In this document: piece after piece, positions 1-64,000 of the stretch
How positions within the stretch are numbered: position 1 is the stretch's first letter
Layout: every line of letters starts with the position of its first letter
NCBI GenBank assembly: GCA_003252455.1
Contig: QKED01000043.1
Coordinates: forward strand, 62,001 to 126,000
DNA from: Gammaproteobacteria bacterium
GTDB lineage: Bacteria > Pseudomonadota > Gammaproteobacteria > Thiohalomonadales > Thiohalomonadaceae
Reading direction: 5' to 3'
DNA length: 64,000 nt
The notes under the pieces: model-generated
Told to the model about the DNA's origin: nothing
Seen by the model: the letters and a program-made list of their open reading frames with translations, nothing else
The model's database searches: none
Made by a program: the position numbers and the translations under genes

Positions 1-437
1 ATCTTGCCCATCCACTCGGCGTCGCGCTTGGCCAGGTAGTCGTTGACCGTCACCACGTGCACACCGCGCGCCGGCAGGGCGTTGAGGTAGGCGGCCAGGG
101 TCGCCACCAGCGTCTTACCCTCGCCGGTCTTCATCTCGGCGATCTTGCCGTCGTTGAGCACCATGCCGCCGATGCACTGCACGTCGTAGTGGCGCATCTC
201 CATCACCCGCTTGCCCGCCTCGCGTACCGCGGCGAAGGCCTCGGGGAGCAGCTCGTCGAGGGGCGTCCCCGCGGCCAGGCGCTGGCGGAATTCGGCGGTC
301 TTGTCCTGCAACTGTGCGTCCGAGAGCTGTTCGAACTGCGCCTCCAGGGCGTTGATCTGCTCGACGCGCTTGCGCATCTTCTTGACCAGGCGGTCGTTGC
401 GGCTACCGAAGATCTTGCTGAGTAGTTTGTTGACCAT
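1..437 (-). CDS. secA: SecA preprotein translocase ATPase (N-terminal part, cut by window start)
   Basis: This is the 5' end of secA, the motor ATPase that pushes unfolded preproteins through SecYEG. About 145 codons are present; the rest lies outside the window. The start is the ATG at 437 ([15 protein letters not shown]), which aligns with the usual SecA N-terminus. Walker A ([13 protein letters not shown] at residues 105-109) is present, followed by [20 protein letters not shown], also typical of SecA. The gene follows an M23 peptidase gene and a terminator hairpin, so it probably has its own promoter in the short gap at 438-469. No secM-like gene is present upstream. Confidence 0.97.
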
Positions 438-469
438 AGTCCGTAAATTTCTGCGTAAAAAAAGCAAAA

Positions 470-500
470 CGAGGAAGCCATGCCGAGCACAGCTTCCTCG
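470..500 (-). terminator. Rho-independent terminator after the M23 peptidase gene
   Basis: The 9-bp arms CGAGGAAGC (470-478) and GCTTCCTCG (492-500) form a hairpin. On the minus strand it is followed by a T-rich tract (about 455-469). It lies between the M23 peptidase stop codon and secA. Confidence 0.7.
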
Positions 501-556
501 CCTCGAAGGTTAACTGGTAACAGCGGCGGTCGGCCGCAGCGGGCCGGGGCTCAACA

Positions 557-1492
557 TCAGTCGGCGGCCGCCTTCACGTAGGTGATCGGGTTGACCTGTC
601 GACCCTCGCGCAACACCTCGTAGTGGACGTGTGGCCCAGTGGAACGACCAGTGGAACCCATCTTGGCGATGGCCTGACCACGCTCGACCGTATCCCCTAC
701 TGACACCAAATTCTCCTTATTGTGCCCGTAGCGGGTGACATAACCGTTGCCGTGATTCACCTCGACCAGATTGCCGTAGCCAAAGCGCTCACCCGACCAA
801 GTGACCACACCCCGAGCCACCGCCACCACCTCGTCTCCCTCCTTGCCAGCGAAGTCGAGGCCCTTGTGGAACTCCTTCTTCCCGTCGAAGGGGTCGGTAC
901 GGTAGCCGTAGCTGGAGGAGAGCCACCCCTGGCGGATAGGTCGACCAGAGGGGAAGAGCTCGTCGTGTACACTGGAGCTGATCATCAGGTCTTCCATCAG
1001 CGCCAACTGCTGGTTGCGGTCCTCGACACGGCGCGAGAGCTGGTCGAGCTGGGCGATGAAATCACTCACCTCCACCCGGCGCAGCTCGGTGGTGGTAATA
1101 GGGCCACCGGCGGCGGGGTCGTGGTTGAAGTCGAACTCGCCATCATCCAAGGCACTGACGGTGATAAGACGTGAACCGAGCGCGTCGATACGGTTGATGC
1201 GCGCCTGCAGGTCACCGAGGCGCATGGCCAGGGCATTGAGGTTGGACTCGGCGGCGTCGCGTGCGCTGTCGATGGCCTGGCGCTGGGTCTCCAGCTCCAT
1301 CTGTAACGCCTGAGAGGTGAGGACCTCCTCGTGATTCAGCGTCTGCACCGGCCGCGTGAGCGTGTACCCCGCGTAGAAGCCCCCCGCGGGCAGCGCCACG
1401 AGGAAGGTCACCGCGAGCACCAACTGGCCGAAGGGCCCGAGGTGCAGGTGGGACGTGCGCCCCTGCTTGGAACGTATGAGTACGATGTTCAT
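557..1492 (-). CDS. M23 family metallopeptidase, membrane-anchored
   Basis: This is a 311-residue envelope peptidase of the lysostaphin/LytM fold, predicted to cut peptidoglycan cross-links or to act as an amidase activator. One N-terminal transmembrane segment (about residues 20-43) anchors it in the inner membrane. Residues 55-170 are rich in heptad-like Leu and Ala and probably form a coiled coil. The catalytic domain covers about 190-305, with zinc ligands H209 and D213 (HKGLDF) and the HVH motif at 288-290, so it looks active. It lies between lpxC and secA and is read towards secA, but a terminator separates the two. Divergent from the dciA-like gene across 71 bases. The family is clear; the exact substrate is not. 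Confidence 0.9.
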   Translation of the reverse strand: MNIVLIRSKQGRTSHLHLGPFGQLVLAVTFLVALPAGGFYAGYTLTRPVQTLNHEEVLTSQALQMELETQRQAIDSARDAAESNLNALAMRLGDLQARINRIDALGSRLITVSALDDGEFDFNHDPAAGGPITTTELRRVEVSDFIAQLDQLSRRVEDRNQQLALMEDLMISSSVHDELFPSGRPIRQGWLSSSYGYRTDPFDGKKEFHKGLDFAGKEGDEVVAVARGVVTWSGERFGYGNLVEVNHGNGYVTRYGHNKENLVSVGDTVERGQAIAKMGSTGRSTGPHVHYEVLREGRQVNPITYVKAAAD

Positions 1493-1563
1493 TGCCTTAA
1501 CCTATCGATCAGGTATTCTTTGGGCATCCGTTCGAGTTTACCCGAATCCATGCCTGCCCGTCG

Positions 1564-2013
1564 ATGAAACGACCCGAGCCCATCGCCCGCCTGTTCAGCG
1601 CACCCGGTTCCCCCCTCAAGGGGTACCAGGCGATCCAACAACGTGCGGAGCGTCTGAAAAGGCTGCTCAATCGGCAGCTGCCAGAGGAGTTGCACCAAAG
1701 CTACAGCCTGGGTGCACTGCATGGCCGGGGTCTGACCCTGTACGCCCACGATGCCATGTGGGCGACGCGTCTGCGCTACTTCAGCGAGTCGCTACTCGCC
1801 GCGCTGAAACGTGAGCCGGAGTATAAAACCATACAGAGTGTGAAGATCAAGCTCCTCCCGCCCACAGAGAATGTGAGACATGTCTCACATCCCCACTACA
1901 GTGTGAATGGGGCAAGTCAGTTGCGCAACGGCGCGGAGAAGCTCGAAGAGGGCGAGTTGCGCAATGCACTGCTACGCCTTGCGGAGCATCTACGCAACAA
2001 ACCCAAGGGGTGA
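1564..2013 (+). CDS. dciA: DciA-like (DUF721) protein, probable replicative helicase loader
   Basis: This 149-residue protein fits the DUF721 family in length and layout: a basic N-terminal helical segment, a compact core (about residues 45-105, including LGALHGRGLTLYAHDAMWATRLRYF) and a variable polar tail. DUF721 proteins include DciA, the ancestral loader of the DnaB helicase in bacteria without DnaC. The start is the ATG at 1564. The gene runs against its neighbours, divergent from the M23 gene and convergent with lpxC, leaving 37 bases at the convergent junction with a short GC-rich hairpin (GGGGCG at 2022-2027 with CGCCCC at 2037-2042) and no clear U-tract. The position next to secA and lpxC is common in gammaproteobacteria. 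The helicase-loading role is inferred from the family. Confidence 0.75.
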   Translation: MKRPEPIARLFSAPGSPLKGYQAIQQRAERLKRLLNRQLPEELHQSYSLGALHGRGLTLYAHDAMWATRLRYFSESLLAALKREPEYKTIQSVKIKLLPPTENVRHVSHPHYSVNGASQLRNGAEKLEEGELRNALLRLAEHLRNKPKG

Positions 2014-2050
2014 TGGGGGTCGGGGCGCGCACGGCACGCCCCATGGTGGC

Positions 2051-2971
2051 TCAGGCGACGCTGGGCCCGGCCAGCGGCTGACCGTAGGAGATCGGGGCCT
2101 TGCGCGGGTCGTCGAAGGTGACCTCTTCCCACGCCTCAGGGTGCTCCATCAGAGTACGCAGCAGGCGGTTGTTCAGTGCGTGGCCAGACTTGTAGCCACT
2201 GAAGGCGCCGATCAGGCTGTGGCCGAGCAGATAGAGGTCGCCGATGGCATCGAGCACCTTGTGCTTGACGAACTCGTCCTCGTAGCGCAGCCCATCCTCG
2301 TTGAGGATGCGGAAATCGTCGAGCACCACGGCGTTGTCGAGGCTGCCACCGAGGGCCAGATTGCGTGAACGCAGGGACTCGATCTGGCTCATGAAACCGA
2401 AGGTACGTGCCCGACTCACCTCACGCACGAAGGAGGTAGTAGAGAAGTCGAGCGAAGAGACCTGCTCACGCCCCTTGAACACCGGGTGGTCGAAGTCGAT
2501 GGTGAAGGTCACCTTGAAGCCTTCGAAGGGCTCGAAGCGGACCCACTTGTCGCCATCGTTGAGCTGGATCGGGCGCTTGATGCGGATGAAGCGCTTGGGC
2601 GCCTCCTGCTCACAGATACCGGCCGACTGGATGAGAAAGACGAACGGACCGGCACTGCCGTCCATGATCGGCACCTCGGCGGCGCTCACGTCCACATAGA
2701 CGTTGTCGATACCGAGGCCAGCCAGGGCCGAGAGGAGATGCTCCACGGTGGAGATACGCACCCCATCTTTGACCAAGGTGGTGGAGAGGGTGGTCTCGCC
2801 CACATTGCAGGCCTTGGCGTCGATCTCGACCGGCTCGGCCAGGTCGACACGGCGGAAGACGATGCCGCGATCCACCGGGGCCGGACGCAGGGTGAGATAG
2901 ATCTTCTCCCCCGTGTGCAGGCCAACGCCGGTGGCGTGGATGACATTCTTCAGGGTGCGTTGGCGCAACAT
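2051..2971 (-). CDS. lpxC: UDP-3-O-acyl-N-acetylglucosamine deacetylase
   Basis: LpxC carries out the committed step of lipid A synthesis, a zinc-dependent deacetylation in the cytoplasm. The 306-residue length is standard. Zinc ligands are visible at H78 ([14 protein letters not shown]), H237 and D241 ([13 protein letters not shown]), with the catalytic His at 264 (YKSGHALNN). The start at 2971 has an upstream GAGAGG. The gene follows ftsZ but is separated from it by a terminator and about 250 bases, with a TTGACA box inside the gap, so it is probably transcribed from its own promoter. FtsH-controlled LpxC turnover is known in E. coli; nothing here tests it. Confidence 0.97.
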
Positions 2972-3071
2972 TGGGCACGAACCTCTCTAGTGGCACTACC
3001 TTTGGCAGGGGCAATGCTGGCAATAGGGAATATTGACTATGCCGTGATCCTAGCATAGGCCCTGGCGTGGT

Positions 3072-3100
3072 GCCTACCGGGCAGGTGAAAAAGTGTCAAC
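3072..3100 (-). promoter_or_regulatory. Candidate lpxC promoter
   Basis: Reading towards lpxC, a perfect -35 hexamer TTGACA (3095-3100) is followed after 17 bases by TAGGCA (3072-3077), a poor -10 match. The location between the ftsZ terminator and lpxC fits, but the weak -10 keeps this tentative. Confidence 0.35.
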
Positions 3101-3174
3101 GCAGCGAATATGAAATGTGACGTATTTACAACTAGTTATCACTGCATGTTTAAGTAAAATAGCAAATAGACGGG

Positions 3175-3202
3175 AAAAAAGAAGGGCGGCACTAGGCCGC
3201 CC
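3175..3202 (-). terminator. Rho-independent terminator at the end of the dcw cluster (after ftsZ)
   Basis: GGGCGGC and GCCGCCC (3184-3190, 3196-3202) form a 7-bp GC stem with a 5-base loop. On the minus strand it is followed by a T-rich run (3175-3183). It lies 24 bases after the ftsZ stop codon. Confidence 0.85.
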
Positions 3203-3226
3203 ATCTCGTTTTGTGACCGAGTTACC

Positions 3227-4366
3227 TCAGTCGGCCTGACGGCGCAGGAAGGCGGGGATATCCAGATAGTCGAGGGAGCCCTCGGTATCGCGACTACCCC
3301 GACCGCCGGTCTCGGAACGGCTGCGCAGCACGCCGGGCAACCCATCCTTATCCGCGTCGGCGCCACGCTCCTTGTCCACCACGACCTTCAGCCCCTCGTC
3401 GGGACGCTTCTGGCCAAGGCCGGTAGCGACTACGGTGACGCGCAACTCGTCGCTCATCTCCGGGTCGATCACCGTACCCACCACCACGGAGGCGTTCTCG
3501 GAGGCGAAGTGCTTGATGGTGTTGCCCACCTCATCGAACTCACCGATGGAGAGGTCGAGACCGGCCGTGACGTTGACCAGGATGCCACGCGCACCGGAGA
3601 GATCGACATCCTCCAGCAGCGGGCTGGAGATGGCCTTCTCGGCGGCCTTGCGGGCGCGGTCATCGCCGCTGGCGATGCCGGTACCCATCATCGCCATGCC
3701 CATCTCGGACATCACGGTACGCACGTCGGCGAAGTCGACGTTGATGAGGCCGGGGCGGGTGATCAGCTCGGCGATGCCGGCCACCGCACCCAGCAGCACA
3801 TCGTTGGCCGCCTTGAAGGCGTTGAGCAGGGAGCAGTTCTTGCCCAGCACGCTGAGGAGCTTGTCGTTGGGAATGGTGATCAGCGAATCGACGTACTGCT
3901 TGAGCTGCTCGATGCCGGCATCGGCCACATCGGTACGCTTACGCCCCTCGAAGGGGAAGGGCTTGGTCACCACGGCGACGGTGAGAATCCCGAGCTCCTT
4001 GGCCACCTGGGCGACGATGGGCGCGGCACCGGTACCGGTGCCACCACCCATGCCGGCGGTGATGAAGACCATGTCGGAACCACTCAGCACCTCGATCAGG
4101 CGCTCACGGTCCTCCTCGGCGGCCTTGCGACCGATATCCGGGTTGGCGCCAGCACCGAGACCCTTGGTGATCCCGCTGCCGATCTGCAGCACGGTACGCC
4201 CTTCGGAGGCGCGGCGCAGGGCCTGTGCATCGGTGTTGGCGCAGATGAAATCCACGCCCTCGATCTGCTGGGTGACCATGTGGTCCACGGCGTTACCGCC
4301 GCCGCCACCGACACCAATGACCTTGATCACCGCGTTCTGTGCATGCGTATCCATTAGTTCAAACAT
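3227..4366 (-). CDS. ftsZ: Cell division protein FtsZ
   Basis: FtsZ is the tubulin-like GTPase that forms the division ring. The 379-residue product has the glycine-rich N-terminal loop (VIGVGGGGGNAV), the tubulin signature GGGTGTG at residues 107-113 and the T7 loop NVDFADVRTVM. A variable linker leads to the conserved C-terminal peptide DIPAFLRRQAD (369-379), which binds FtsA and ZipA. I place the start at the ATG at 4366 (MFELMD), as in other FtsZ proteins. A GTG two codons upstream is less likely, because GAGG lies 7 bases before the ATG. It is the last dcw gene, 85 bases after ftsA. Confidence 0.98.
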   Translation of the reverse strand: MFELMDTHAQNAVIKVIGVGGGGGNAVDHMVTQQIEGVDFICANTDAQALRRASEGRTVLQIGSGITKGLGAGANPDIGRKAAEEDRERLIEVLSGSDMVFITAGMGGGTGTGAAPIVAQVAKELGILTVAVVTKPFPFEGRKRTDVADAGIEQLKQYVDSLITIPNDKLLSVLGKNCSLLNAFKAANDVLLGAVAGIAELITRPGLINVDFADVRTVMSEMGMAMMGTGIASGDDRARKAAEKAISSPLLEDVDLSGARGILVNVTAGLDLSIGEFDEVGNTIKHFASENASVVVGTVIDPEMSDELRVTVVATGLGQKRPDEGLKVVVDKERGADADKDGLPGVLRSRSETGGRGSRDTEGSLDYLDIPAFLRRQAD

Positions 4367-4451
4367 TGCCACACCTCACTTGCAACCTTGTATGTATTGC
4401 TCATTGCTAGTTGTTAAACGAGCCCTAAAGGCTCCGGCTTTTGGGCCCGTT

Positions 4452-5696
4452 TTAAAAATTGCCCTGAAACCAACTCTTCATGCGCTTCCATAGCGCCAGC
4501 ATCCCACCCTCGGCAGAGAGCCCCTGGGGGGCCTGCGGACGATTCCGCCGCCCGTGCAGCAGTAGACCCACGCCCGTGGCGTAGACCGGACTGTCAATCA
4601 CGTCCCCGTACCCGGTAATCCCCTGCGGCAGGCCGAGGCGCACCGCCGTACCCAGGACCTCACGCGCCATCTCACAGGCACCGGGAACCTGTGAGCTGCC
4701 GCCGGTCAGGACGACCCCTGCGGGGATCATCCCGGCCAGACCACTCTTGCGCAGCTCATCGCGCACCAGGGAGAAGATCTCCTCGTAGCGCGCTCCTACC
4801 ACCTCGGCCAGGTGCTGCTTAGGCACCACCTGTACCTGCTTGTCCCCGACCCGCACCACCTCCACCGTCGCCTCGGGCCGGATGCGCGAGGGGAAGAGCC
4901 CCGCCTCGGCCAGCTTCAGTGCCTCCGCATGGTGCGTCGAGGTGCGCAGTGCCACGGCGATGTCGTTGGTGACGTAGTCGCCGGCCACCGGGATCACCGC
5001 GGTATGGCGGATCGCCCCGTGGGTGAAGATGGCCAGATCCGTGGTACCACCACCGATATCGACCAGACAAACACCCAACTCACGCTCTTCGTCGGTGAGC
5101 ACCGCGTGGCTGGAGGCGAGCGGCTGCAACACCATATCCTCCTCGCGCAGACCGCAGCGCTCCACACACTTGACGATGTTCTGCGCCGCACTCACCGCGC
5201 CGGTGACCATGTGCACACGCGCCTCCAGGCGGGTGCCGGCCATCCCGATGGGGTCGCTCACACCCTCGTGGTCGTCGACGATGAACTCTTGCGGCAGCAC
5301 GTGCAGGGTCTTCATCTCGGCCGGCAACGCCACCGCGCCCGCCGCCTCCATCACCCGCTCCACATCGTCCGCGTCCACCTCACCGTCGCGGATGGCGACG
5401 ATACCGTGGGAGTTGAGGCTCTTGATGTGGCTGCCGGCGATGCCGGTGAAGACCGAGTGGATGCGCGCATCGAGCATCAGCTCCGCCTCGGCCACCGCGC
5501 GCTGGATGGAGTGCACGGTGGCGTCGATGTTCACCACCATGCCCTTCTTCAGGCCGTCGGAGGCGTGCTTACCGACACCGATCACCTCCAGTTCGTCCAG
5601 CTCGTTCACCTCCGCCACCAACACCACCACCTTGGAGGTGCCGATGTCGAGGGCAACGATGCGCTCGCGTTCCGGCTCTCTTCTCATCACACTCAT
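4452..5696 (-). CDS. ftsA: Cell division protein FtsA
   Basis: FtsA is the actin-like ATPase that tethers FtsZ to the membrane and recruits later divisome proteins. The product is 414 residues, close to the usual 420. Visible motifs are the phosphate-1 loop (VALDIGTSKVVVLV), the phosphate-2 loop (VDIGGGTTDLAIF) and the adenosine loop (VVLTGGSSQVPG). The C-terminal amphipathic helix, LWKRMKSWFQGNF, is the membrane-targeting sequence. The start at 5696 overlaps the ftsQ stop as ATGA, so the two are translationally coupled. An open frame continues upstream but has no family similarity. A second ATG lies three codons downstream. Confidence 0.97.
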   Translation of the reverse strand: MSVMRREPERERIVALDIGTSKVVVLVAEVNELDELEVIGVGKHASDGLKKGMVVNIDATVHSIQRAVAEAELMLDARIHSVFTGIAGSHIKSLNSHGIVAIRDGEVDADDVERVMEAAGAVALPAEMKTLHVLPQEFIVDDHEGVSDPIGMAGTRLEARVHMVTGAVSAAQNIVKCVERCGLREEDMVLQPLASSHAVLTDEERELGVCLVDIGGGTTDLAIFTHGAIRHTAVIPVAGDYVTNDIAVALRTSTHHAEALKLAEAGLFPSRIRPEATVEVVRVGDKQVQVVPKQHLAEVVGARYEEIFSLVRDELRKSGLAGMIPAGVVLTGGSSQVPGACEMAREVLGTAVRLGLPQGITGYGDVIDSPVYATGVGLLLHGRRNRPQAPQGLSAEGGMLALWKRMKSWFQGNF

Positions 5697-6430
5697 CCCT
5701 CCCCTGCACCCACCGTCTGAGGCATCTGCCCAGCGCGCCAGGCGATGGCCAGGCCATTGGGGTAACGCAAATCCACCCGCTCGATCTTTTGCAGGGAGTG
5801 CGCCAGCAGGCGTGGATAGGCTTGCACAAGGCGCGCCATCCGCTGCTCCAGCTCCTCCCGTCCCAGGGTCACCTGCAGGCCGTTGGCCAGGGTCAGGTGC
5901 CACACCAAACGCTCATCCAGGGTCAGCTCGCTGAGCGACAGACCCACTGCCTGTAGCTCGCCGCCCCAGCCACGCAGATGGTCGACCGTCTGCGCCTCGT
6001 AGCCCTCTGGCCCGCTCAGTCGCGGCAGACCGTCCGGCTGCGCCGGGACGCTGAAGCGCTCCCCGGCCTGGTTGATCAGATCCTGCGCGCCCCAGGTGGC
6101 CAGCGGCTGCTGCTCGTAGACGCGGATGTTCACCGCATCGGGCCACTGCCGCGACACCTCGGCATCACGCACCCAGGGCAGGTCACGCAGGGTGCCACGC
6201 AACGCCTCCAGGTCGAGGCCGAAGAACCCCTCACCCTCGAAGGGCGAGACTGCAGCACGCAGCTCCGCCTGGGTCACCCGCTGCATCTCGCCACTGATGA
6301 GGATGTTGCGCAGCGGGAAGTGAGCCGGGTCGAGCAGCCAGGCACGCCCCACCAACCAGGCCAGCAGCGGCAGGCCGAAGGCCAGCAACAGGCGTACTCC
6401 GAGGTGGTGCAGGGCGCTCGGCGTGCTCAA
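5693..6430 (-). CDS. ftsQ: Cell division protein FtsQ (TTG start)
   Basis: FtsQ is a bitopic inner-membrane protein that links early and late divisome proteins through FtsB and FtsL. From the TTG at 6430 it is 245 residues: a short cytoplasmic end, one transmembrane segment (about residues 10-30), the POTRA domain (about 40-110, starting FPLRNILISGEMQRVT) and the beta domain. The ATG at 6505 gives 25 extra residues with no FtsQ likeness that lie wholly inside ddl. The TTG has a perfect AGGAGG nine bases upstream and begins four bases after the ddl stop. The 3' end overlaps ftsA by four bases. Confidence 0.9.
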   Translation of the reverse strand: MSTPSALHHLGVRLLLAFGLPLLAWLVGRAWLLDPAHFPLRNILISGEMQRVTQAELRAAVSPFEGEGFFGLDLEALRGTLRDLPWVRDAEVSRQWPDAVNIRVYEQQPLATWGAQDLINQAGERFSVPAQPDGLPRLSGPEGYEAQTVDHLRGWGGELQAVGLSLSELTLDERLVWHLTLANGLQVTLGREELEQRMARLVQAYPRLLAHSLQKIERVDLRYPNGLAIAWRAGQMPQTVGAGEG

Positions 6431-6434
6431 CGTA

Positions 6435-8265
<1,831 letters not shown>

Positions 8266-8269
<4 letters not shown>

Positions 8270-9714
8270 CCCTTCACCCCCAGGCTCTGGGCTAGGCGCG
8301 GTGCGATCTGCCCCACATCCCCAGCGCCCATGGTGAGGAGCACGTCGCCCTCCTCCAGCACCCCGGCGAGTAGCTCCTCGATCTCGCCTTTGTCGCTGAT
8401 GAGCAGCGGGTCGACCTGGCCACGGAGGCGGATGTTGCGACACAGGGAGCGACTGTCGGCCCCGGCGATAGGGTGTTCACCGGCGGAGTAGACCTCCAGC
8501 ATCAGCAGCAGGTCACAGTTGGAGAGCACCTCGGTAAAGTCGTCGAACAGGTCACGGGTACGGGTAAAGCGGTGCGGTTGGAACAGCAGCACTAGGCGCC
8601 GCTCGGGCCAGGCGCCACGGGCCGCGGCCAAGGTCGCCGCCACCTCGGTGGGGTGGTGGCCGTAGTCGTCCACCAGGGTGATGCCACGGGCGCTGGCAGT
8701 GGCCAACTCCCCATGCAACTGGAAGCGGCGCCCGACGCCGGTGAACTCACCGAGTGCCTTGACGATGGCCGCATCGCTCACCCCACACTCGCGCGCCACG
8801 GCGATGGCGGCGAGGGCGTTACGCACGTTGTGCAGGCCGGGCATGTTGAGCACCACCTCCAGCTTGGCAAAGCCCGCCTGCAGCACCACGAAGCGGGTGC
8901 GCAACTGCTCGGGGCGGATCTGCACGGCACGCACATCCGCCTCTTCGCCGAGGCCATAGGTGCGCACCGGGCTGGCCACATCGGGGAGCAGACGCGCCAC
9001 TTCGGCGTCATCGATACAGAGCACGGCGAGGCCGTAGAACGGCAGGTGGTGGAGGAACTCGATGAAGGTCTTGCGCAACTGGTCGAAGTCGCCGCCATAG
9101 GTGTCCATATGGTCCGCGTCGATGTTGGTGACCACGGCGGTGAGCGGCTGTAGATAGAGGAACGAGGCATCGCTCTCGTCCGCCTCGGCCACCAGGTAGT
9201 GGCTGGCACCGAGGCGCGCATTGCTGCCCCAGGAGTTGAGTCGGCCACCGATGACGAAGGTCGGGTCGAGCCCGCCTTCGGCCATCAGGCTGGCGATGAG
9301 GCTGGTGGTCGTGGTCTTGCCGTGGGTCCCGGCCACGGCGATGCCGTGGCGAAAGCGCATCAGCTCGGCGAGCATCTCGGCGCGCGGGATCACCGGGATG
9401 TGCCGCGCATGCGCCGCCACCACCTCGGGGTTGTCCTGCTTCACCGCACTGGAGGTGACCACCACGTCGCAGCCCTCGATCTGCTCGGCGGCGTGGCCCA
9501 CGTGCACCGTCGCGCCGAGGCTCACCAGGCGCTCGGTGACGGCATTCAGACGCAGGTCGGAGCCCCCCACCTTGTAGCCCAGGTTGAGCAGCACCTCGGC
9601 GATGCCACCCATGCCGGCACCACCGATGCCGACCATGTAGATACAGTGAATGCGCCCCATGACCATGCTCTTCACCGCCATTGGGGTGGTCGCCTTGTCG
9701 TTCTCGTTATGCAT
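8266..9714 (-). CDS. murC: UDP-N-acetylmuramate--L-alanine ligase
   Basis: MurC adds L-alanine to UDP-MurNAc, the first of the four cytoplasmic Mur ligase steps. The 482-residue product has the N-terminal nucleotide-sugar motif [17 protein letters not shown] (about residues 26-42), the ATP loop GTHGKTTTT (129-137) and the ligase-family segment [11 protein letters not shown]. The start at 9714 has AAGGGGAG just upstream. The first 8 bases overlap murG. A run of Met codons at residues 12-19 offers shorter starts, but the ribosome site favours 9714. The 3' end overlaps murB. Confidence 0.96.
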
Positions 9715-10822
9715 CTCGCTCCCCTTCGATCACCCCTCGGGCCGGGGCCTGCAGGCAGGCGTCGGCCACCCGTTTGGTCGCCTCCAGATGGGCCAGGGCG
9801 CGTCCGCGCTCGGCCATCGCACAGAGACGCTCGCGCCCGCTCGCGCCATTGAATTCGCATAGGCGCTCGGCGAGCGATGTCGCCGCCAGGCTCGCCTGCG
9901 GCAGCAGCTCGGCGGCCCCCGCGTCGCACAGCCAGCGCGCATTGTGGGTCTGGTGGTCGTCCACCGCGTGCGGATAGGGCACCAGCAGTGCCGCCACCCC
10001 AGCGGCGGCCAACTCGCTCACCGTGAGCGCGCCGGCACGGCAGAGGACCAGATCGGCCCAGGCATAGGCCTCGGCCATGTCGTCGATAAAGGGCACCACT
10101 TCGGCCCTCACCCCGGCCTCGGCGTAGGCCACCTTGGCGGCCTCCAGGGTGCGCTCACCGGTCTGGTGCCACACCTGTGGCCGCTGCGCCTCACCGAGCA
10201 GCGCCAGGGCGGCGGGGACCGTCTGGTTCAGCGCCAGCGCACCGAGGCTGCCACCCACCACCAGCAGGCGCAACGCGCCCTCGCGGTCACGCAGACGCTC
10301 CTGCGGCGAGGGGAGCGTAGCGATGGCCAGGCGCACCGGATTGCCCACCTCCACCACCCCCGCACGGCGCCCGAAGGCGTGTGGGAACGCAGCGAACACG
10401 CCACGTGCCAATGGGGCCAACAGCCGATTGGTGAGGCCAGCGATGGCATTCTGTTCGTGGATCAGCAGTGGCACGCGCGCGAGCCAGGCGGCCACGCCAC
10501 CGGGACCGGTGACGAAACCGCCCATGCCGAGCACGGCGGTGGGGCGAAAGCGCCGCACCACACCGAGCGCCTGCCACAGGGCACGACCGACGCGCAACGG
10601 GGCGGCGAGCCAACCGAGCAGGCCGTTGCCACGCAACCCGGCCACATCGATGAGCGCCAGCTCGATACCCGCCTCGGGCACGAGGCGCGACTCCAGCCCG
10701 CGCGCCGTGCCGAGCCAGCAGAGTTCGACACCGCGTGCGCGCAGCTCCTCGGCCACCGCCAGGGCGGGGAAGACATGCCCACCGGTACCACCGGCCATGA
10801 TCAGCACCCGTGCGCCGTTCAT
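9707..10822 (-). CDS. murG: UDP-N-acetylglucosamine--N-acetylmuramyl-(pentapeptide) transferase
   Basis: MurG is a peripheral GT-B glycosyltransferase on the inner face of the cytoplasmic membrane that converts lipid I to lipid II. The 371-residue product begins with the glycine-rich loop [17 protein letters not shown]. It also has [17 protein letters not shown], the second G-loop [12 protein letters not shown] and the donor-binding segment [33 protein letters not shown]. It starts at 10822 within an ATGA overlap with ftsW and ends overlapping murC by 8 bases. Confidence 0.97.
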
Positions 10823-11958
10823 GCGTTCACCTCCGTGGGCCCACGCCCGGCCTTGCCCAGTGCGCCGCGCGCCTCGTGGTCGACGCGCAGCAGCAGCGCC
10901 AAGGCCACGCAGTTGCTCAGCAGACTACTACCGCCGTAACTCATGAAGGGCAGGGTCAACCCCTTGGTCGGCAGTGCGCCCATGTTCACGCCGATGTTGA
11001 TGATCGACTGGATCGCCAACCACAGGGTGATGCCGTGCGCGATGTGGGTGTGGAACGCGAGGCCCGCACGCTCGGCACGTTTGGCCACGTCGAAGCCCCG
11101 CGAGATGAGCAGGGCGAAGAGCACGATCACCCCCCAGGTGCCCATCAACCCCAGCTCCTCGGCGACGATGGAGAAGACGAAGTCGGTATGCGCCTCGGGC
11201 AGATAGAAAAACTTCTGCACGCTGTCACCGAGCCCGGCGCCGAACCACTCACCACGCCCAAAGGCGATGAGCGCCTGGATCAGCTGGTAGCCAGTGCCGG
11301 TCGGATCCTGCCAGGGGTCGAGGAAGCCGGCCATGCGGCGCATGCGATACTCGGAGCCGTAGACCATCACCGCTAGCACCATCACACCCGGCAGCAGCAC
11401 GGCGAGGAAGAGCCAGATGCGCGCCCCGGCGAGGAACATCATGCCCATGGCGGTGGCCAGCATCACCACGGCGGCACCGAAATCCGGCTCCAACATCAGC
11501 AGCACCACCAGCACGCCGAGCAGCGCCATGGGCGCGGCGAAGCCACCGATGCGGTGCAGCACGCGCTCGCGCTGACGCACCAGGTAGCCGGCCATGTAGA
11601 CCACTACGGCCAACTTGACCATCTCCGACACCTGCAGGTTGAAGCTACCGAGTGGGATCCAGCGGGTACTGCCGTTCACATCGCGCCCCACCAGCAGCAC
11701 CACGACCAGCAGCAGTGCGCCGACGCCCATCAACCAGGGACCGAGGCGCTGCCACTCGGTCATTGGCACCTGGAACATCAGCGCGGCGGCGATGAGCGAG
11801 ACCAGGGTAAAGACCCCCTGGCGTTCGAGGAAAAAGTAGGGTTTGCCGGTCAAGTGGTCGGCCACCGCCACGGAGGAGGAGTAGACCATCACCAGCCCCA
11901 CACCGATGATGGTCAGGGCGATGGCCAGGATGCTCGGGTCGAACTGCCAGCTACGCAT
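10819..11958 (-). CDS. ftsW: Peptidoglycan glycosyltransferase FtsW (SEDS family)
   Basis: FtsW polymerises lipid II at the division septum together with FtsI. The 379-residue product is a multi-pass membrane protein with about ten hydrophobic segments. SEDS signatures include the large periplasmic loop region YRMRRMAGFLDPWQDPTGTGYQLIQALIAFGRGEWFGAGLG and the C-terminal LPTKGLTLPFMSYGGSSLLSN. Its first 8 bases overlap murD and its end overlaps murG by 4. The neighbours and the lack of rodA context support FtsW over RodA. Confidence 0.96.
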   Translation of the reverse strand: MRSWQFDPSILAIALTIIGVGLVMVYSSSVAVADHLTGKPYFFLERQGVFTLVSLIAAALMFQVPMTEWQRLGPWLMGVGALLLVVVLLVGRDVNGSTRWIPLGSFNLQVSEMVKLAVVVYMAGYLVRQRERVLHRIGGFAAPMALLGVLVVLLMLEPDFGAAVVMLATAMGMMFLAGARIWLFLAVLLPGVMVLAVMVYGSEYRMRRMAGFLDPWQDPTGTGYQLIQALIAFGRGEWFGAGLGDSVQKFFYLPEAHTDFVFSIVAEELGLMGTWGVIVLFALLISRGFDVAKRAERAGLAFHTHIAHGITLWLAIQSIINIGVNMGALPTKGLTLPFMSYGGSSLLSNCVALALLLRVDHEARGALGKAGRGPTEVNA

Positions 11959-13315
11959 CGGTGAGCCCCCCCACGGCGGCGACGAACATCTCCCCCCGCG
12001 CCTGGTAGTTGGCGAACTGGTCGAAGCTGGCGCAGGCCGGTGAGAGCAGTACGGCGTCGCCGGGCGCGGCCAGCTCGGCGGCCAACGCCACGGCGGCCTG
12101 CATATCGCTCACCGGATACAGCGGTGCGGCGCCGTGCAGTGCCTCGGCGATGAGCGGGGCGTCCTGGCCGAAGAGGATCACGGCGCGGGCACGCGCACGC
12201 ACGGCCGGGGCCAGCGGGGCGAAGTCGGCGCCCTTACCGAGGCCACCGAGCAGCAGTACGACCTTCTCACCGGGCACCCCGGCGAGGGCCGCCAACGAGG
12301 CACCGACGTTGGTCCCCTTGGAGTCGTTGTACCAGACGGCACCGCGCTTCTGCGCCACCCACTGACAGCGGTGGGCAAGCCCGGTGAACTCACGCAGCAC
12401 CTGCAGCATCACTGCCATCGGCAGGCCGGCGGCTGCACCGAGGGCGAGCGCGGCGAGGGCGTTGAGCTGGTTGTGGGTACCGGCGATGCGCAACTCCTCG
12501 ACCGCCATCAGGCGCTCGCTGCCGCGCAGCAGCCAGCCGTTGGCCAGGCCGAAATCCTGCTCGCGGCGCGGGGCGCTGCCACCGAAAAAGACCGGCGCGT
12601 CGATGCCGTCGGCCATCGCCGTCACCTGCTCGTCGTCGGCGTTGAATAGGCACCACTCGGCGCCACGGTAGATACCCGCCTTGATCGCCGCGTAGTGGGC
12701 CATCTCACCATGGCGGTCGAGGTGATCCTCGCTCAGGTTGAGCACCACGGCGGCACGTGCGGCGAGCGAGCGGGTGCTCTCCAACTGGAAGCTGGAGAGC
12801 TCCAGCACGTAGAGTTCCGGCTCCGGGTCGCGCAGCAGGTCGAGGGCTGGGGTACCGAGGTTGCCGCCGACACCGACGCGCACCCCGGCGGCCTTGGCCA
12901 TCTCCCCTACCAGGGTCGTCACCGTGCTCTTGCCGTTGGAACCGGTGATGGCCACCACCGGTGCCTCGGCGTGGCGGGCGAAGAGTTCGATGTCGCCGAT
13001 GATCTCCACCCCGGCAGCGCGCGCGGCGGCCAGCTCGGGCAGGTCGAGGGCCATCCCCGGACTCACCACCAGACGTTCGGCACTGGCCAGTAGCGAGACA
13101 TCGAGCCCCCCCAGGTGCAGCAGCACCTGCGGCATTTCACGGCGCAGCTCCTTCACCCCGGGCGGCTCGGCGCGGCTGTCGCACACGCCGAACGGCACCC
13201 CTTGGCGGTGCAGGAAGCGCGCCACCGAGAGGCCGGTCGCACCGAGCCCGACCACCAGGGTGGTAGGGGCGGAGGCGGCGCCGAGGGTTTCCAGTTCGCT
13301 GTGCATCGTCGTCAC
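11951..13315 (-). CDS. murD: UDP-N-acetylmuramoylalanine--D-glutamate ligase
   Basis: MurD adds D-glutamate to UDP-MurNAc-L-Ala. The 454-residue product has the N-terminal dinucleotide-like loop VVGLGATGLSVARFL, the ATP loop ITGSNGKSTVTTLV (GSNGKST at 125-131), LNLSEDHLDRHG and WYNDSKGTNVGASLAAL. The GTG at 13315 starts one base after the mraY stop; an ATG three codons later (13306) is an equally plausible start. The ribosome site is weak for both, so translation may depend on coupling to mraY. Confidence 0.95.
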   Translation of the reverse strand: MTTMHSELETLGAASAPTTLVVGLGATGLSVARFLHRQGVPFGVCDSRAEPPGVKELRREMPQVLLHLGGLDVSLLASAERLVVSPGMALDLPELAAARAAGVEIIGDIELFARHAEAPVVAITGSNGKSTVTTLVGEMAKAAGVRVGVGGNLGTPALDLLRDPEPELYVLELSSFQLESTRSLAARAAVVLNLSEDHLDRHGEMAHYAAIKAGIYRGAEWCLFNADDEQVTAMADGIDAPVFFGGSAPRREQDFGLANGWLLRGSERLMAVEELRIAGTHNQLNALAALALGAAAGLPMAVMLQVLREFTGLAHRCQWVAQKRGAVWYNDSKGTNVGASLAALAGVPGEKVVLLLGGLGKGADFAPLAPAVRARARAVILFGQDAPLIAEALHGAAPLYPVSDMQAAVALAAELAAPGDAVLLSPACASFDQFANYQARGEMFVAAVGGLTDA

Positions 13316-13316
13316 T

Positions 13317-14399
13317 TCACCGAATCTTCAGTGTGGCCAGACCAAACAGCACCAGGATCACCGTGATGATCCAAAAGCGCACGATGACCCGCGGCTCGGG
13401 CCACCCCTTGAGTTCGAAGTGGTGGTGCAACGGCGCCATGCGGAAGATGCGCCGCCCGGTGAGTTTGTAGGAGCCCACCTGGAGGATCACCGAGACCGTC
13501 TCCATGACGAACACCCCGCCCATGATCACCAGCACCAGCTCTTGGCGTACCAGCACGGCGACGATGCCGAGGGCGGCGCCCAGCGCCAGGGCCCCCACGT
13601 CGCCCATGAAGACCTGCGCCGGGTAGGTGTTGAACCAGAGAAAGCCGAGCCCGGCTCCGACCATGGCGCCACAGAAGATCACCAGTTCACCCACACCCGG
13701 CACATAGGGGATAGCCAGGTAGGTGGCGAACTTGATGTTGCCGGTGACGTAGGCGAAGACCCCGAGGGCGCCGCTGACCATCACCGTGGGCATGATGGCC
13801 AGGCCGTCGAGGCCATCGGTGAGGTTGACCGCATTGCTGCTACCCACCACCACCAGGTAGGTGAGGATGATGAAGCCGATGCCGAGCGGGATCGCCACCT
13901 CCTTGAAGAAGGGGATGATCAGCGTGGTTTCGGCCGGGGTCTGCGCCGTGGCGTAGAGAAAGATCGCCACACCGAACCCGGCCAGCGACTGCCACAAATA
14001 CTTCTCCTTGCTGCTCAGCCCCATCGATTGGCGCTTCACCAGCTTGCGGTAGTCGTCGACCCAGCCGATGGCACCGAAGGCCAGGGTGGTGAATAGCACC
14101 ACCCAGACGTAGCGGTTGGAGAGGTCGGCCCAGAGCAGCGTGGCGACACCGATGGCGGTGAGGATCAGTGTGCCGCCCATGGTCGGTGTACCGGCCTTCT
14201 TCAGGTGACTCTCGGGGCCGTCGTCACGCACGAACTGGCCCACCTGTAGGTAGCTGAGCTTGCGGATCATCCAGGGCCCGAAGACCAAGGAGATGAGCAG
14301 CGCGCTCAGCACCCCGAGGATCGCCCGGAAGGTGAGGTACTGAAACAGGTTGAAGCCGCTGTAGTGGCTGCTCAGGAAATCGGCAAGATAGTAGAGCAT
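13317..14399 (-). CDS. mraY: Phospho-N-acetylmuramoyl-pentapeptide transferase
   Basis: MraY is the integral membrane enzyme that joins UDP-MurNAc-pentapeptide to undecaprenyl phosphate to form lipid I. The product is 360 residues, the standard length, with about ten transmembrane segments. Signature segments visible are [15 protein letters not shown] (the DDxxK-type motif), [35 protein letters not shown] and the C-terminal [22 protein letters not shown]. It begins three bases after the murF stop codon. Confidence 0.98.
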
Positions 14400-14402
14400 G
14401 GT

Positions 14403-15755
14403 TTACTGCTTTCCCTCACGGCACAGGGCGTCGACCAGACGCTCCATGCGCGCACTGCGTGAACCCTTGATGAGTAGGGTGGTGTTCGCGTCGTTCATCT
14501 CCGCCGCCAGTCTCTCCACCAACGGCGCCATATCCTCGAAGTGGCGCGCACCGTCGCCGTAGGCCTCCACCGCCGCCAGGCTCATGGGGCCGATGGCGTA
14601 GAGCGCATCGATCCCCGCCTGCCGTGCCCGTTCGCCCACCTCGGCGTGCAGGCGGCGGGCATCGGCACCCAGCTCGGCCATATCGCCGATGGCCAGCAGA
14701 CGACGCCCAGGGCGGGCGGCCAGCACCTCGATAGCGGCGAACATAGAGCCGGGGTTGGCGTTGTAGCTGTCGTCGAGCACCCGCGCACCGCCATCGGCAC
14801 GGCGCTGCTGTAGGCGTCCACGCACCGGGGCGAGGTGCGTAAGCCCCTCCACCACCGCCGCACCCGGTACGCCGAGGGCGAAGGCGCAGGCGGCGGCAGC
14901 CAGGGCGTTGCTCAGGTTGTGGCGCCCGGGCAGCGGCGGGGTGAAGGCGAAGGTGGCGCTACCGTAGTGCAGGGTCACCGTCTCGCCCTCCCCCACCCAG
15001 GCGGCGTGCACCGCCGCCTCGCCCGCCACGGAGAAGCCCAGGGTCCGGCGTCGACCGAGGTGATCGAGCCAGAGCTCGGCGAACGGCTCGTCGCGATTGA
15101 CCACCGCGATGGCCCCTTCGCCCAGGCCGATGTAGAGCTCACCCTTGGCCTCGGCGACACCGCGCAGGGAGCCGAAGCCCTCCAGATGCGCCGGGCCGAC
15201 GCCGGTGATCACCCCCACGTCCGGCGTGGCCAAGCTGGTGAGATAGGCGATCTCACCGGGGTGGTTGGCCCCCATCTCGATCACCGCGAAGTGATGCTCT
15301 GGGGTGAGGCGCAGCAGGGTCAGGGGTACACCGAGGTCGTTGTTCAGATTGCCCTGGGTGGCCAACACCGGCCCACGCGTGGCGAGGATGGCGGCGACCA
15401 TCTCCTTGACGGTGGTCTTCCCGTTGGAGCCGGTGACGGCCACCAAGGGGGTACCGAGGTGGCGACGCCAGGCGGCGCCGAGGCGACCGAGGGCGAGGCG
15501 ACTGTCGGCCACCTGTAGTTCACTCGCACCGCCACAGGGGCGCTGCACCAAGGCCGCCACGGCACCGGCGGCGAGCGCCGCGCCGACGTGGTCGTGGCCG
15601 TCGTGGTTGGGGCCCTGCAGGGCGATGAAGAGGTTGCCCGGACGCACCGCGCGGCTGTCGCTGGTGACGCCGTGAAACGTCAGGTCGGCACCGTGCAGCA
15701 CGCCACCGCACCACGCGGCGGCCTGACTCAGGCGGGTCACGATCCCTTCAATCAT
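14403..15755 (-). CDS. murF: UDP-N-acetylmuramoyl-tripeptide--D-alanyl-D-alanine ligase
   Basis: MurF adds the D-Ala-D-Ala dipeptide made by Ddl, completing the UDP-MurNAc-pentapeptide. The product is 450 residues. Motifs visible are DSRAVRPGNLFIALQGPNHDGHDHV, the ATP loop VAVTGSNGKTTVKEMVAAIL, ATQGNLNNDLGVPLTLL, VIEMGANHPGEIAYLT and VLDDSYNANPGSM. The start at 15755 overlaps the end of murE by 8 bases. Confidence 0.97.
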   Translation of the reverse strand: MIEGIVTRLSQAAAWCGGVLHGADLTFHGVTSDSRAVRPGNLFIALQGPNHDGHDHVGAALAAGAVAALVQRPCGGASELQVADSRLALGRLGAAWRRHLGTPLVAVTGSNGKTTVKEMVAAILATRGPVLATQGNLNNDLGVPLTLLRLTPEHHFAVIEMGANHPGEIAYLTSLATPDVGVITGVGPAHLEGFGSLRGVAEAKGELYIGLGEGAIAVVNRDEPFAELWLDHLGRRRTLGFSVAGEAAVHAAWVGEGETVTLHYGSATFAFTPPLPGRHNLSNALAAAACAFALGVPGAAVVEGLTHLAPVRGRLQQRRADGGARVLDDSYNANPGSMFAAIEVLAARPGRRLLAIGDMAELGADARRLHAEVGERARQAGIDALYAIGPMSLAAVEAYGDGARHFEDMAPLVERLAAEMNDANTTLLIKGSRSARMERLVDALCREGKQ

Positions 15756-17268
15756 GGGTCACCTCGCGGCGGTAGAGTGCCAGCGCGGCGTGGGCCTCGG
15801 CCAGGTCGTGGAAGGGGCGGCGCTCACCGGCTACCTCCTGGTAGGGTTCGTGCCCCTTGCCGGCCAGCAACACCACATCCCCCACCGCGGAGGCGCCGAT
15901 GGCGGTGCGGATGGCCAGCGCGCGGTCGTGGATCACGTGCGCCACCTCGGGGGTGAGCATGCCGGCGAGGATCTGCCGCACGATGGCGCTGGGGGGCTCG
16001 CTGCGTGGGTTGTCATCGGTGACCCAGAGGGCGTCGGCGAGGCGCTCGGCGATGGCCCCCATCAACGGACGCTTCTGGGCGTCGCGGTCACCACCGCAAC
16101 CGAACACGCAGTGCAGCATGCCGTCGGTATGCCCGCGCAGTGCACCGAGCACCTGCTCCAAGGCATCGGGGGTATGGGCAAAGTCGACCACCACCTGCGG
16201 GGTCTGCGCCGTGCTACTCACCAACTGCATGCGCCCAGGCACGGCGCGCACCTTGGCCAGGGCGTTGGCGATGGCGTCGAGCGGGTAGCCCATACCGTGC
16301 AGCACACCGGCAGCGGCGAGCAGGTTGGCGGCGTTGAAACGCCCGAGCAGGGCGGCACGCAGTTCGGCCACCTCACCGTCCAGTTCGAGGCGCAGCTGCA
16401 ACCCACTCGGTGCGAGACTCAACAACACCCCCTGCAGGGCGCTGTCGAGCGCCTGCTCCAGGCTGAAGCCGAGCACCTCGCACCCCTCGGGGAGCAGCGC
16501 CAAGAGTTCAGCGGAGAAGGGGTCGTCGCGATTGAGTACGGCACGGCGTACCCCGGGTAGGCGGAACAGCAGCGCCTTCGCGGCACCATAGGCGGCCATG
16601 TCGCCGTGGTAGTCGAGGTGGTCTTGGGTCAGGTTGGTGAAGACCACCTGGTCGAAGGCCATCCCCTGGACCCGCCCCTGGGTCAGGCCGTGGGAGGAGA
16701 CCTCCATCACCACGCAGGCGATACCCGCGTCGCGCAGCTCGGCCAGGGTGCGGCTCAGGGTGATGGCGTCGGGGGTGGTCTTGCCGAAGTCGATCAGCGC
16801 GCCGGGGCGCCCGGCCCCCAAGGTACCGACCACCGCGGCGGGGCTACCGAGCAGGTCGAGCGCCTCGGCGATGTAGTGGCTCACCGAGGTCTTGCCGTTG
16901 GTGCCGGTGATGCCGATGAGCGTCAGCGCGCGCGAGGGGTGGGCATAGAAGCGCTCGGCGATGTGGCCGAGGTTGGCCCACAGCCCCTCGGCGATGATCA
17001 GCTCGGGCCCCTGCAGTGCCTCGCGCGCGTCGGCGTCGAGCCCGCTGGGGTCGACCACCACCGCCAATGCACCGTTGGCACGCGCCATGGGGATGCGCGG
17101 GGCACCGTGCCCATAGACCCCGGGCAGGGCGAGGAAGAGGTCACCGGGGCGCACCTGTCGGCTGTCGCTGGCGATGCCACTGACACTCAGCCCCGCCAAC
17201 GCCGCAGGCACCTGGGCGTAGCCGTCGAGCAGCGCATCGAGACGCCAGGGGGCGATCGGTCTGCTCAT
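15748..17268 (-). CDS. murE: UDP-N-acetylmuramoyl-tripeptide synthetase, meso-DAP type
   Basis: MurE adds the third stem-peptide residue. The 506-residue product has DSRQVRPGDLFLAL near the N-terminus, the ATP loop GITGTNGKTSVSHYI, EVSSHGLTQGRVQGM and VDFAHTPDALEQVL. The DDNPRSEPP segment carries the DNPR motif that marks meso-diaminopimelate-adding enzymes, so the peptidoglycan is expected to be the usual Gram-negative type. It starts in an ATGA overlap with ftsI and ends overlapping murF. Confidence 0.97.
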   Translation of the reverse strand: MSRPIAPWRLDALLDGYAQVPAALAGLSVSGIASDSRQVRPGDLFLALPGVYGHGAPRIPMARANGALAVVVDPSGLDADAREALQGPELIIAEGLWANLGHIAERFYAHPSRALTLIGITGTNGKTSVSHYIAEALDLLGSPAAVVGTLGAGRPGALIDFGKTTPDAITLSRTLAELRDAGIACVVMEVSSHGLTQGRVQGMAFDQVVFTNLTQDHLDYHGDMAAYGAAKALLFRLPGVRRAVLNRDDPFSAELLALLPEGCEVLGFSLEQALDSALQGVLLSLAPSGLQLRLELDGEVAELRAALLGRFNAANLLAAAGVLHGMGYPLDAIANALAKVRAVPGRMQLVSSTAQTPQVVVDFAHTPDALEQVLGALRGHTDGMLHCVFGCGGDRDAQKRPLMGAIAERLADALWVTDDNPRSEPPSAIVRQILAGMLTPEVAHVIHDRALAIRTAIGASAVGDVVLLAGKGHEPYQEVAGERRPFHDLAEAHAALALYRREVTHD

Positions 17269-19013
17269 GACTTCCCCCCCGCACTGGCCATGCGCAGCAG
17301 CTCCAGTGGACGGTCCGGCGGGATGTCCAGCAGGCGCAGGGCGCCAGCGGTCACCTCGGCGAAGATGGGCGCGGCCACCTCGCCACCGTAGTAGTAGTGG
17401 CCGCTCGGCTCGTCGAGCACCACCACCACCACGATGCGTGGGTTGGAGGCGGGGGCGAAGCCAGCGAAGAGGGCACGATAACGCTCCTCTTCATAGCCTC
17501 CGTCATGGGCCTTGCGCACCGTGCCGGTTTTACCGGCGATGCGATAACCGGGCACCTGGGCGCCAGTGCCCGTTCCACCAGCAGCGACCACACTCTCAAG
17601 CATGCCCTGCACGATGCGCGCGGTCTCCAGGGTGATCACCTGGGTGGTCGGGACCTCGCTGCCGGGTTCCAGGCGCAGCAGCCGGATCGGGTGCATGCGC
17701 CCATGATCGGCGAGCACGGCGTAGGCCTTGGCCAACTGCAGTGCGGTGGCGGAGAAGCCGTAGCCGTAGGACATGGTCGCCTGCTCCACCCTCTGCCACT
17801 CGCGGTAGGGCTTGAGGTGCCCCTTCGCCTCGCCCGGGAAGGGGTACTCCTCTCCCGGTGCGGCGCTGCTGGTGCGTTCGCCGAATCCCACCTGGGTGAG
17901 CATGTGGTGCAGCTGCTCGGCCTTGAGCTCCATCGCCACCTTGGCGGCGCCGACGTTGCTCGACTTCTGGATGATGGTAGCCATATCGATGCGCCCATAG
18001 TTGCGCGCGTCGCTGATGCGGTAGCCGGCCAGCATCATATAGCCTGGGGTGGTGTCGATCAGGTCCTGCTCGGTGAAGCGACCGCTGTCGATGGCCGCGG
18101 CGATGGTGAAGGGCTTGATCGTGGAGCCGGGCTCGAAGGTGTCGGTCACCGCGCGGTTGCGGTAGTGGTCGACGATCCAGTCCTTATTGTCGTTGGGGTT
18201 GAAGGTGGGCTGGTTGGCCAGCGCCAACAACTCACCGGTGGTGGCGTCGAGTACCACCACAGAGCCACCGCGTGCGCCATTGTTGCGCACGCTCTTCTCC
18301 AGCGCGCGCATGGCCAGATACTGCAAACGGCGATCGATGCTGAGGTAGAGGTCCTCGCCGTTACGCGCCTCCTCGACGATCTCCACACGCTCCACGGTGC
18401 GCTTGTGGTTATCGCGGATCACCCGCTCGGAGCCAGCACTGCCGGCCAGGCGCTGATTGTAGACGTACTCGACCCCCTCCAACCCCTTGCCGTTGAGGTC
18501 GGTGAAACCGACGATGTTGGCGGGGATCTCGGCGGCGGGATAGAAGCGGCGCTCACCGGGCTCGGTGAAGATCCCCTCGATGCCCAGCGCCTCGACACGG
18601 CGCACCAGGGTAGGGTTGGCGTTGCGCTTGAGGAAGATGTGTTTGCTCCCCTCCTTGCGACAGGCGCGACGCTCCAACTCCTCGGTCAGCTCGGCGCTGT
18701 CCCAGCCCACCAGGCGGGCCAGGCGCGGCAGTTGCTCGCGTTGCAGCACCAGCTCCTCCGGCTCACCGTTGACCGTCTCCACCCGGGTGCTCACCGCCAG
18801 CGGCTCACCGTTGCGGTCGTAGATGATGCCGCGGGCGGCGGGCAGCGCCTGGGTGCGCAGGTGGCGCTTCTCGCCCTGGGCCTGGAGGTGATCCTGGTCG
18901 AGGATGTGCAGATAGAAGGCACGCGACATCAGCGCACCGAGCATCACTGCGATGAGACCGATGGCGAACTGACGCCGACCCGGCGCGGTGGGGGGAAGCT
19001 GCGCGCCGCTCAT
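17265..19013 (-). CDS. ftsI: Septal peptidoglycan transpeptidase FtsI (PBP3)
   Basis: FtsI is the monofunctional class B PBP that cross-links septal peptidoglycan with FtsW. From the ATG at 19013 it has 582 residues: a short cytoplasmic end, one transmembrane segment (about residues 16-38), the dimerisation domain and the transpeptidase domain. Active-site motifs are intact: S297 in STIK, SSN at 351-353 and KTGT at 495-498. The upstream open frame to 19133 has no FtsI likeness and lies inside ftsL; 19013 gives an ATGA overlap with the ftsL stop. Confidence 0.97.
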   Translation of the reverse strand: MSGAQLPPTAPGRRQFAIGLIAVMLGALMSRAFYLHILDQDHLQAQGEKRHLRTQALPAARGIIYDRNGEPLAVSTRVETVNGEPEELVLQREQLPRLARLVGWDSAELTEELERRACRKEGSKHIFLKRNANPTLVRRVEALGIEGIFTEPGERRFYPAAEIPANIVGFTDLNGKGLEGVEYVYNQRLAGSAGSERVIRDNHKRTVERVEIVEEARNGEDLYLSIDRRLQYLAMRALEKSVRNNGARGGSVVVLDATTGELLALANQPTFNPNDNKDWIVDHYRNRAVTDTFEPGSTIKPFTIAAAIDSGRFTEQDLIDTTPGYMMLAGYRISDARNYGRIDMATIIQKSSNVGAAKVAMELKAEQLHHMLTQVGFGERTSSAAPGEEYPFPGEAKGHLKPYREWQRVEQATMSYGYGFSATALQLAKAYAVLADHGRMHPIRLLRLEPGSEVPTTQVITLETARIVQGMLESVVAAGGTGTGAQVPGYRIAGKTGTVRKAHDGGYEEERYRALFAGFAPASNPRIVVVVVLDEPSGHYYYGGEVAAPIFAEVTAGALRLLDIPPDRPLELLRMASAGGKS

Positions 19014-19276
19014 GGCTTCAGCACCTGAAACTGTGCGCCGCTGGGACGCTGCATCTGCAGGCGCTCCTGTGCCAGCGGCTCGATGCGACGCGGGTCGGAG
19101 AGGGTGGTGCGCTCCAGCTGCAGACGACTCCATTCGGTACGCAGGTCGGCGGCATCGTTGCGCAGGCTCTGCAACTGCACGAACTCACGCCGCGCCTCGT
19201 AGCGGTAGTAGACCAGCAGCATGGCGCTGGCGAGCACCAGCAGGCCGAGACCGAGTGGGGTGACGAGACGCTCCAT
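19010..19276 (-). CDS. ftsL: Cell division protein FtsL
   Basis: FtsL is a small bitopic divisome protein that pairs with FtsB and binds FtsQ. The 88-residue product has one transmembrane segment (about residues 7-26) and a periplasmic heptad-rich stretch (about 30-75, FVQLQSLRNDAADLRTEWSRL) expected to form a coiled coil. The ATG at 19276 overlaps the rsmH stop by one base (TGATG); an in-frame GTG lies one codon upstream. Sequence conservation in this family is low, so the call rests on size, topology and position between rsmH and ftsI. Confidence 0.9.
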   Translation of the reverse strand: MERLVTPLGLGLLVLASAMLLVYYRYEARREFVQLQSLRNDAADLRTEWSRLQLERTTLSDPRRIEPLAQERLQMQRPSGAQFQVLKP

Positions 19277-20226
19277 CACGCCCCCCCCTCGACCAGGCGC
19301 TCGGCCACACGCAGCACGGCACTGCGTGCGCGCGGGTTGAGTGCCAGTTCGTCGGCATCGGCGCGGATCGCCTTGCCCACCAGTCGCACCTTAGGGTGCA
19401 GGGCGTGGGCCGGGATAGGCATGTCCGGTGGATAGTCGTCGCCTTTGGCCTGATCACGCAGGAACTGCTTGACGCGGCGATCTTCCAGGGAGTGGAAGCT
19501 GATGATCGCCAGGCGCCCCGCGGGGGCGAGCACACCGATGGCCTGGGCGAGGAAGTCGTCGAGTTCGTCCAGCTCACCGTTGATGTGGATGCGGATCGCC
19601 TGAAAGCTGCGCGTGGCGGGGTGTTTGTCGCGCTCCCACTTGGGGTTGGCGGCACTCACCACGGCGGCCAACTCGGCAGTAGTGCGCACGGCCCCCTTCC
19701 CCTTGCGCTGGGCGACGATGGCGTTGGCGATGCGCTTGGCAAAGCGCTCCTCGCCGTACTCCTTGAGCACGCGGGCGATCTCGCCCGCCTCGGCGTGGGC
19801 CAGCCAGTCGGCGGCGCTCTGGCCACGGGTGGGGTCCATGCGCATGTCGAGCGGGCCGTCGAGGCGGAAACTGAAGCCGCGCGCGGCATCGTCGAGCTGG
19901 GGGGAGGAGACGCCGAGGTCGAGCAGGATGCCGTCGACCTTGCCCACCAGTCCCGCCTCGCGCACGGCATCGAGCAGACCAAGGAAGCTACCGGCCACCA
20001 CCTGCACGCGGCCATCCTCGTCTGCCAAGGCCCGGGCCACGGCGAGGGCCTCGGGGTCCTTGTCGCTGACCCACAGCCGCCCCTCGGGACCGAGCTGGGC
20101 GAGCAGCGCGCGGCTATGGCCGCCACGCCCGAAGGTGCCGTCGAGGTAGCAGCCGTTGGCACGCAACGCCAACCCATCGAGGCAGGCGCTCAGGAGTACC
20201 GGGTTGTGGCTGAAGGTCTCGCTCAT
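19276..20226 (-). CDS. rsmH: 16S rRNA (cytosine1402-N4)-methyltransferase
   Basis: RsmH (MraW) methylates N4 of C1402 of 16S rRNA in the decoding centre. RsmI, encoded at 21.8 kb, methylates the ribose of the same nucleotide. The 316-residue product begins [14 protein letters not shown] and has the SAM-binding segment [40 protein letters not shown] and the end segment [16 protein letters not shown]. It lies between mraZ and ftsL, as in other proteobacteria. Confidence 0.97.
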
Positions 20227-20301
20227 TGGGCTGCTATCGCGCTGGCGGTCCGTAGTTGTCCTGCCCGCCCCGCGAGGGGTGGGCCCGTGTCATCGTTATG
20301 C

Positions 20302-20763
20302 TTATAGGGAGAGGCTGGAGAGCTCTGGGATCATCTCGCCATGGGCGCCGTTGCGCTCCTCTTCGAGCCACTGGTCACGCTGGGCGCGCCAGTGGGCCTG
20401 GTCCCACAGTTCGAACTTGCGCCCCTGCCCCACCAGCACCAGGTGCTTGTCCAGACCGGCGAATTCGCGCAGCGGGGCGGGGAGGAGGATGCGGCCATTG
20501 GTATCCATCTCCACTTCGTGGGCGTGGCCCAGAACCAGGCGTTGGATGCGCCGGGCCTGCGGGTTGAGTGAGGGCAGTGCGGCCAGCTTGGCGGCCAGCA
20601 CCTGCCACTCGGAGGCGGGGTAGATGAGCAGACAGGTCTCTTCGATATCGATGGTGAGCGTGAGACGCCCCCCCTCTTCGTCCAACAGCGGGGCGCGGAA
20701 ACGGGCGGGCATGGCCAGGCGGCCCTTTCCATCCATCGCGATATCCGATAACCCCGTAAACAC
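20302..20763 (-). CDS. mraZ: Transcriptional regulator MraZ (GTG start)
   Basis: MraZ is a double AbrB/SpoVT-like DNA-binding protein that controls the dcw cluster. I place the start at the GTG at 20763, giving 153 residues beginning (M)FTGLSDIAMDGKGRLAMPARFR, which matches the family N-terminus. The second half-repeat is EVEMDTNGRILLPAPLREF. AGGAG lies nine bases upstream (20773-20777). Extending to 20871 would add 36 residues unlike MraZ and run through the promoter and boxes described below. It is the first gene of the cluster. Confidence 0.95.
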   Translation of the reverse strand: MFTGLSDIAMDGKGRLAMPARFRAPLLDEEGGRLTLTIDIEETCLLIYPASEWQVLAAKLAALPSLNPQARRIQRLVLGHAHEVEMDTNGRILLPAPLREFAGLDKHLVLVGQGRKFELWDQAHWRAQRDQWLEEERNGAHGEMIPELSSLSL

Positions 20764-20807
20764 CTGATGCTTCTCCTGCCCTTGGCCCCCACTGTACCGT
20801 GGGATTA

Positions 20808-20843
20808 ATCCAATTCGATCCACTTTTCTCCACTTACCACCAC
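20808..20843 (-). promoter_or_regulatory. MraZ box array (operator of the dcw cluster)
   Basis: On the minus strand TGG occurs at exact 10-bp spacing (complement CCA at 20810, 20820, 20830 and 20840), giving the boxes TGGTG, TGGAG, TGGAT, TGGAT with 5-base spacers. In E. coli, MraZ binds repeated TGGGN boxes with 5-base spacers just before mraZ. The array lies between the -10 element and the mraZ ribosome site, where bound MraZ would block transcription. Confidence 0.8.
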
Positions 20844-20871
20844 TATCGTCTGTTCGGCCTACTGGTGTCAA
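20842..20871 (-). promoter_or_regulatory. dcw cluster promoter upstream of mraZ
   Basis: A perfect -35 TTGACA (20866-20871) and a -10-like GATAGT (20842-20847) are separated by 18 bases. The MraZ boxes begin at the -10 element. Later junctions in the cluster overlap or nearly touch, so this may be the main promoter for sixteen genes. Confidence 0.65.
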
Positions 20872-20879
20872 GGAAAACT

Positions 20880-21378
20880 GTTGTTAAATTGGGTGAAATA
20901 GGCCTTTGTAGTCAGATACTTAGGAACAGTTCACAAGAGTGGAGATGAGGGTGTGGCAGGGTATTAAAGAAGTCTTTTCCAACAGGATGTTGAACCATTT
21001 TCTTCACAGTTGCTTACAAAAAAATGCGCAACTTATTGGATTAATTGAGCATTTACAAAAATTGGGCACATCGGGGTATCAATAAAGGGTAAACCGCACC
21101 GGGATATACCTAATAAACAACATTAAATGAAGTCGTTAAGATATTGTTTTTATTAGATTAAGCAAAAATCAGAGATCAAAGAAATGTCACAAAAAGTGAC
21201 ATGCATCGCGCACTACCGTGCGCCCAGCGGGGAAGAGGTGGGGTGTTGTGGGGTAGATCCACGCCTGTGGTGGGAGGGAGTGGAGGCCGCACTCGCGCAG
21301 GCGCATATGGGCATATAGATAGATAGATAGAAGAGGGCGCCCACACCGGCGTGGTGCCGGCGTGCTCGCGGGGGAAGA
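20880..21378. other. AT-rich gene-free region between the dcw promoter and rnpB
   Basis: About 500 bases with no credible gene. 20880-21200 is clearly AT-rich for this genome, with several A and T tracts. A small palindrome ATGTCAC-AAAAA-GTGACAT (21184-21202), T-rich on its rnpB-distal side, could stop rnpB transcription. 21205-21378 is GC-rich and contains four copies of TAGA (21316-21331). I see no other structure. Confidence 0.6.
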
Positions 21379-21379
21379 A

Positions 21380-21747
<368 letters not shown>

Positions 21748-21785
21748 CGCGCACCTTACGCGCCCGGCCCGGCACTGGCAAGGGG

Positions 21786-22631
21786 CTACGCCTCGCGCGC
21801 CAATAGATGGTCGTAGAGGCGGTTGCGCTTGGCCCCGCAGATACGTGCGGCAAGGGCGGCGGCCTGCTTCTTCGGCAGCTCCTCGGCGAGCAGCTCGACG
21901 ATGCGCCGCGCCTCCGGGTCGAGTGCATCACCCTCCTGCGCAGGCGCCCCGGCCACGACCAGTACGAACTCCCCGCGACACTGCTCTGGGTTCTCGGCGA
22001 ACCAGGCATTGAGCTCGCCCAGGCGGCCCTTGCGGATGGTCTCGAACTGCTTGGTCAACTCGCGCGCCACCACCGCCTCGCGCTCGGGACCGAAGGTGTC
22101 GAGCAGGTCGGCGAGCGCCTCTTGCACCCGACGTGGCGACTCGTAGAACACCAGGGTGCGCGGCTCGCTGGCGAGGTGCTGCAGTTGGCTGTGGCGCGCC
22201 GCCTGCTTAGGCGGCAGAAAACCCTCGAAGGCGAAACGATCGGTGGCCATACCGGCCACCGAGAGCACCGCCATCACCGCACTCGCCCCTGGAACCGGTG
22301 AGACCGCCACCCCGGCGGCCCGCGCACGGCTGACGAAGTGGTAGCCGGGGTCGCTGATGAGCGGGGTACCGGCATCGGAGATAAGGGCGATGCTCGCCCC
22401 CTCCTGCAGGCGGCGGATCAGCGCGTCACTCGCCTGGCGCTCGTTGTGGTCGTGCAGGGCGATGAGCTTGGTCTGGATACCGAAGTGACGCAACAGCGGG
22501 GCGCTGTGGCGGGTATCTTCGGCGGCGATCAACGCCACCTCGGCAAGCACCTGCTGCGCCCGCGGGCTCATATCCCCCAGATTGCCGATGGGTGTAGCCA
22601 CTACATAGAGGGTTCCGGCTTCAATTGACAC
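21786..22631 (-). CDS. rsmI: 16S rRNA (cytidine1402-2'-O)-methyltransferase
   Basis: RsmI methylates the ribose of C1402 in 16S rRNA, the nucleotide also modified by RsmH. The 281-residue tetrapyrrole-methylase-fold protein begins TLYVVATPIGNLGDMSPRA and contains IAAEDTRHSAPLL, LISDAGTPLISDPGY and VFYESPRRVQEAL. The start is the GTG at 22631, with GAGGTAA seven bases upstream. It is divergent from lpoA, the usual arrangement in gammaproteobacteria, and is followed by rnpB. Confidence 0.96.
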   Translation of the reverse strand: MSIEAGTLYVVATPIGNLGDMSPRAQQVLAEVALIAAEDTRHSAPLLRHFGIQTKLIALHDHNERQASDALIRRLQEGASIALISDAGTPLISDPGYHFVSRARAAGVAVSPVPGASAVMAVLSVAGMATDRFAFEGFLPPKQAARHSQLQHLASEPRTLVFYESPRRVQEALADLLDTFGPEREAVVARELTKQFETIRKGRLGELNAWFAENPEQCRGEFVLVVAGAPAQEGDALDPEARRIVELLAEELPKKQAAALAARICGAKRNRLYDHLLAREA

Positions 22632-24581
22632 TGAGTTACCTCGACAAGATACTGTGGGAATTCATTTGCCGATCATAAAAGATCCGAGACCCTCTGGCCG
22701 AACTCTCCATGCGCAAAACACCCTGGATCCTCTCCCTGGCGCTGCTGCTGGCCGCCTGTACCCCCTCGCAAACCCGCCAAACGGTGCAGACCGAGGACCC
22801 GGCCCTACGTGCCGCGGTCTCGGCCTACAACACCGGACGCTATGCGGAAGCAGCACAGCGCTTCACCCAGTTGGCCAGCCATGACGGGCTGAGCGCCGAG
22901 ACCCGTCTCGACTATCAACTACGCGCCATCGAGGCCCAGCTCCAGGCCGGTGACCGCGCCGGGGCACAGCGGCGCCTGTTGGCCCTCGACCTGAGCCGTG
23001 CCAGTCCGCGCCTGCAGATGCGCGGCCAACTGCTGCACGCCGAACTGCTGCTGGAGAGCGCCCCAGACCGCGCCCTGCAGCGCCTCGCCACACCGCTGGC
23101 ACCCAACAGTGAGCGCGACCTCTACGCCCGCTACCACCGCCTGCGCGCCGCCGCCTACAACGCCCAGCAGAATTACCTGGCCAGTGCCCAGGAGCGGGTC
23201 GCCGCCGAGGGTTACCTGGTGCACGAGGGTGACATCGTCGACAACCAACAGGCCCTCTGGGAGGCATTGAGCCACTTCAGCCTCGAAGAGTTGCGCATGC
23301 TCGCGGTAGAGCCACCACCCGACACCCTGAGTGGCTGGCTGGAGCTACTCGCCACCCTGCAGCAGCACCGCCGTCCCGGCCCGGCGCTCGACAGCGCCCT
23401 ACTGCAGTGGCGCAGCCGCTACCCCAACCACAGCGTACGCCAGGCGGTGGTCGACAGCATGATCGCCAGCAGCGGCAAGCTCCCAGATCACCCACGCAAG
23501 TTGGCCCTGTTGCTCCCCTCCTCCGGGCGTTATGCGCGCGCCGCTGCCGCCGTGCGTGACGGCTTCATGGCGGCCTACTACCACAGCCCGGAGCTGGGTC
23601 AGACCGAGATCCGCCTCTACGATACCGGCAACGGCGAGACGGTCGAGGCGCTCTACCAGAGCGCCGTCGCCGACGGTGCCGAGCTGGTCATCGGCCCCCT
23701 GCAGAAGGAGGAGGTCCAACAGCTGGCCCACCTCACCCTCAGCGTGCCGGTGCTGGCACTCAACTACCTCGACGAGACGACGAACAACCCCGACCTCTAC
23801 CTCTTCGGCCTCTCCCCCGAATCCGAGGCGGAGCAGATCGCCGAGGAGGCCTTCGCCCAGGGTAAGCGCCGTGCCGCCATCATTGCCCCTGGCGGCAGCT
23901 GGGGCGAACGCATGGTCAGCGCCTTCCGCGAACGCTGGAAGAGCCTCGGCGGCGTGGTCGTGGCACAGACCCTCTACGACCCACAGCAGAACAACCTCTC
24001 CGACCCCCTGCACCAGATGCTCGGCCTCGACCGCAGCGAGGCGCGCAAATCCCGTCTGCAGTCACAACTGCGCCTGGAGCTCGAATTCGAGCCCCGCCGC
24101 CGCGACGACATCGACTTCATCTTCCTCGCCGCCTTCCCACGCGAGGCGCGCCTGATTCGCCCCTTGTTACGCTTCCACCGCGCGACCTCGGTGCCGGTCT
24201 ACGCCACCTCACACCTCTACGCCGCAGCGGCCAACCCGAGCGGTGACCGTGACCTCGACGGCATCCGCTTCGTCGACCTGCCCTGGGTGCTCGACTCCGC
24301 CACCACTCAGGCGCCGGTGCGCGAGGTGGCCCGTCGCCTGATGCCACAGTACAACGGCAAGTTGCAACGTCTGCTGGCCCTCGGGGTGGACGCCTACCAC
24401 CTCGCCTACTCCCTCTCCGCGCTGGCCCAATCGGGCAGTGCCGAGTACTACGGCGAGACTGGACACCTGAGCCTCGCCGAGGGTAATCAGGTGCGACTCA
24501 AGCGCGACTGGGCCCAGTTCCGCGACGGCCTACCGAGTGCCGTCAGCGATACCACACTGACGGACGACATGGAGGTCCAGA

Positions 24582-25630
<1,049 letters not shown>

Positions 25631-25632
25631 CC

Positions 25633-26202
25633 ATGCGCCCATACACGCTGCTGCCACTACTACTGCTGCTGAGCGGCTGCACCACCCCGCTGCTGGTCGG
25701 CACCATGGCCGCCGGTGGTGCCGCGGTGGCCTACGACCGGCGCCCTGCCGAGGTGGTGATCGACGATCAAGGCATCGAGATCCACGCCCTCAACGCCATC
25801 AACCGCTCCGGCCAGTTCGATACCCACAGCCACATCAACGTCACCAGTATGAACGGCGTGGTACTGCTCTCCGGCGAGGTACCCGACAGCGCCCGCAAGG
25901 CGCGTGCCGAGACCCTCGTACGCGGCCTGCAGAAGGTGCGCGAGGTGCGTAACGAACTGCTCGTGGGCCCCGCGGCCACCTTCGAATCGCGCGGCCAAGA
26001 CACCTGGATCACCACCCGCGCCAAGGCCAACCTACTGGCCGACGAGGAGCTCGGCGCCGGGCGTGCCAAGGTGGTCACCGAGCGCGGCACCCTCTACCTG
26101 ATGGGCCTGCTCTACCACCGCGAGGCGGATGCCGCCACACGCATCGTGCAGCAGGTCGATGGCGTCAAACGCATCGTGCGCATGGTCGAATACCTTGACT
26201 GA
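25633..26202 (+). CDS. dolP: Division and outer-membrane-stress lipoprotein DolP (BON domains)
   Basis: DolP (YraP) is an outer-membrane lipoprotein with two BON domains that supports envelope integrity and localises to division sites in E. coli. The 189-residue product has the lipobox LSGC (Cys at 16). BON 1 spans about 45-115 (HSHINVTSMNGVVLLSGEVPDSARKA) and BON 2 about 120-188 (ITTRAKANLL ... VVTERGTLYLMGLLY). The ATG at 25633 has GGAGGA at good spacing; a GTG two codons upstream is less likely. The start nearly abuts the diaA stop. Confidence 0.93.
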   Translation: MRPYTLLPLLLLLSGCTTPLLVGTMAAGGAAVAYDRRPAEVVIDDQGIEIHALNAINRSGQFDTHSHINVTSMNGVVLLSGEVPDSARKARAETLVRGLQKVREVRNELLVGPAATFESRGQDTWITTRAKANLLADEELGAGRAKVVTERGTLYLMGLLYHREADAATRIVQQVDGVKRIVRMVEYLD

Positions 26203-27598
26203 CGCGACACCCCAAATCCACGGCCCTCACCCCGAGCTACTCGCCGCCCTACAGCAGATCTTCGCCCCCGAGCAGCTCGCTACCGACCCCGCCGAGCGCT
26301 GGGCCTACGGCTACGACAACAGTCGTCAACACCGTCAGCCCGGCCTGGTGGTACGCCCGGACGACGAGACCCAAGTGGCCGCCCTGCTACGCCTCTGCCA
26401 GCAGCACAAGGTGCCCCTGGTGGCGCGTGGCAGTGGCACCGGCACCACCGGTGCCAGCGTCCCGGCCACCGATGGGGTCGTGCTCTCCCTGGAGCGCATG
26501 AACAAAATCCTGGAGGTGGACCCTGAAAACCGCCTGTTGCGCGCACAGACCGGGGTCACCAATCAGGCACTGCAGCAGGCCGCCTCCGCGCACGGCTTCT
26601 TCTGGCCGCCGGACCCCACCAGCGCCGCCGTCTGTACCCTGGGGGGCAACCTCGCCTGTAACGCCGCCGGCCCGCGCGCGGTGAAGTACGGCACCCCACG
26701 CGACAACACCCTCGGGCTACGCGCCGTGACCGCCAGCGGCGAGGTGATCCGCTGTGGCGTACGCACCACCAAGGGGGTGGTCGGCTACGACCTCACACGC
26801 CTACTCATCGGCTCCGAGGGGACCCTGGCGGTGATCACCGAGGCGACCCTCAAGCTCACCCCGAAACCGGAGGCGGTACGCACCCTACGCGCCCTCTACA
26901 CCGATGTGCGTGGCGCCGCCGAGGCGGTCTCACGCATCATGGCTCAGCCGGTCACCCCCTGTGCCCTGGAGTTCATGGATGCGCAGGCCATCGCCATGAT
27001 CCGTGACTACTCCAACGCCGACCTACCCGCCGACGCCGGCGCACTGTTGATGATCGAGGTGGACGGCCCGAGCGCAGGCCTCGACGCCGCCGTTGCCCAG
27101 GTCGCCGCCGCTGCCCACGGTCCCGGGTGTATGGAGGTGATGGTCGCGCACGACGCCAGCCAGGTGCAGGCACTCTGGGAGACGCGCAAGGCCCTCTCCC
27201 CAGCGCTCCGCACAGTGGCCCCGAAAAAGATCAACGAAGATGTGGTCGTGCCAGTCTCGCAGATCCCGGCGCTGGTGGACGGCCTCGGTACCCTCTCACG
27301 CCGCCATGGCATCACCATCGTCAACTTCGGCCACGCGGGAAATGGCAACCTGCATGTCAACCTGTTGGTCGATCCACACGACCCACGCCAGATGGCCGAG
27401 GCTGACGCCTGCCTGGCGGAGGTGTTCGAGTTGGTGCTGCGCCTCGGTGGCACCCTCTCCGGCGAACACGGCATCGGTCTGGTCAAGCGCCCCTATGTGG
27501 CGCAGGAGCTGGACCCCGATTCGCTCACCTTGATGCACGGCATCAAGCGCCTGTTCGACCCCAACGGCATCCTCAACCCGGGCAAAACCCTGCCCTGA
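26195..27598 (+). CDS. FAD-linked oxidase, GlcD / D-lactate dehydrogenase type
   Basis: This 467-residue flavoprotein belongs to the vanillyl-alcohol-oxidase FAD family, like glycolate oxidase subunit GlcD and D-lactate dehydrogenases. The FAD domain has VPLVARGSGTGTTGASVP and TLGGNLACNAAGPRAVKYGT. The cap domain follows, and the C-terminus holds the GlcD-like signature NFGHAGNGNLHVNLL and LSGEHGIGLVKRPY. The only suitable start I find after dolP is the TTG at 26195, which overlaps the dolP end; its ribosome site is weak, so the start is uncertain. No glcE or glcF follows, so a stand-alone 2-hydroxyacid dehydrogenase is likely. The substrate is not determinable. Confidence 0.85.
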   Translation: MTDATPQIHGPHPELLAALQQIFAPEQLATDPAERWAYGYDNSRQHRQPGLVVRPDDETQVAALLRLCQQHKVPLVARGSGTGTTGASVPATDGVVLSLERMNKILEVDPENRLLRAQTGVTNQALQQAASAHGFFWPPDPTSAAVCTLGGNLACNAAGPRAVKYGTPRDNTLGLRAVTASGEVIRCGVRTTKGVVGYDLTRLLIGSEGTLAVITEATLKLTPKPEAVRTLRALYTDVRGAAEAVSRIMAQPVTPCALEFMDAQAIAMIRDYSNADLPADAGALLMIEVDGPSAGLDAAVAQVAAAAHGPGCMEVMVAHDASQVQALWETRKALSPALRTVAPKKINEDVVVPVSQIPALVDGLGTLSRRHGITIVNFGHAGNGNLHVNLLVDPHDPRQMAEADACLAEVFELVLRLGGTLSGEHGIGLVKRPYVAQELDPDSLTLMHGIKRLFDPNGILNPGKTLP

Positions 27599-27612
27599 GC
27601 GTCGCGACCACG

Positions 27613-27668
27613 CCTAAACGCACAAAAGGCCCCGTGGCGAATACCACGGGGCCTTTTGTGCGTTTAGG
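27613..27668. terminator. Bidirectional terminator between the FAD oxidase gene and sspB
   Basis: Perfect 25-base inverted repeat (27613-27637 and 27644-27668) around a 6-base loop. The arms carry AAAA/TTTT runs next to a GC core, so it can terminate on both strands between convergent genes. Confidence 0.92.
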
Positions 27669-27686
27669 CCAGAGGGGTGAGGTCGG

Positions 27687-28133
27687 CTATTTGACCACGC
27701 GCAGACTCGGGCGGCCACGCGGTGGTGGCTCGGGGTCATCCCCATCGTCAAGGGCGAAATCGAGCTCCTCGGCGAACAGCTCCTCGCCCCCGTCCGCCTG
27801 CGGCGCCTGGGTGGGGATACCCGGTCCATGACTACCGAACTCCATACCCATGCCGTTCTCACGGGCGTAGATGGCCAGGATTGCCCCCACCGGCATCTCG
27901 ATCTGGCGTGGGCGACCGCCGAAGCGGGCACTGAAACCGAGACGCTCATTGCCCATGGAGAGCCCTTGGGTGGCACTCGGGGAGATGTTCAGCACGATGT
28001 GGCCATCCTGCACATACTCGTTTGGTACCTGGACACCCGACTGACGGGCATCGACCAGGATGTGCGGGGTGTGGCCGTTATCAACGATCCACTCGAAGAT
28101 GGCGCGCAGCAGATAGGGGCGGCTAGAGGTCAT
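27687..28133 (-). CDS. sspB: ClpXP protease specificity-enhancing factor SspB
   Basis: SspB binds ssrA-tagged proteins from stalled ribosomes and delivers them to ClpXP. The 148-residue product begins SSRPYLLRAIFEWIVDNGHTPHILVD, contains SPSATQGLSMGNERLGFSARFGGRPRQI (substrate-binding fold) and VGAILAIYARENGMGM. It ends in an acidic linker and the ClpX-binding tail (GRPSLRVVK). It starts three bases after the sspA stop; the two are co-transcribed in many gammaproteobacteria. Confidence 0.96.
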   Translation of the reverse strand: MTSSRPYLLRAIFEWIVDNGHTPHILVDARQSGVQVPNEYVQDGHIVLNISPSATQGLSMGNERLGFSARFGGRPRQIEMPVGAILAIYARENGMGMEFGSHGPGIPTQAPQADGGEELFAEELDFALDDGDDPEPPPRGRPSLRVVK

Positions 28134-28136
28134 GGC

Positions 28137-28754
28137 TCAGGGACGCAGTTCGCGCTCACTTTCGCTCAGGCTCAGGCCAAAGCCTTCGCGGGCGAAGAGG
28201 CTGTTCATGTAGTTGTTGAGAGCGCCCAAGCCCTTGGGCAGATTGATCTTCAGCATCGGTAGGCGCCACAGCAGCGGGGCCAAACTACAGTCGGCCAGGG
28301 TCAGCTCGTCGTTCATGAAGAACGGCTTGTGGTCGAACACCGGGTTCATACTCGCCAGGTTGTCGGCGATCTCCTTGCGCGCCTTGGCGGCGGCCTTGTC
28401 AGAACCCGCCAATACCACGTTGAGCGGTGCATAAAGGTCGCGCTCGATGCGGTAGAGCATGAGGCGAATGCGGGCACGGGAGACCGGGTCCACGGGCATC
28501 AATGGCGGGTGCGGGAAGCGCTCGTCCAGGTACTCCATGATCACCTGACTGCCATAGAGGGCCAGCTCACGGTCGACCAGGGTCGGTACGCTGTTGTAGG
28601 GGTTGAGGTCGATCAGGTCCTCGGGCGGCTGCTCGGGATCGACCGAGGTGATATCTACATTGATCCCCTTCTCGGCCAAGACCAGGCGGATACGATGGGA
28701 CTCGAAGTCATTGTCACCGGAAAACAGCATCATAACGGACAAGTTCTGTGGCAA
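28137..28754 (-). CDS. sspA: Stringent starvation protein A (RNA polymerase-associated)
   Basis: SspA is a glutathione-S-transferase-fold protein that binds RNA polymerase and alters transcription in stationary phase and stress. It has the N-terminal thioredoxin-like domain (VMMLFSGDNDFESHRIRLVLAEKGINV, DLIDLNPYNSVPTLVDREL, EYLDERFPHPPLMPVDP) and the helical C-terminal domain (LADCSLAPLLWRLPML). The open frame starts at a TTG at 28754 (205 residues). Another TTG lies at 28742 and an ATG at 28733. Alignment with E. coli SspA supports residues upstream of the ATG, but no ribosome site settles the start. Confidence 0.94.
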   Translation of the reverse strand: MPQNLSVMMLFSGDNDFESHRIRLVLAEKGINVDITSVDPEQPPEDLIDLNPYNSVPTLVDRELALYGSQVIMEYLDERFPHPPLMPVDPVSRARIRLMLYRIERDLYAPLNVVLAGSDKAAAKARKEIADNLASMNPVFDHKPFFMNDELTLADCSLAPLLWRLPMLKINLPKGLGALNNYMNSLFAREGFGLSLSESERELRP

Positions 28755-28791
28755 TCACCGCCAATATGGGTTCGGTTCCTGTTACGGCACA

Positions 28792-28830
28792 CGAACAAAA
28801 GGGGGGCTCGATGAGCCCCCCTTTTGTTCG
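28792..28830 (-). terminator. Terminator after the cytochrome bc1 operon
   Basis: Perfect 18-base inverted repeat (28792-28809 and 28813-28830) with a 3-base loop. It has a C/G core flanked by AAAA/TTTT, and lies between petC and sspA on the same strand. Confidence 0.9.
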
Positions 28831-28912
28831 TCGGTACCGCTGCCCCGGGGCGGCGGCCTTATCTCAGGGCGGGCAGGCGCGGCGAGTATACCACACCTGC
28901 CCGTACTGCGGG

Positions 28913-29563
28913 TTAGTGGACGTCCCGCCAGTACTCCTTCTTCAGCGCGTAAGAGACGATGAAGAGGATGACCAGGAAGCCCAGCACCCACCAACCGAGC
29001 TTGGTGCGCACCAGCGCGGCGGGCTCGGCCATGTAGGTCATGAAGTTGGTGAGGTCGGCGACGGCCATATCGTACTCACCCGGGGCCATGGTCTCCTGCA
29101 TCTGCCACAGCACATGCGGCATACCGGCGTTGGCCAGGACGTGGTTGTTGTAGCCGGTGGGACGGCTGGCGTCCTTATAGAAGCCACGCAGGTAGGTGTA
29201 GATGTAGTCCGGGGTACGCGAACGGGTGATGACGGAGAGGTCCGGGGGGACCTTGCCGAACCACACCTTGGCCTGCTGGGCAGGCATGGCGACGGTCATC
29301 AGCGAGCCGGTCTTCTCGGAGGCGAACATCAGGTTAGCAGCCACCTGCTCGTCGGTCAGGCCCAGGTCACGGCCCATGCGGTTGTAACGCATGGCCTTGG
29401 CGCTATGGCAGCTGAGGCAGTAGTTGACGAACAGCTTGGCACCGCGCTGGAGGGAGCCCTGATCATGGATGTTGATCGGGGCGTGGTCCAGGTGGGCACC
29501 GCCGGAGGCTTGGGCGAAGGCCGGCAGGGCGGCGATCAGCAGAGCTACGATGAACTTTTTCAT
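28913..29563 (-). CDS. petC: Ubiquinol-cytochrome c reductase, cytochrome c1 subunit
   Basis: Cytochrome c1 passes electrons from the Rieske protein to soluble cytochrome c in complex III. The 216-residue precursor has a cleavable signal peptide (residues 1-19), the heme site CLSCH (C49, C52, H53), YIYTYLRGFY and GMPHVLWQMQ (the region of the Met ligand). A C-terminal membrane anchor covers about 190-208 (LGWWVLGFLVILFIVSYAL). It is shorter than many proteobacterial c1 proteins. It is coupled to petB through a TAATG overlap. Confidence 0.95.
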   Translation of the reverse strand: MKKFIVALLIAALPAFAQASGGAHLDHAPINIHDQGSLQRGAKLFVNYCLSCHSAKAMRYNRMGRDLGLTDEQVAANLMFASEKTGSLMTVAMPAQQAKVWFGKVPPDLSVITRSRTPDYIYTYLRGFYKDASRPTGYNNHVLANAGMPHVLWQMQETMAPGEYDMAVADLTNFMTYMAEPAALVRTKLGWWVLGFLVILFIVSYALKKEYWRDVH

Positions 29564-30801
29564 TAGTGAGTCACCCTCTCAGGAACCGGCTTGGTCTTCT
29601 CGAACTTCGGAATGAACGCGAGGGCGAAGAAGAACACGAAGTAGTAGATGGTGCCGATCTGAGCCAACAGCTTGTAGAGGTCGGTGGTCGGCTGCATGCC
29701 CAGGTAACCGAGCATGATGAAGTCAGCGACAAAGACCCACAGCAGCAGCTTGAAGCAGAGGCCACGGTAGCGGATGGACTTCACCTCCTGGCGGTCGAGC
29801 CAGGGCAGGAAGAACAGGATCACCACAGCGGCACCCATCACCACCACGCCAGGGAAGGCGGAACCGGCGATGGAGGGCACGGCGCGCAGGATGGCGTAGA
29901 AGGGGGTGAAGTACCACACCGGGGCGATGTGCGCCGGGGTCACCATCGGGTCAGCCGGGTCGAAGTTCGGGTGCTCCAGGAAGAAGCCGTTCATCTCGGG
30001 CGCGAAGAAGATCACGGCGGAGAAGAACATCAGGAAGACCACCACACCGACGATGTCCTTGACGGTGTAATAGGGGTGGAAGGGGATGCCGTCGAGCGGG
30101 ATACCGGTCTCGGGGTCCTTGTGCTTCTTGATCTCCACACCGTCAGGGTTGTTGGAGCCAATCTCGTGCAGGGCGATGATGTGCGCGACCACCAGGCCCA
30201 GCAGCACCAGCGGCACGGCGATGACGTGGAAGGCGAAGAAGCGGTTCAGGGTGGCGTCGGAGACGACGAAGTCGCCGCGGATCCAGACGGAGAGCTCCTC
30301 ACCGATGAAGGGGACGGCGGAGAAGAGGTTCACAATCACCTGAGCGCCCCAGAAGGACATCTGACCCCAGGGCAGCAGGTAACCGAGGAACGCCTCGGCC
30401 ATCAGCGCCAGGTAGATGAGGCAACCGAAGATCCAGATGAGCTCACGCTTGCCCTTGTAGGAGCCGTACATGAGGCCACGGAACATGTGCAGGTAGACCA
30501 CCACGAAGAAGGCGGAGGCACCGGTGGAGTGCATGTAGCGGATCAGCCAGCCCCACTCCACGTCGCGCATGATGTACTCGACCGAGAAGAAGGCCAGTTG
30601 GCCATCAGGCTTGTAGCTCATGGTGAGGAAGATACCGGTGACGATCTGGATGACCAGCACCAGCAGGGCGAGCGAACCGAAGAAGTACCAGAAGTTGAAG
30701 TTCTTCGGTGCGTAGTACTCGGAAAGGTGCTCTTTCCACATCTTGGTCAGCGGGAAGCGGGTGTCGACCCACCCCAGCAGGGCAGTGAGCATACCGTTCA
30801 T
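29563..30801 (-). CDS. petB: Ubiquinol-cytochrome c reductase, cytochrome b subunit
   Basis: Cytochrome b carries both b hemes and the quinone sites of complex III. The 412-residue product has about eight membrane helices. Heme-ligand regions are visible as RYMHSTGASAFFVVVYLHMFRG in the first half and FFAFHVIAVPLVLLGLVVAHIIALH in the second. The Qo-site motif appears as PVWYFTPFYAILRA, the PVWY variant seen in many beta- and gammaproteobacteria in place of PEWY. It is coupled to petA (TGATG) and petC (TAATG). Confidence 0.97.
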   Translation of the reverse strand: MNGMLTALLGWVDTRFPLTKMWKEHLSEYYAPKNFNFWYFFGSLALLVLVIQIVTGIFLTMSYKPDGQLAFFSVEYIMRDVEWGWLIRYMHSTGASAFFVVVYLHMFRGLMYGSYKGKRELIWIFGCLIYLALMAEAFLGYLLPWGQMSFWGAQVIVNLFSAVPFIGEELSVWIRGDFVVSDATLNRFFAFHVIAVPLVLLGLVVAHIIALHEIGSNNPDGVEIKKHKDPETGIPLDGIPFHPYYTVKDIVGVVVFLMFFSAVIFFAPEMNGFFLEHPNFDPADPMVTPAHIAPVWYFTPFYAILRAVPSIAGSAFPGVVVMGAAVVILFFLPWLDRQEVKSIRYRGLCFKLLLWVFVADFIMLGYLGMQPTTDLYKLLAQIGTIYYFVFFFALAFIPKFEKTKPVPERVTH

Positions 30802-31397
30802 CAGGCGACACCTCCATCTTCACCCACCAGGATGCGGGTGTCGGACAGGAAATAGTAGGGTGGCACGGCCAAGTTCTTCGGGGCCGGCACGCCGGAGAAG
30901 ACGCGGCCAGCGAGGTCGAAGCGGGAGCCGTGGCAAGGGCAGAAGAAGCCACCCTTCCACTCGGGGCCCAGGTCCGCCGGGGCGATGTCCGGACGGTAGG
31001 TGGGCGAGCAACCGAGGTGGGTGCAGATGCCGATGAGTACGGCGTACTCGGGCTTGATGGAGCGCACCGAGTTCTTGGCATACTCAGGCTGTTGGCCTAC
31101 GTTGTCAGAAGCCGGGTCCAGCAGGGCGCCGTCCAGGGTCGGCAGGTCGGCCAGGTTCTGCTCGGTACGGCGGACAATCCACACGGGCTTGCCGCGCCAC
31201 TCGACGGTCATAATCTGACCGGGTTCGAGCTTGCTCACATCCGCTTCGACCGGGGCACCGGCGGCCTGTGCGCGGGCACTGGGCTGCAGGGACAGGACGA
31301 ACGGTAACGCTGCCGAGGCCGCGCCCACACCGCCGACCACGGAGGTCACGGCGGTGAGGAAGCGGCGTCGACCCTTATCTACGCCTTCACTACTCAT
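30801..31397 (-). CDS. petA: Ubiquinol-cytochrome c reductase, Rieske iron-sulfur subunit
   Basis: The Rieske protein carries the [2Fe-2S] cluster that takes the first electron from ubiquinol. From the ATG at 31397 it is 198 residues. A twin-arginine-type segment [16 protein letters not shown] and a membrane segment (about 16-36) anchor it. Cluster ligands are C125 and H127 (CTHLGC) and C153 and H156 (CPCHG), with disulfide cysteines C130 and C155. An upstream in-frame extension to 31487 has no family similarity. First gene of petABC. Confidence 0.97.
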
Positions 31398-31931
31398 AAA
31401 CACGTCTCCCGAGATGGCATGGAAAACAACGAAAAAACCGAAGAGACCATCGCGCAGTCCCCCGTGGGTGCGACGATAGCCGACCAAATTATTCAGGCTT
31501 GAAGCCCCTTAGGCGGGGCCCTATCTCTCCATCGAGGCCCTATGGGCTCGATCCCTGGAGTGGGTGGGGGGAAAGAGGTGCCCCTCCACCAGCCGCAGAC
31601 CCAGGTACCTTCGGGTGACACTCCCTGCCGCCCAACGATCGACCTAAGCCTATTAATGGCAAATATTACCAAATACTTATCCATAATAGTTTCATATAAC
31701 TCCCCGCTTCAGGTCAAGGAAAAGATCTCCCCTCGGGTTCTGTGTGATTCCCCTCCCCTTTCACCTGTTCTCGACACTATTTAGCACCGCGTCAAATATC
31801 GAATCGACGGTCCACCACAGGCCGACAATGGGGTAATCGCGGCCCCGTTTGTACGCGCGAAGACAGGTCTTCGCGTACCACCAACACGCGCTACTTATGT
31901 CATCGACCACACCACGCGGCACCCAACCGGC
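31398..31931. other. Gene-free region upstream of petA with a GC-rich structured segment
   Basis: About 530 bases between divergent petA and the Nif3 family gene transcribed towards it; no credible gene. 31499-31632 is GC-rich and full of complementary segments (see findings). 31640-31800 is AT-rich and the likely promoter region of petABC. A near-perfect inverted repeat, GTACGCGCGAAGAC (31851-31864) with GTCTTCGCGTAC (31867-31878), lies about 55 bases after the Nif3 gene stop and could end that transcript, although no U-tract follows. Confidence 0.6.
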
Positions 31932-32690
31932 TCATGCCGGATTGGCGATTTCCACGAAGTGGTGCTCCAGATCGAATCTCTCCGCCAGGTGGTCGCCCAG
32001 TGCACGTACCCCATAACGTTCGGTGGCGTGGTGACCTGCCGCCAGGTAGTGCACCCCCAGCTCACGCGCCAGGTGTACCACCGGTTCGGAAAGCTCTCCG
32101 CTCAGGTAGAGGTCGACCCCCAACTCGGCGGCCTGGGGCAGGTACCCCTCGGCGCCGCCACTACACCAGGCCACACGTTGCACGCCCCGTTTACCCGCAG
32201 TGATCAGGGTCGGCGTGCGCTCAAGCCGTGCTGCCACGTGCGCAGCGAACCCCTCGGCGCTGTACGCGTTCCGCGTGCGCCCCCACCAGAGCAGACCCTC
32301 CTGCCCACCCACGGCCACCTGTCCCTCCACCTCCAGCTCGAACACCTGTGCCAGTTGGGCGTTGTTACCCAGTTCGGGGTGGATATCGAGCGGCAGGTGA
32401 TAGGCGATGAGGTTGACCTCGGCGACCATCAGTGCCGCCACGCGTCGACGCTTCACCCCGACCAGCTCGGGGCTCTCGCCCTTCCAGAAGTAGCCGTGGT
32501 GCACCAACAGGGCGTCGGCCCCGCGACGCACCGCCTCATCGACCAGGGCCTGACATGCGCTGACCCCAGTGACCAAGCGGCGCACCTCGCCGCGCCCCTC
32601 CACCTGCAGGCCGTTGGGGGCATAGTCACGGATGCGTGCACTCCCGAGCAGCGTATCGAGGTAGTCGATGAGTTGGGTGCGCGTAACCAT
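31932..32690 (-). CDS. Nif3-like dinuclear metal centre protein
   Basis: This 252-residue protein belongs to the Nif3/YbgI family, whose members form hexameric rings with a dinuclear metal site. Many are annotated as GTP cyclohydrolase-type proteins without firm biochemical proof. Metal-binding segments visible are ALLVHHGYFW, IAYHLPLDIHPELGNNAQL, and AAGHHATERYG near the C-terminus. The start is the ATG at 32690. The gene is divergent from the algW/degS protease gene, an arrangement also known in Pseudomonas. Confidence 0.88.
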   Translation of the reverse strand: MVTRTQLIDYLDTLLGSARIRDYAPNGLQVEGRGEVRRLVTGVSACQALVDEAVRRGADALLVHHGYFWKGESPELVGVKRRRVAALMVAEVNLIAYHLPLDIHPELGNNAQLAQVFELEVEGQVAVGGQEGLLWWGRTRNAYSAEGFAAHVAARLERTPTLITAGKRGVQRVAWCSGGAEGYLPQAAELGVDLYLSGELSEPVVHLARELGVHYLAAGHHATERYGVRALGDHLAERFDLEHHFVEIANPA

Positions 32691-32775
32691 AGGCCGACCT
32701 CCGGGGCTGAGTTAAGATGGGCGTAGATTATCGCAAACCCCCTTGCGGCTGTCGTCCGGGGGCCTCGGAGCCGAC

Positions 32776-33912
<1,137 letters not shown>

Positions 33913-34046
33913 ACGCCCCGCCACTCGGGCCGACCTGCCGCTCAGTCCCCCCTTCCAAGACCCTGCATCCCACCCTCGTACGCGGCCCGATACCGTGCGA
34001 GAGCGCCTGCACCCCGAAGCGTATTTTGCCGCGCGCCAAAATAGAA

Positions 34047-34078
34047 AGGGCCCGGTCGACTCGCATCGACCGGGCCCT
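34047..34078. terminator. Terminator between algW and the giant lipoprotein gene
   Basis: A 13-bp perfect stem (AGGGCCCGGTCGA at 34047-34059 and its complement at 34066-34078) with a 6-base loop lies between two convergent genes. No long U-tract is present on either side. Confidence 0.7.
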
Positions 34079-34104
34079 CTACCCCTCAAAGGGGGTGCGG
34101 TTGC

Positions 34105-37100
34105 TTATTGGACGTTGTCGTAGAGCATCTGGAAGGCCTGGGCGGGCAGTGCGAACTGCGCCTCCTCGGTCCCCGCAGCGGTGCTGCTACCGATACGAAC
34201 GAGGCCGTCGGGTAGACCCAGGATCAACTCCTCACCCGGGTCCATCTCCAGATAGTCACCCATGCCGGCCACTTGGATCACCCCCACATTGAGGATGGTG
34301 AAGCGACTGTAGGTGGTGGTTCCGATAGGGTTGAGCCCACTGGAGCAGCCGTTGCAACGGTCGTAGAGGTTCACCCCACCACTGGCGGAGTCGAACTGAC
34401 CGTAGTAGTCCATACCATTGTTAGTGCCGAGATAGACATAGTTGGCACTGTTCTCCACCTGGTCGAGGGTGGTGGTATTGCTGCTGAATACCCCGTCTAC
34501 GTCGACGCTGTAGGCGACGGTGCAGTTGTTGGCGAGCGAGGTATTGGTGCAGCTATTGATCCGCAGGGAGTAGCCGGTGGACGCCTGCAGCACATGCAGT
34601 TGCAACAACTCGGAGCCGACGGGGAAGCGCAGGCTGGCATCGGCCATGTGGCTGGCCCAGGCGGTGGGGAACACGCGTGCCATCAGGTCACCGCTCAGGT
34701 CCATGCTATCGAAGGTGACCTGGATGCCATCGAAGACGTTACCTGCACTGTCGACCATAGTCAGGTCGACATAGCCCTCGAAGATGGAGTCGACACGCGG
34801 GTACGTACTGCTGTTGACCCAGCCGTTGGCGGCACTGAGCATCCACTCGGGCTCCTGAGCGCGGGTGACGAAGCCACCGTTGACCAGGTCCCACTCCATT
34901 TCGGATTCGTTGATGGTGTTACCCACCATCTGAATCACGCTGTACGCCGGTACCTCCACCTGATTGTAGGTGTTGTAGTCGTACTGAGAGCGACTGCGCA
35001 CCATGGTGAGTCCGGCGGTGAGCAGGTCACTGATGTGGGTGTCATCGGTGACCGGCGTGCCGTTGTAGCTGACGGCGGTCGGCATGGAGGCCCCCTGCAG
35101 CAACATACCACCGTAGTATGTGGTATCGCCGCCGTAGTGGTCGGTCAACTCCACATCGGCGTAAACGCCATTGAACATGCCGAAGGTGGTACGCATGGAG
35201 GCGACCATCATCCCATCCGCCGGTTCGTAGAGGTCGATACCGAGACTCATCGAGCCTTCGCTATAGTCGTAGACCCCACAAGTGAAGCCATCGAACGAAC
35301 TCCCGCTCGGGGCGATGATCTCGCAGAAGGCGTTGTAGTAGTCCGCGGTGCTGAGCTGCAGGCTGAGGACGAAGTCGGTGCTGCCATCGCCATCGTAGTC
35401 CACGTCGAAGTCACCGAGCACACCAGGGTAGATCTGCGCCCAGTCACTCTGGGCGAAGGCCTTGACGCTCGGCTCGGTGTCGTTGCCGACGGTGGAACGA
35501 CGACGCAGCTTGCCACCATTGAACATATCGATGTGGTAGAGCTTCGGTAGTACCTCTTGACCACCGTTGCTGCACAGACGGGTCTGGGTCACCAGGGAGT
35601 CGTCATCCACGCTGCTCGGTTCGAGCAGTACGCACTCACTGTCGCTACCGGACAGAGGCATCCACTCGGCCAGCAGGGAGATGCTGCCCGGGAAGAAGCC
35701 GGCAAAGTAGTAGTTGCCGAGGTCGTCCTGCATGAACACATCGCTGCCGTTGAGCTTGACGCTGGTATGGTCCACGACGCTGGTCACGTAGTCCATGGCG
35801 CGGGCGGCGAAGTCGTAGCTGGCCATGAGCACATCGTCACCGTTGCCGAGCACACCATCCACGCTATCCACCACGTTGATCACGTAGGGGCTGTTGTCGG
35901 TCAGGGTCGAGAGGTTGCAGCTGATGGAGCTGTAGCGACTGCTCTGGAACTGCTCGGCGGCCGGGTCGGGCAGGTACTGGTAGGCACGCATCACGCTGAT
36001 GTTGCTCTCGGCAGCGGCAAAACGGGTGCTGCAGCCGGGGGTACCGTTGACCGTCATGAACAGGTTCTCCAGCTTGCCACTACGCATGGTCGGCGGGCTG
36101 AGCAGGCCGATCACCACACTGTGGCTGCCATCCTCCTTGGTCAGCATGCGGGTGTAGGGTTGCGTATCCACGTGGCGTGCATAGAGGTCCGCATCGAACT
36201 CCTCGATGCTGTCGGGGGTCACTGCACTCATGTCCAGTGGCAGCGTGGCGGCATCGTAGTTGCCTGCGTAGTGGCGCGTCACCTCCTCTTGATAGAGGAT
36301 CATGGTCGGACCACTGCTATCGCCCGGGGCCCGCACGAACATGCCAGTGTAGCGGGCGACCATATCCTCCAACTCATCGAGGCTGCCGTCGCCGTTATTG
36401 TCGACCAGCTCCTGTGAGTGGCTCAGGAAGGAGAAGTGACCGGTCATCGGGTCCATGACGAAGTCACTCCAGGTCTCGTACTGGGTATTCTCGCCAGAGG
36501 CGACTGCCAGCTCACCTCCCGCCATTTCCAGTTGGAAGGAGAGCGCCTTTTGCACAGAACCCTCGTTGGATTTGGCCACCATCTCGGCCTCGAACACACC
36601 GTTGTAGTCCTCATCACCGCTATGGGTGTAGAGGAACTCGCCCGTGTAGCTGTAGCTGGTCTGACACTCGGCCACGAGCTGGGCGTTACGGTCGGTGACA
36701 TCCGCCGTACCCGTCACTGAGCCATCGGGGCTGAGGGTACCGTAGACGGCGATGAGGTCGCTGTTGCCGAGCGAGCCATCCACTAGGCTGTTGTGGTCGG
36801 CACTGCCGTCGGCGAAGAAGCTGCCAGTAGCGTGGGTGATGCCGCCGGCCAGGGTGTCGCCGTTGGAGGTGCTGAAGGTCAGGCCGGACGCATCCTCGTC
36901 GAGGCTGAAGTAGACCACCTTGATCTCGCCCACGGCATCTTCACACACGCCTCCATTCTTCGGGGTGGCGGAGGTCACGGTGAAGTCGGCACGCCAGACG
37001 CCCCGCACCACGTCACTGACGCTGACATGGACACTGGCGCTCGCCGTGGCCTGACCATCACTGATGGTATAGGTGAAGCTGTCGTCACCGGAGAAGCCAC

Positions 37101-40100
37101 TGGCCGGGGTGTAGACCACGCTGGTGCCGTCGATGGAGACGGTGCCATGCCCCGGGGTACCGACGGCGGAGACACTCAGGCTACCGTTCTCCAGGTCGCT
37201 GTCGTTGGCCAGCACCTCGATGGTGACCGAGTTACCCTGCATCACACTGGCCTGGTCGTCGACCGCCACGGGGGCATCGTTGACCGGGGTGACGGTGATG
37301 TGGACGGTGGCCTCAGCGGTGAGGCCACCACTGTCCTCGATGCTGTAGATGAAGCTGTCGCTACCGTTGAAGTTGGCCACCGGGGTGTAGACATAGTAGT
37401 CACCCTGCAGGACCAGACTGCCCATCTCGGGCATGGCCACCACGCTCACCAGGGTCCCGGCAGCGATGGTGTCCTCCTCGTCGGAATCGTTCACCAGCAC
37501 CTGCTGGACGATGTTCATCTGCAGTTGGCCATCCTCGGCGACGCTGAACTGATCGTCCACCGCCACCGGGGTGTCGTTCACCGGCAGCACGTTGACGCTG
37601 ACCTGTGCGGTCGCCGTCTTGCCCTGGTTGTCGACGATCACGTAGCTGAAGCTGTCAGTACCGTAGAAGTTGGCGGCCGGGGTGTACTCGACGGCGATGG
37701 CGTAGCCACTCTCCGGCGGGTGCAGGGCGGTGGTGCCATGACTGCCGTTGGTGGCCGACTGCACGTAGATCGTGCCCTGGTTGGTGTCGTAGTCGTTGTT
37801 CAGCACATCGACGAAGATCATCGTGTCTTCGTTACCCTCGGCACTGTCGTCACGCGCCACCGGGGCATCGTCACAGGCATCGCCCACACCGTTGGCGTTG
37901 AGGTCGGCCTGATCCTGATTGCTCACCAGAGGGCAGTTGTCGCTGGTATCGGGGGTGCCGTCGTTGTCGTCGTCCGGGTCGCAGACATTACCGAGCGCAT
38001 CATCGTCGGTGTTGAGCTGATCGAGATTGGCGACCGTCGGGCAGTTGTCCAGCGGGTCGGAGATGCCATCCCCGTCGGTGTCGACGTCACAGGCGTTACC
38101 GATGCCGTTGCGGTCGGTGTCGGCCTGGTCCGGGTTGGCCACCAGCGGGCAGTTGTCACCCTCGTCGAGCACGCTGTCGTTGTCGTCATCGTCGTCGCAG
38201 GCGTTGCCGGCGGCATCGGTGTCGCTGTTGAGCTGATCGGCGTTGGCGGTGAGCGGGCAGTTGTCGCTGGCATCGCCCACGGTGTCCTCATCGGTGTCGG
38301 CCAGTTCGGGGTTGGTGCCGAGGAGCTCCTCTTGGGTGTTGCTCAGGCCGTCACCATCGATGTCGTCGTCGCACACATCGCCCTTACCGTCGCTGTCCAT
38401 ATCCTCCTGGCCTGGGTTGTAGACGGTGGAGCAGTTGTCGCCCTTGTCACCGACCCCATCGTGGTCCACGTCACTGCTCTCGTTGGGGTCGAGCGGGAAG
38501 GGATCCTGGCTGTCGTTGACGCCGTCACCATCGGTGTCGGCCTTCAGCGGGTTGGTGCCCATCTCCACCTCGGCGCCGTCGGAGAGGCCGTCACCGTCGG
38601 TGTCTTTCACCAGCGGCTTGGTGCCGTAACCCTTCTCGGCCGTGTCGCTCAGACCGTCGTCATCGTCATCGGTATCGGCGTTATTGCCGATGCCATCCTT
38701 ATCGGTGTCGACGGACTCGTTCTTGTCGAGCGGGAAGGCGTCGTTCTTGTCGCTGACGCCATCCGCATCGGTGTCGCGATTGAGCGGGTTGGTGCCCTTG
38801 GTGGCCTCTTCGGTATCGCTCAGACCATCGTTGTCGTCGTCGGTATCGGCGTTGTCACCGATGCCGTCCTTGTCGGTGTCACGGCTCTCGGAGGCGTCGA
38901 GCGGGAAGGGGTCCTCAGCATTGACCACCTCGTCACCGTCGATGTCGTCATCGCAGGCGTTACCCTTGCCATCGTTATCCATGTCGAGCTGCAGCGGGTT
39001 GGCGCGCAGCGGGCAGTTGTCCACACCGTTGCTCTTGCCGTCGCCGTCGAGGTCACCCTCGGGACCATCGTCGCAGGCGTCGCCGATGCCGTTGCTGTCG
39101 CTATCGGCCTGGCTGGCATTCGCGGCGGCGGGGCAGTTATCGAAACCGTCGTAGACGCCATCGCCATCGGTGTCGTCTTTGACCAGCGGGTGCGCATCCT
39201 CCTCGTCGAGGATGCCGTCGTTGTCGTCGTCGCTGTCGGCGTTGTTACCCACACCGTCGCCATCGGTGTCGACGCTCTCGAGCGGGTCGAGGGGGAAGGC
39301 GTCGAGGATGTTGAGCACGCCATCGCCGTCCAGATCGGGATTGGTCTCGGCCGGCTTGGTGGCAATGGTGCTGTTGGTGTCGAGCGTGGTGGTCACCGTG
39401 GCGCCGGTGCTGGCCTTCTCGCCATCGATCACCGCCTTGGTGCTCCCCACCAGGGTATTGGTATTGGGGATGGTGAGGTTGTTGGGGTCGGCATCGAGCA
39501 CGTCGATGTGCTCTCCGACCACACCGCCATCATCACCGATGATGCCGTCGGTGAGGTCGGCAACCAGCTCGCTGAGCACGGCGTCGGCGTCGGAGCCGCT
39601 GGCGCGCTGGCCCATTTCGTAGGCCACCGCGGTGAGCGCCTCGACCGCGCCACGATAGAGGGCCGTGGCCTCCTGCTCTTCGGCGGTGTCGGTGTCGCTG
39701 GTGAGTAGTGGCGGGGTCTGGAAGATGTCGATGTCACTGGTGACACCGAAGCCGAGGGTGGAGGTGACCTGCCCGGCGGCGGTCTCCAGCTCGGTAAGGA
39801 ACTCGGCCACGCTGCCGTTACCGTCGGCGTTGGTGCGGGCCAGGGCCAGATCCACGGCCATGGTGGTCAGGGGGGTGGCGTAGATGCGCTTGAGGCCGTT
39901 GATCTCCTCCTGACGCACCACGCTGCGCAGCACGGTGATCACCGGGTACTGACCCGTGGTGAGGTCGGTGGTGCCTGCGTTGGCGCGATACTCGATGATG
40001 AACGGCGGGGTCGCGCCGGCGGGGACCACGACGCCGCTCAGCTGGGCCTGGCTGTCGGTGGTACCGGTATCGATCGGGGTGCTCGCCATCACCAGGGTGG

Positions 40101-40314
40101 TGCCGCTCACCTGCAGCGGATAGAGGGCCACATCGGCCCCCACCAGCGGGCCTTTGACCACGCTGCCGGAGAGCGAGACGCCTTGGGTTTGCGAGGTGCC
40201 ACCGCCACCGCCACCGCCGCCACAAGCGGTGAGCAGTAAGGCCAGAGAGACGGCAGCGCCGACGCGCGCGCCACTGGCCAGTGAGCGGAACGAGATCTGA
40301 GACTTATCGTTCAT
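34105..40314 (-). CDS. Giant surface lipoprotein with calcium-binding repeats and cadherin-like domains
   Basis: 2069 residues from the ATG at 40314 (ribosome site GGGAAG). Lipoprotein signal with LTAC and lipidated Cys at 31, followed by eight Gly. +2 is not Asp, so outer-membrane sorting is expected. Residues 45-320 form a module shared with the 858-residue protein (GVSLSGSVVKGP ... YATPLTTMAVD). Residues about 327-818 are Asp-rich thrombospondin-type-3-like repeats (DxDxDG), with seven DNC motifs (six DNCP, one DNCS). Residues about 817-1102 hold three cadherin-like tandem domains (each ending near ANFYGTDSFSYVI, ANFNGSDSFIYSI, SGFSGDDSFTYTI). Residues 1103-2069 match nothing I recognise. 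Calcium-stabilised adhesion or matrix binding is plausible by analogy only. It is divergent from the 858-residue gene. Confidence 0.85.
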   Translation of the reverse strand: MNDKSQISFRSLASGARVGAAVSLALLLTACGGGGGGGGTSQTQGVSLSGSVVKGPLVGADVALYPLQVSGTTLVMASTPIDTGTTDSQAQLSGVVVPAGATPPFIIEYRANAGTTDLTTGQYPVITVLRSVVRQEEINGLKRIYATPLTTMAVDLALARTNADGNGSVAEFLTELETAAGQVTSTLGFGVTSDIDIFQTPPLLTSDTDTAEEQEATALYRGAVEALTAVAYEMGQRASGSDADAVLSELVADLTDGIIGDDGGVVGEHIDVLDADPNNLTIPNTNTLVGSTKAVIDGEKASTGATVTTTLDTNSTIATKPAETNPDLDGDGVLNILDAFPLDPLESVDTDGDGVGNNADSDDDNDGILDEEDAHPLVKDDTDGDGVYDGFDNCPAAANASQADSDSNGIGDACDDGPEGDLDGDGKSNGVDNCPLRANPLQLDMDNDGKGNACDDDIDGDEVVNAEDPFPLDASESRDTDKDGIGDNADTDDDNDGLSDTEEATKGTNPLNRDTDADGVSDKNDAFPLDKNESVDTDKDGIGNNADTDDDDDGLSDTAEKGYGTKPLVKDTDGDGLSDGAEVEMGTNPLKADTDGDGVNDSQDPFPLDPNESSDVDHDGVGDKGDNCSTVYNPGQEDMDSDGKGDVCDDDIDGDGLSNTQEELLGTNPELADTDEDTVGDASDNCPLTANADQLNSDTDAAGNACDDDDDNDSVLDEGDNCPLVANPDQADTDRNGIGNACDVDTDGDGISDPLDNCPTVANLDQLNTDDDALGNVCDPDDDNDGTPDTSDNCPLVSNQDQADLNANGVGDACDDAPVARDDSAEGNEDTMIFVDVLNNDYDTNQGTIYVQSATNGSHGTTALHPPESGYAIAVEYTPAANFYGTDSFSYVIVDNQGKTATAQVSVNVLPVNDTPVAVDDQFSVAEDGQLQMNIVQQVLVNDSDEEDTIAAGTLVSVVAMPEMGSLVLQGDYYVYTPVANFNGSDSFIYSIEDSGGLTAEATVHITVTPVNDAPVAVDDQASVMQGNSVTIEVLANDSDLENGSLSVSAVGTPGHGTVSIDGTSVVYTPASGFSGDDSFTYTISDGQATASASVHVSVSDVVRGVWRADFTVTSATPKNGGVCEDAVGEIKVVYFSLDEDASGLTFSTSNGDTLAGGITHATGSFFADGSADHNSLVDGSLGNSDLIAVYGTLSPDGSVTGTADVTDRNAQLVAECQTSYSYTGEFLYTHSGDEDYNGVFEAEMVAKSNEGSVQKALSFQLEMAGGELAVASGENTQYETWSDFVMDPMTGHFSFLSHSQELVDNNGDGSLDELEDMVARYTGMFVRAPGDSSGPTMILYQEEVTRHYAGNYDAATLPLDMSAVTPDSIEEFDADLYARHVDTQPYTRMLTKEDGSHSVVIGLLSPPTMRSGKLENLFMTVNGTPGCSTRFAAAESNISVMRAYQYLPDPAAEQFQSSRYSSISCNLSTLTDNSPYVINVVDSVDGVLGNGDDVLMASYDFAARAMDYVTSVVDHTSVKLNGSDVFMQDDLGNYYFAGFFPGSISLLAEWMPLSGSDSECVLLEPSSVDDDSLVTQTRLCSNGGQEVLPKLYHIDMFNGGKLRRRSTVGNDTEPSVKAFAQSDWAQIYPGVLGDFDVDYDGDGSTDFVLSLQLSTADYYNAFCEIIAPSGSSFDGFTCGVYDYSEGSMSLGIDLYEPADGMMVASMRTTFGMFNGVYADVELTDHYGGDTTYYGGMLLQGASMPTAVSYNGTPVTDDTHISDLLTAGLTMVRSRSQYDYNTYNQVEVPAYSVIQMVGNTINESEMEWDLVNGGFVTRAQEPEWMLSAANGWVNSSTYPRVDSIFEGYVDLTMVDSAGNVFDGIQVTFDSMDLSGDLMARVFPTAWASHMADASLRFPVGSELLQLHVLQASTGYSLRINSCTNTSLANNCTVAYSVDVDGVFSSNTTTLDQVENSANYVYLGTNNGMDYYGQFDSASGGVNLYDRCNGCSSGLNPIGTTTYSRFTILNVGVIQVAGMGDYLEMDPGEELILGLPDGLVRIGSSTAAGTEEAQFALPAQAFQMLYDNVQ

Positions 40315-40927
40315 CGAATCACTTCCCCCATGTGCACATGGATGTCTATAAAGTTGAGATGACTGCAAGGGACACGCCTCCGCCAAGGCGGAGAGCGATG
40401 AGATTAGCTTGGGCGAGTGTCAGGTTTATGAGTAAGAGGAGCACCCGACAACGGGTGAGATGATCCCACTCCGTACCTCAATTTAAGACTACGCCATAAC
40501 TAGGCGCAATGCGATGCCGCCAGGGGTAAAACAGTGTCGCGTCGGCGCAGAAAAATATGGGTATTTTTCCCACAAAAGCACACCCCTTAATTTACACATC
40601 CACCCATCTCTGCTCACGATCGTTTTTGTGTGGAATGGACGCCAACCCTTGTGCACGTAGAGGCGAGGCGCAAAGATCGCCTCGACCATGCATTAGCAAG
40701 TGCTGATCAACCCCTCCAACAACCTAGGAATAATAGTTAGGCTATCCTAACCGTCGACCTCGGTCGATCGCTACGTATAGGCAAATTTCCGGGCCTCGGA
40801 AAAACCACCCGAACAGACCTACATAAGCCAGCAGCAATCACCTACAAGACTTACGCGCACATAGTGTATCCAAACTTGTTACCCTCCTGCATCTGTCAAA
40901 CGACCACATCATCTGTAGGAGAAGTCC
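40315..40927. other. Divergent intergenic region between the two large lipoprotein genes
   Basis: 613 bases without a credible gene, AT-richer than its surroundings. It must contain promoters for the giant lipoprotein gene (left) and the 858-residue lipoprotein gene (right). A palindrome GTTAGG-CTAT-CCTAAC (40736-40751) is followed at once by CGACC-TC-GGTCG (40755-40766), both possible operators. I cannot assign a convincing -35/-10 pair on either strand. Confidence 0.55.
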
Positions 40928-43504
40928 ATGGGCTCCTGTTGTATCAGTCCCACACTCAGGACTATCACGCTGCTATATCTGTCGGTCACGCTACTGGCCG
41001 GTTGCGGCGGCAGTGGAAATACCAACACGGGTAGCACCCCGCAAGGGGTGACACTCTCCGGCTCGGTCGTCAAGGGTATCATCCGCCACGGGCTGGTGGA
41101 CGTCTACCCGATTACCGCTGGCACGCCTGCAGACACTCCGATCATGACCGGCACCACCGGCGTGGATGGTCGCTACACCTTGACCGTCCCCGCTGGGCAG
41201 ACCGGGCCGTTCAAGCTGGTGCTGCGCAAGGGGCCGGCCACCGAGATGCGCTGTGACGCCCCTGCAGGCTGTGGGATTACCCCCTATGGTGAGTGGATCC
41301 CCACCTCCGCCCTGCCCGCCAACCTCTCGCTACAGGCGATGCTCCCCGCACAAACAGCCGGGAGCAGCACAGCGGTCAACATCACCCCATTGACCCACAT
41401 GGCGAGTGTCGATGCGGCCCGGCGCGGTCTCGACTCCGACAACATCCGCATCGCCAACCAGCGTGTCGGCACCCTGTTCGAGATCACCGACATCGTTGGC
41501 CAAGAGCCCATCGACATCGTCGACAGCGCGGCGATCACCTCGGCCAGCCCCGATCGCGTCCGCCTCGCACTCTTCTCCGCCGCACTCGCGCAGCAGGCCT
41601 ACGGCACTCATCGTGACCTCGCCGAGGCCATCGAGGCACTGGCGAGCGGCTACGCCAGCCACCAAGGCCAGCTGGCCACCCAACCTGCTGCCGGTGAGAT
41701 GAGCCTAAGCGAACTGGTCGAGGGCGCGGAGGCGGTCGTAGCGCAGATCCGCACCAGCGCCCCGGCGGCGCTCGACACCCAGGTCGCCATGACCGTGGCC
41801 GAACTCGCCACCCTGGCCAAGGCGAGTGACTACACCGCGATCCCCGAGGTCGAGACACCCCCACCGAGCAACGACTTCGACGCGGCCAAGGCGCTGGTGA
41901 GGGCGATCCGCGACTACTGGAAGGGGCTGCTCGACCCCACCTCCGCCACCTCGCAGGCGCGGCTCACCCTCGACCATCAGGTCGCGCAGTCGCGCCAGGT
42001 GGTGGCCGATGCCGAGTCCGCCCTGCCCCACTACCTGGACCTCCTCAGCGCCGCGACCCGATTCGCCCTCGCCCCGACCAGCAGCAGCGAGCCTACCTGC
42101 ACCAGCGGCTACGACCTCGACCAGATCGACGCGATCCAGGCGCTCGAACCCGGCCTGCACGGCTGCCTAGAGGTCAGCGGCAGTGAGCAGGCGCTGCTCT
42201 CGGGCACCCCGTTCACCCTCCGCTTCGTTGCCTACCTGGGCACCGAGGGCGAGCCGAGATACCGTTTCGACGCCAACGTGACTCCCGAGGGCGCCCTCCA
42301 GGCCGTCGGCATCAGCTTCAGTGGTGCGATCAACCACCCCGAGGCATTCCGCCTCGCCCTCGACAACAGTACCCTCACCCTCGCTGTCGACCGCACCCTG
42401 AACGCCGACAACCTGAGCGAGGCGCAACTTCGCGCCAGCGACGCGGATCTCAGCGTGGCCCTTGAGAGTCTCGACCCACTCGCCCCGTTCAGCTTTTCCG
42501 GCACCCTCACCCTGGATAGCCTCTGGCAACAGGCGCAGCAGCTCAGTGACTGCCCCACCTGCCCCAGCGACACGGCCTATCTCCCCCTACCGCGCAGCTT
42601 GGCCCTCTCCGGCAAGGTCACCTACCCCGGCGGTGAGTACGGCCTCAGCGCCAATGGCATCATCAGTAATGCCGACAGCTACCAGATCAGCGCCCCGCTG
42701 ATGCCCGGCCACCAGGTCAGCGGCAGCTACCAGTTCAACGCCGATGGCACCGAGCTGACCCTCACCCTGCTCCAGCGTCGCACCCGCCTGCGCCTCGACA
42801 GCGCTACCGGCGAGGGCTGGCTGGCCCACGACGCATTCACCGCCGACGGCTGGGTCGAGCAGAACCTCTACCGCCTCAACCGCGACATCGGCACCGGCAC
42901 ACTGCCCACCTACGCCTCCATGCGCGAGCTGCTCGAAGACAACCACTGGCGCCTGCTCGACTACCTCACCGCCTGGGTCGACAACCAGGGCCTCTACTTC
43001 GCCGCGTTTGCCGCCGATGGCCCGATCCAACTCAGTGAGGAGTCCCTCCAGCTACCCGCATCCCTCGCAGGCCAGAGCGGGGCGCTGATCGCCACCCTTG
43101 AGACGCCGAGCTGGTGGCTCGGTCGCTTCGACCACTACTACCAGAGCAGCAGCAACTACCTGCTCGCCGACCTCACCCTGCGCCTCGACCTCAGCCTGCC
43201 CGAGCTGCCCGCCCTCGCCCTCACCCTGAGCGGCAAGACCCAGGGCCCCTATGCCGGTATCGGCAGCGCCCTGGTGAACCACGCCAACAACCGCCTGAGC
43301 CTCACCGCCAGCGGCGACGCCGGTAGCGCCCTCATCAACCTCTCGGCGCTAGACCAGAACGGCTCGCGCCTGTTGATCACCACCGCGAGCGGTGCCACCA
43401 GCGGCCAGCTCAGCGTCAACGGCGTGATCTACGGCAGCATCCAGGAGGAGAGCGGCATCCTGCTCATCCGCTACACCGACGGCACCTTCGAGAGCCTCGA
43501 CTAG
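40928..43504 (+). CDS. Large surface lipoprotein (858 aa) sharing the N-terminal module of the giant protein
   Basis: The lipoprotein signal ends LAGC with lipidated Cys at 26. Residues 39-185 (GVTLSGSVVKG ... VDGRYTLTVPAGQ ... NITPLTHMASVDA) match the module of the giant protein, a carboxypeptidase-regulatory-like fold followed by a TPLTxMA helix. The remainder is rich in Asp, Ser and Leu with alternating strand-like segments in the second half. It ends YGSIQEESGILLIRYTDGTFESLD, like the end of the next protein. An AGGAG lies before the ATG at 40928. It is followed after 73 bases by the 764-residue gene, probably in one operon ended by the hairpin at 45921. Function unknown. Confidence 0.8.
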   Translation: MGSCCISPTLRTITLLYLSVTLLAGCGGSGNTNTGSTPQGVTLSGSVVKGIIRHGLVDVYPITAGTPADTPIMTGTTGVDGRYTLTVPAGQTGPFKLVLRKGPATEMRCDAPAGCGITPYGEWIPTSALPANLSLQAMLPAQTAGSSTAVNITPLTHMASVDAARRGLDSDNIRIANQRVGTLFEITDIVGQEPIDIVDSAAITSASPDRVRLALFSAALAQQAYGTHRDLAEAIEALASGYASHQGQLATQPAAGEMSLSELVEGAEAVVAQIRTSAPAALDTQVAMTVAELATLAKASDYTAIPEVETPPPSNDFDAAKALVRAIRDYWKGLLDPTSATSQARLTLDHQVAQSRQVVADAESALPHYLDLLSAATRFALAPTSSSEPTCTSGYDLDQIDAIQALEPGLHGCLEVSGSEQALLSGTPFTLRFVAYLGTEGEPRYRFDANVTPEGALQAVGISFSGAINHPEAFRLALDNSTLTLAVDRTLNADNLSEAQLRASDADLSVALESLDPLAPFSFSGTLTLDSLWQQAQQLSDCPTCPSDTAYLPLPRSLALSGKVTYPGGEYGLSANGIISNADSYQISAPLMPGHQVSGSYQFNADGTELTLTLLQRRTRLRLDSATGEGWLAHDAFTADGWVEQNLYRLNRDIGTGTLPTYASMRELLEDNHWRLLDYLTAWVDNQGLYFAAFAADGPIQLSEESLQLPASLAGQSGALIATLETPSWWLGRFDHYYQSSSNYLLADLTLRLDLSLPELPALALTLSGKTQGPYAGIGSALVNHANNRLSLTASGDAGSALINLSALDQNGSRLLITTASGATSGQLSVNGVIYGSIQEESGILLIRYTDGTFESLD

Positions 43505-43577
43505 GCCACAGAGCACCCCATCGACTCAGCGTCAAACGACACCATTCGACACCCAATCTTCACAAGAGGAATCGACC

Positions 43578-45872
43578 ATGAAGGTAGTTTCTAAGCTCGG
43601 CACCGGCAGCATCCTGATCGCCGGCGTCATCAGCGCGGGCTGCGTCCCCCAGGGCAGCGACGAGAGCAGCAGCACCGACACCACCCAGGCCCCCGTCTCC
43701 GCCGTCTTCACCGTGCTGCAGACCAGTCAGACCAGCAACTGCCCCAACGGCGGCGTGATCGTCGACTCCGGCATCGACAGCAACCGCAACGGCACCCTCG
43801 ACCCCGAAGAGGTCGACCGCAGCCAAGAGGTGTGCCACGGCACCAACGGTGTGGATGGCGTCGCTGGCAGCGACGGCACCGATGGCGCCCCCGGCCTCCC
43901 CGGTGCGGATGGCACCAACGGTAGCGACGGCGTGAACGGCGCCGACGGCCTCACCAGCCTGATCAACATCATCCCCGCCGATACCGCCCTCTGCCCCACC
44001 GGTGGCCACCAGATCCAGGTCGGCCTCGACGCCAACCGCAACGGCATCCTCGACAGCAGCGAGGTCAACCCCAGCGGCGCCACCATTTGCAACCCCGACG
44101 CCAACAACACCGCCGACGGCCTGGCCAAGGTCAAGGCACTGGTCGGCGAACTGCGCACCTGGGGCCAGCAGCTCTCCGCCGTCGGCGGCGCCAGCAAGGC
44201 CTTCGCCACCCAGGCCGACGCCCTCGCCGTGGCTACCAGCCCCGCCTCCGCCTCGCTGATGCAGTCGATGGGCCTGGCCGCCACCGCCCTGGCCAACGCC
44301 CGAGACACCGACTACGCCGTGACCGACGTCACCGCCCTGCTGGTCGGCGTGGCCCCGTGGAACGCCACCGCCAACGGTAGCGTGACCAACAACGGCAACG
44401 GCACCGCGACCCTCAACGCCACCATCACCCTGCCCGTTCAGCGCGAAGATGGCTCCACCGTCGCCTACACCAACACCATCGCCCTGACCATGACCCCACC
44501 GGCGCAGAGCGGCACCACCTTCACCATGACCATCAACAGCTGGAGCGGCAGCAACGCCCTGATGCAGATGGTGGTGGGTCAGGGTGAGGCACAGATGCTC
44601 TTCGACGGTGCAGTGAGTGACCTCAATACTGCCGAAGCGGAAGGGCGTAGCATCATCGCTGCCAGCTTTGATCTGCCGGATACGGTCCTGAGCGCAAAAG
44701 ACGGGAGCTACAGTTTTACAGGTCGGCTTGGATTCAACATGCAAGCACAAGTGGTCGACGGGGTAGACAATCCTCAGGTATCTGTGGCAACTGCTGCTTT
44801 CAACGGTACATTCAACATAGGCGGGGAATCATTCACAGCGGAGTTATCCGCCGACGTCAGCAACACAAACCCCAGCGCCCCACCCATTAGCGTCGAGCAT
44901 ACGGTAGATTTTAGCTATACAGTCCGCAGCAGCCTCCCTCAGCAAGGAGGAATATATAATCCACTTACACTGACATTTTATTCACCAGACGGGTTCACTC
45001 CACTCTTTTACTATATGGATGAGTGGGGCCGCATCTTCAGAACTCAGTACTCTACCAATACATCGACCACAGACTACGTGGGCTTTAGCGGTTCCGGAGA
45101 CCTGATCAGTTTCCTTAACTCTCGATTCACGTACACACCCGGCAGCACACAATACACACTAGAACTGTCAATTCCTTACGATATTGCACCCGCCCTGACC
45201 TACGATATGCCCTATCAGGTTTGGTGGGATGAGTACACCCAACTGAACCTAGAGGGTGGCACTGTCCATGCGTACCAGTACGGTTACTACGGTTCACCTT
45301 TTCTCGATACAGCGTATGACTATTACAAGGCCGACCTACACCTAGCCTTCGATGCGCAATTAGCCGACCCAGCGGATGTAAACACTATCCTGCCAAATGC
45401 AACATTCTCATTAGACCTGTCACGCCAAGCCTTCGACCATGGAAGCCTTGAACTTAAGATCTCCCACGAAACGGGGTCACTTAGGCTGATTAGTAACATT
45501 GACCGTGCGTATCAAGATTTGGGCGAACACTGGGAATGCTTCTACGACCTGTTTGGCACATACAAATGCAACGAAACAGCAGGTGGCGCAAGGCTATTAG
45601 TAGAGACACGCAATGCATTACAAGCCCTGGTCGACGGCTGGTTCCCGAGTACGGAGATGTGGGACGGAAATCTAGCCACTAGCATCACTGAAACAGGCTA
45701 CACGTTCGTCAATCAGGATGGCGCGAGATTGGAAATTCCTGCTGGAACAAACTGGGCAGGGAAGACCATAGGTATTATTAAATACAACGGCATGGAGTAC
45801 GGCACTCTACGCCGGGGTGCTGTGGGTTACATCGTCAGTTACAGCGACGGCTCCATCGAAACCCTCTACTAA
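43578..45872 (+). CDS. Lipoprotein (764 aa) with collagen-like segment between two EF-hand-like motifs
   Basis: The lipobox SAGC gives lipidated Cys at 22. Two related cysteine-bounded motifs, CPNGGVIVDSGIDSNRNGTL (from 55) and CPTGGHQIQVGLDANRNGIL (from 139), each carry a DxNxNGxLDxxEV calcium-type loop. They flank a collagen-like Gly-X-Y stretch (about 88-124). Residues 180-345 are helical then strand-rich. From about residue 346 to 745 the DNA is clearly AT-richer with codons such as ATA, AGA and TTA, unlike the GC-ending codons before it. The end, YGTLRRGAVGYIVSYSDGSI, resembles the end of the upstream protein. Start ATG at 43578 with AGAGGA. Function unknown; a surface adhesin or matrix protein is possible. 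Confidence 0.8.
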   Translation: MKVVSKLGTGSILIAGVISAGCVPQGSDESSSTDTTQAPVSAVFTVLQTSQTSNCPNGGVIVDSGIDSNRNGTLDPEEVDRSQEVCHGTNGVDGVAGSDGTDGAPGLPGADGTNGSDGVNGADGLTSLINIIPADTALCPTGGHQIQVGLDANRNGILDSSEVNPSGATICNPDANNTADGLAKVKALVGELRTWGQQLSAVGGASKAFATQADALAVATSPASASLMQSMGLAATALANARDTDYAVTDVTALLVGVAPWNATANGSVTNNGNGTATLNATITLPVQREDGSTVAYTNTIALTMTPPAQSGTTFTMTINSWSGSNALMQMVVGQGEAQMLFDGAVSDLNTAEAEGRSIIAASFDLPDTVLSAKDGSYSFTGRLGFNMQAQVVDGVDNPQVSVATAAFNGTFNIGGESFTAELSADVSNTNPSAPPISVEHTVDFSYTVRSSLPQQGGIYNPLTLTFYSPDGFTPLFYYMDEWGRIFRTQYSTNTSTTDYVGFSGSGDLISFLNSRFTYTPGSTQYTLELSIPYDIAPALTYDMPYQVWWDEYTQLNLEGGTVHAYQYGYYGSPFLDTAYDYYKADLHLAFDAQLADPADVNTILPNATFSLDLSRQAFDHGSLELKISHETGSLRLISNIDRAYQDLGEHWECFYDLFGTYKCNETAGGARLLVETRNALQALVDGWFPSTEMWDGNLATSITETGYTFVNQDGARLEIPAGTNWAGKTIGIIKYNGMEYGTLRRGAVGYIVSYSDGSIETLY

Positions 45873-45920
45873 GCCACGCTTAGCGGATGGCCTCAGGCCA
45901 TCCGCCCTCATTAATCACCA

Positions 45921-45963
45921 CCCAAAACAGACGGGGCGGCATTGCCGCCCCGTCTGTTTTGGG
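45921..45963 (+). terminator. Terminator after the 858/764-residue lipoprotein genes
   Basis: A perfect 20-base inverted repeat (45921-45940 and 45944-45963) with a 3-base loop; the right arm ends in a TTTT run. It closes the lipoprotein operon. Confidence 0.88.
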
Positions 45964-45978
45964 TCTGAGTCACAGCCC

Positions 45979-47073
45979 ATGCCAGCAGACCCTCGTCTCC
46001 TTCTCATCACACTTGCGCTCCTAAGCACGCTTCACAGCCATGTATCCGCCAAAGACGGTGAGCCCCCGCAGATCTACCTGCACACCGATCACTTCCTCTA
46101 CTCCGCGCCGGTCTCGGTCGACGCCTTCACCAGCGACTGGCACGGCCCCTACCAGGGCGGAGAGTGGGCCGTCGCCCTCAACGAAGTGGAGATGGGCATT
46201 CACTACCAAGAGTGGCAGCTCGGCTACCTCTACCGGCACCAAGCCGAGGCGCGTTTCAGCGCCGACAGCGCCCGTCTGGTCTACCTCACGCGCAACCACC
46301 TGCCACTGCCGACGGGTGAGGAGCTGGCACTGGATCTGAAGGTGCAACAGGTGATCACCCGAGGGCTTCGCCTCGGCCGTCGCTGGCAGTGGGAGCACCT
46401 CGGCCTGACCCCCTCGCTGCTCCTGTGGCAGGCCGAGCGCATCACCGACGGCGCGCTCAGCGGGCACGCCAGCGTGGTGGGCGACAAAGACTACGACTAC
46501 CAGGTCGCGGTGGACTATCACTACACTGAGGACGGGCTATTCGGGCGTGAGAACCCCGCGCCAACAGGCACAGGCTACAGCCTGGAGCTAAGCGGCAGCT
46601 GGCAACCCGTAGAGCGCCTCGACCTGAGTTGGCAGCTGCGCAACCTCTACGGCTTTATCGACTGGCCCGAGGCGCCGCGTACACGCGCCGAGGTCACCTC
46701 CGCGACCAAGCACTACGACAGCGATGGCTATGTGGTCTACTCACCGAGCATGAGCGGTTGGGAGGGGTACGACGCCCTCCATCAGCGCCTACGCCCATCG
46801 GCACAGGTGGTGGCGGAGTGGCACGGTGCTGACGGCGTGCGTCTTCGCGGCGAGGCCCTTCTCTTTCAGCAGGGCGGGGTCGCCATGCTGGAGTATGCAC
46901 GCCCTGTCGGCAGCGTCGAGATCGGGCTACAGGCGGCACTGGCGCCGGTCGTCGGCTATGGGCTGGGGGTGAGGTGGCGCGGAGTGCAGGCTCGCCTGCT
47001 CAGCGACAAACCGACCGACCTACACGCTGCACGTCTCATCGCCCTGAGCGCGGGGGTCGTGCTGCGCTGGTGA
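45979..47073 (+). CDS. Predicted outer-membrane beta-barrel protein
   Basis: From the ATG at 45979 the 364-residue protein has a Sec signal peptide (about 1-24, LLLITLALLSTLHSHVSA). The mature part alternates short amphipathic strands (WQLGYLYRHQ, YDYQVAVDYHY, YSLELSGSW, VEIGLQAAL) and ends with a hydrophobic, Trp-terminated strand (GVVLRW), typical of outer-membrane barrels. I do not recognise a family. An open frame extends upstream to 45817, but it runs through the preceding gene and terminator. It follows the lipoprotein operon, and a role in surface assembly there is a guess from position only. Confidence 0.65.
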   Translation: MPADPRLLLITLALLSTLHSHVSAKDGEPPQIYLHTDHFLYSAPVSVDAFTSDWHGPYQGGEWAVALNEVEMGIHYQEWQLGYLYRHQAEARFSADSARLVYLTRNHLPLPTGEELALDLKVQQVITRGLRLGRRWQWEHLGLTPSLLLWQAERITDGALSGHASVVGDKDYDYQVAVDYHYTEDGLFGRENPAPTGTGYSLELSGSWQPVERLDLSWQLRNLYGFIDWPEAPRTRAEVTSATKHYDSDGYVVYSPSMSGWEGYDALHQRLRPSAQVVAEWHGADGVRLRGEALLFQQGGVAMLEYARPVGSVEIGLQAALAPVVGYGLGVRWRGVQARLLSDKPTDLHAARLIALSAGVVLRW

Positions 47074-47223
47074 TCAGGCGCGAAGGCGCACCTGGCTGCG
47101 AGGCCGCGTTTTCAGATCGACAGCATCTCAGTGCCACCCCGGCATTCCCTAACACTCGCGTACTGATATCATTCAGCAACCCACACGAAGCCACCGTCCA
47201 ACACAAGGACCAGGCCGAAAACA

Positions 47224-48578
47224 ATGAACCCTAAACAGCTGCAAACCTCATTGGCGCTCTCTCTGGCCTGCATCGGCACCTCGGTGGTTGCCACGCCATT
47301 CGCGCGTTTCGACCCACGCTCCATGGCCATGTTCGGCGCGGGCACTGCGGTCGGTTGTGCCAGCAGCGCCCCTTCTACAACCCGGCCCTGCTGGCGGCGA
47401 GTCACCCCAAGGACCGCTTCGCCATCGAGCTGCCGGTGTTCGGGGCGCGCATCTACGACCCGGAGAACTTTGCCGAGGCGATCGACGACTTCCAAGAGAG
47501 CGATGTGGTCGAGCAGCTGGACCAGGCCATCGCCGCCTTCAACAACAACTCCAGCAACGGCACCAGCACTATCCGCAGCTCGATGCAGCGCCTCGATAAC
47601 GAGCTCTACACCCTCGGCGACAGCCCGCTCCAGGCCGAAATCGGCGCCGGCGTGGTCGTCGGCGCCCCCAGTCGCGAGCATGGCCTGGCCTTTACCGCGA
47701 ATACCTTTATCGCCATGGGCGGGACCATCCACTACGAAGACAGCCCCACCTTTCAAAAGCTCGAAGGCGACCTGGCGACCCTGGATAGCTGTGCCACCAC
47801 GCCAGGCAACTACGATGTGAACTGTATTCAAAGCGCCCAGTTTGCCTTTATCGACACGAGCAACCCGAATGCCCCGACCATTACCTTCGAGGCGGGCGGC
47901 GACAACTCGGATGTCAACTCCAGCGTCGATATTCGCGGCCTGGTGATCTCCGAGGTGGGTATCACCTACGCCCGCGAGGTGACCATCAAGGGGCACAAGA
48001 TCGGCCTCGGTGTCACACCGAAGTATGTCAGGACCGCGGTCTTCGACTACACCGCCAATGTCGAGACCTCGGACACCGGCGACATCAATAGCGACGACTA
48101 CCTACGCGAATACTCGAACTTCAACCTCGACCTCGGCGTCGCCATGGATTACAGCAACGGCTGGCGCACCGGCCTCGTGGTCAAGGGCCTGGTCCCGCAG
48201 AGCTACGCCACCTACCGCCGGAACTCGACGACCGGGGCGATGGAGCCCACCGGGCACAGCGTCGACCTGGCGCCACAGATGCGCCTTGGCGTATCGAAGC
48301 AGGACGAACTCTACACCCTGGCCGCCGACCTCGACCTGACCATGAACAACGCCTCGGGCTTCGAGGGCGACAGCCGCTATCTGGCGCTCGGTGCCGAGTT
48401 CGACGTCTGGAGCTGGGCGCAGCTGCGCACCGGCTACCGTGCCAACCTGGCGGAGAGCGCGCGCAATGTCTGGTCGTTCGGTATCGGCCTATCGCCCTAC
48501 GGCGCACACATGGACCTTGGCGTGGCGGGCAACGCCAACGAGCTGGGGGCCGCCATACAGTTTGGTTACCGTCACTGA
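47224..48578 (+). pseudogene. TraF-like outer-membrane barrel protein gene, frameshifted
   Basis: The first frame (from the ATG at 47224) gives a signal peptide and PFARFDPRSMAMFGAGTAVG, then leaves the family. A second frame from about 47370 gives FYNPALLAASHPKDRFAIELPVFG and continues to GAAIQFGYRH at 48578. Both parts are of the TraF_2 type (annotated as conjugal transfer protein TraF, a predicted beta-barrel), and they join cleanly if one C is added to the CCCC at 47369-47372, giving 451 residues. The second half has the family's IYDPENFAEAIDDFQESD and ends in aromatic barrel strands. One lost base in a short C run could be a real mutation, slippage or a sequencing error. No conjugation genes are nearby. 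Confidence 0.75.
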
Positions 48579-48664
48579 GGGGTACACCTGGCCGAGGAGC
48601 GCCCCAGCGGGGCCACTCCAGCCATCTTCCCGAACCGCGCAGCGTGACCGCCCCCACCAGACGC

Positions 48665-48698
48665 AAAAAAGCCCAGCGTAGCGACCACTACGCTGGGC
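48665..48698 (-). terminator. Rho-independent terminator after hisD
   Basis: The stem GCCCAGCGTAG (48671-48681) pairs with CTACGCTGGGC (48688-48698) around a 6-base loop. On the minus strand it is followed by six T (48665-48670), so it acts on the hisD transcript. Confidence 0.9.
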
Positions 48699-48732
48699 TC
48701 GGGGTCGGCACCGGGTGGTGCGTGCCGCCGGG

Positions 48733-50031
48733 CTACTTGATGCGGAACTCCGCAGAGCGGGCGTGGGCGGTGAGCCCCTCGCCGCGCGCCATCACCGAGG
48801 CGGTCCTGCCGAGCGTGGAGGCCCCCTCGGCGGAGCAGAAGATGAGGCTGGAGCGCTTCTGGAAGTCGTAGACGCCGAGTGGTGAGCTGTAGCGTGCGGT
48901 GCGCGAGGTGGGCAGCACGTGGTTCGGCCCGGCGCAGTAGTCGCCCAACGCCTCGGCGGTGTAGCGACCCATGAAGATGGCCCCGGCGTGGCGGATGCGC
49001 CCGACCATCGCCATCGGGTCCTCGACCGAGAGTTCCAGGTGCTCGGGGGCGATGTAGTTGGCCACGTCGATCGCCTGGTCCATGTCGGCGACTGTGATCA
49101 GCGCGCCACGCTCGGCCAGCGAGGTGCGGATGATCGCCTCGCGCTCCATGGTCGGCAGCAGCTTGTCGATGCTCGCGGCCACGGCGTCGACGAAGGCGGC
49201 GTCGGGGCAGACCAGGATCGACTGGGCATCCTCGTCGTGCTCCGCCTGGGAGAAGAGGTCCATGGCGATCCAGTCGGGGTCGGTCTGGCCGTCGCACACC
49301 ACCAGGATCTCCGAGGGCCCGGCGATCATGTCGATGCCGACCGTACCGAAGACCATCCCCTTGGCGGTGGCCACATAGATGTTGCCGGGACCGACGATCT
49401 TGTCGACCTTAGGCACCGTGGCAGTGCCGTAGGCGAGCGCGGCCACCGCCTGGGCACCGCCCACGGCGAAGACCCGGTCCACGCCGGAGACGGCGGCGGC
49501 GGCCAGCACCAGCTCGTTCACCTCGCCACCGGGGGTGGGCACCACCATGATCAATTCGGCGACCCCGGCCACCTTGGCGGGGATGGCGTTCATCAGCACC
49601 GACGAGGGGTAGGCCGCCTTGCCGCCCGGCACGTAGAGCCCGGCGCGGTCGAGCGGGGTCACCTGCTGACCGAGCAGGGTGCCGTCCTCTTCGGTGTAGC
49701 TCCACGACGCCTGCTTCTGCCGCTCATGGTAGCTGCGCACGCGCTCGGCGGAGAGCTCCAGGGCCTGGCGCTGGTCGGCGGGCAGACCGTCGAGGGCCTG
49801 TTGCAGACGCTCCACGGGGATCTCCAGCTCGGCCATGGAGGCGACGCTCATGCGGTCGAACTTGTTGGTGTACTCCACCAGGGCGGCGTCGCCACGGGAC
49901 TTCACGTCGGCCAGGATGGTCTCGACGGTCTGCTTCACCTGGGCGTCGGAGACCCCCTCCCAGGCGAGCAGCCCTTCGAGGGTGGGCCAGAAGTCGGCGC
50001 TGCTACTGTCGAGTCGGCGAATGGTGCTCAT
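48733..50031 (-). CDS. hisD: Histidinol dehydrogenase
   Basis: HisD oxidises L-histidinol to L-histidine in two NAD-dependent steps, with a catalytic zinc. The 432-residue length is standard. Visible segments are [56 protein letters not shown], the zinc-ligand region [12 protein letters not shown], and [28 protein letters not shown]. It lies downstream of murA-hisG but is separated from hisG by a 254-base gap holding an inverted-repeat element. No hisC follows. Confidence 0.97.
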
Positions 50032-50114
50032 GCTTCTCTACACTCTCGCAAAAAATCAATCGGGAAAGGCGACACTATAGGCCAGCACTATACGAAGTGG
50101 AAATCGGGGAGTGC

Positions 50115-50256
50115 GCCACGGAGGCACGGAGGGCACGGAGAAGAGAAAAGGCGTGATTGAGAGCCACACGCAGAGCGCACGACGCACCGACCTCTGCCTC
50201 TATGCATCCACCACACTCATCCACGCACCTCTCCGTGTCCTCTGTGCCTCCGTGGC
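50115..50256. repeat. Inverted-repeat element, copy 1 (142 bp)
   Basis: Left end GCCACGGAGGCACGGAGGGC and right end, read on the other strand, GCCACGGAGGCACAGAGGAC, match over about 27 bases with 2 mismatches. The centre is not shared with copies 2 and 3. It lies between hisG and hisD. Confidence 0.85.
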
Positions 50257-50285
50257 ACATTCTCTGCGGGCTTTTAGACGCCCAT

Positions 50286-52279
<1,994 letters not shown>

Positions 52280-52300
52280 TTATAATTGTTCTGTCGTGGG

Positions 52301-52561
52301 TTACTGACCGATACGCAGGGCGCTGGCCTTCTCCCACTCCTCTGGGGTATGGGTCTTGAGACTCACGGCGTGGATGGCGCCACTGGTGATCGACGCATTG
52401 ATGGCGGCGTAGACCATCTTCTGGCGCTTCACCGGCGTCAGACCGGCAAACGCCGCACTCACCACCTCCACATCGAAGTGGCTGCCGTCGCTGCTCTTCA
52501 CACTCACCCGGCTATCGGGGAGGGTCGCCTCGATGAGGCGCTGCACCTCGTCAATTTGCAT
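52301..52561 (-). CDS. ibaG: BolA family protein IbaG
   Basis: IbaG (YrbA) is a small BolA-fold protein linked to acid stress and iron-sulfur/glutaredoxin handling. The 86-residue product contains DGSHFDVEVVSAAFAGLTPVKRQKMVYAAI, the conserved helix-turn-strand of the family with a surface His. It precedes murA, as in E. coli, where it follows mlaB. Here mlaB is missing and a gene on the other strand lies upstream. Confidence 0.93.
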   Translation of the reverse strand: MQIDEVQRLIEATLPDSRVSVKSSDGSHFDVEVVSAAFAGLTPVKRQKMVYAAINASITSGAIHAVSLKTHTPEEWEKASALRIGQ

Positions 52562-52785
52562 CGAACTCTCCTACATTGGGTCCGAATGGGCCGCCGCACG
52601 GGCGGATGAACTGGGCATTGTACCCCGCGTACCCGTGGCTTGTAACCCGCGCGGGAGAATAGCGGGTCAGATAGGACCCTTATCACCCTTCACCCCTACC
52701 GAGGTAGGATAATCTTGCCTGCTCCGGTCGCCCGCCCGCGCCACTGCCGGGCCCGTGGCGCCGCTCACCTCATGAGACCACCGTC

Positions 52786-53094
52786 ATGCAGACCCGTTTC
52801 ACCAAACAGCAGCTGACCGACATCCTCGACCAGGCCTCGATCTACGTCTGCGCCTGCCCGGCGCAGCTGTGCCAGGCGATCCTAGAGCAGCGCAAGCTGT
52901 ACAACTATCAGGCCCACTGCCTCAACGACAACGCCACGGACCATCAGGTCCACACGGCCATCGCGCGCACGGTGGAGGAGACCCACGCCCTGCTTGAGGC
53001 ATGTCTGATCGAGGTGCTACTGCTGGAGGGGTGGGACATGCAGAGCCTGCGCATGCCGACCGACCTGGCCAAGCGCCTGGTGGCCGATGACTGA
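52786..53094 (+). CDS. Small conserved-looking protein of unknown function (102 aa)
   Basis: The 102-residue protein is mostly helical by appearance, with a short cysteine motif near the N-terminus (YVCACPAQLCQAIL, three Cys within residues 22-29) and a C-terminal segment EGWDMQSLRMPTDLAKRL. I do not assign a family; the cysteines could bind a metal or be redox active. It lies on the plus strand where mlaC and mlaB usually are. It ends exactly where mlaD ends: its TGA (to 53094) directly abuts the complement of the mlaD TAG. No transporter-like features. Confidence 0.7.
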   Translation: MQTRFTKQQLTDILDQASIYVCACPAQLCQAILEQRKLYNYQAHCLNDNATDHQVHTAIARTVEETHALLEACLIEVLLLEGWDMQSLRMPTDLAKRLVADD

Positions 53095-53625
53095 CTACTG
53101 GGCAAAGGGGTCACCCGCCTCCGGCGGTGGCCCCACGTTGCCACGGTTGGGCGGTCGATTACCCCCGCCGCTACCGGCATTGAACAGGAATTTGCCGATC
53201 AGCTGCTCCAGCACCAGGGAGGATTGGGTCAGCTGGATCTCGTCCCCCGCCTTCAGGTAGTCGTACGCCCCCCCGGCCTGTAGGGCGATGTACTTCTCCC
53301 CGAGCAGTCCGGCGCTGACGATACTCGCCGAGCTGTCTCTGGGCAGTTCGCGAAAACGACCATCGATGCGTAGCCGCGCCAGCGCCTGGAAACGCTCGGC
53401 GTCGTACTCCACCGCCGTCACCTCGCCGATGCGCACCCCGGCCAGGGTCACCGGCGCGCGCGGCTTGAGGCCGCTGCTGTCGGCAAAACGCGCCACCACC
53501 TCGTAGCCGCCACCGGGGCGCCAGTCGGCCAGCCCGCTCACCTGAAAGGCGAGGCCGAGCAGCGCCAGCACCCCGAGCAGCACGAAGAGCCCCACGGCCA
53601 CCTCGATCCCACGCGACTTATCCAT
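53095..53625 (-). CDS. mlaD: Phospholipid transport MCE-domain protein MlaD
   Basis: MlaD is the inner-membrane MCE protein whose hexamer forms the lipid channel on the periplasmic side of the MlaFEDB transporter. From the ATG at 53625 it has 176 residues: one membrane anchor (about 8-27), the MCE domain (about 38-117, VVARFADSSGLKPRAPVTLAGVRIGEV ... SAGLLGEKYIALQAGG) and a helical then Gly/Pro-rich tail. The much longer open frame to 54165 lies in mlaE and is not MlaD-like. It starts 17 bases after the mlaE stop. Confidence 0.93.
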   Translation of the reverse strand: MDKSRGIEVAVGLFVLLGVLALLGLAFQVSGLADWRPGGGYEVVARFADSSGLKPRAPVTLAGVRIGEVTAVEYDAERFQALARLRIDGRFRELPRDSSASIVSAGLLGEKYIALQAGGAYDYLKAGDEIQLTQSSLVLEQLIGKFLFNAGSGGGNRPPNRGNVGPPPEAGDPFAQ

Positions 53626-53642
53626 CGTTTCTCTCCATCGCC

Positions 53643-54425
53643 TCACACCTCGGTGAACATCAGCGCCGTGAGCAGGAAGTCGACCCCGAGCACCGCCAGC
53701 GACGCATGCACCACCGAGCGCGTGGTGGCACGCCCCACGCCATAGGGGGTCGGCGTGCAGTCGTAGCCCTCGAACAGGGCGATCCAGCTCACCAGCAGGG
53801 CGAACACCAGACTCTTCAGTACGCTGTTGCCGAGGTCGTAGCCGAGCGCCACCTGCGCCTGCATCTGGCCCCAAAAGGTGCCGTCGTCGACCCCCAACAG
53901 CCCCACCCCGACCCACCAGCCGCCGAGCACCCCGCAGAGCGAGAAGATGGCGGTGAGCAGCGGCAGGGCGATGAGCCCGGCGAGAAAGCGCGGGGCGAGC
54001 AGACGGCGGATCGGGTCCACCGCCATCATCTCCAGGGCGGCGAGCTGCTCGCCGCTCTTCATCAGCCCCACCTCGGCGGTGAGCGCGGAGCCCGCGCGCC
54101 CGGCGAAGAGCAGCGCCGCCACCACCGGCCCCAGCTCGCGCAGCAGCGCCTGCGCCACCACCCAACCGAGGGAGCCGGTGGCCCCGTAGTGCACCAGGGT
54201 GTTGTAGCCCTGGAGCCCCAGCACCATGCCGACGAAGAGCCCGGCGACGATGATGATCAGCAGCGAGTGGACCCCCTCGGCGTGCAACTGCTCAACCACC
54301 AGGCGCGGACGCTGCCAGCCGATGGAGGCCTCGCGCAGCAGGGCGACGAGCAGCAGCGCGGCGCGCCCCAGGCGGGCGAGCCAGGTGAGCGTACGTCGGC
54401 CAATGGCGGCGAGCGGCTCAAGCAT
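53643..54425 (-). CDS. mlaE: Phospholipid transport permease MlaE
   Basis: MlaE is the ABC permease of the Mla lipid transporter in the inner membrane. From the ATG at 54425 it is 260 residues, identical in length to the E. coli protein. Membrane segments and family motifs include VEQLHAEGVHSLLIIIVAGLFVGMVLGLQGY and FAGRAGSALTAEVGLMKSGEQLAALEMMAVDPIRRL. Its first 8 bases overlap mlaF. The start at 54473 in the open frame would add 16 residues without similarity. Confidence 0.94.
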   Translation of the reverse strand: MLEPLAAIGRRTLTWLARLGRAALLLVALLREASIGWQRPRLVVEQLHAEGVHSLLIIIVAGLFVGMVLGLQGYNTLVHYGATGSLGWVVAQALLRELGPVVAALLFAGRAGSALTAEVGLMKSGEQLAALEMMAVDPIRRLLAPRFLAGLIALPLLTAIFSLCGVLGGWWVGVGLLGVDDGTFWGQMQAQVALGYDLGNSVLKSLVFALLVSWIALFEGYDCTPTPYGVGRATTRSVVHASLAVLGVDFLLTALMFTEV

Positions 54426-55194
54426 GACCGGCGCCTCGATAGTGGAAGGGCACCGGGCCGTCCGCCTCACCACTGAGGAACTGGCGTGCCCAGGGGTCGG
54501 CGCTGGCGAGCAGGGACTCCGGAGCCCCCTGCGCCACCACGCGCCCCTCGCCGAGCAGGTAGATGGTGTCGGCGATGGCGGCGGTCTCGGCCACGTCGTG
54601 CGACACCACCACGCAGGTGAGCCCGCGCTCGCGCTGGGCGCGGATCAGGCGCTGCAACACGCCGAGGGAGATGGGGTCCTGGCCGGTAAAGGGCTCGTCG
54701 AACAGCAGTAGCTCGGGCTCCAGCACCAGCGCGCGGGCCAGTGCCACGCGCCGTGCCATACCGCCGGAGAGCTGCGCCGGATAGAGCCCTGCCGCCTGCT
54801 CCAGGCCGACGGCAGCGAGCTGGTCGAGCACCTTGCTGCGCAACACCCCCTCGGGCAGTTCGGTGTGCTCGCGCAGTGGGAAGGCAACGTTCTCGAACAC
54901 CGTCAGGTCGGTAAGCAGGGCGCCGCTCTGAAACAGCATGCCCATGCGTCGGCGCAGGGCGAAGAGTGCGCGACGACCGAGGCGCGAGGGCGCCTGTCCA
55001 TCCACCAGCACCTCTCCGCGGGTCGGCGCGAGGGCGCCGCCGATGAGCTGAAGTAGCGTACTCTTGCCCACCCCGCTCGGCCCCATGATGGCGGTCAGCT
55101 CCCCCCGACGCACGCTCAGGTCGACCCCGCGAAAGAGTGGCAGCCCGGCCTGGGTGAAGTGGAGGTCGCGCACCTCGATGTGGAACGGGGTCAT
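54418..55194 (-). CDS. mlaF: Phospholipid transport ATPase MlaF
   Basis: MlaF is the ATPase subunit of the Mla transporter. From the ATG at 55194 it is 258 residues. Walker A is GPSGVGKST (about 38-46), the signature is LSGGMARRVALARAL, Walker B is LLLFDEPFTGQDP, and the switch His is VVVSHDV. First gene of mlaF-mlaE-mlaD. In E. coli, mlaC, mlaB and ibaG follow; here the order stops at mlaD, so the periplasmic carrier MlaC and the STAS subunit MlaB are elsewhere or lost. Confidence 0.95.
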   Translation of the reverse strand: MTPFHIEVRDLHFTQAGLPLFRGVDLSVRRGELTAIMGPSGVGKSTLLQLIGGALAPTRGEVLVDGQAPSRLGRRALFALRRRMGMLFQSGALLTDLTVFENVAFPLREHTELPEGVLRSKVLDQLAAVGLEQAAGLYPAQLSGGMARRVALARALVLEPELLLFDEPFTGQDPISLGVLQRLIRAQRERGLTCVVVSHDVAETAAIADTIYLLGEGRVVAQGAPESLLASADPWARQFLSGEADGPVPFHYRGAGHA

Positions 55195-55265
55195 GGTGTC
55201 GATGGTTGCGGTACTTGCAGGTGCCAGATGGGCGGGAGCATAACAGAGTCGCACGCCGGTAGGCG

Positions 55266-55607
55266 TCAATCTTCGAGTGCCACCGCCACCTCACCGCTCA
55301 GCGGGTCGATGGTCAGTTGCAGCGTGGTGTACTCGCTCTGCTCCTCGACCGGCGTCGGGTCGTCGGCACAGTTGCAGCCAGCGATGATGCTGGTGAAGAA
55401 GACCCCCACCCGCACCCGATAGCGCCCCTCCAGCGCCTCGCCAGCGAGCCAGGTCACCTGGTGCGGCGAGGGGCCGAGGGCGGAACCCCGCGCCATGGCA
55501 CGCACCAGCAACAGCGCCTCGGCGGGCCACTCGGCGAGTGCCGCACACAGGCGCGGGGCGAATTCGGGGGTCGACCAGAGGGGCAGCAACGGGGCGAGTG
55601 TCGGCAT
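55266..55607 (-). CDS. Conserved hypothetical protein with Cys-rich loop (113 aa)
   Basis: I choose the ATG at 55607 (113 residues); the open frame extends to 55703 with no clear ribosome site for either. No signal peptide or membrane segment. The C-terminal half holds the striking sequence GRYRVRVGVFFTSIIAGCNCADDPTPVEEQSEYTTLQLTIDPLSG, with a CxC motif. I believe similar short proteins occur in other gammaproteobacteria, but I cannot name a function. Transcribed towards mlaF, 71 bases upstream of it, so it could share the mla transcript. Confidence 0.65.
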   Translation of the reverse strand: MPTLAPLLPLWSTPEFAPRLCAALAEWPAEALLLVRAMARGSALGPSPHQVTWLAGEALEGRYRVRVGVFFTSIIAGCNCADDPTPVEEQSEYTTLQLTIDPLSGEVAVALED

Positions 55608-55717
55608 CGGCGGTCTCACGGCGAGGGGCGTGGCGCTGAGAGTAGACCAGAGCACCGTATCGTGCACGCTAGAGACGTCTTTGGCATGATGGTCCCACTG
55701 CATAAAGGAACCGAGCC

Positions 55718-56206
55718 ATGGACTACCACTACACCGCCCAGCACAAGTTGCGCCACCTGCTCATAGGCATGCTCATCACCTCGGCCCTGGTGGTGAGTGG
55801 CCTCGCACTCGGTGCGAATGCCATCGTCCAGTGGCTCGCGGGCCACACCACCCAAGGCGTGCTCGGCAACTTCCACAGTGAGGTGGTCTACAACACCTAC
55901 GACCACAAGCGCTCCAACCACAACACCGCCACGGCCAGCTACTCGGTCGAGGGTGCCGAGTATCAGATCGAGGTGAACACCCACCTCTACAAAGAGTTCG
56001 ACCTCATCCAGGCGGGCCAGCGTGTCACCATCGCCTACCCACCCTCGGCCCCCGCGCAGGGCAAGGTGATGGATGGGTTGCTGTTCGACCCCCTCGCCCC
56101 CTTCCTGGTGGCGATGGGGGGGCTCGGCCTGGTGCTGCAACTGCTGCAACTCCCCTTCCTCTGGCGCAAGGCGCGCGCCGAGGCCGATGCAGAGCAAAAC
56201 GGCTAA
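55718..56206 (+). CDS. Membrane protein, DUF3592-like
   Basis: The 162-residue protein has two membrane segments (about 14-36 and 128-150) around a periplasmic beta-rich domain. That domain has YDHKRSNHNTATASYSVEGAEYQIEVN and GQRVTIAYPPSAPAQGKV, the layout of DUF3592 proteins. The start ATG at 55718 follows AAAGGA. It begins a short plus-strand run with the next two genes. The role is unknown. Confidence 0.7.
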   Translation: MDYHYTAQHKLRHLLIGMLITSALVVSGLALGANAIVQWLAGHTTQGVLGNFHSEVVYNTYDHKRSNHNTATASYSVEGAEYQIEVNTHLYKEFDLIQAGQRVTIAYPPSAPAQGKVMDGLLFDPLAPFLVAMGGLGLVLQLLQLPFLWRKARAEADAEQNG

Positions 56207-56255
56207 GATAGCCCAGCGCTGTGCCAGAGTGCCACAAACCCATCGGAGCGCACAC

Positions 56256-56669
56256 GTGAAGACCCGCACCAAGCACCTACTCCAGGCCCTGTTCCTCGCC
56301 CCGCTGGCGGCCCTGCCCGCCTCGGCGCTCTACGCCCTCGCCCTGCCGCTGCTCTCCGGCGACTTCGCCGAACTCCAGGCGGGTGGGTTTATGGTGATGT
56401 TCGTCGGCGTGAGTACGGTCACCCTCACCATCGGCTACGGCGCCACCCTCACCTACCTGCTGGCGGTCTACTTCATCCTGCGCTACGGCGAGGTGGAGTC
56501 GGTGTGGAACTACCTCGCCAGCGGCGCCCTCGGCGGGCTCTTCTTCGGCCTCTCCGATCCGGGGCTGGCGATCTTCGCCACCGGGGTCTTCTTCGGCCTC
56601 GCCATCAGCGGGCCCTTCTGGTGGCTGGCGGTGGGGCGCAGGCCCGACGCGACATCGAACAGAGGATAA
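56256..56669 (+). CDS. Small integral membrane protein of unknown function
   Basis: The GTG at 56256, with CGGAG eight bases upstream, gives 137 residues with about four hydrophobic segments (LFLAPLAALPASALYALALPLL, FMVMFVGVSTVTLTIGYGATL, YLLAVYFIL, and the two-part GALGGLFFGLSDPGLAIFATGVFFGLAISGPFWWLAV). An ATG at 56187 in the same frame would overlap the previous gene. No family recognised. It ends just before the acetyltransferase start. Confidence 0.65.
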   Translation: MKTRTKHLLQALFLAPLAALPASALYALALPLLSGDFAELQAGGFMVMFVGVSTVTLTIGYGATLTYLLAVYFILRYGEVESVWNYLASGALGGLFFGLSDPGLAIFATGVFFGLAISGPFWWLAVGRRPDATSNRG

Positions 56670-56673
56670 CGGC

Positions 56674-57108
56674 ATGCCGCTACACATCACCCCAACGCTC
56701 GACCACGCCACCTGGGCGGAGCTGGCCGAGCTCTACCGCCTCACCCTCGGCCCGCGCGACCCCGAGGTGCTCAAGAGCCGCTTCGACAACAGCCAGCACA
56801 CCCTCTTCGCCTACCTCGATGGGCGCCTGGTCGGCGCGGTGCGCGCCCTGGCCGACGGCAGCGACGCGGCGCTCATCTGCGACATGGTGATCCACCCCGA
56901 ACTACAGGGTGGTGGCCACGGTCGCACGCTCTTAGAGGCGCTACTCGCCGAACTCCAGGGGCACCGCAAGGTGCTGCTCTACGCCAGCGCGGGCAAGGAG
57001 GGGTTCTACACCCGCCACGGCTTCAGCCCGCTGCTCACCGGCATGGGGCTGTTCGCCGACGAGGCGCTGGCCCAGCGGATGGGGCTGATCCCGCCCAAAT
57101 CAGGCTAA
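56674..57108 (+). CDS. GNAT family N-acetyltransferase
   Basis: The 144-residue protein has the GNAT core: VGAVRALADGSDAALICDMVIHPELQGGGHGRTLLEALL contains strand 4 and the acetyl-CoA loop (QGGGHG). The C-terminal KVLLYASAGKEGFYTRHGFSPL is the usual strand 5 to helix region. The start follows AGAGGATAAC. The substrate cannot be told. It is convergent with the MocR-type regulator across a palindromic repeat. Confidence 0.85.
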   Translation: MPLHITPTLDHATWAELAELYRLTLGPRDPEVLKSRFDNSQHTLFAYLDGRLVGAVRALADGSDAALICDMVIHPELQGGGHGRTLLEALLAELQGHRKVLLYASAGKEGFYTRHGFSPLLTGMGLFADEALAQRMGLIPPKSG

Positions 57109-57173
57109 AGCGTTTCAACCGCCTGAATGGGCTCTCATCTGAACAGCCAGCCCGCCCCGCCGTGTACAGCCCA

Positions 57174-57238
57174 GTAGGAGCGCCCCATGGGCGCGATGGC
57201 CGCCCGCATACTGGCATCGCGCCATGGGGCGCGCCTAC
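57174..57238. repeat. Palindromic REP-like element
   Basis: GTAGGAGCGCCCCATGGGCG (from 57174) faces CATCGCGCCATGGGGCGCGC (from 57215), so the whole 65 bases can fold as an imperfect hairpin with GTAG/CTAC ends. It lies between two convergent genes, typical of extragenic palindromes in gammaproteobacteria, and may also act as a terminator. Confidence 0.7.
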
Positions 57239-57241
57239 CCC

Positions 57242-58663
57242 CTAACGCCCTTCACGGATCAACTCGCCCAAGATCGTCAGCCCCTCCTCCATCAGCGCCA
57301 CCTCGGCCTGGGCGTAGTTGAGCCGCACGAAGTTCCCGTAGCGCCCGCTGGCGGAGAAGAGCGGCCCCGGCGCCGTGCTCACCCCACGGGCCAGGGCGCG
57401 ACGGTAGAGGTCGAGGCTGTCGACCGCCTCCGGCAGCTCCACCCAGGCGAGCATGCCGCCCTCCGGTTGGGTCACCCGGCAGCCACTCGGCAGATGGCGC
57501 GCAGCGAGGTCGAGAAAGCGGTCGCGCCGCTCGCGATAGGCGCTGCGCACACTGCGTAGGTGGCGCTCATGGCCGCTCCCCGCCAGGTACTCTGCGGCGG
57601 CCTGCGCGGGCAGGGTCGGACCGGCCAGGCTGGTGACCATCTTCAGGTGGGTCACCGTCTCGGTGTGACGCCCAGGGATCGCCCAGCCGATGCGCATGCC
57701 GGGGTCGAGGGTCTTAGAGAGCGACGAGCAGAGCAGCACGTTGCCCGTGCGGTCCCACGCCTTGGCCGCGCGCGGGCGCTCGCCGTGGTAGTTGAGGTCG
57801 GCGTAGACGTCATCCTCGATGAGCGGCACCCTGGCCCGTTCCAGCAGCGCCACCAGCTCCGCCTTGCGCCGGTCGCTCATGCGGTAACCGAGCGGATTGC
57901 TGAAGTTGGGCGAGAGGACCACCGCCTTCAGCGGCCACTGCTCCAGCGCCAGCTTGAGCGCGGGCAGGCTCACCCCCTGGCGCGGGTCGGTGGGGATCTC
58001 CAGCGCCTTGAGGCCGAGCGACTCGATCGACTGTAGGGTGCCGAAGAAGGCGGGCGACTCGATGGCCACCGTATCCCCCGGGCGGGTCACCGCGCGCAGG
58101 CAGAGCACCAGCGCCTCGACGCAGCCGTTGGTGATCACCACCTCGTCGGCACTCACCACCACCCCCGCCTCCGCCGCACGCCGCGCCACCTGGTGGCGCA
58201 GGGCGGGGTTGCCGGGGGGCATGTCGTAGTCGGCCAGACGCGGGTCGGGGCGCCGCGCCAGACTGGCGAGGATGCGGTGCAGACGCACCACCGCCGGGAA
58301 GTCGGTGCGTGGCAGGGCGCTGCCCAGCGGGATACGCGCACCGTGGCGCGAGGCCTGCACCACCTGTAGCGCCAACTGGCTGACGGTGACCGCCACCGGG
58401 TGGGCCTGGGGGCGGCTGATGCCGGGCGGTGCCGGGCGCTGCACCGGGGCCTGCACGTAGTAGCCGGACTGCGGGCGCGCCTCGATCACCCGCTCGTCGA
58501 GCAGCAGCCCGTAGCCCTGCACCACGGTGGAGACACTCACCCCGAGACGACGGCTCATCTGCCGCACCGAGGGGATGCGCTCCCCCGGACGCAGCGCACC
58601 GAGGCGCACCTGCTCACGCACCTGATCCGCCACCTGCTCATATCTCAACGCCTCTTCGACCAT
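57242..58663 (-). CDS. MocR/PdxR-type transcriptional regulator (GntR HTH fused to aminotransferase domain)
   Basis: 473 residues from the ATG at 58663, with AGGAGG nine bases upstream. A GTG at 58666 is also possible. Residues 1-70 are a GntR-type winged helix (PSVRQMSRRLGVSVSTVVQGY). Residues about 100-470 are a fold-type I PLP domain with the conserved IEDDVYADL and the PLP lysine K317 (SSLSKTLDPGMRIGW). Such regulators bind PLP or an amino compound and often control a divergent transporter gene. The EamA exporter lies divergently 357 bases away, with inverted-repeat copy 2 in between. Confidence 0.92.
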   Translation of the reverse strand: MVEEALRYEQVADQVREQVRLGALRPGERIPSVRQMSRRLGVSVSTVVQGYGLLLDERVIEARPQSGYYVQAPVQRPAPPGISRPQAHPVAVTVSQLALQVVQASRHGARIPLGSALPRTDFPAVVRLHRILASLARRPDPRLADYDMPPGNPALRHQVARRAAEAGVVVSADEVVITNGCVEALVLCLRAVTRPGDTVAIESPAFFGTLQSIESLGLKALEIPTDPRQGVSLPALKLALEQWPLKAVVLSPNFSNPLGYRMSDRRKAELVALLERARVPLIEDDVYADLNYHGERPRAAKAWDRTGNVLLCSSLSKTLDPGMRIGWAIPGRHTETVTHLKMVTSLAGPTLPAQAAAEYLAGSGHERHLRSVRSAYRERRDRFLDLAARHLPSGCRVTQPEGGMLAWVELPEAVDSLDLYRRALARGVSTAPGPLFSASGRYGNFVRLNYAQAEVALMEEGLTILGELIREGR

Positions 58664-59020
58664 CACAGTCACCCTCCTCTAGCACCCATACAGAGTCTGC
58701 CAGCGGGCAACTGTATTGCCCAGATACAGTTCTCGCTGCATCTGTGTTGGTCTGCCTGCGACCCCTAGCATGGCCTCTCCACACCGAGCTTCAACCACCC
58801 AAAGGGAAGGCATTCGCATACCTCCGCAGACTCGCCACAGAGGCACGGAGGACACAGAGAGAACAACCAGAGTGAAGTCGTGCGTGAACAGATATTTCGG
58901 TTCACCGATAGGTCGCAGTCGACCACATTCACGTTCAGAACCTCCGTCTCCTCTGTGTCTCCGTGGCGATCTCCCCGAGCTTTGTCCACCCATGCGCTTG
59001 CCTGACCAAGGAGAGAGACC
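58664..59020. other. Divergent intergenic region between the MocR-type regulator and the EamA exporter
   Basis: 357 bases without a gene. 58680-58760 is the AT-richer part nearest the regulator and the likely control region. Most of the right part is the inverted-repeat element copy 2 (58834-58967). AAGGAG precedes the exporter start. Confidence 0.6.
58834..58967. repeat. Inverted-repeat element, copy 2 (134 bp)
   Basis: Left end GCCACAGAGGCACGGAGGAC and, on the other strand, right end GCCACGGAGACACAGAGGAG are related to each other and to the ends of copies 1 and 3. The centre is unique. Confidence 0.82.
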
Positions 59021-59947
59021 ATGCAGAGCGAGAAACAGAGAGAGCCACACCGTTTCGCCAGCCTCTACGGCCTACTAGCCGTGGCCACCTTCGCCGCGAC
59101 CCTGCCGCTGACGCGCATCGCCCTGGAGGGGTTCGCCCCCCTGCCGCTCACCTTCGGACGCCTCTTCGGCGCCGGGGTGGCGGCACTGCTCTGCCTGCTG
59201 CTCCTGGGGTTGAGGCCGCCGACGCGCGCGCAGCTCGCCCCGCTGCTGTTGGTGAGCCTCGGCGGGGTGTTCGGCTTCCCGCTCTTCACCGCCTGGGCCC
59301 TGGAGCACCACCCGGCGGCCCCGGCGGCCATCCCCCTGGCCCTGCTGCCGCTGCTCACCGCGCTCTGGGCGCGGCTGCGCGGCCATGAGCACCCCTCGCG
59401 GCGCTTCTGGTTCTGGAGCCTGCTCGGCAGCGGACTGGTGCTGCACTTTGTCTGGCGTGACGGCGCCGGACAGGTCGACCCGCGGCTGCTCGCCGCCGCC
59501 GTCAGCGCCGCCATCGCCTACGCCGAGGGGGGACGCTTGGCACGGCAGATGCCCGGCTGGCGGGTGATGGCCTGGGCGCTGGTGTTCGCCCTGCCGTTCA
59601 GCGCCCTCAGCTTCGGCTACAGCTGGGGCCCGCTGCTGCTGCCAGAGAGCGCCGCCCCTTGGGCCGCCCTCGCCTTTCTCGCCTTAGTGAGTCAGTTCGG
59701 CGCCTTCTGGCTCTGGTACCGCGCGCTGGCCGCCGGGGTGGCGCGGGCCAGCCAGATCCAGCTGTTGCAGCCGCTCCTCACCCTGCTGCTGGCCGGGCTG
59801 ATGCTCGGTGAACAGGTCGAGGTGGGGCTGTGGCTCTACGCCGCACTGGTGGTGGTGAGTATCTGGCAGGCGCGGCGGGCCGCCTCTGCCCCACACGCGG
59901 GACAATCCACACGCCTACCGCTCGCCAATGCCCCCTCCTCGCCCTAA
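59021..59947 (+). CDS. EamA/DMT family exporter
   Basis: 308 residues with about ten membrane segments arranged as two EamA halves, for example FAATLPLTRIALEGFAPLPLTFGRL in the first and LVSQFGAFWLWYRALAAGVARASQIQLLQPLLTLLLAGLMLGE in the second. These inner-membrane carriers export amino acids, amines or other metabolites. The start ATG at 59021 has AAGGAG. The divergent MocR-type regulator is a frequent partner of such exporters, so control by a PLP-related or amino-compound signal is likely. Substrate unknown. Confidence 0.9.
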   Translation: MQSEKQREPHRFASLYGLLAVATFAATLPLTRIALEGFAPLPLTFGRLFGAGVAALLCLLLLGLRPPTRAQLAPLLLVSLGGVFGFPLFTAWALEHHPAAPAAIPLALLPLLTALWARLRGHEHPSRRFWFWSLLGSGLVLHFVWRDGAGQVDPRLLAAAVSAAIAYAEGGRLARQMPGWRVMAWALVFALPFSALSFGYSWGPLLLPESAAPWAALAFLALVSQFGAFWLWYRALAAGVARASQIQLLQPLLTLLLAGLMLGEQVEVGLWLYAALVVVSIWQARRAASAPHAGQSTRLPLANAPSSP

Positions 59948-59960
59948 CCGGTCAAGCCCC

Positions 59961-61139
59961 CTACGCCACCGCCTCGCGCGGTCGGTGCAGTTCGGGCAGC
60001 CACACCGCCATCAGCCCGAGCAGCGGCAGGTAGGCGCAGAGGCGATAGACCGCCTCGATGCCCCAGTGGTCGGCCAACACCCCCATCACCGCCGCGCCGA
60101 TCCCGGCCAGGCCGAAGGCGAGGCCGAAGAAGAGCCCGGAGACGGTGCCGATCTTCCCCGGCAGCAGCTCCTGGGCGTAGACCACCATGGCCGGGAAGGC
60201 CGAGGCGAGCATGAAGCCGATCACCAGCGTCAGCAGCGCCGAGGCGTGCAGCCCCACATAGGGCAGCGCCAGGGTGAAGGGGGCGACGCCGAGGATCGAG
60301 AGCCAGATCACCCGCTTGCGCCCGATGCGGTCACCGATGGGGCCGCCGAGTAGGGTCCCGGCGGCCACGGCGAAGAGGAAGTAGAAGAGGTGGTACTGCC
60401 CGGTGCGGGTATCCACGCCGTAGTGCTCCACCAGATAGAAGATGAGGTAGCTACTGATGCTCGACAGGTAGAAGAACTTGGAGAACATCAGCCCCACCAA
60501 CACCCCCAGGGTGGCCGCTACGCGCCGCCGCGAGAGGTCGTGGCCGCCAGTGGCGGCGGCCTTTTTCGGCCTGCGTTGCTGGTCGCGGTACCAGACCCCC
60601 ACGCCGCCCAGGATCACCATCGCCAGCAGGGCGATGAGCGAGAAGAGGGCGATGCTCTTCTGCCCGTGGGGCAGCACCACCCAGGCGGCCAACAGCGGCC
60701 CGAACGCCTGTCCGGCGTTGCCGCCGACCTGAAAGATCGACTGCGCCAGCCCGTGGCGTCCGCCCGAGGCCATGCGCGCCACGCGCGACGCCTCCGGGTG
60801 GAACACCGACGAGCCGGTCCCCACCAGCGCGGCGGCCAGCAGCAGCATGGCGAAGCTCCCGGCGCTGGAGAGCAGCAGCAGCCCGAGCAGGGTACTGCCC
60901 ATCCCCACCACCAGCGAGAAGGGGCGCGGATAGCGGTCGGTGTAGAGCCCCACGGCGGGTTGCAGCAGCGAGGCGGTGAACTGGAACGCCAGCGTCACCA
61001 GGCCGATCTGGGCGAAGCTGAGGGCCAGCCCCTCCTTGAACAGCGGATAGCTGGCGACCATCACCGACTGCATGGTGTCGTTGAGGAAGTGGGTAAAGCT
61101 GATGGCGCCGAGCACCGTGAAGAGGGTCCGCTCCTGCAT
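59961..61139 (-). CDS. MFS transporter, fosmidomycin-resistance (Fsr) type
   Basis: 392 residues with about twelve membrane segments. The N-terminal ISFTHFLNDTMQSVMVASYPLFKEGLALSFAQIGL and the FHPEASRVARMASGGRHGLAQSIFQVGGNAGQAFGPLLAAW region are characteristic of Fsr-type exporters of the major facilitator superfamily. GGPIGDRIGRKRVIW is the MFS loop motif in the second half. It is divergent from an AraC-type regulator gene, its probable controller. The natural substrate is unknown. Confidence 0.88.
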   Translation of the reverse strand: MQERTLFTVLGAISFTHFLNDTMQSVMVASYPLFKEGLALSFAQIGLVTLAFQFTASLLQPAVGLYTDRYPRPFSLVVGMGSTLLGLLLLSSAGSFAMLLLAAALVGTGSSVFHPEASRVARMASGGRHGLAQSIFQVGGNAGQAFGPLLAAWVVLPHGQKSIALFSLIALLAMVILGGVGVWYRDQQRRPKKAAATGGHDLSRRRVAATLGVLVGLMFSKFFYLSSISSYLIFYLVEHYGVDTRTGQYHLFYFLFAVAAGTLLGGPIGDRIGRKRVIWLSILGVAPFTLALPYVGLHASALLTLVIGFMLASAFPAMVVYAQELLPGKIGTVSGLFFGLAFGLAGIGAAVMGVLADHWGIEAVYRLCAYLPLLGLMAVWLPELHRPREAVA

Positions 61140-61208
61140 GACGCACCTATCTGAGGTTGGATAGAAGTGGGTTGGGCAACCACAGCCTCTGGCAAGGGTG
61201 AAAAACTA

Positions 61209-61333
61209 GCCACGGAGACACAGAGGAGACGGAGAAGAGTGGCGCAAGGTACGCATACATGACCCGCTTTCGGGGAGAATTGGGTAACAGGACTTTGAAA
61301 CGCTGTTCTCCGTGCCCTCCGTGCCTCTGTGGC
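61209..61333. repeat. Inverted-repeat element, copy 3 (125 bp)
   Basis: Left end GCCACGGAGACACAGAGGAG and, on the other strand, right end GCCACAGAGGCACGGAGGGC are the same consensus as copies 1 and 2. The centre is unique. It fills most of the gap between the MFS and AraC genes. Confidence 0.83.
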
Positions 61334-61434
61334 AAACGTGTGCGCCGCCCAGATCCAAGGGATTGGATCGAGCGGCCAGTTTAGGGGTAGGCTGCATGTC
61401 CGTCTCACGGCATTCAGACAGGAATCTTCGCGAA

Positions 61435-62211
61435 ATGGACAACCTGGACCCGAACCACTGCCCCACCCCGCTCGACCGTGGCGACTGCCCGGTGACCGGC
61501 AAGGCGATCGACTACCCCACCGACTACCGCGTCCCCGAGCACAGCCACCCCACCGCCCAGCTGATCCACGCCGTGCAGGGGGTGATGGTGGTGGCCACCG
61601 GCGACAGCCGCTGGATCGTCCCGCCCACCCGAGGCCTGTGGATGCCCGCCGGGATGCGCCACCGCCTGCGCATGGTCGGCGAGGTGCAGGTGCGCACCCT
61701 CTACATCCGCCCCGACCCCAGCGCGCAGCTGCCCGCCGAGTGCTGCGTGGTCGGCGTCTCGCCGCTGCTGCGCGAGCTGATCCTCGCCGCGATCCAGGTC
61801 CCCTGCCCCTACCCCGACGACTCCCGTGACGGCCGCCTGATGCGCCTGCTGCTCGACGAGGTGGCGGCCCTGCCGAGCCTGCCGCTGCACCTGCCCCACC
61901 CCAGCGACCCGGCCCTCGCCGCGCTCTGCACCCGCCTCGCCGACCACCCGGAAGACCCCGCCACCCTCGGCGAGTGGGCCACCCGCCTCGGCCTCGACAC
62001 CAAGACCCTACAGCGGCGCTTCGCCCGCCACACCGGCATGACCTTCGGCCAGTGGCGCCAACAGGCGCGCCTCATCGCCGCCCTGGAGCGCCTGGCCAGC
62101 GGCGCCAAGGTGATCGACGTCGCCCTCGACCTCGGCTACAACAGCCCGAGCGCCTTCGCCAGCATGTTCAAGCGCCAGTTCGGCACCACGCCGAGTGGCT
62201 ATTTTCGCTGA
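61435..62211 (+). CDS. AraC family transcriptional regulator
   Basis: From the ATG at 61435 the protein has 258 residues; an ATG at 61396 would add 13. The N-terminal cupin domain (VPEHSHPTAQLIHAVQGVMVV, WIVPPTRGLWMPAGMRHRLRMVG) is the ligand sensor. The C-terminal AraC domain has two helix-turn-helix units (LGEWATRLGLDTKTLQRRFARHTGMTFGQWRQQARL and VIDVALDLGYNSPSAFASMFKRQFGTTPSGYFR). It is divergent from the Fsr-type transporter gene, which it probably regulates; inverted-repeat copy 3 lies between them. Confidence 0.92.
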   Translation: MDNLDPNHCPTPLDRGDCPVTGKAIDYPTDYRVPEHSHPTAQLIHAVQGVMVVATGDSRWIVPPTRGLWMPAGMRHRLRMVGEVQVRTLYIRPDPSAQLPAECCVVGVSPLLRELILAAIQVPCPYPDDSRDGRLMRLLLDEVAALPSLPLHLPHPSDPALAALCTRLADHPEDPATLGEWATRLGLDTKTLQRRFARHTGMTFGQWRQQARLIAALERLASGAKVIDVALDLGYNSPSAFASMFKRQFGTTPSGYFR

Positions 62212-62222
62212 TCGAGCGCGCC

Positions 62223-62888
62223 TCAACGGGCCGCGCTGCGCACCTGCTCCGCCACCCGCAGCGCCTCACGCAGGAACGCCTGCATCGCTTTCGGCGCCAC
62301 GCGCTTGTTGGCCCGGTAGACGATGATCAGCTCCCCACGCCCCTCCACACAGAGGCCTGGGTTGGCCTCGAAGAAGGTGAGCAACGGCGGGGTAAAGAGG
62401 CGGCGCACCTGCTCGGCGGGCTCCCCCTTGAGGAGGTAACGCTTGGAGAAGGCCGGGTGGCTGTCGAAGTCGATATCCCCGCTGCCGAAGAGGTCGCCGA
62501 GCTTGTCGAACAGCCCCTCGGGGCGCATGGCGAAGGCGGGCAGATCGAGCTTGTCGCTACGCAACAGCGCCACGCTCTGGGTGAAGGTCTGGCTGTTCTT
62601 GCCGTGCCCCTGGGTGTAGTGGTAACCGAACAGATTGATCTGATAGCCACTCATCTCCCCCTCCATCCAGTTGCGGATGTTGCGGTGGTTACCTCGGGTG
62701 AAGAGCGGCAAGGGGCCGAAGGCGTCGTGGGCCTGATAAAAGACCGTGGGCTGGAACTTGAACCCGAGCCCCTTGGCCACCTCCATGAGCGCCTCACGGC
62801 GGCGTTTGTCGAAGTAGTAGGCGATGCCGCCGAGCAGGCCCGACAGCACGATAAAGAGAAGAAACAGCTCAAAGCCATCGAGATCCAT
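62223..62888 (-). CDS. Membrane-anchored protein of unknown function (221 aa)
   Basis: From the ATG at 62888 the protein has one N-terminal membrane segment (about 7-25) followed by a cytoplasmic or periplasmic domain beginning DKRRREALMEVAKGLGFKFQP. The domain contains strand-like NLFGYHYTQG and LCVEGRGELIIVYRANKRV. It resembles loosely a group of proteins with an LGFKF-type start after a single anchor, but I cannot name a family. The open frame to 62972 adds residues without similarity. Convergent with the AraC gene, 11 bases apart. Confidence 0.65.
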   Translation of the reverse strand: MDLDGFELFLLFIVLSGLLGGIAYYFDKRRREALMEVAKGLGFKFQPTVFYQAHDAFGPLPLFTRGNHRNIRNWMEGEMSGYQINLFGYHYTQGHGKNSQTFTQSVALLRSDKLDLPAFAMRPEGLFDKLGDLFGSGDIDFDSHPAFSKRYLLKGEPAEQVRRLFTPPLLTFFEANPGLCVEGRGELIIVYRANKRVAPKAMQAFLREALRVAEQVRSAAR

Positions 62889-63083
62889 GCGCCCCTCACC
62901 AGGTCGAGTTGTACCAAGACACCCTGAGCAGGGTAGCTGTGAACCCGAGCGGGGGCTAGCACTCGGCGACACGTTGATTCATGCGCGCGGGCGGTCCCGC
63001 TCGGTTGCTAGTCGCCTATCAGGGTGGCACTCTGTGACCTGCCGTAAACTGAGCCTGCCACAAACGAAACGGATGTCGTCGCC

Positions 63084-64000
63084 ATGGAGCCCTACACCCT
63101 CGTCGCCATCGTCGCGATCGCCCTCTTTCTCACGCAAAAGCAGCTGCTGGTCGTCTGCTATCGCCTGGGTAAGATGCGCTTTCGTCTGCCCTCCGTGGTG
63201 GTGCTGCCGTCGATCGAGGTCCCGGCTTATCTGCACAAGCTGAGCGCGCCTGTGCTCCCGGCCTTGGAGGCCCATGGGTTTCAACCCGCCTTTGCCGCGA
63301 AGCGCCGTCTCGGCCATGTCGAGGGCCTCCCGGCACTCCCCTGCCTGGTCTACTTCGCCGCCGAGAGCGGCTGTTATGCCGAGTTGACCCCCTCGGTGGG
63401 TGATGGCCGTGCCCCCGGCTTCGAGGTGACCCTGACCACCTTGAGCCAGGACCAGCGTCACCTGATCAGCTGTAACTGGCGCCGCCACGAACTCTTCGCC
63501 GAACCGCAGACGATCCAACTGCACGACCCCGAGGCCGAGAGCTTCGCCGCCCTCTACGCAGCCCACACCAGCCGTCTCGCCGAACTCGAACTACAAGCAC
63601 ACTTGCCTCTCGACCCAGAGGCGTGGTGCTTGGCGCAGCAGAGGCTGCATCAGGAGTCGTTCGACGCGGCACACGAACAGGGGCTACTGGTACCCGCGGA
63701 GGGTGGGATGGCCGTGCGCCCCGGTGCCATCCTCTCCTACGCCAAAGGCCTGCTGCGGGCCGCCAAGCGCACGACCAAACAGTGGCAGAAGATGCGTGAG
63801 CAGGGCAGTGACCTCACCTGTGACCCAGAGACGGCGCCGATCGAGAGCCAGGTGATCGTCACCCGCCACCTTCGGGCGCTCCTCGACACCCCCGTACCCA
63901 GGGCGATGTTCAAGGGCTTGATGCTCGCCTCGGCGCTGCTCTTTCTGCTGGTCTTCTCCCTGCTGTTTTCGTGGCAGAGCGGGCTACTGATCCTCGCGAC
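63084..64000 (+). CDS. Membrane protein of unknown function (cut by window end)
   Basis: The ATG at 63084 opens a frame that runs to the window end, giving about 305 residues of an incomplete protein. It begins with one hydrophobic segment (YTLVAIVAIALFL), followed by a long soluble region with several Cys and Gln-rich helical parts. A second hydrophobic segment lies near the end (MLASALLFLLVFSLLFSW). Codon use fits its neighbours. No family recognised. It is divergent from the 221-residue gene. Confidence 0.7.
   Translation, partial: MEPYTLVAIVAIALFLTQKQLLVVCYRLGKMRFRLPSVVVLPSIEVPAYLHKLSAPVLPALEAHGFQPAFAAKRRLGHVEGLPALPCLVYFAAESGCYAELTPSVGDGRAPGFEVTLTTLSQDQRHLISCNWRRHELFAEPQTIQLHDPEAESFAALYAAHTSRLAELELQAHLPLDPEAWCLAQQRLHQESFDAAHEQGLLVPAEGGMAVRPGAILSYAKGLLRAAKRTTKQWQKMREQGSDLTCDPETAPIESQVIVTRHLRALLDTPVPRAMFKGLMLASALLFLLVFSLLFSWQSGLLILA

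Follow-up and report, generated by a model that had tools for sequence, protein, structure and literature searches.

Within a 64,000-nucleotide stretch of contig QKED01000043.1 from a gammaproteobacterial genome (hereafter, the window), the gene for a 764-residue lipoprotein, p1, changes its codon usage abruptly partway along a single reading frame. Does this change mark a join between sequences of two origins, and if so, what was exchanged? The original prediction, made from the sequence alone, took the low-GC stretch for a foreign central domain set between intact ends, as in antigenic variation. The locus carries the following features.

40928–43504 (+): paralogous lipoprotein gene p2, 858 aa, GC3 0.87, without a comparable step
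43578–45872 (+): p1, probable mosaic lipoprotein gene, 764 aa; a single ORF with a lipobox-like N-terminus (MKVVSKLGTGSILIAGVISAGC) and a family profile match of 122 bits
43578–44576 (+): native-composition 5′ part of p1, codons 1–333, GC3 0.92 (Pfam, GC3)
44568–44607 (+): composition breakpoint, best estimate 44577 (change-point likelihood)
44577–45830 (+): low-GC part of p1, GC3 0.54, holding the remainder of the variable β-rich domain and the greater part of the conserved tail
45693–45869 (+): conserved C-terminal tail, residues 706–764, ending YNGMEYGTLRRGAVGYIVSYSDGSIETLY (profile match 30.4 bits)
45920–45964 (no strand): perfect palindrome of 22 bp per arm between p1 and p3, possibly a terminator, present once in the genome
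45979–47073 (+): p3, predicted outer-membrane barrel, partner gene of the lipoprotein family (conserved gene order; DUF5723 in some members)

A sharp step in codon composition

Change-point likelihood places the best break in p1 at codon 333 (nucleotide 44577; support 44568–44607), where GC3 falls from 0.92 over codons 1–333 to 0.55 beyond. The log-likelihood gain at this position was 72.4, compared with a maximum of 13.6 in 5000 shuffles of codon order. By 20-codon block, GC3 lies at 0.80–1.00 until about 44597 and at 0.35–0.80 from there to the end of the gene. The drop is clear in 16 of 18 degenerate amino acids, the exceptions being cysteine, which is the same on both sides (2 of 2), and arginine, which moves only from 5/6 to 9/14. 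GC at codon positions 1 and 2 falls too, from 0.60 and 0.54 to 0.53 and 0.45. A/T-ending and rare codons had been reported beyond the switch, and ATA, AGA, TTA, CTA and GGA codons do turn up in the low-GC part. GC3 plotted along the gene, the check proposed at the outset, forms a step: a linear gradient fits 25 log units worse, and any 10–90% width exceeding about 90 codons is disfavoured. The change in composition is genuine and abrupt, with no gradient.

The 3′ border of the low-GC part, near 45828, is borderline and not significant. Adding a third segment at the 3′ end of p1 improves the fit by just 3.1 log units (P = 0.053 by parametric bootstrap). The predicted rise to high GC over the last 20 codons is not confirmed: GC3 there is 0.75, and windows just as high are found within the low region.

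The genome is assembled in 118 contigs, with an estimated completeness of 99.7% and contamination of 0.07%. Among 592 gene calls of at least 150 aa, spanning 0.94 Mb of the same genome, the step in p1 is the largest genuine within-gene GC3 step. Three other ORFs with steps equal to or above that of p1 were discounted, as the codon-position patterns in them are those of another frame and fit over-extended ORF calls; one of them, read as protein, is a wrong-frame 5′ extension. Whole genes with GC3 below 0.55 are rare in this genome but do occur (3.4%). Elsewhere in it, a run of genes with GC3 of about 0.3–0.6 (G000:C30:52433-60278) is a candidate acquired biosynthetic island, with products that by eye resemble an amine oxidase, a kinase together with an aminotransferase, a ketoacyl synthase and an acyl-activating enzyme.

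The step and the lipoprotein family

The 5′ part of p1 encodes, in order, a signal peptide, DUF7151, a collagen-like stretch, DUF7151 again, a helical linker and the first strands of the family domain. Both DUF7151 stretches belong to Pfam PF23657 (E 5e-23), and the collagen match (E 4.5e-6) was marginally below the cut-off in the Pfam search. The helical linker is common to the paralogue and the family. The N-terminus of p1 is without the p2-type domain (SGxVVKG...) and has the DUF7151–collagen–DUF7151 arrangement there instead. Judged by its sequence, p1 appears to be a chimeric relative of the p2-type family in which the family part starts only at residue ~167, and its product is predicted to be a large surface lipoprotein.

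A profile built from 12 family members, with p1 left out, matches p1 over residues 167–645 and 706–763 (122 bits), so that p1 belongs to the family on both sides of the step. The profile is continuous in frame across the step, which therefore lies inside a shared domain and does not coincide with a domain boundary. The tail model matches p1, taken whole, with an E-value of 1.5e-10, and the tails of p1 and p2 are 34% identical over 53 residues (E 1e-5). Members of the family share a conserved leading part, a weakly conserved middle and a conserved C-terminal tail of ~60 residues; p1 is a divergent member with long insertions in its middle. Two parts of the original prediction survive in reduced form. 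Recombination best fits the sharp step, but the step falls within the shared domain and not at the edge of a swapped central one. Intact ends around a variable centre do describe the family, with its conserved flanks and weak middle, but in p1 itself the 3′ breakpoint is not secure.

The whole genome contains p1, p2 and one paralogue on contig C30. The same domain retains native composition (GC3 0.85–0.87) in both p2 and the C30 paralogue, and low GC3 is therefore not intrinsic to it. A step like that of p1 is absent from the other family members, of which ~20 homologues were examined. The family is patchily distributed in the class: 30 of 369 sampled genomes match p2 somewhere, many by the N-terminal domain alone. 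One family member (L060:4620-7190) has a long (DGSGM)n-type repeat insertion in its middle domain. In the window, a gene at 34105–40386 (−), divergent to the p2–p1–p3 block, encodes a lipoprotein of 2093 residues that carries TSP3 and cadherin/Big_9 repeats and has an N-terminal domain related to the one in p2.

Origin of the low-GC part

We consider p1 to be probably a mosaic, in which the 3′ part of a lower-GC relative's gene was recombined onto a native 5′ part. The starting point would have been a family gene of native composition, with the DUF7151/collagen N-terminus and the shared linker. Recombination would have taken place near nucleotide 44577, within the shared β-rich domain, and the 3′ part would have been supplied by a related lipoprotein gene of a bacterium of ~50% GC. 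Because the join sits in homologous sequence, we favour homologous recombination following DNA uptake over random fusion. We infer that the step marks this recombination and that the donor was of the ~50% GC type. Plausible donors do exist, as other genomes contain homologues with GC3 of 0.3–0.6. The nearest homologues of p1 are only ~25% identical, and searches of its own family, the order of G215, the class and the phylum gave remote matches only, with neither a donor sequence nor an intact native allele among them. The left part scored best with the C30 paralogue (z 9.5) and L059 (8.6), and the right part with L068 (z 9.0), all of them overly distant relatives. Neither the low-GC part nor p3 was found in plasmids, searched as DNA and as protein, or in phages and viral contigs, searched as protein.

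The same data would also accommodate the reverse history, in which the whole gene came from a lower-GC donor and a native gene later overwrote its 5′ part. None of the 19 other genomes in the organism's family carries the lipoprotein–barrel module, and the block may therefore itself be acquired. This order of events nonetheless needs the same recombination at 44577, and one genome cannot separate the two orders; we regard it as unlikely. The proposal of antigenic variation, with the central domain repeatedly replaced by conversion from silent or circulating alleles, fares worse and is in our judgement very unlikely. The conserved lead, weakly conserved middle and conserved tail seen family-wide would suit such exchange, as would the borderline high-GC return over the last 14–20 codons of p1. 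However, the whole genome holds three family members and no further or silent partial copies (draft assembly, ~99.7% complete), repeats flanking the low-GC part amount to short chance-level matches unlike cassette borders, the 3′ border is not significant, and other family members lack a similar step.

A history within the native genome is also very unlikely. A fast-evolving middle could, under selection or mutation pressure, have ceased to be optimised for codon use and shifted towards A/T with no foreign DNA involved, and the middle is indeed the family's least conserved part and, in the divergent p1, the site of long insertions. Yet the step is sharp and not graded, p2 and the C30 paralogue keep a high GC3 in a middle that is just as variable, and the low-GC part extends into the conserved tail. 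An assembly or binning chimera of two organisms' contigs would account for the differing composition on either side of the join in a genome of 118 contigs, but the join is in frame within a homologous domain, the barrel gene stands at its expected downstream place with host-like composition, and the contamination estimate is very low; such an artefact is highly improbable.

The lipoprotein–barrel pair and known systems

Homologues of p3 lie directly 3′ of the lipoprotein gene at nine loci of other genomes (L059, L060, L063, L065, L066, L067, L068, L069 and L072) and at the paralogous locus G000:C30:40912-44623, as in the window (40928–47073). At the nine loci and the C30 locus the two genes overlap or are separated by a short gap, roughly ≤100 bases, and the barrel gene product has ~360 residues. 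Of two further tail-bearing lipoproteins, L062 lacks a neighbouring barrel gene and L061 sits at the end of its contig. The order in the window is p2, p1, p3, and tandem lipoproteins ahead of one barrel also occur in G251 (L066). The tail consensus of the lipoproteins ends Y.DGTFESL. Between p1 and p3, the 45-bp palindrome was ruled out as a repeated element by its one genome copy; a second palindrome lies at 45883–45905.

That p3 is a barrel is predicted from a weak DUF5723 match, a signal peptide and strand-rich sequence. Among 11 barrel homologues, six match DUF5723 and none matches DUF560 (E 0.5). Predicted structures, for p3 by itself and for p1 together with p2, had a mean pLDDT of ~34 and were left out of account, and a PDB profile search with p3 gave no meaningful match. 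The p1 product probably sits on the cell surface as a lipoprotein and acts together with the adjacent barrel protein, which, on gene order alone, may recognise the conserved tail. One could imagine a two-gene surface-display system in which a DUF5723-like barrel recognises the ~60-residue tail, leaving recombination free to change the middle and N-terminus, and p1 would then be a module exchange whose composition has yet to even out; we offer this as a tentative and rather doubtful possibility. The literature searched contained no papers on DUF7151 or DUF5723, and by the same literature the lipoprotein–barrel pair with its conserved tail is apparently undescribed.

As a mosaic gene, p1 would represent ordinary evolution and a known kind of event, in an unusually clear single-genome case. 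Mosaic genes that arose when DNA from related species recombined within a gene are reported for nptII/aph(3')-IIa (PMC4437187) and for Legionella (PMC3218107). Like them, p1 would change sequence origin sharply within a homologous frame, with the frame and functional ends kept; unlike them, its parentage is read from composition alone. A further comparison is with the DUF7151–collagen lipoproteins, with which p1 shares two DUF7151 stretches around a collagen-like stretch after the signal peptide. A protein from a Saccharospirillum MAG is 47% identical to p1 over residues 36–171 and cannot be aligned past them, whereas p1 joins the DUF7151–collagen module to the p2-type domain and tail.

The lipoprotein–barrel pair matters more, as it could be a further surface route for Gram-negative lipoproteins. 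The cargo–barrel pairs of type XI secretion (Slam/DUF560; PMC8406197, PMC12282271) likewise combine a lipoprotein that has a variable N-terminal or middle region and a conserved C-terminal part with an adjoining outer-membrane protein gene. Unlike type XI cargo, p1 and p2 carry no TbpBBD or lipoprotein C domains (Pfam, E 0.1). The p3-type barrel also differs from Slam in having no DUF560 match and, in some members, DUF5723, and the tail of this family occupies the extreme C-terminus as a motif of ~60 residues.
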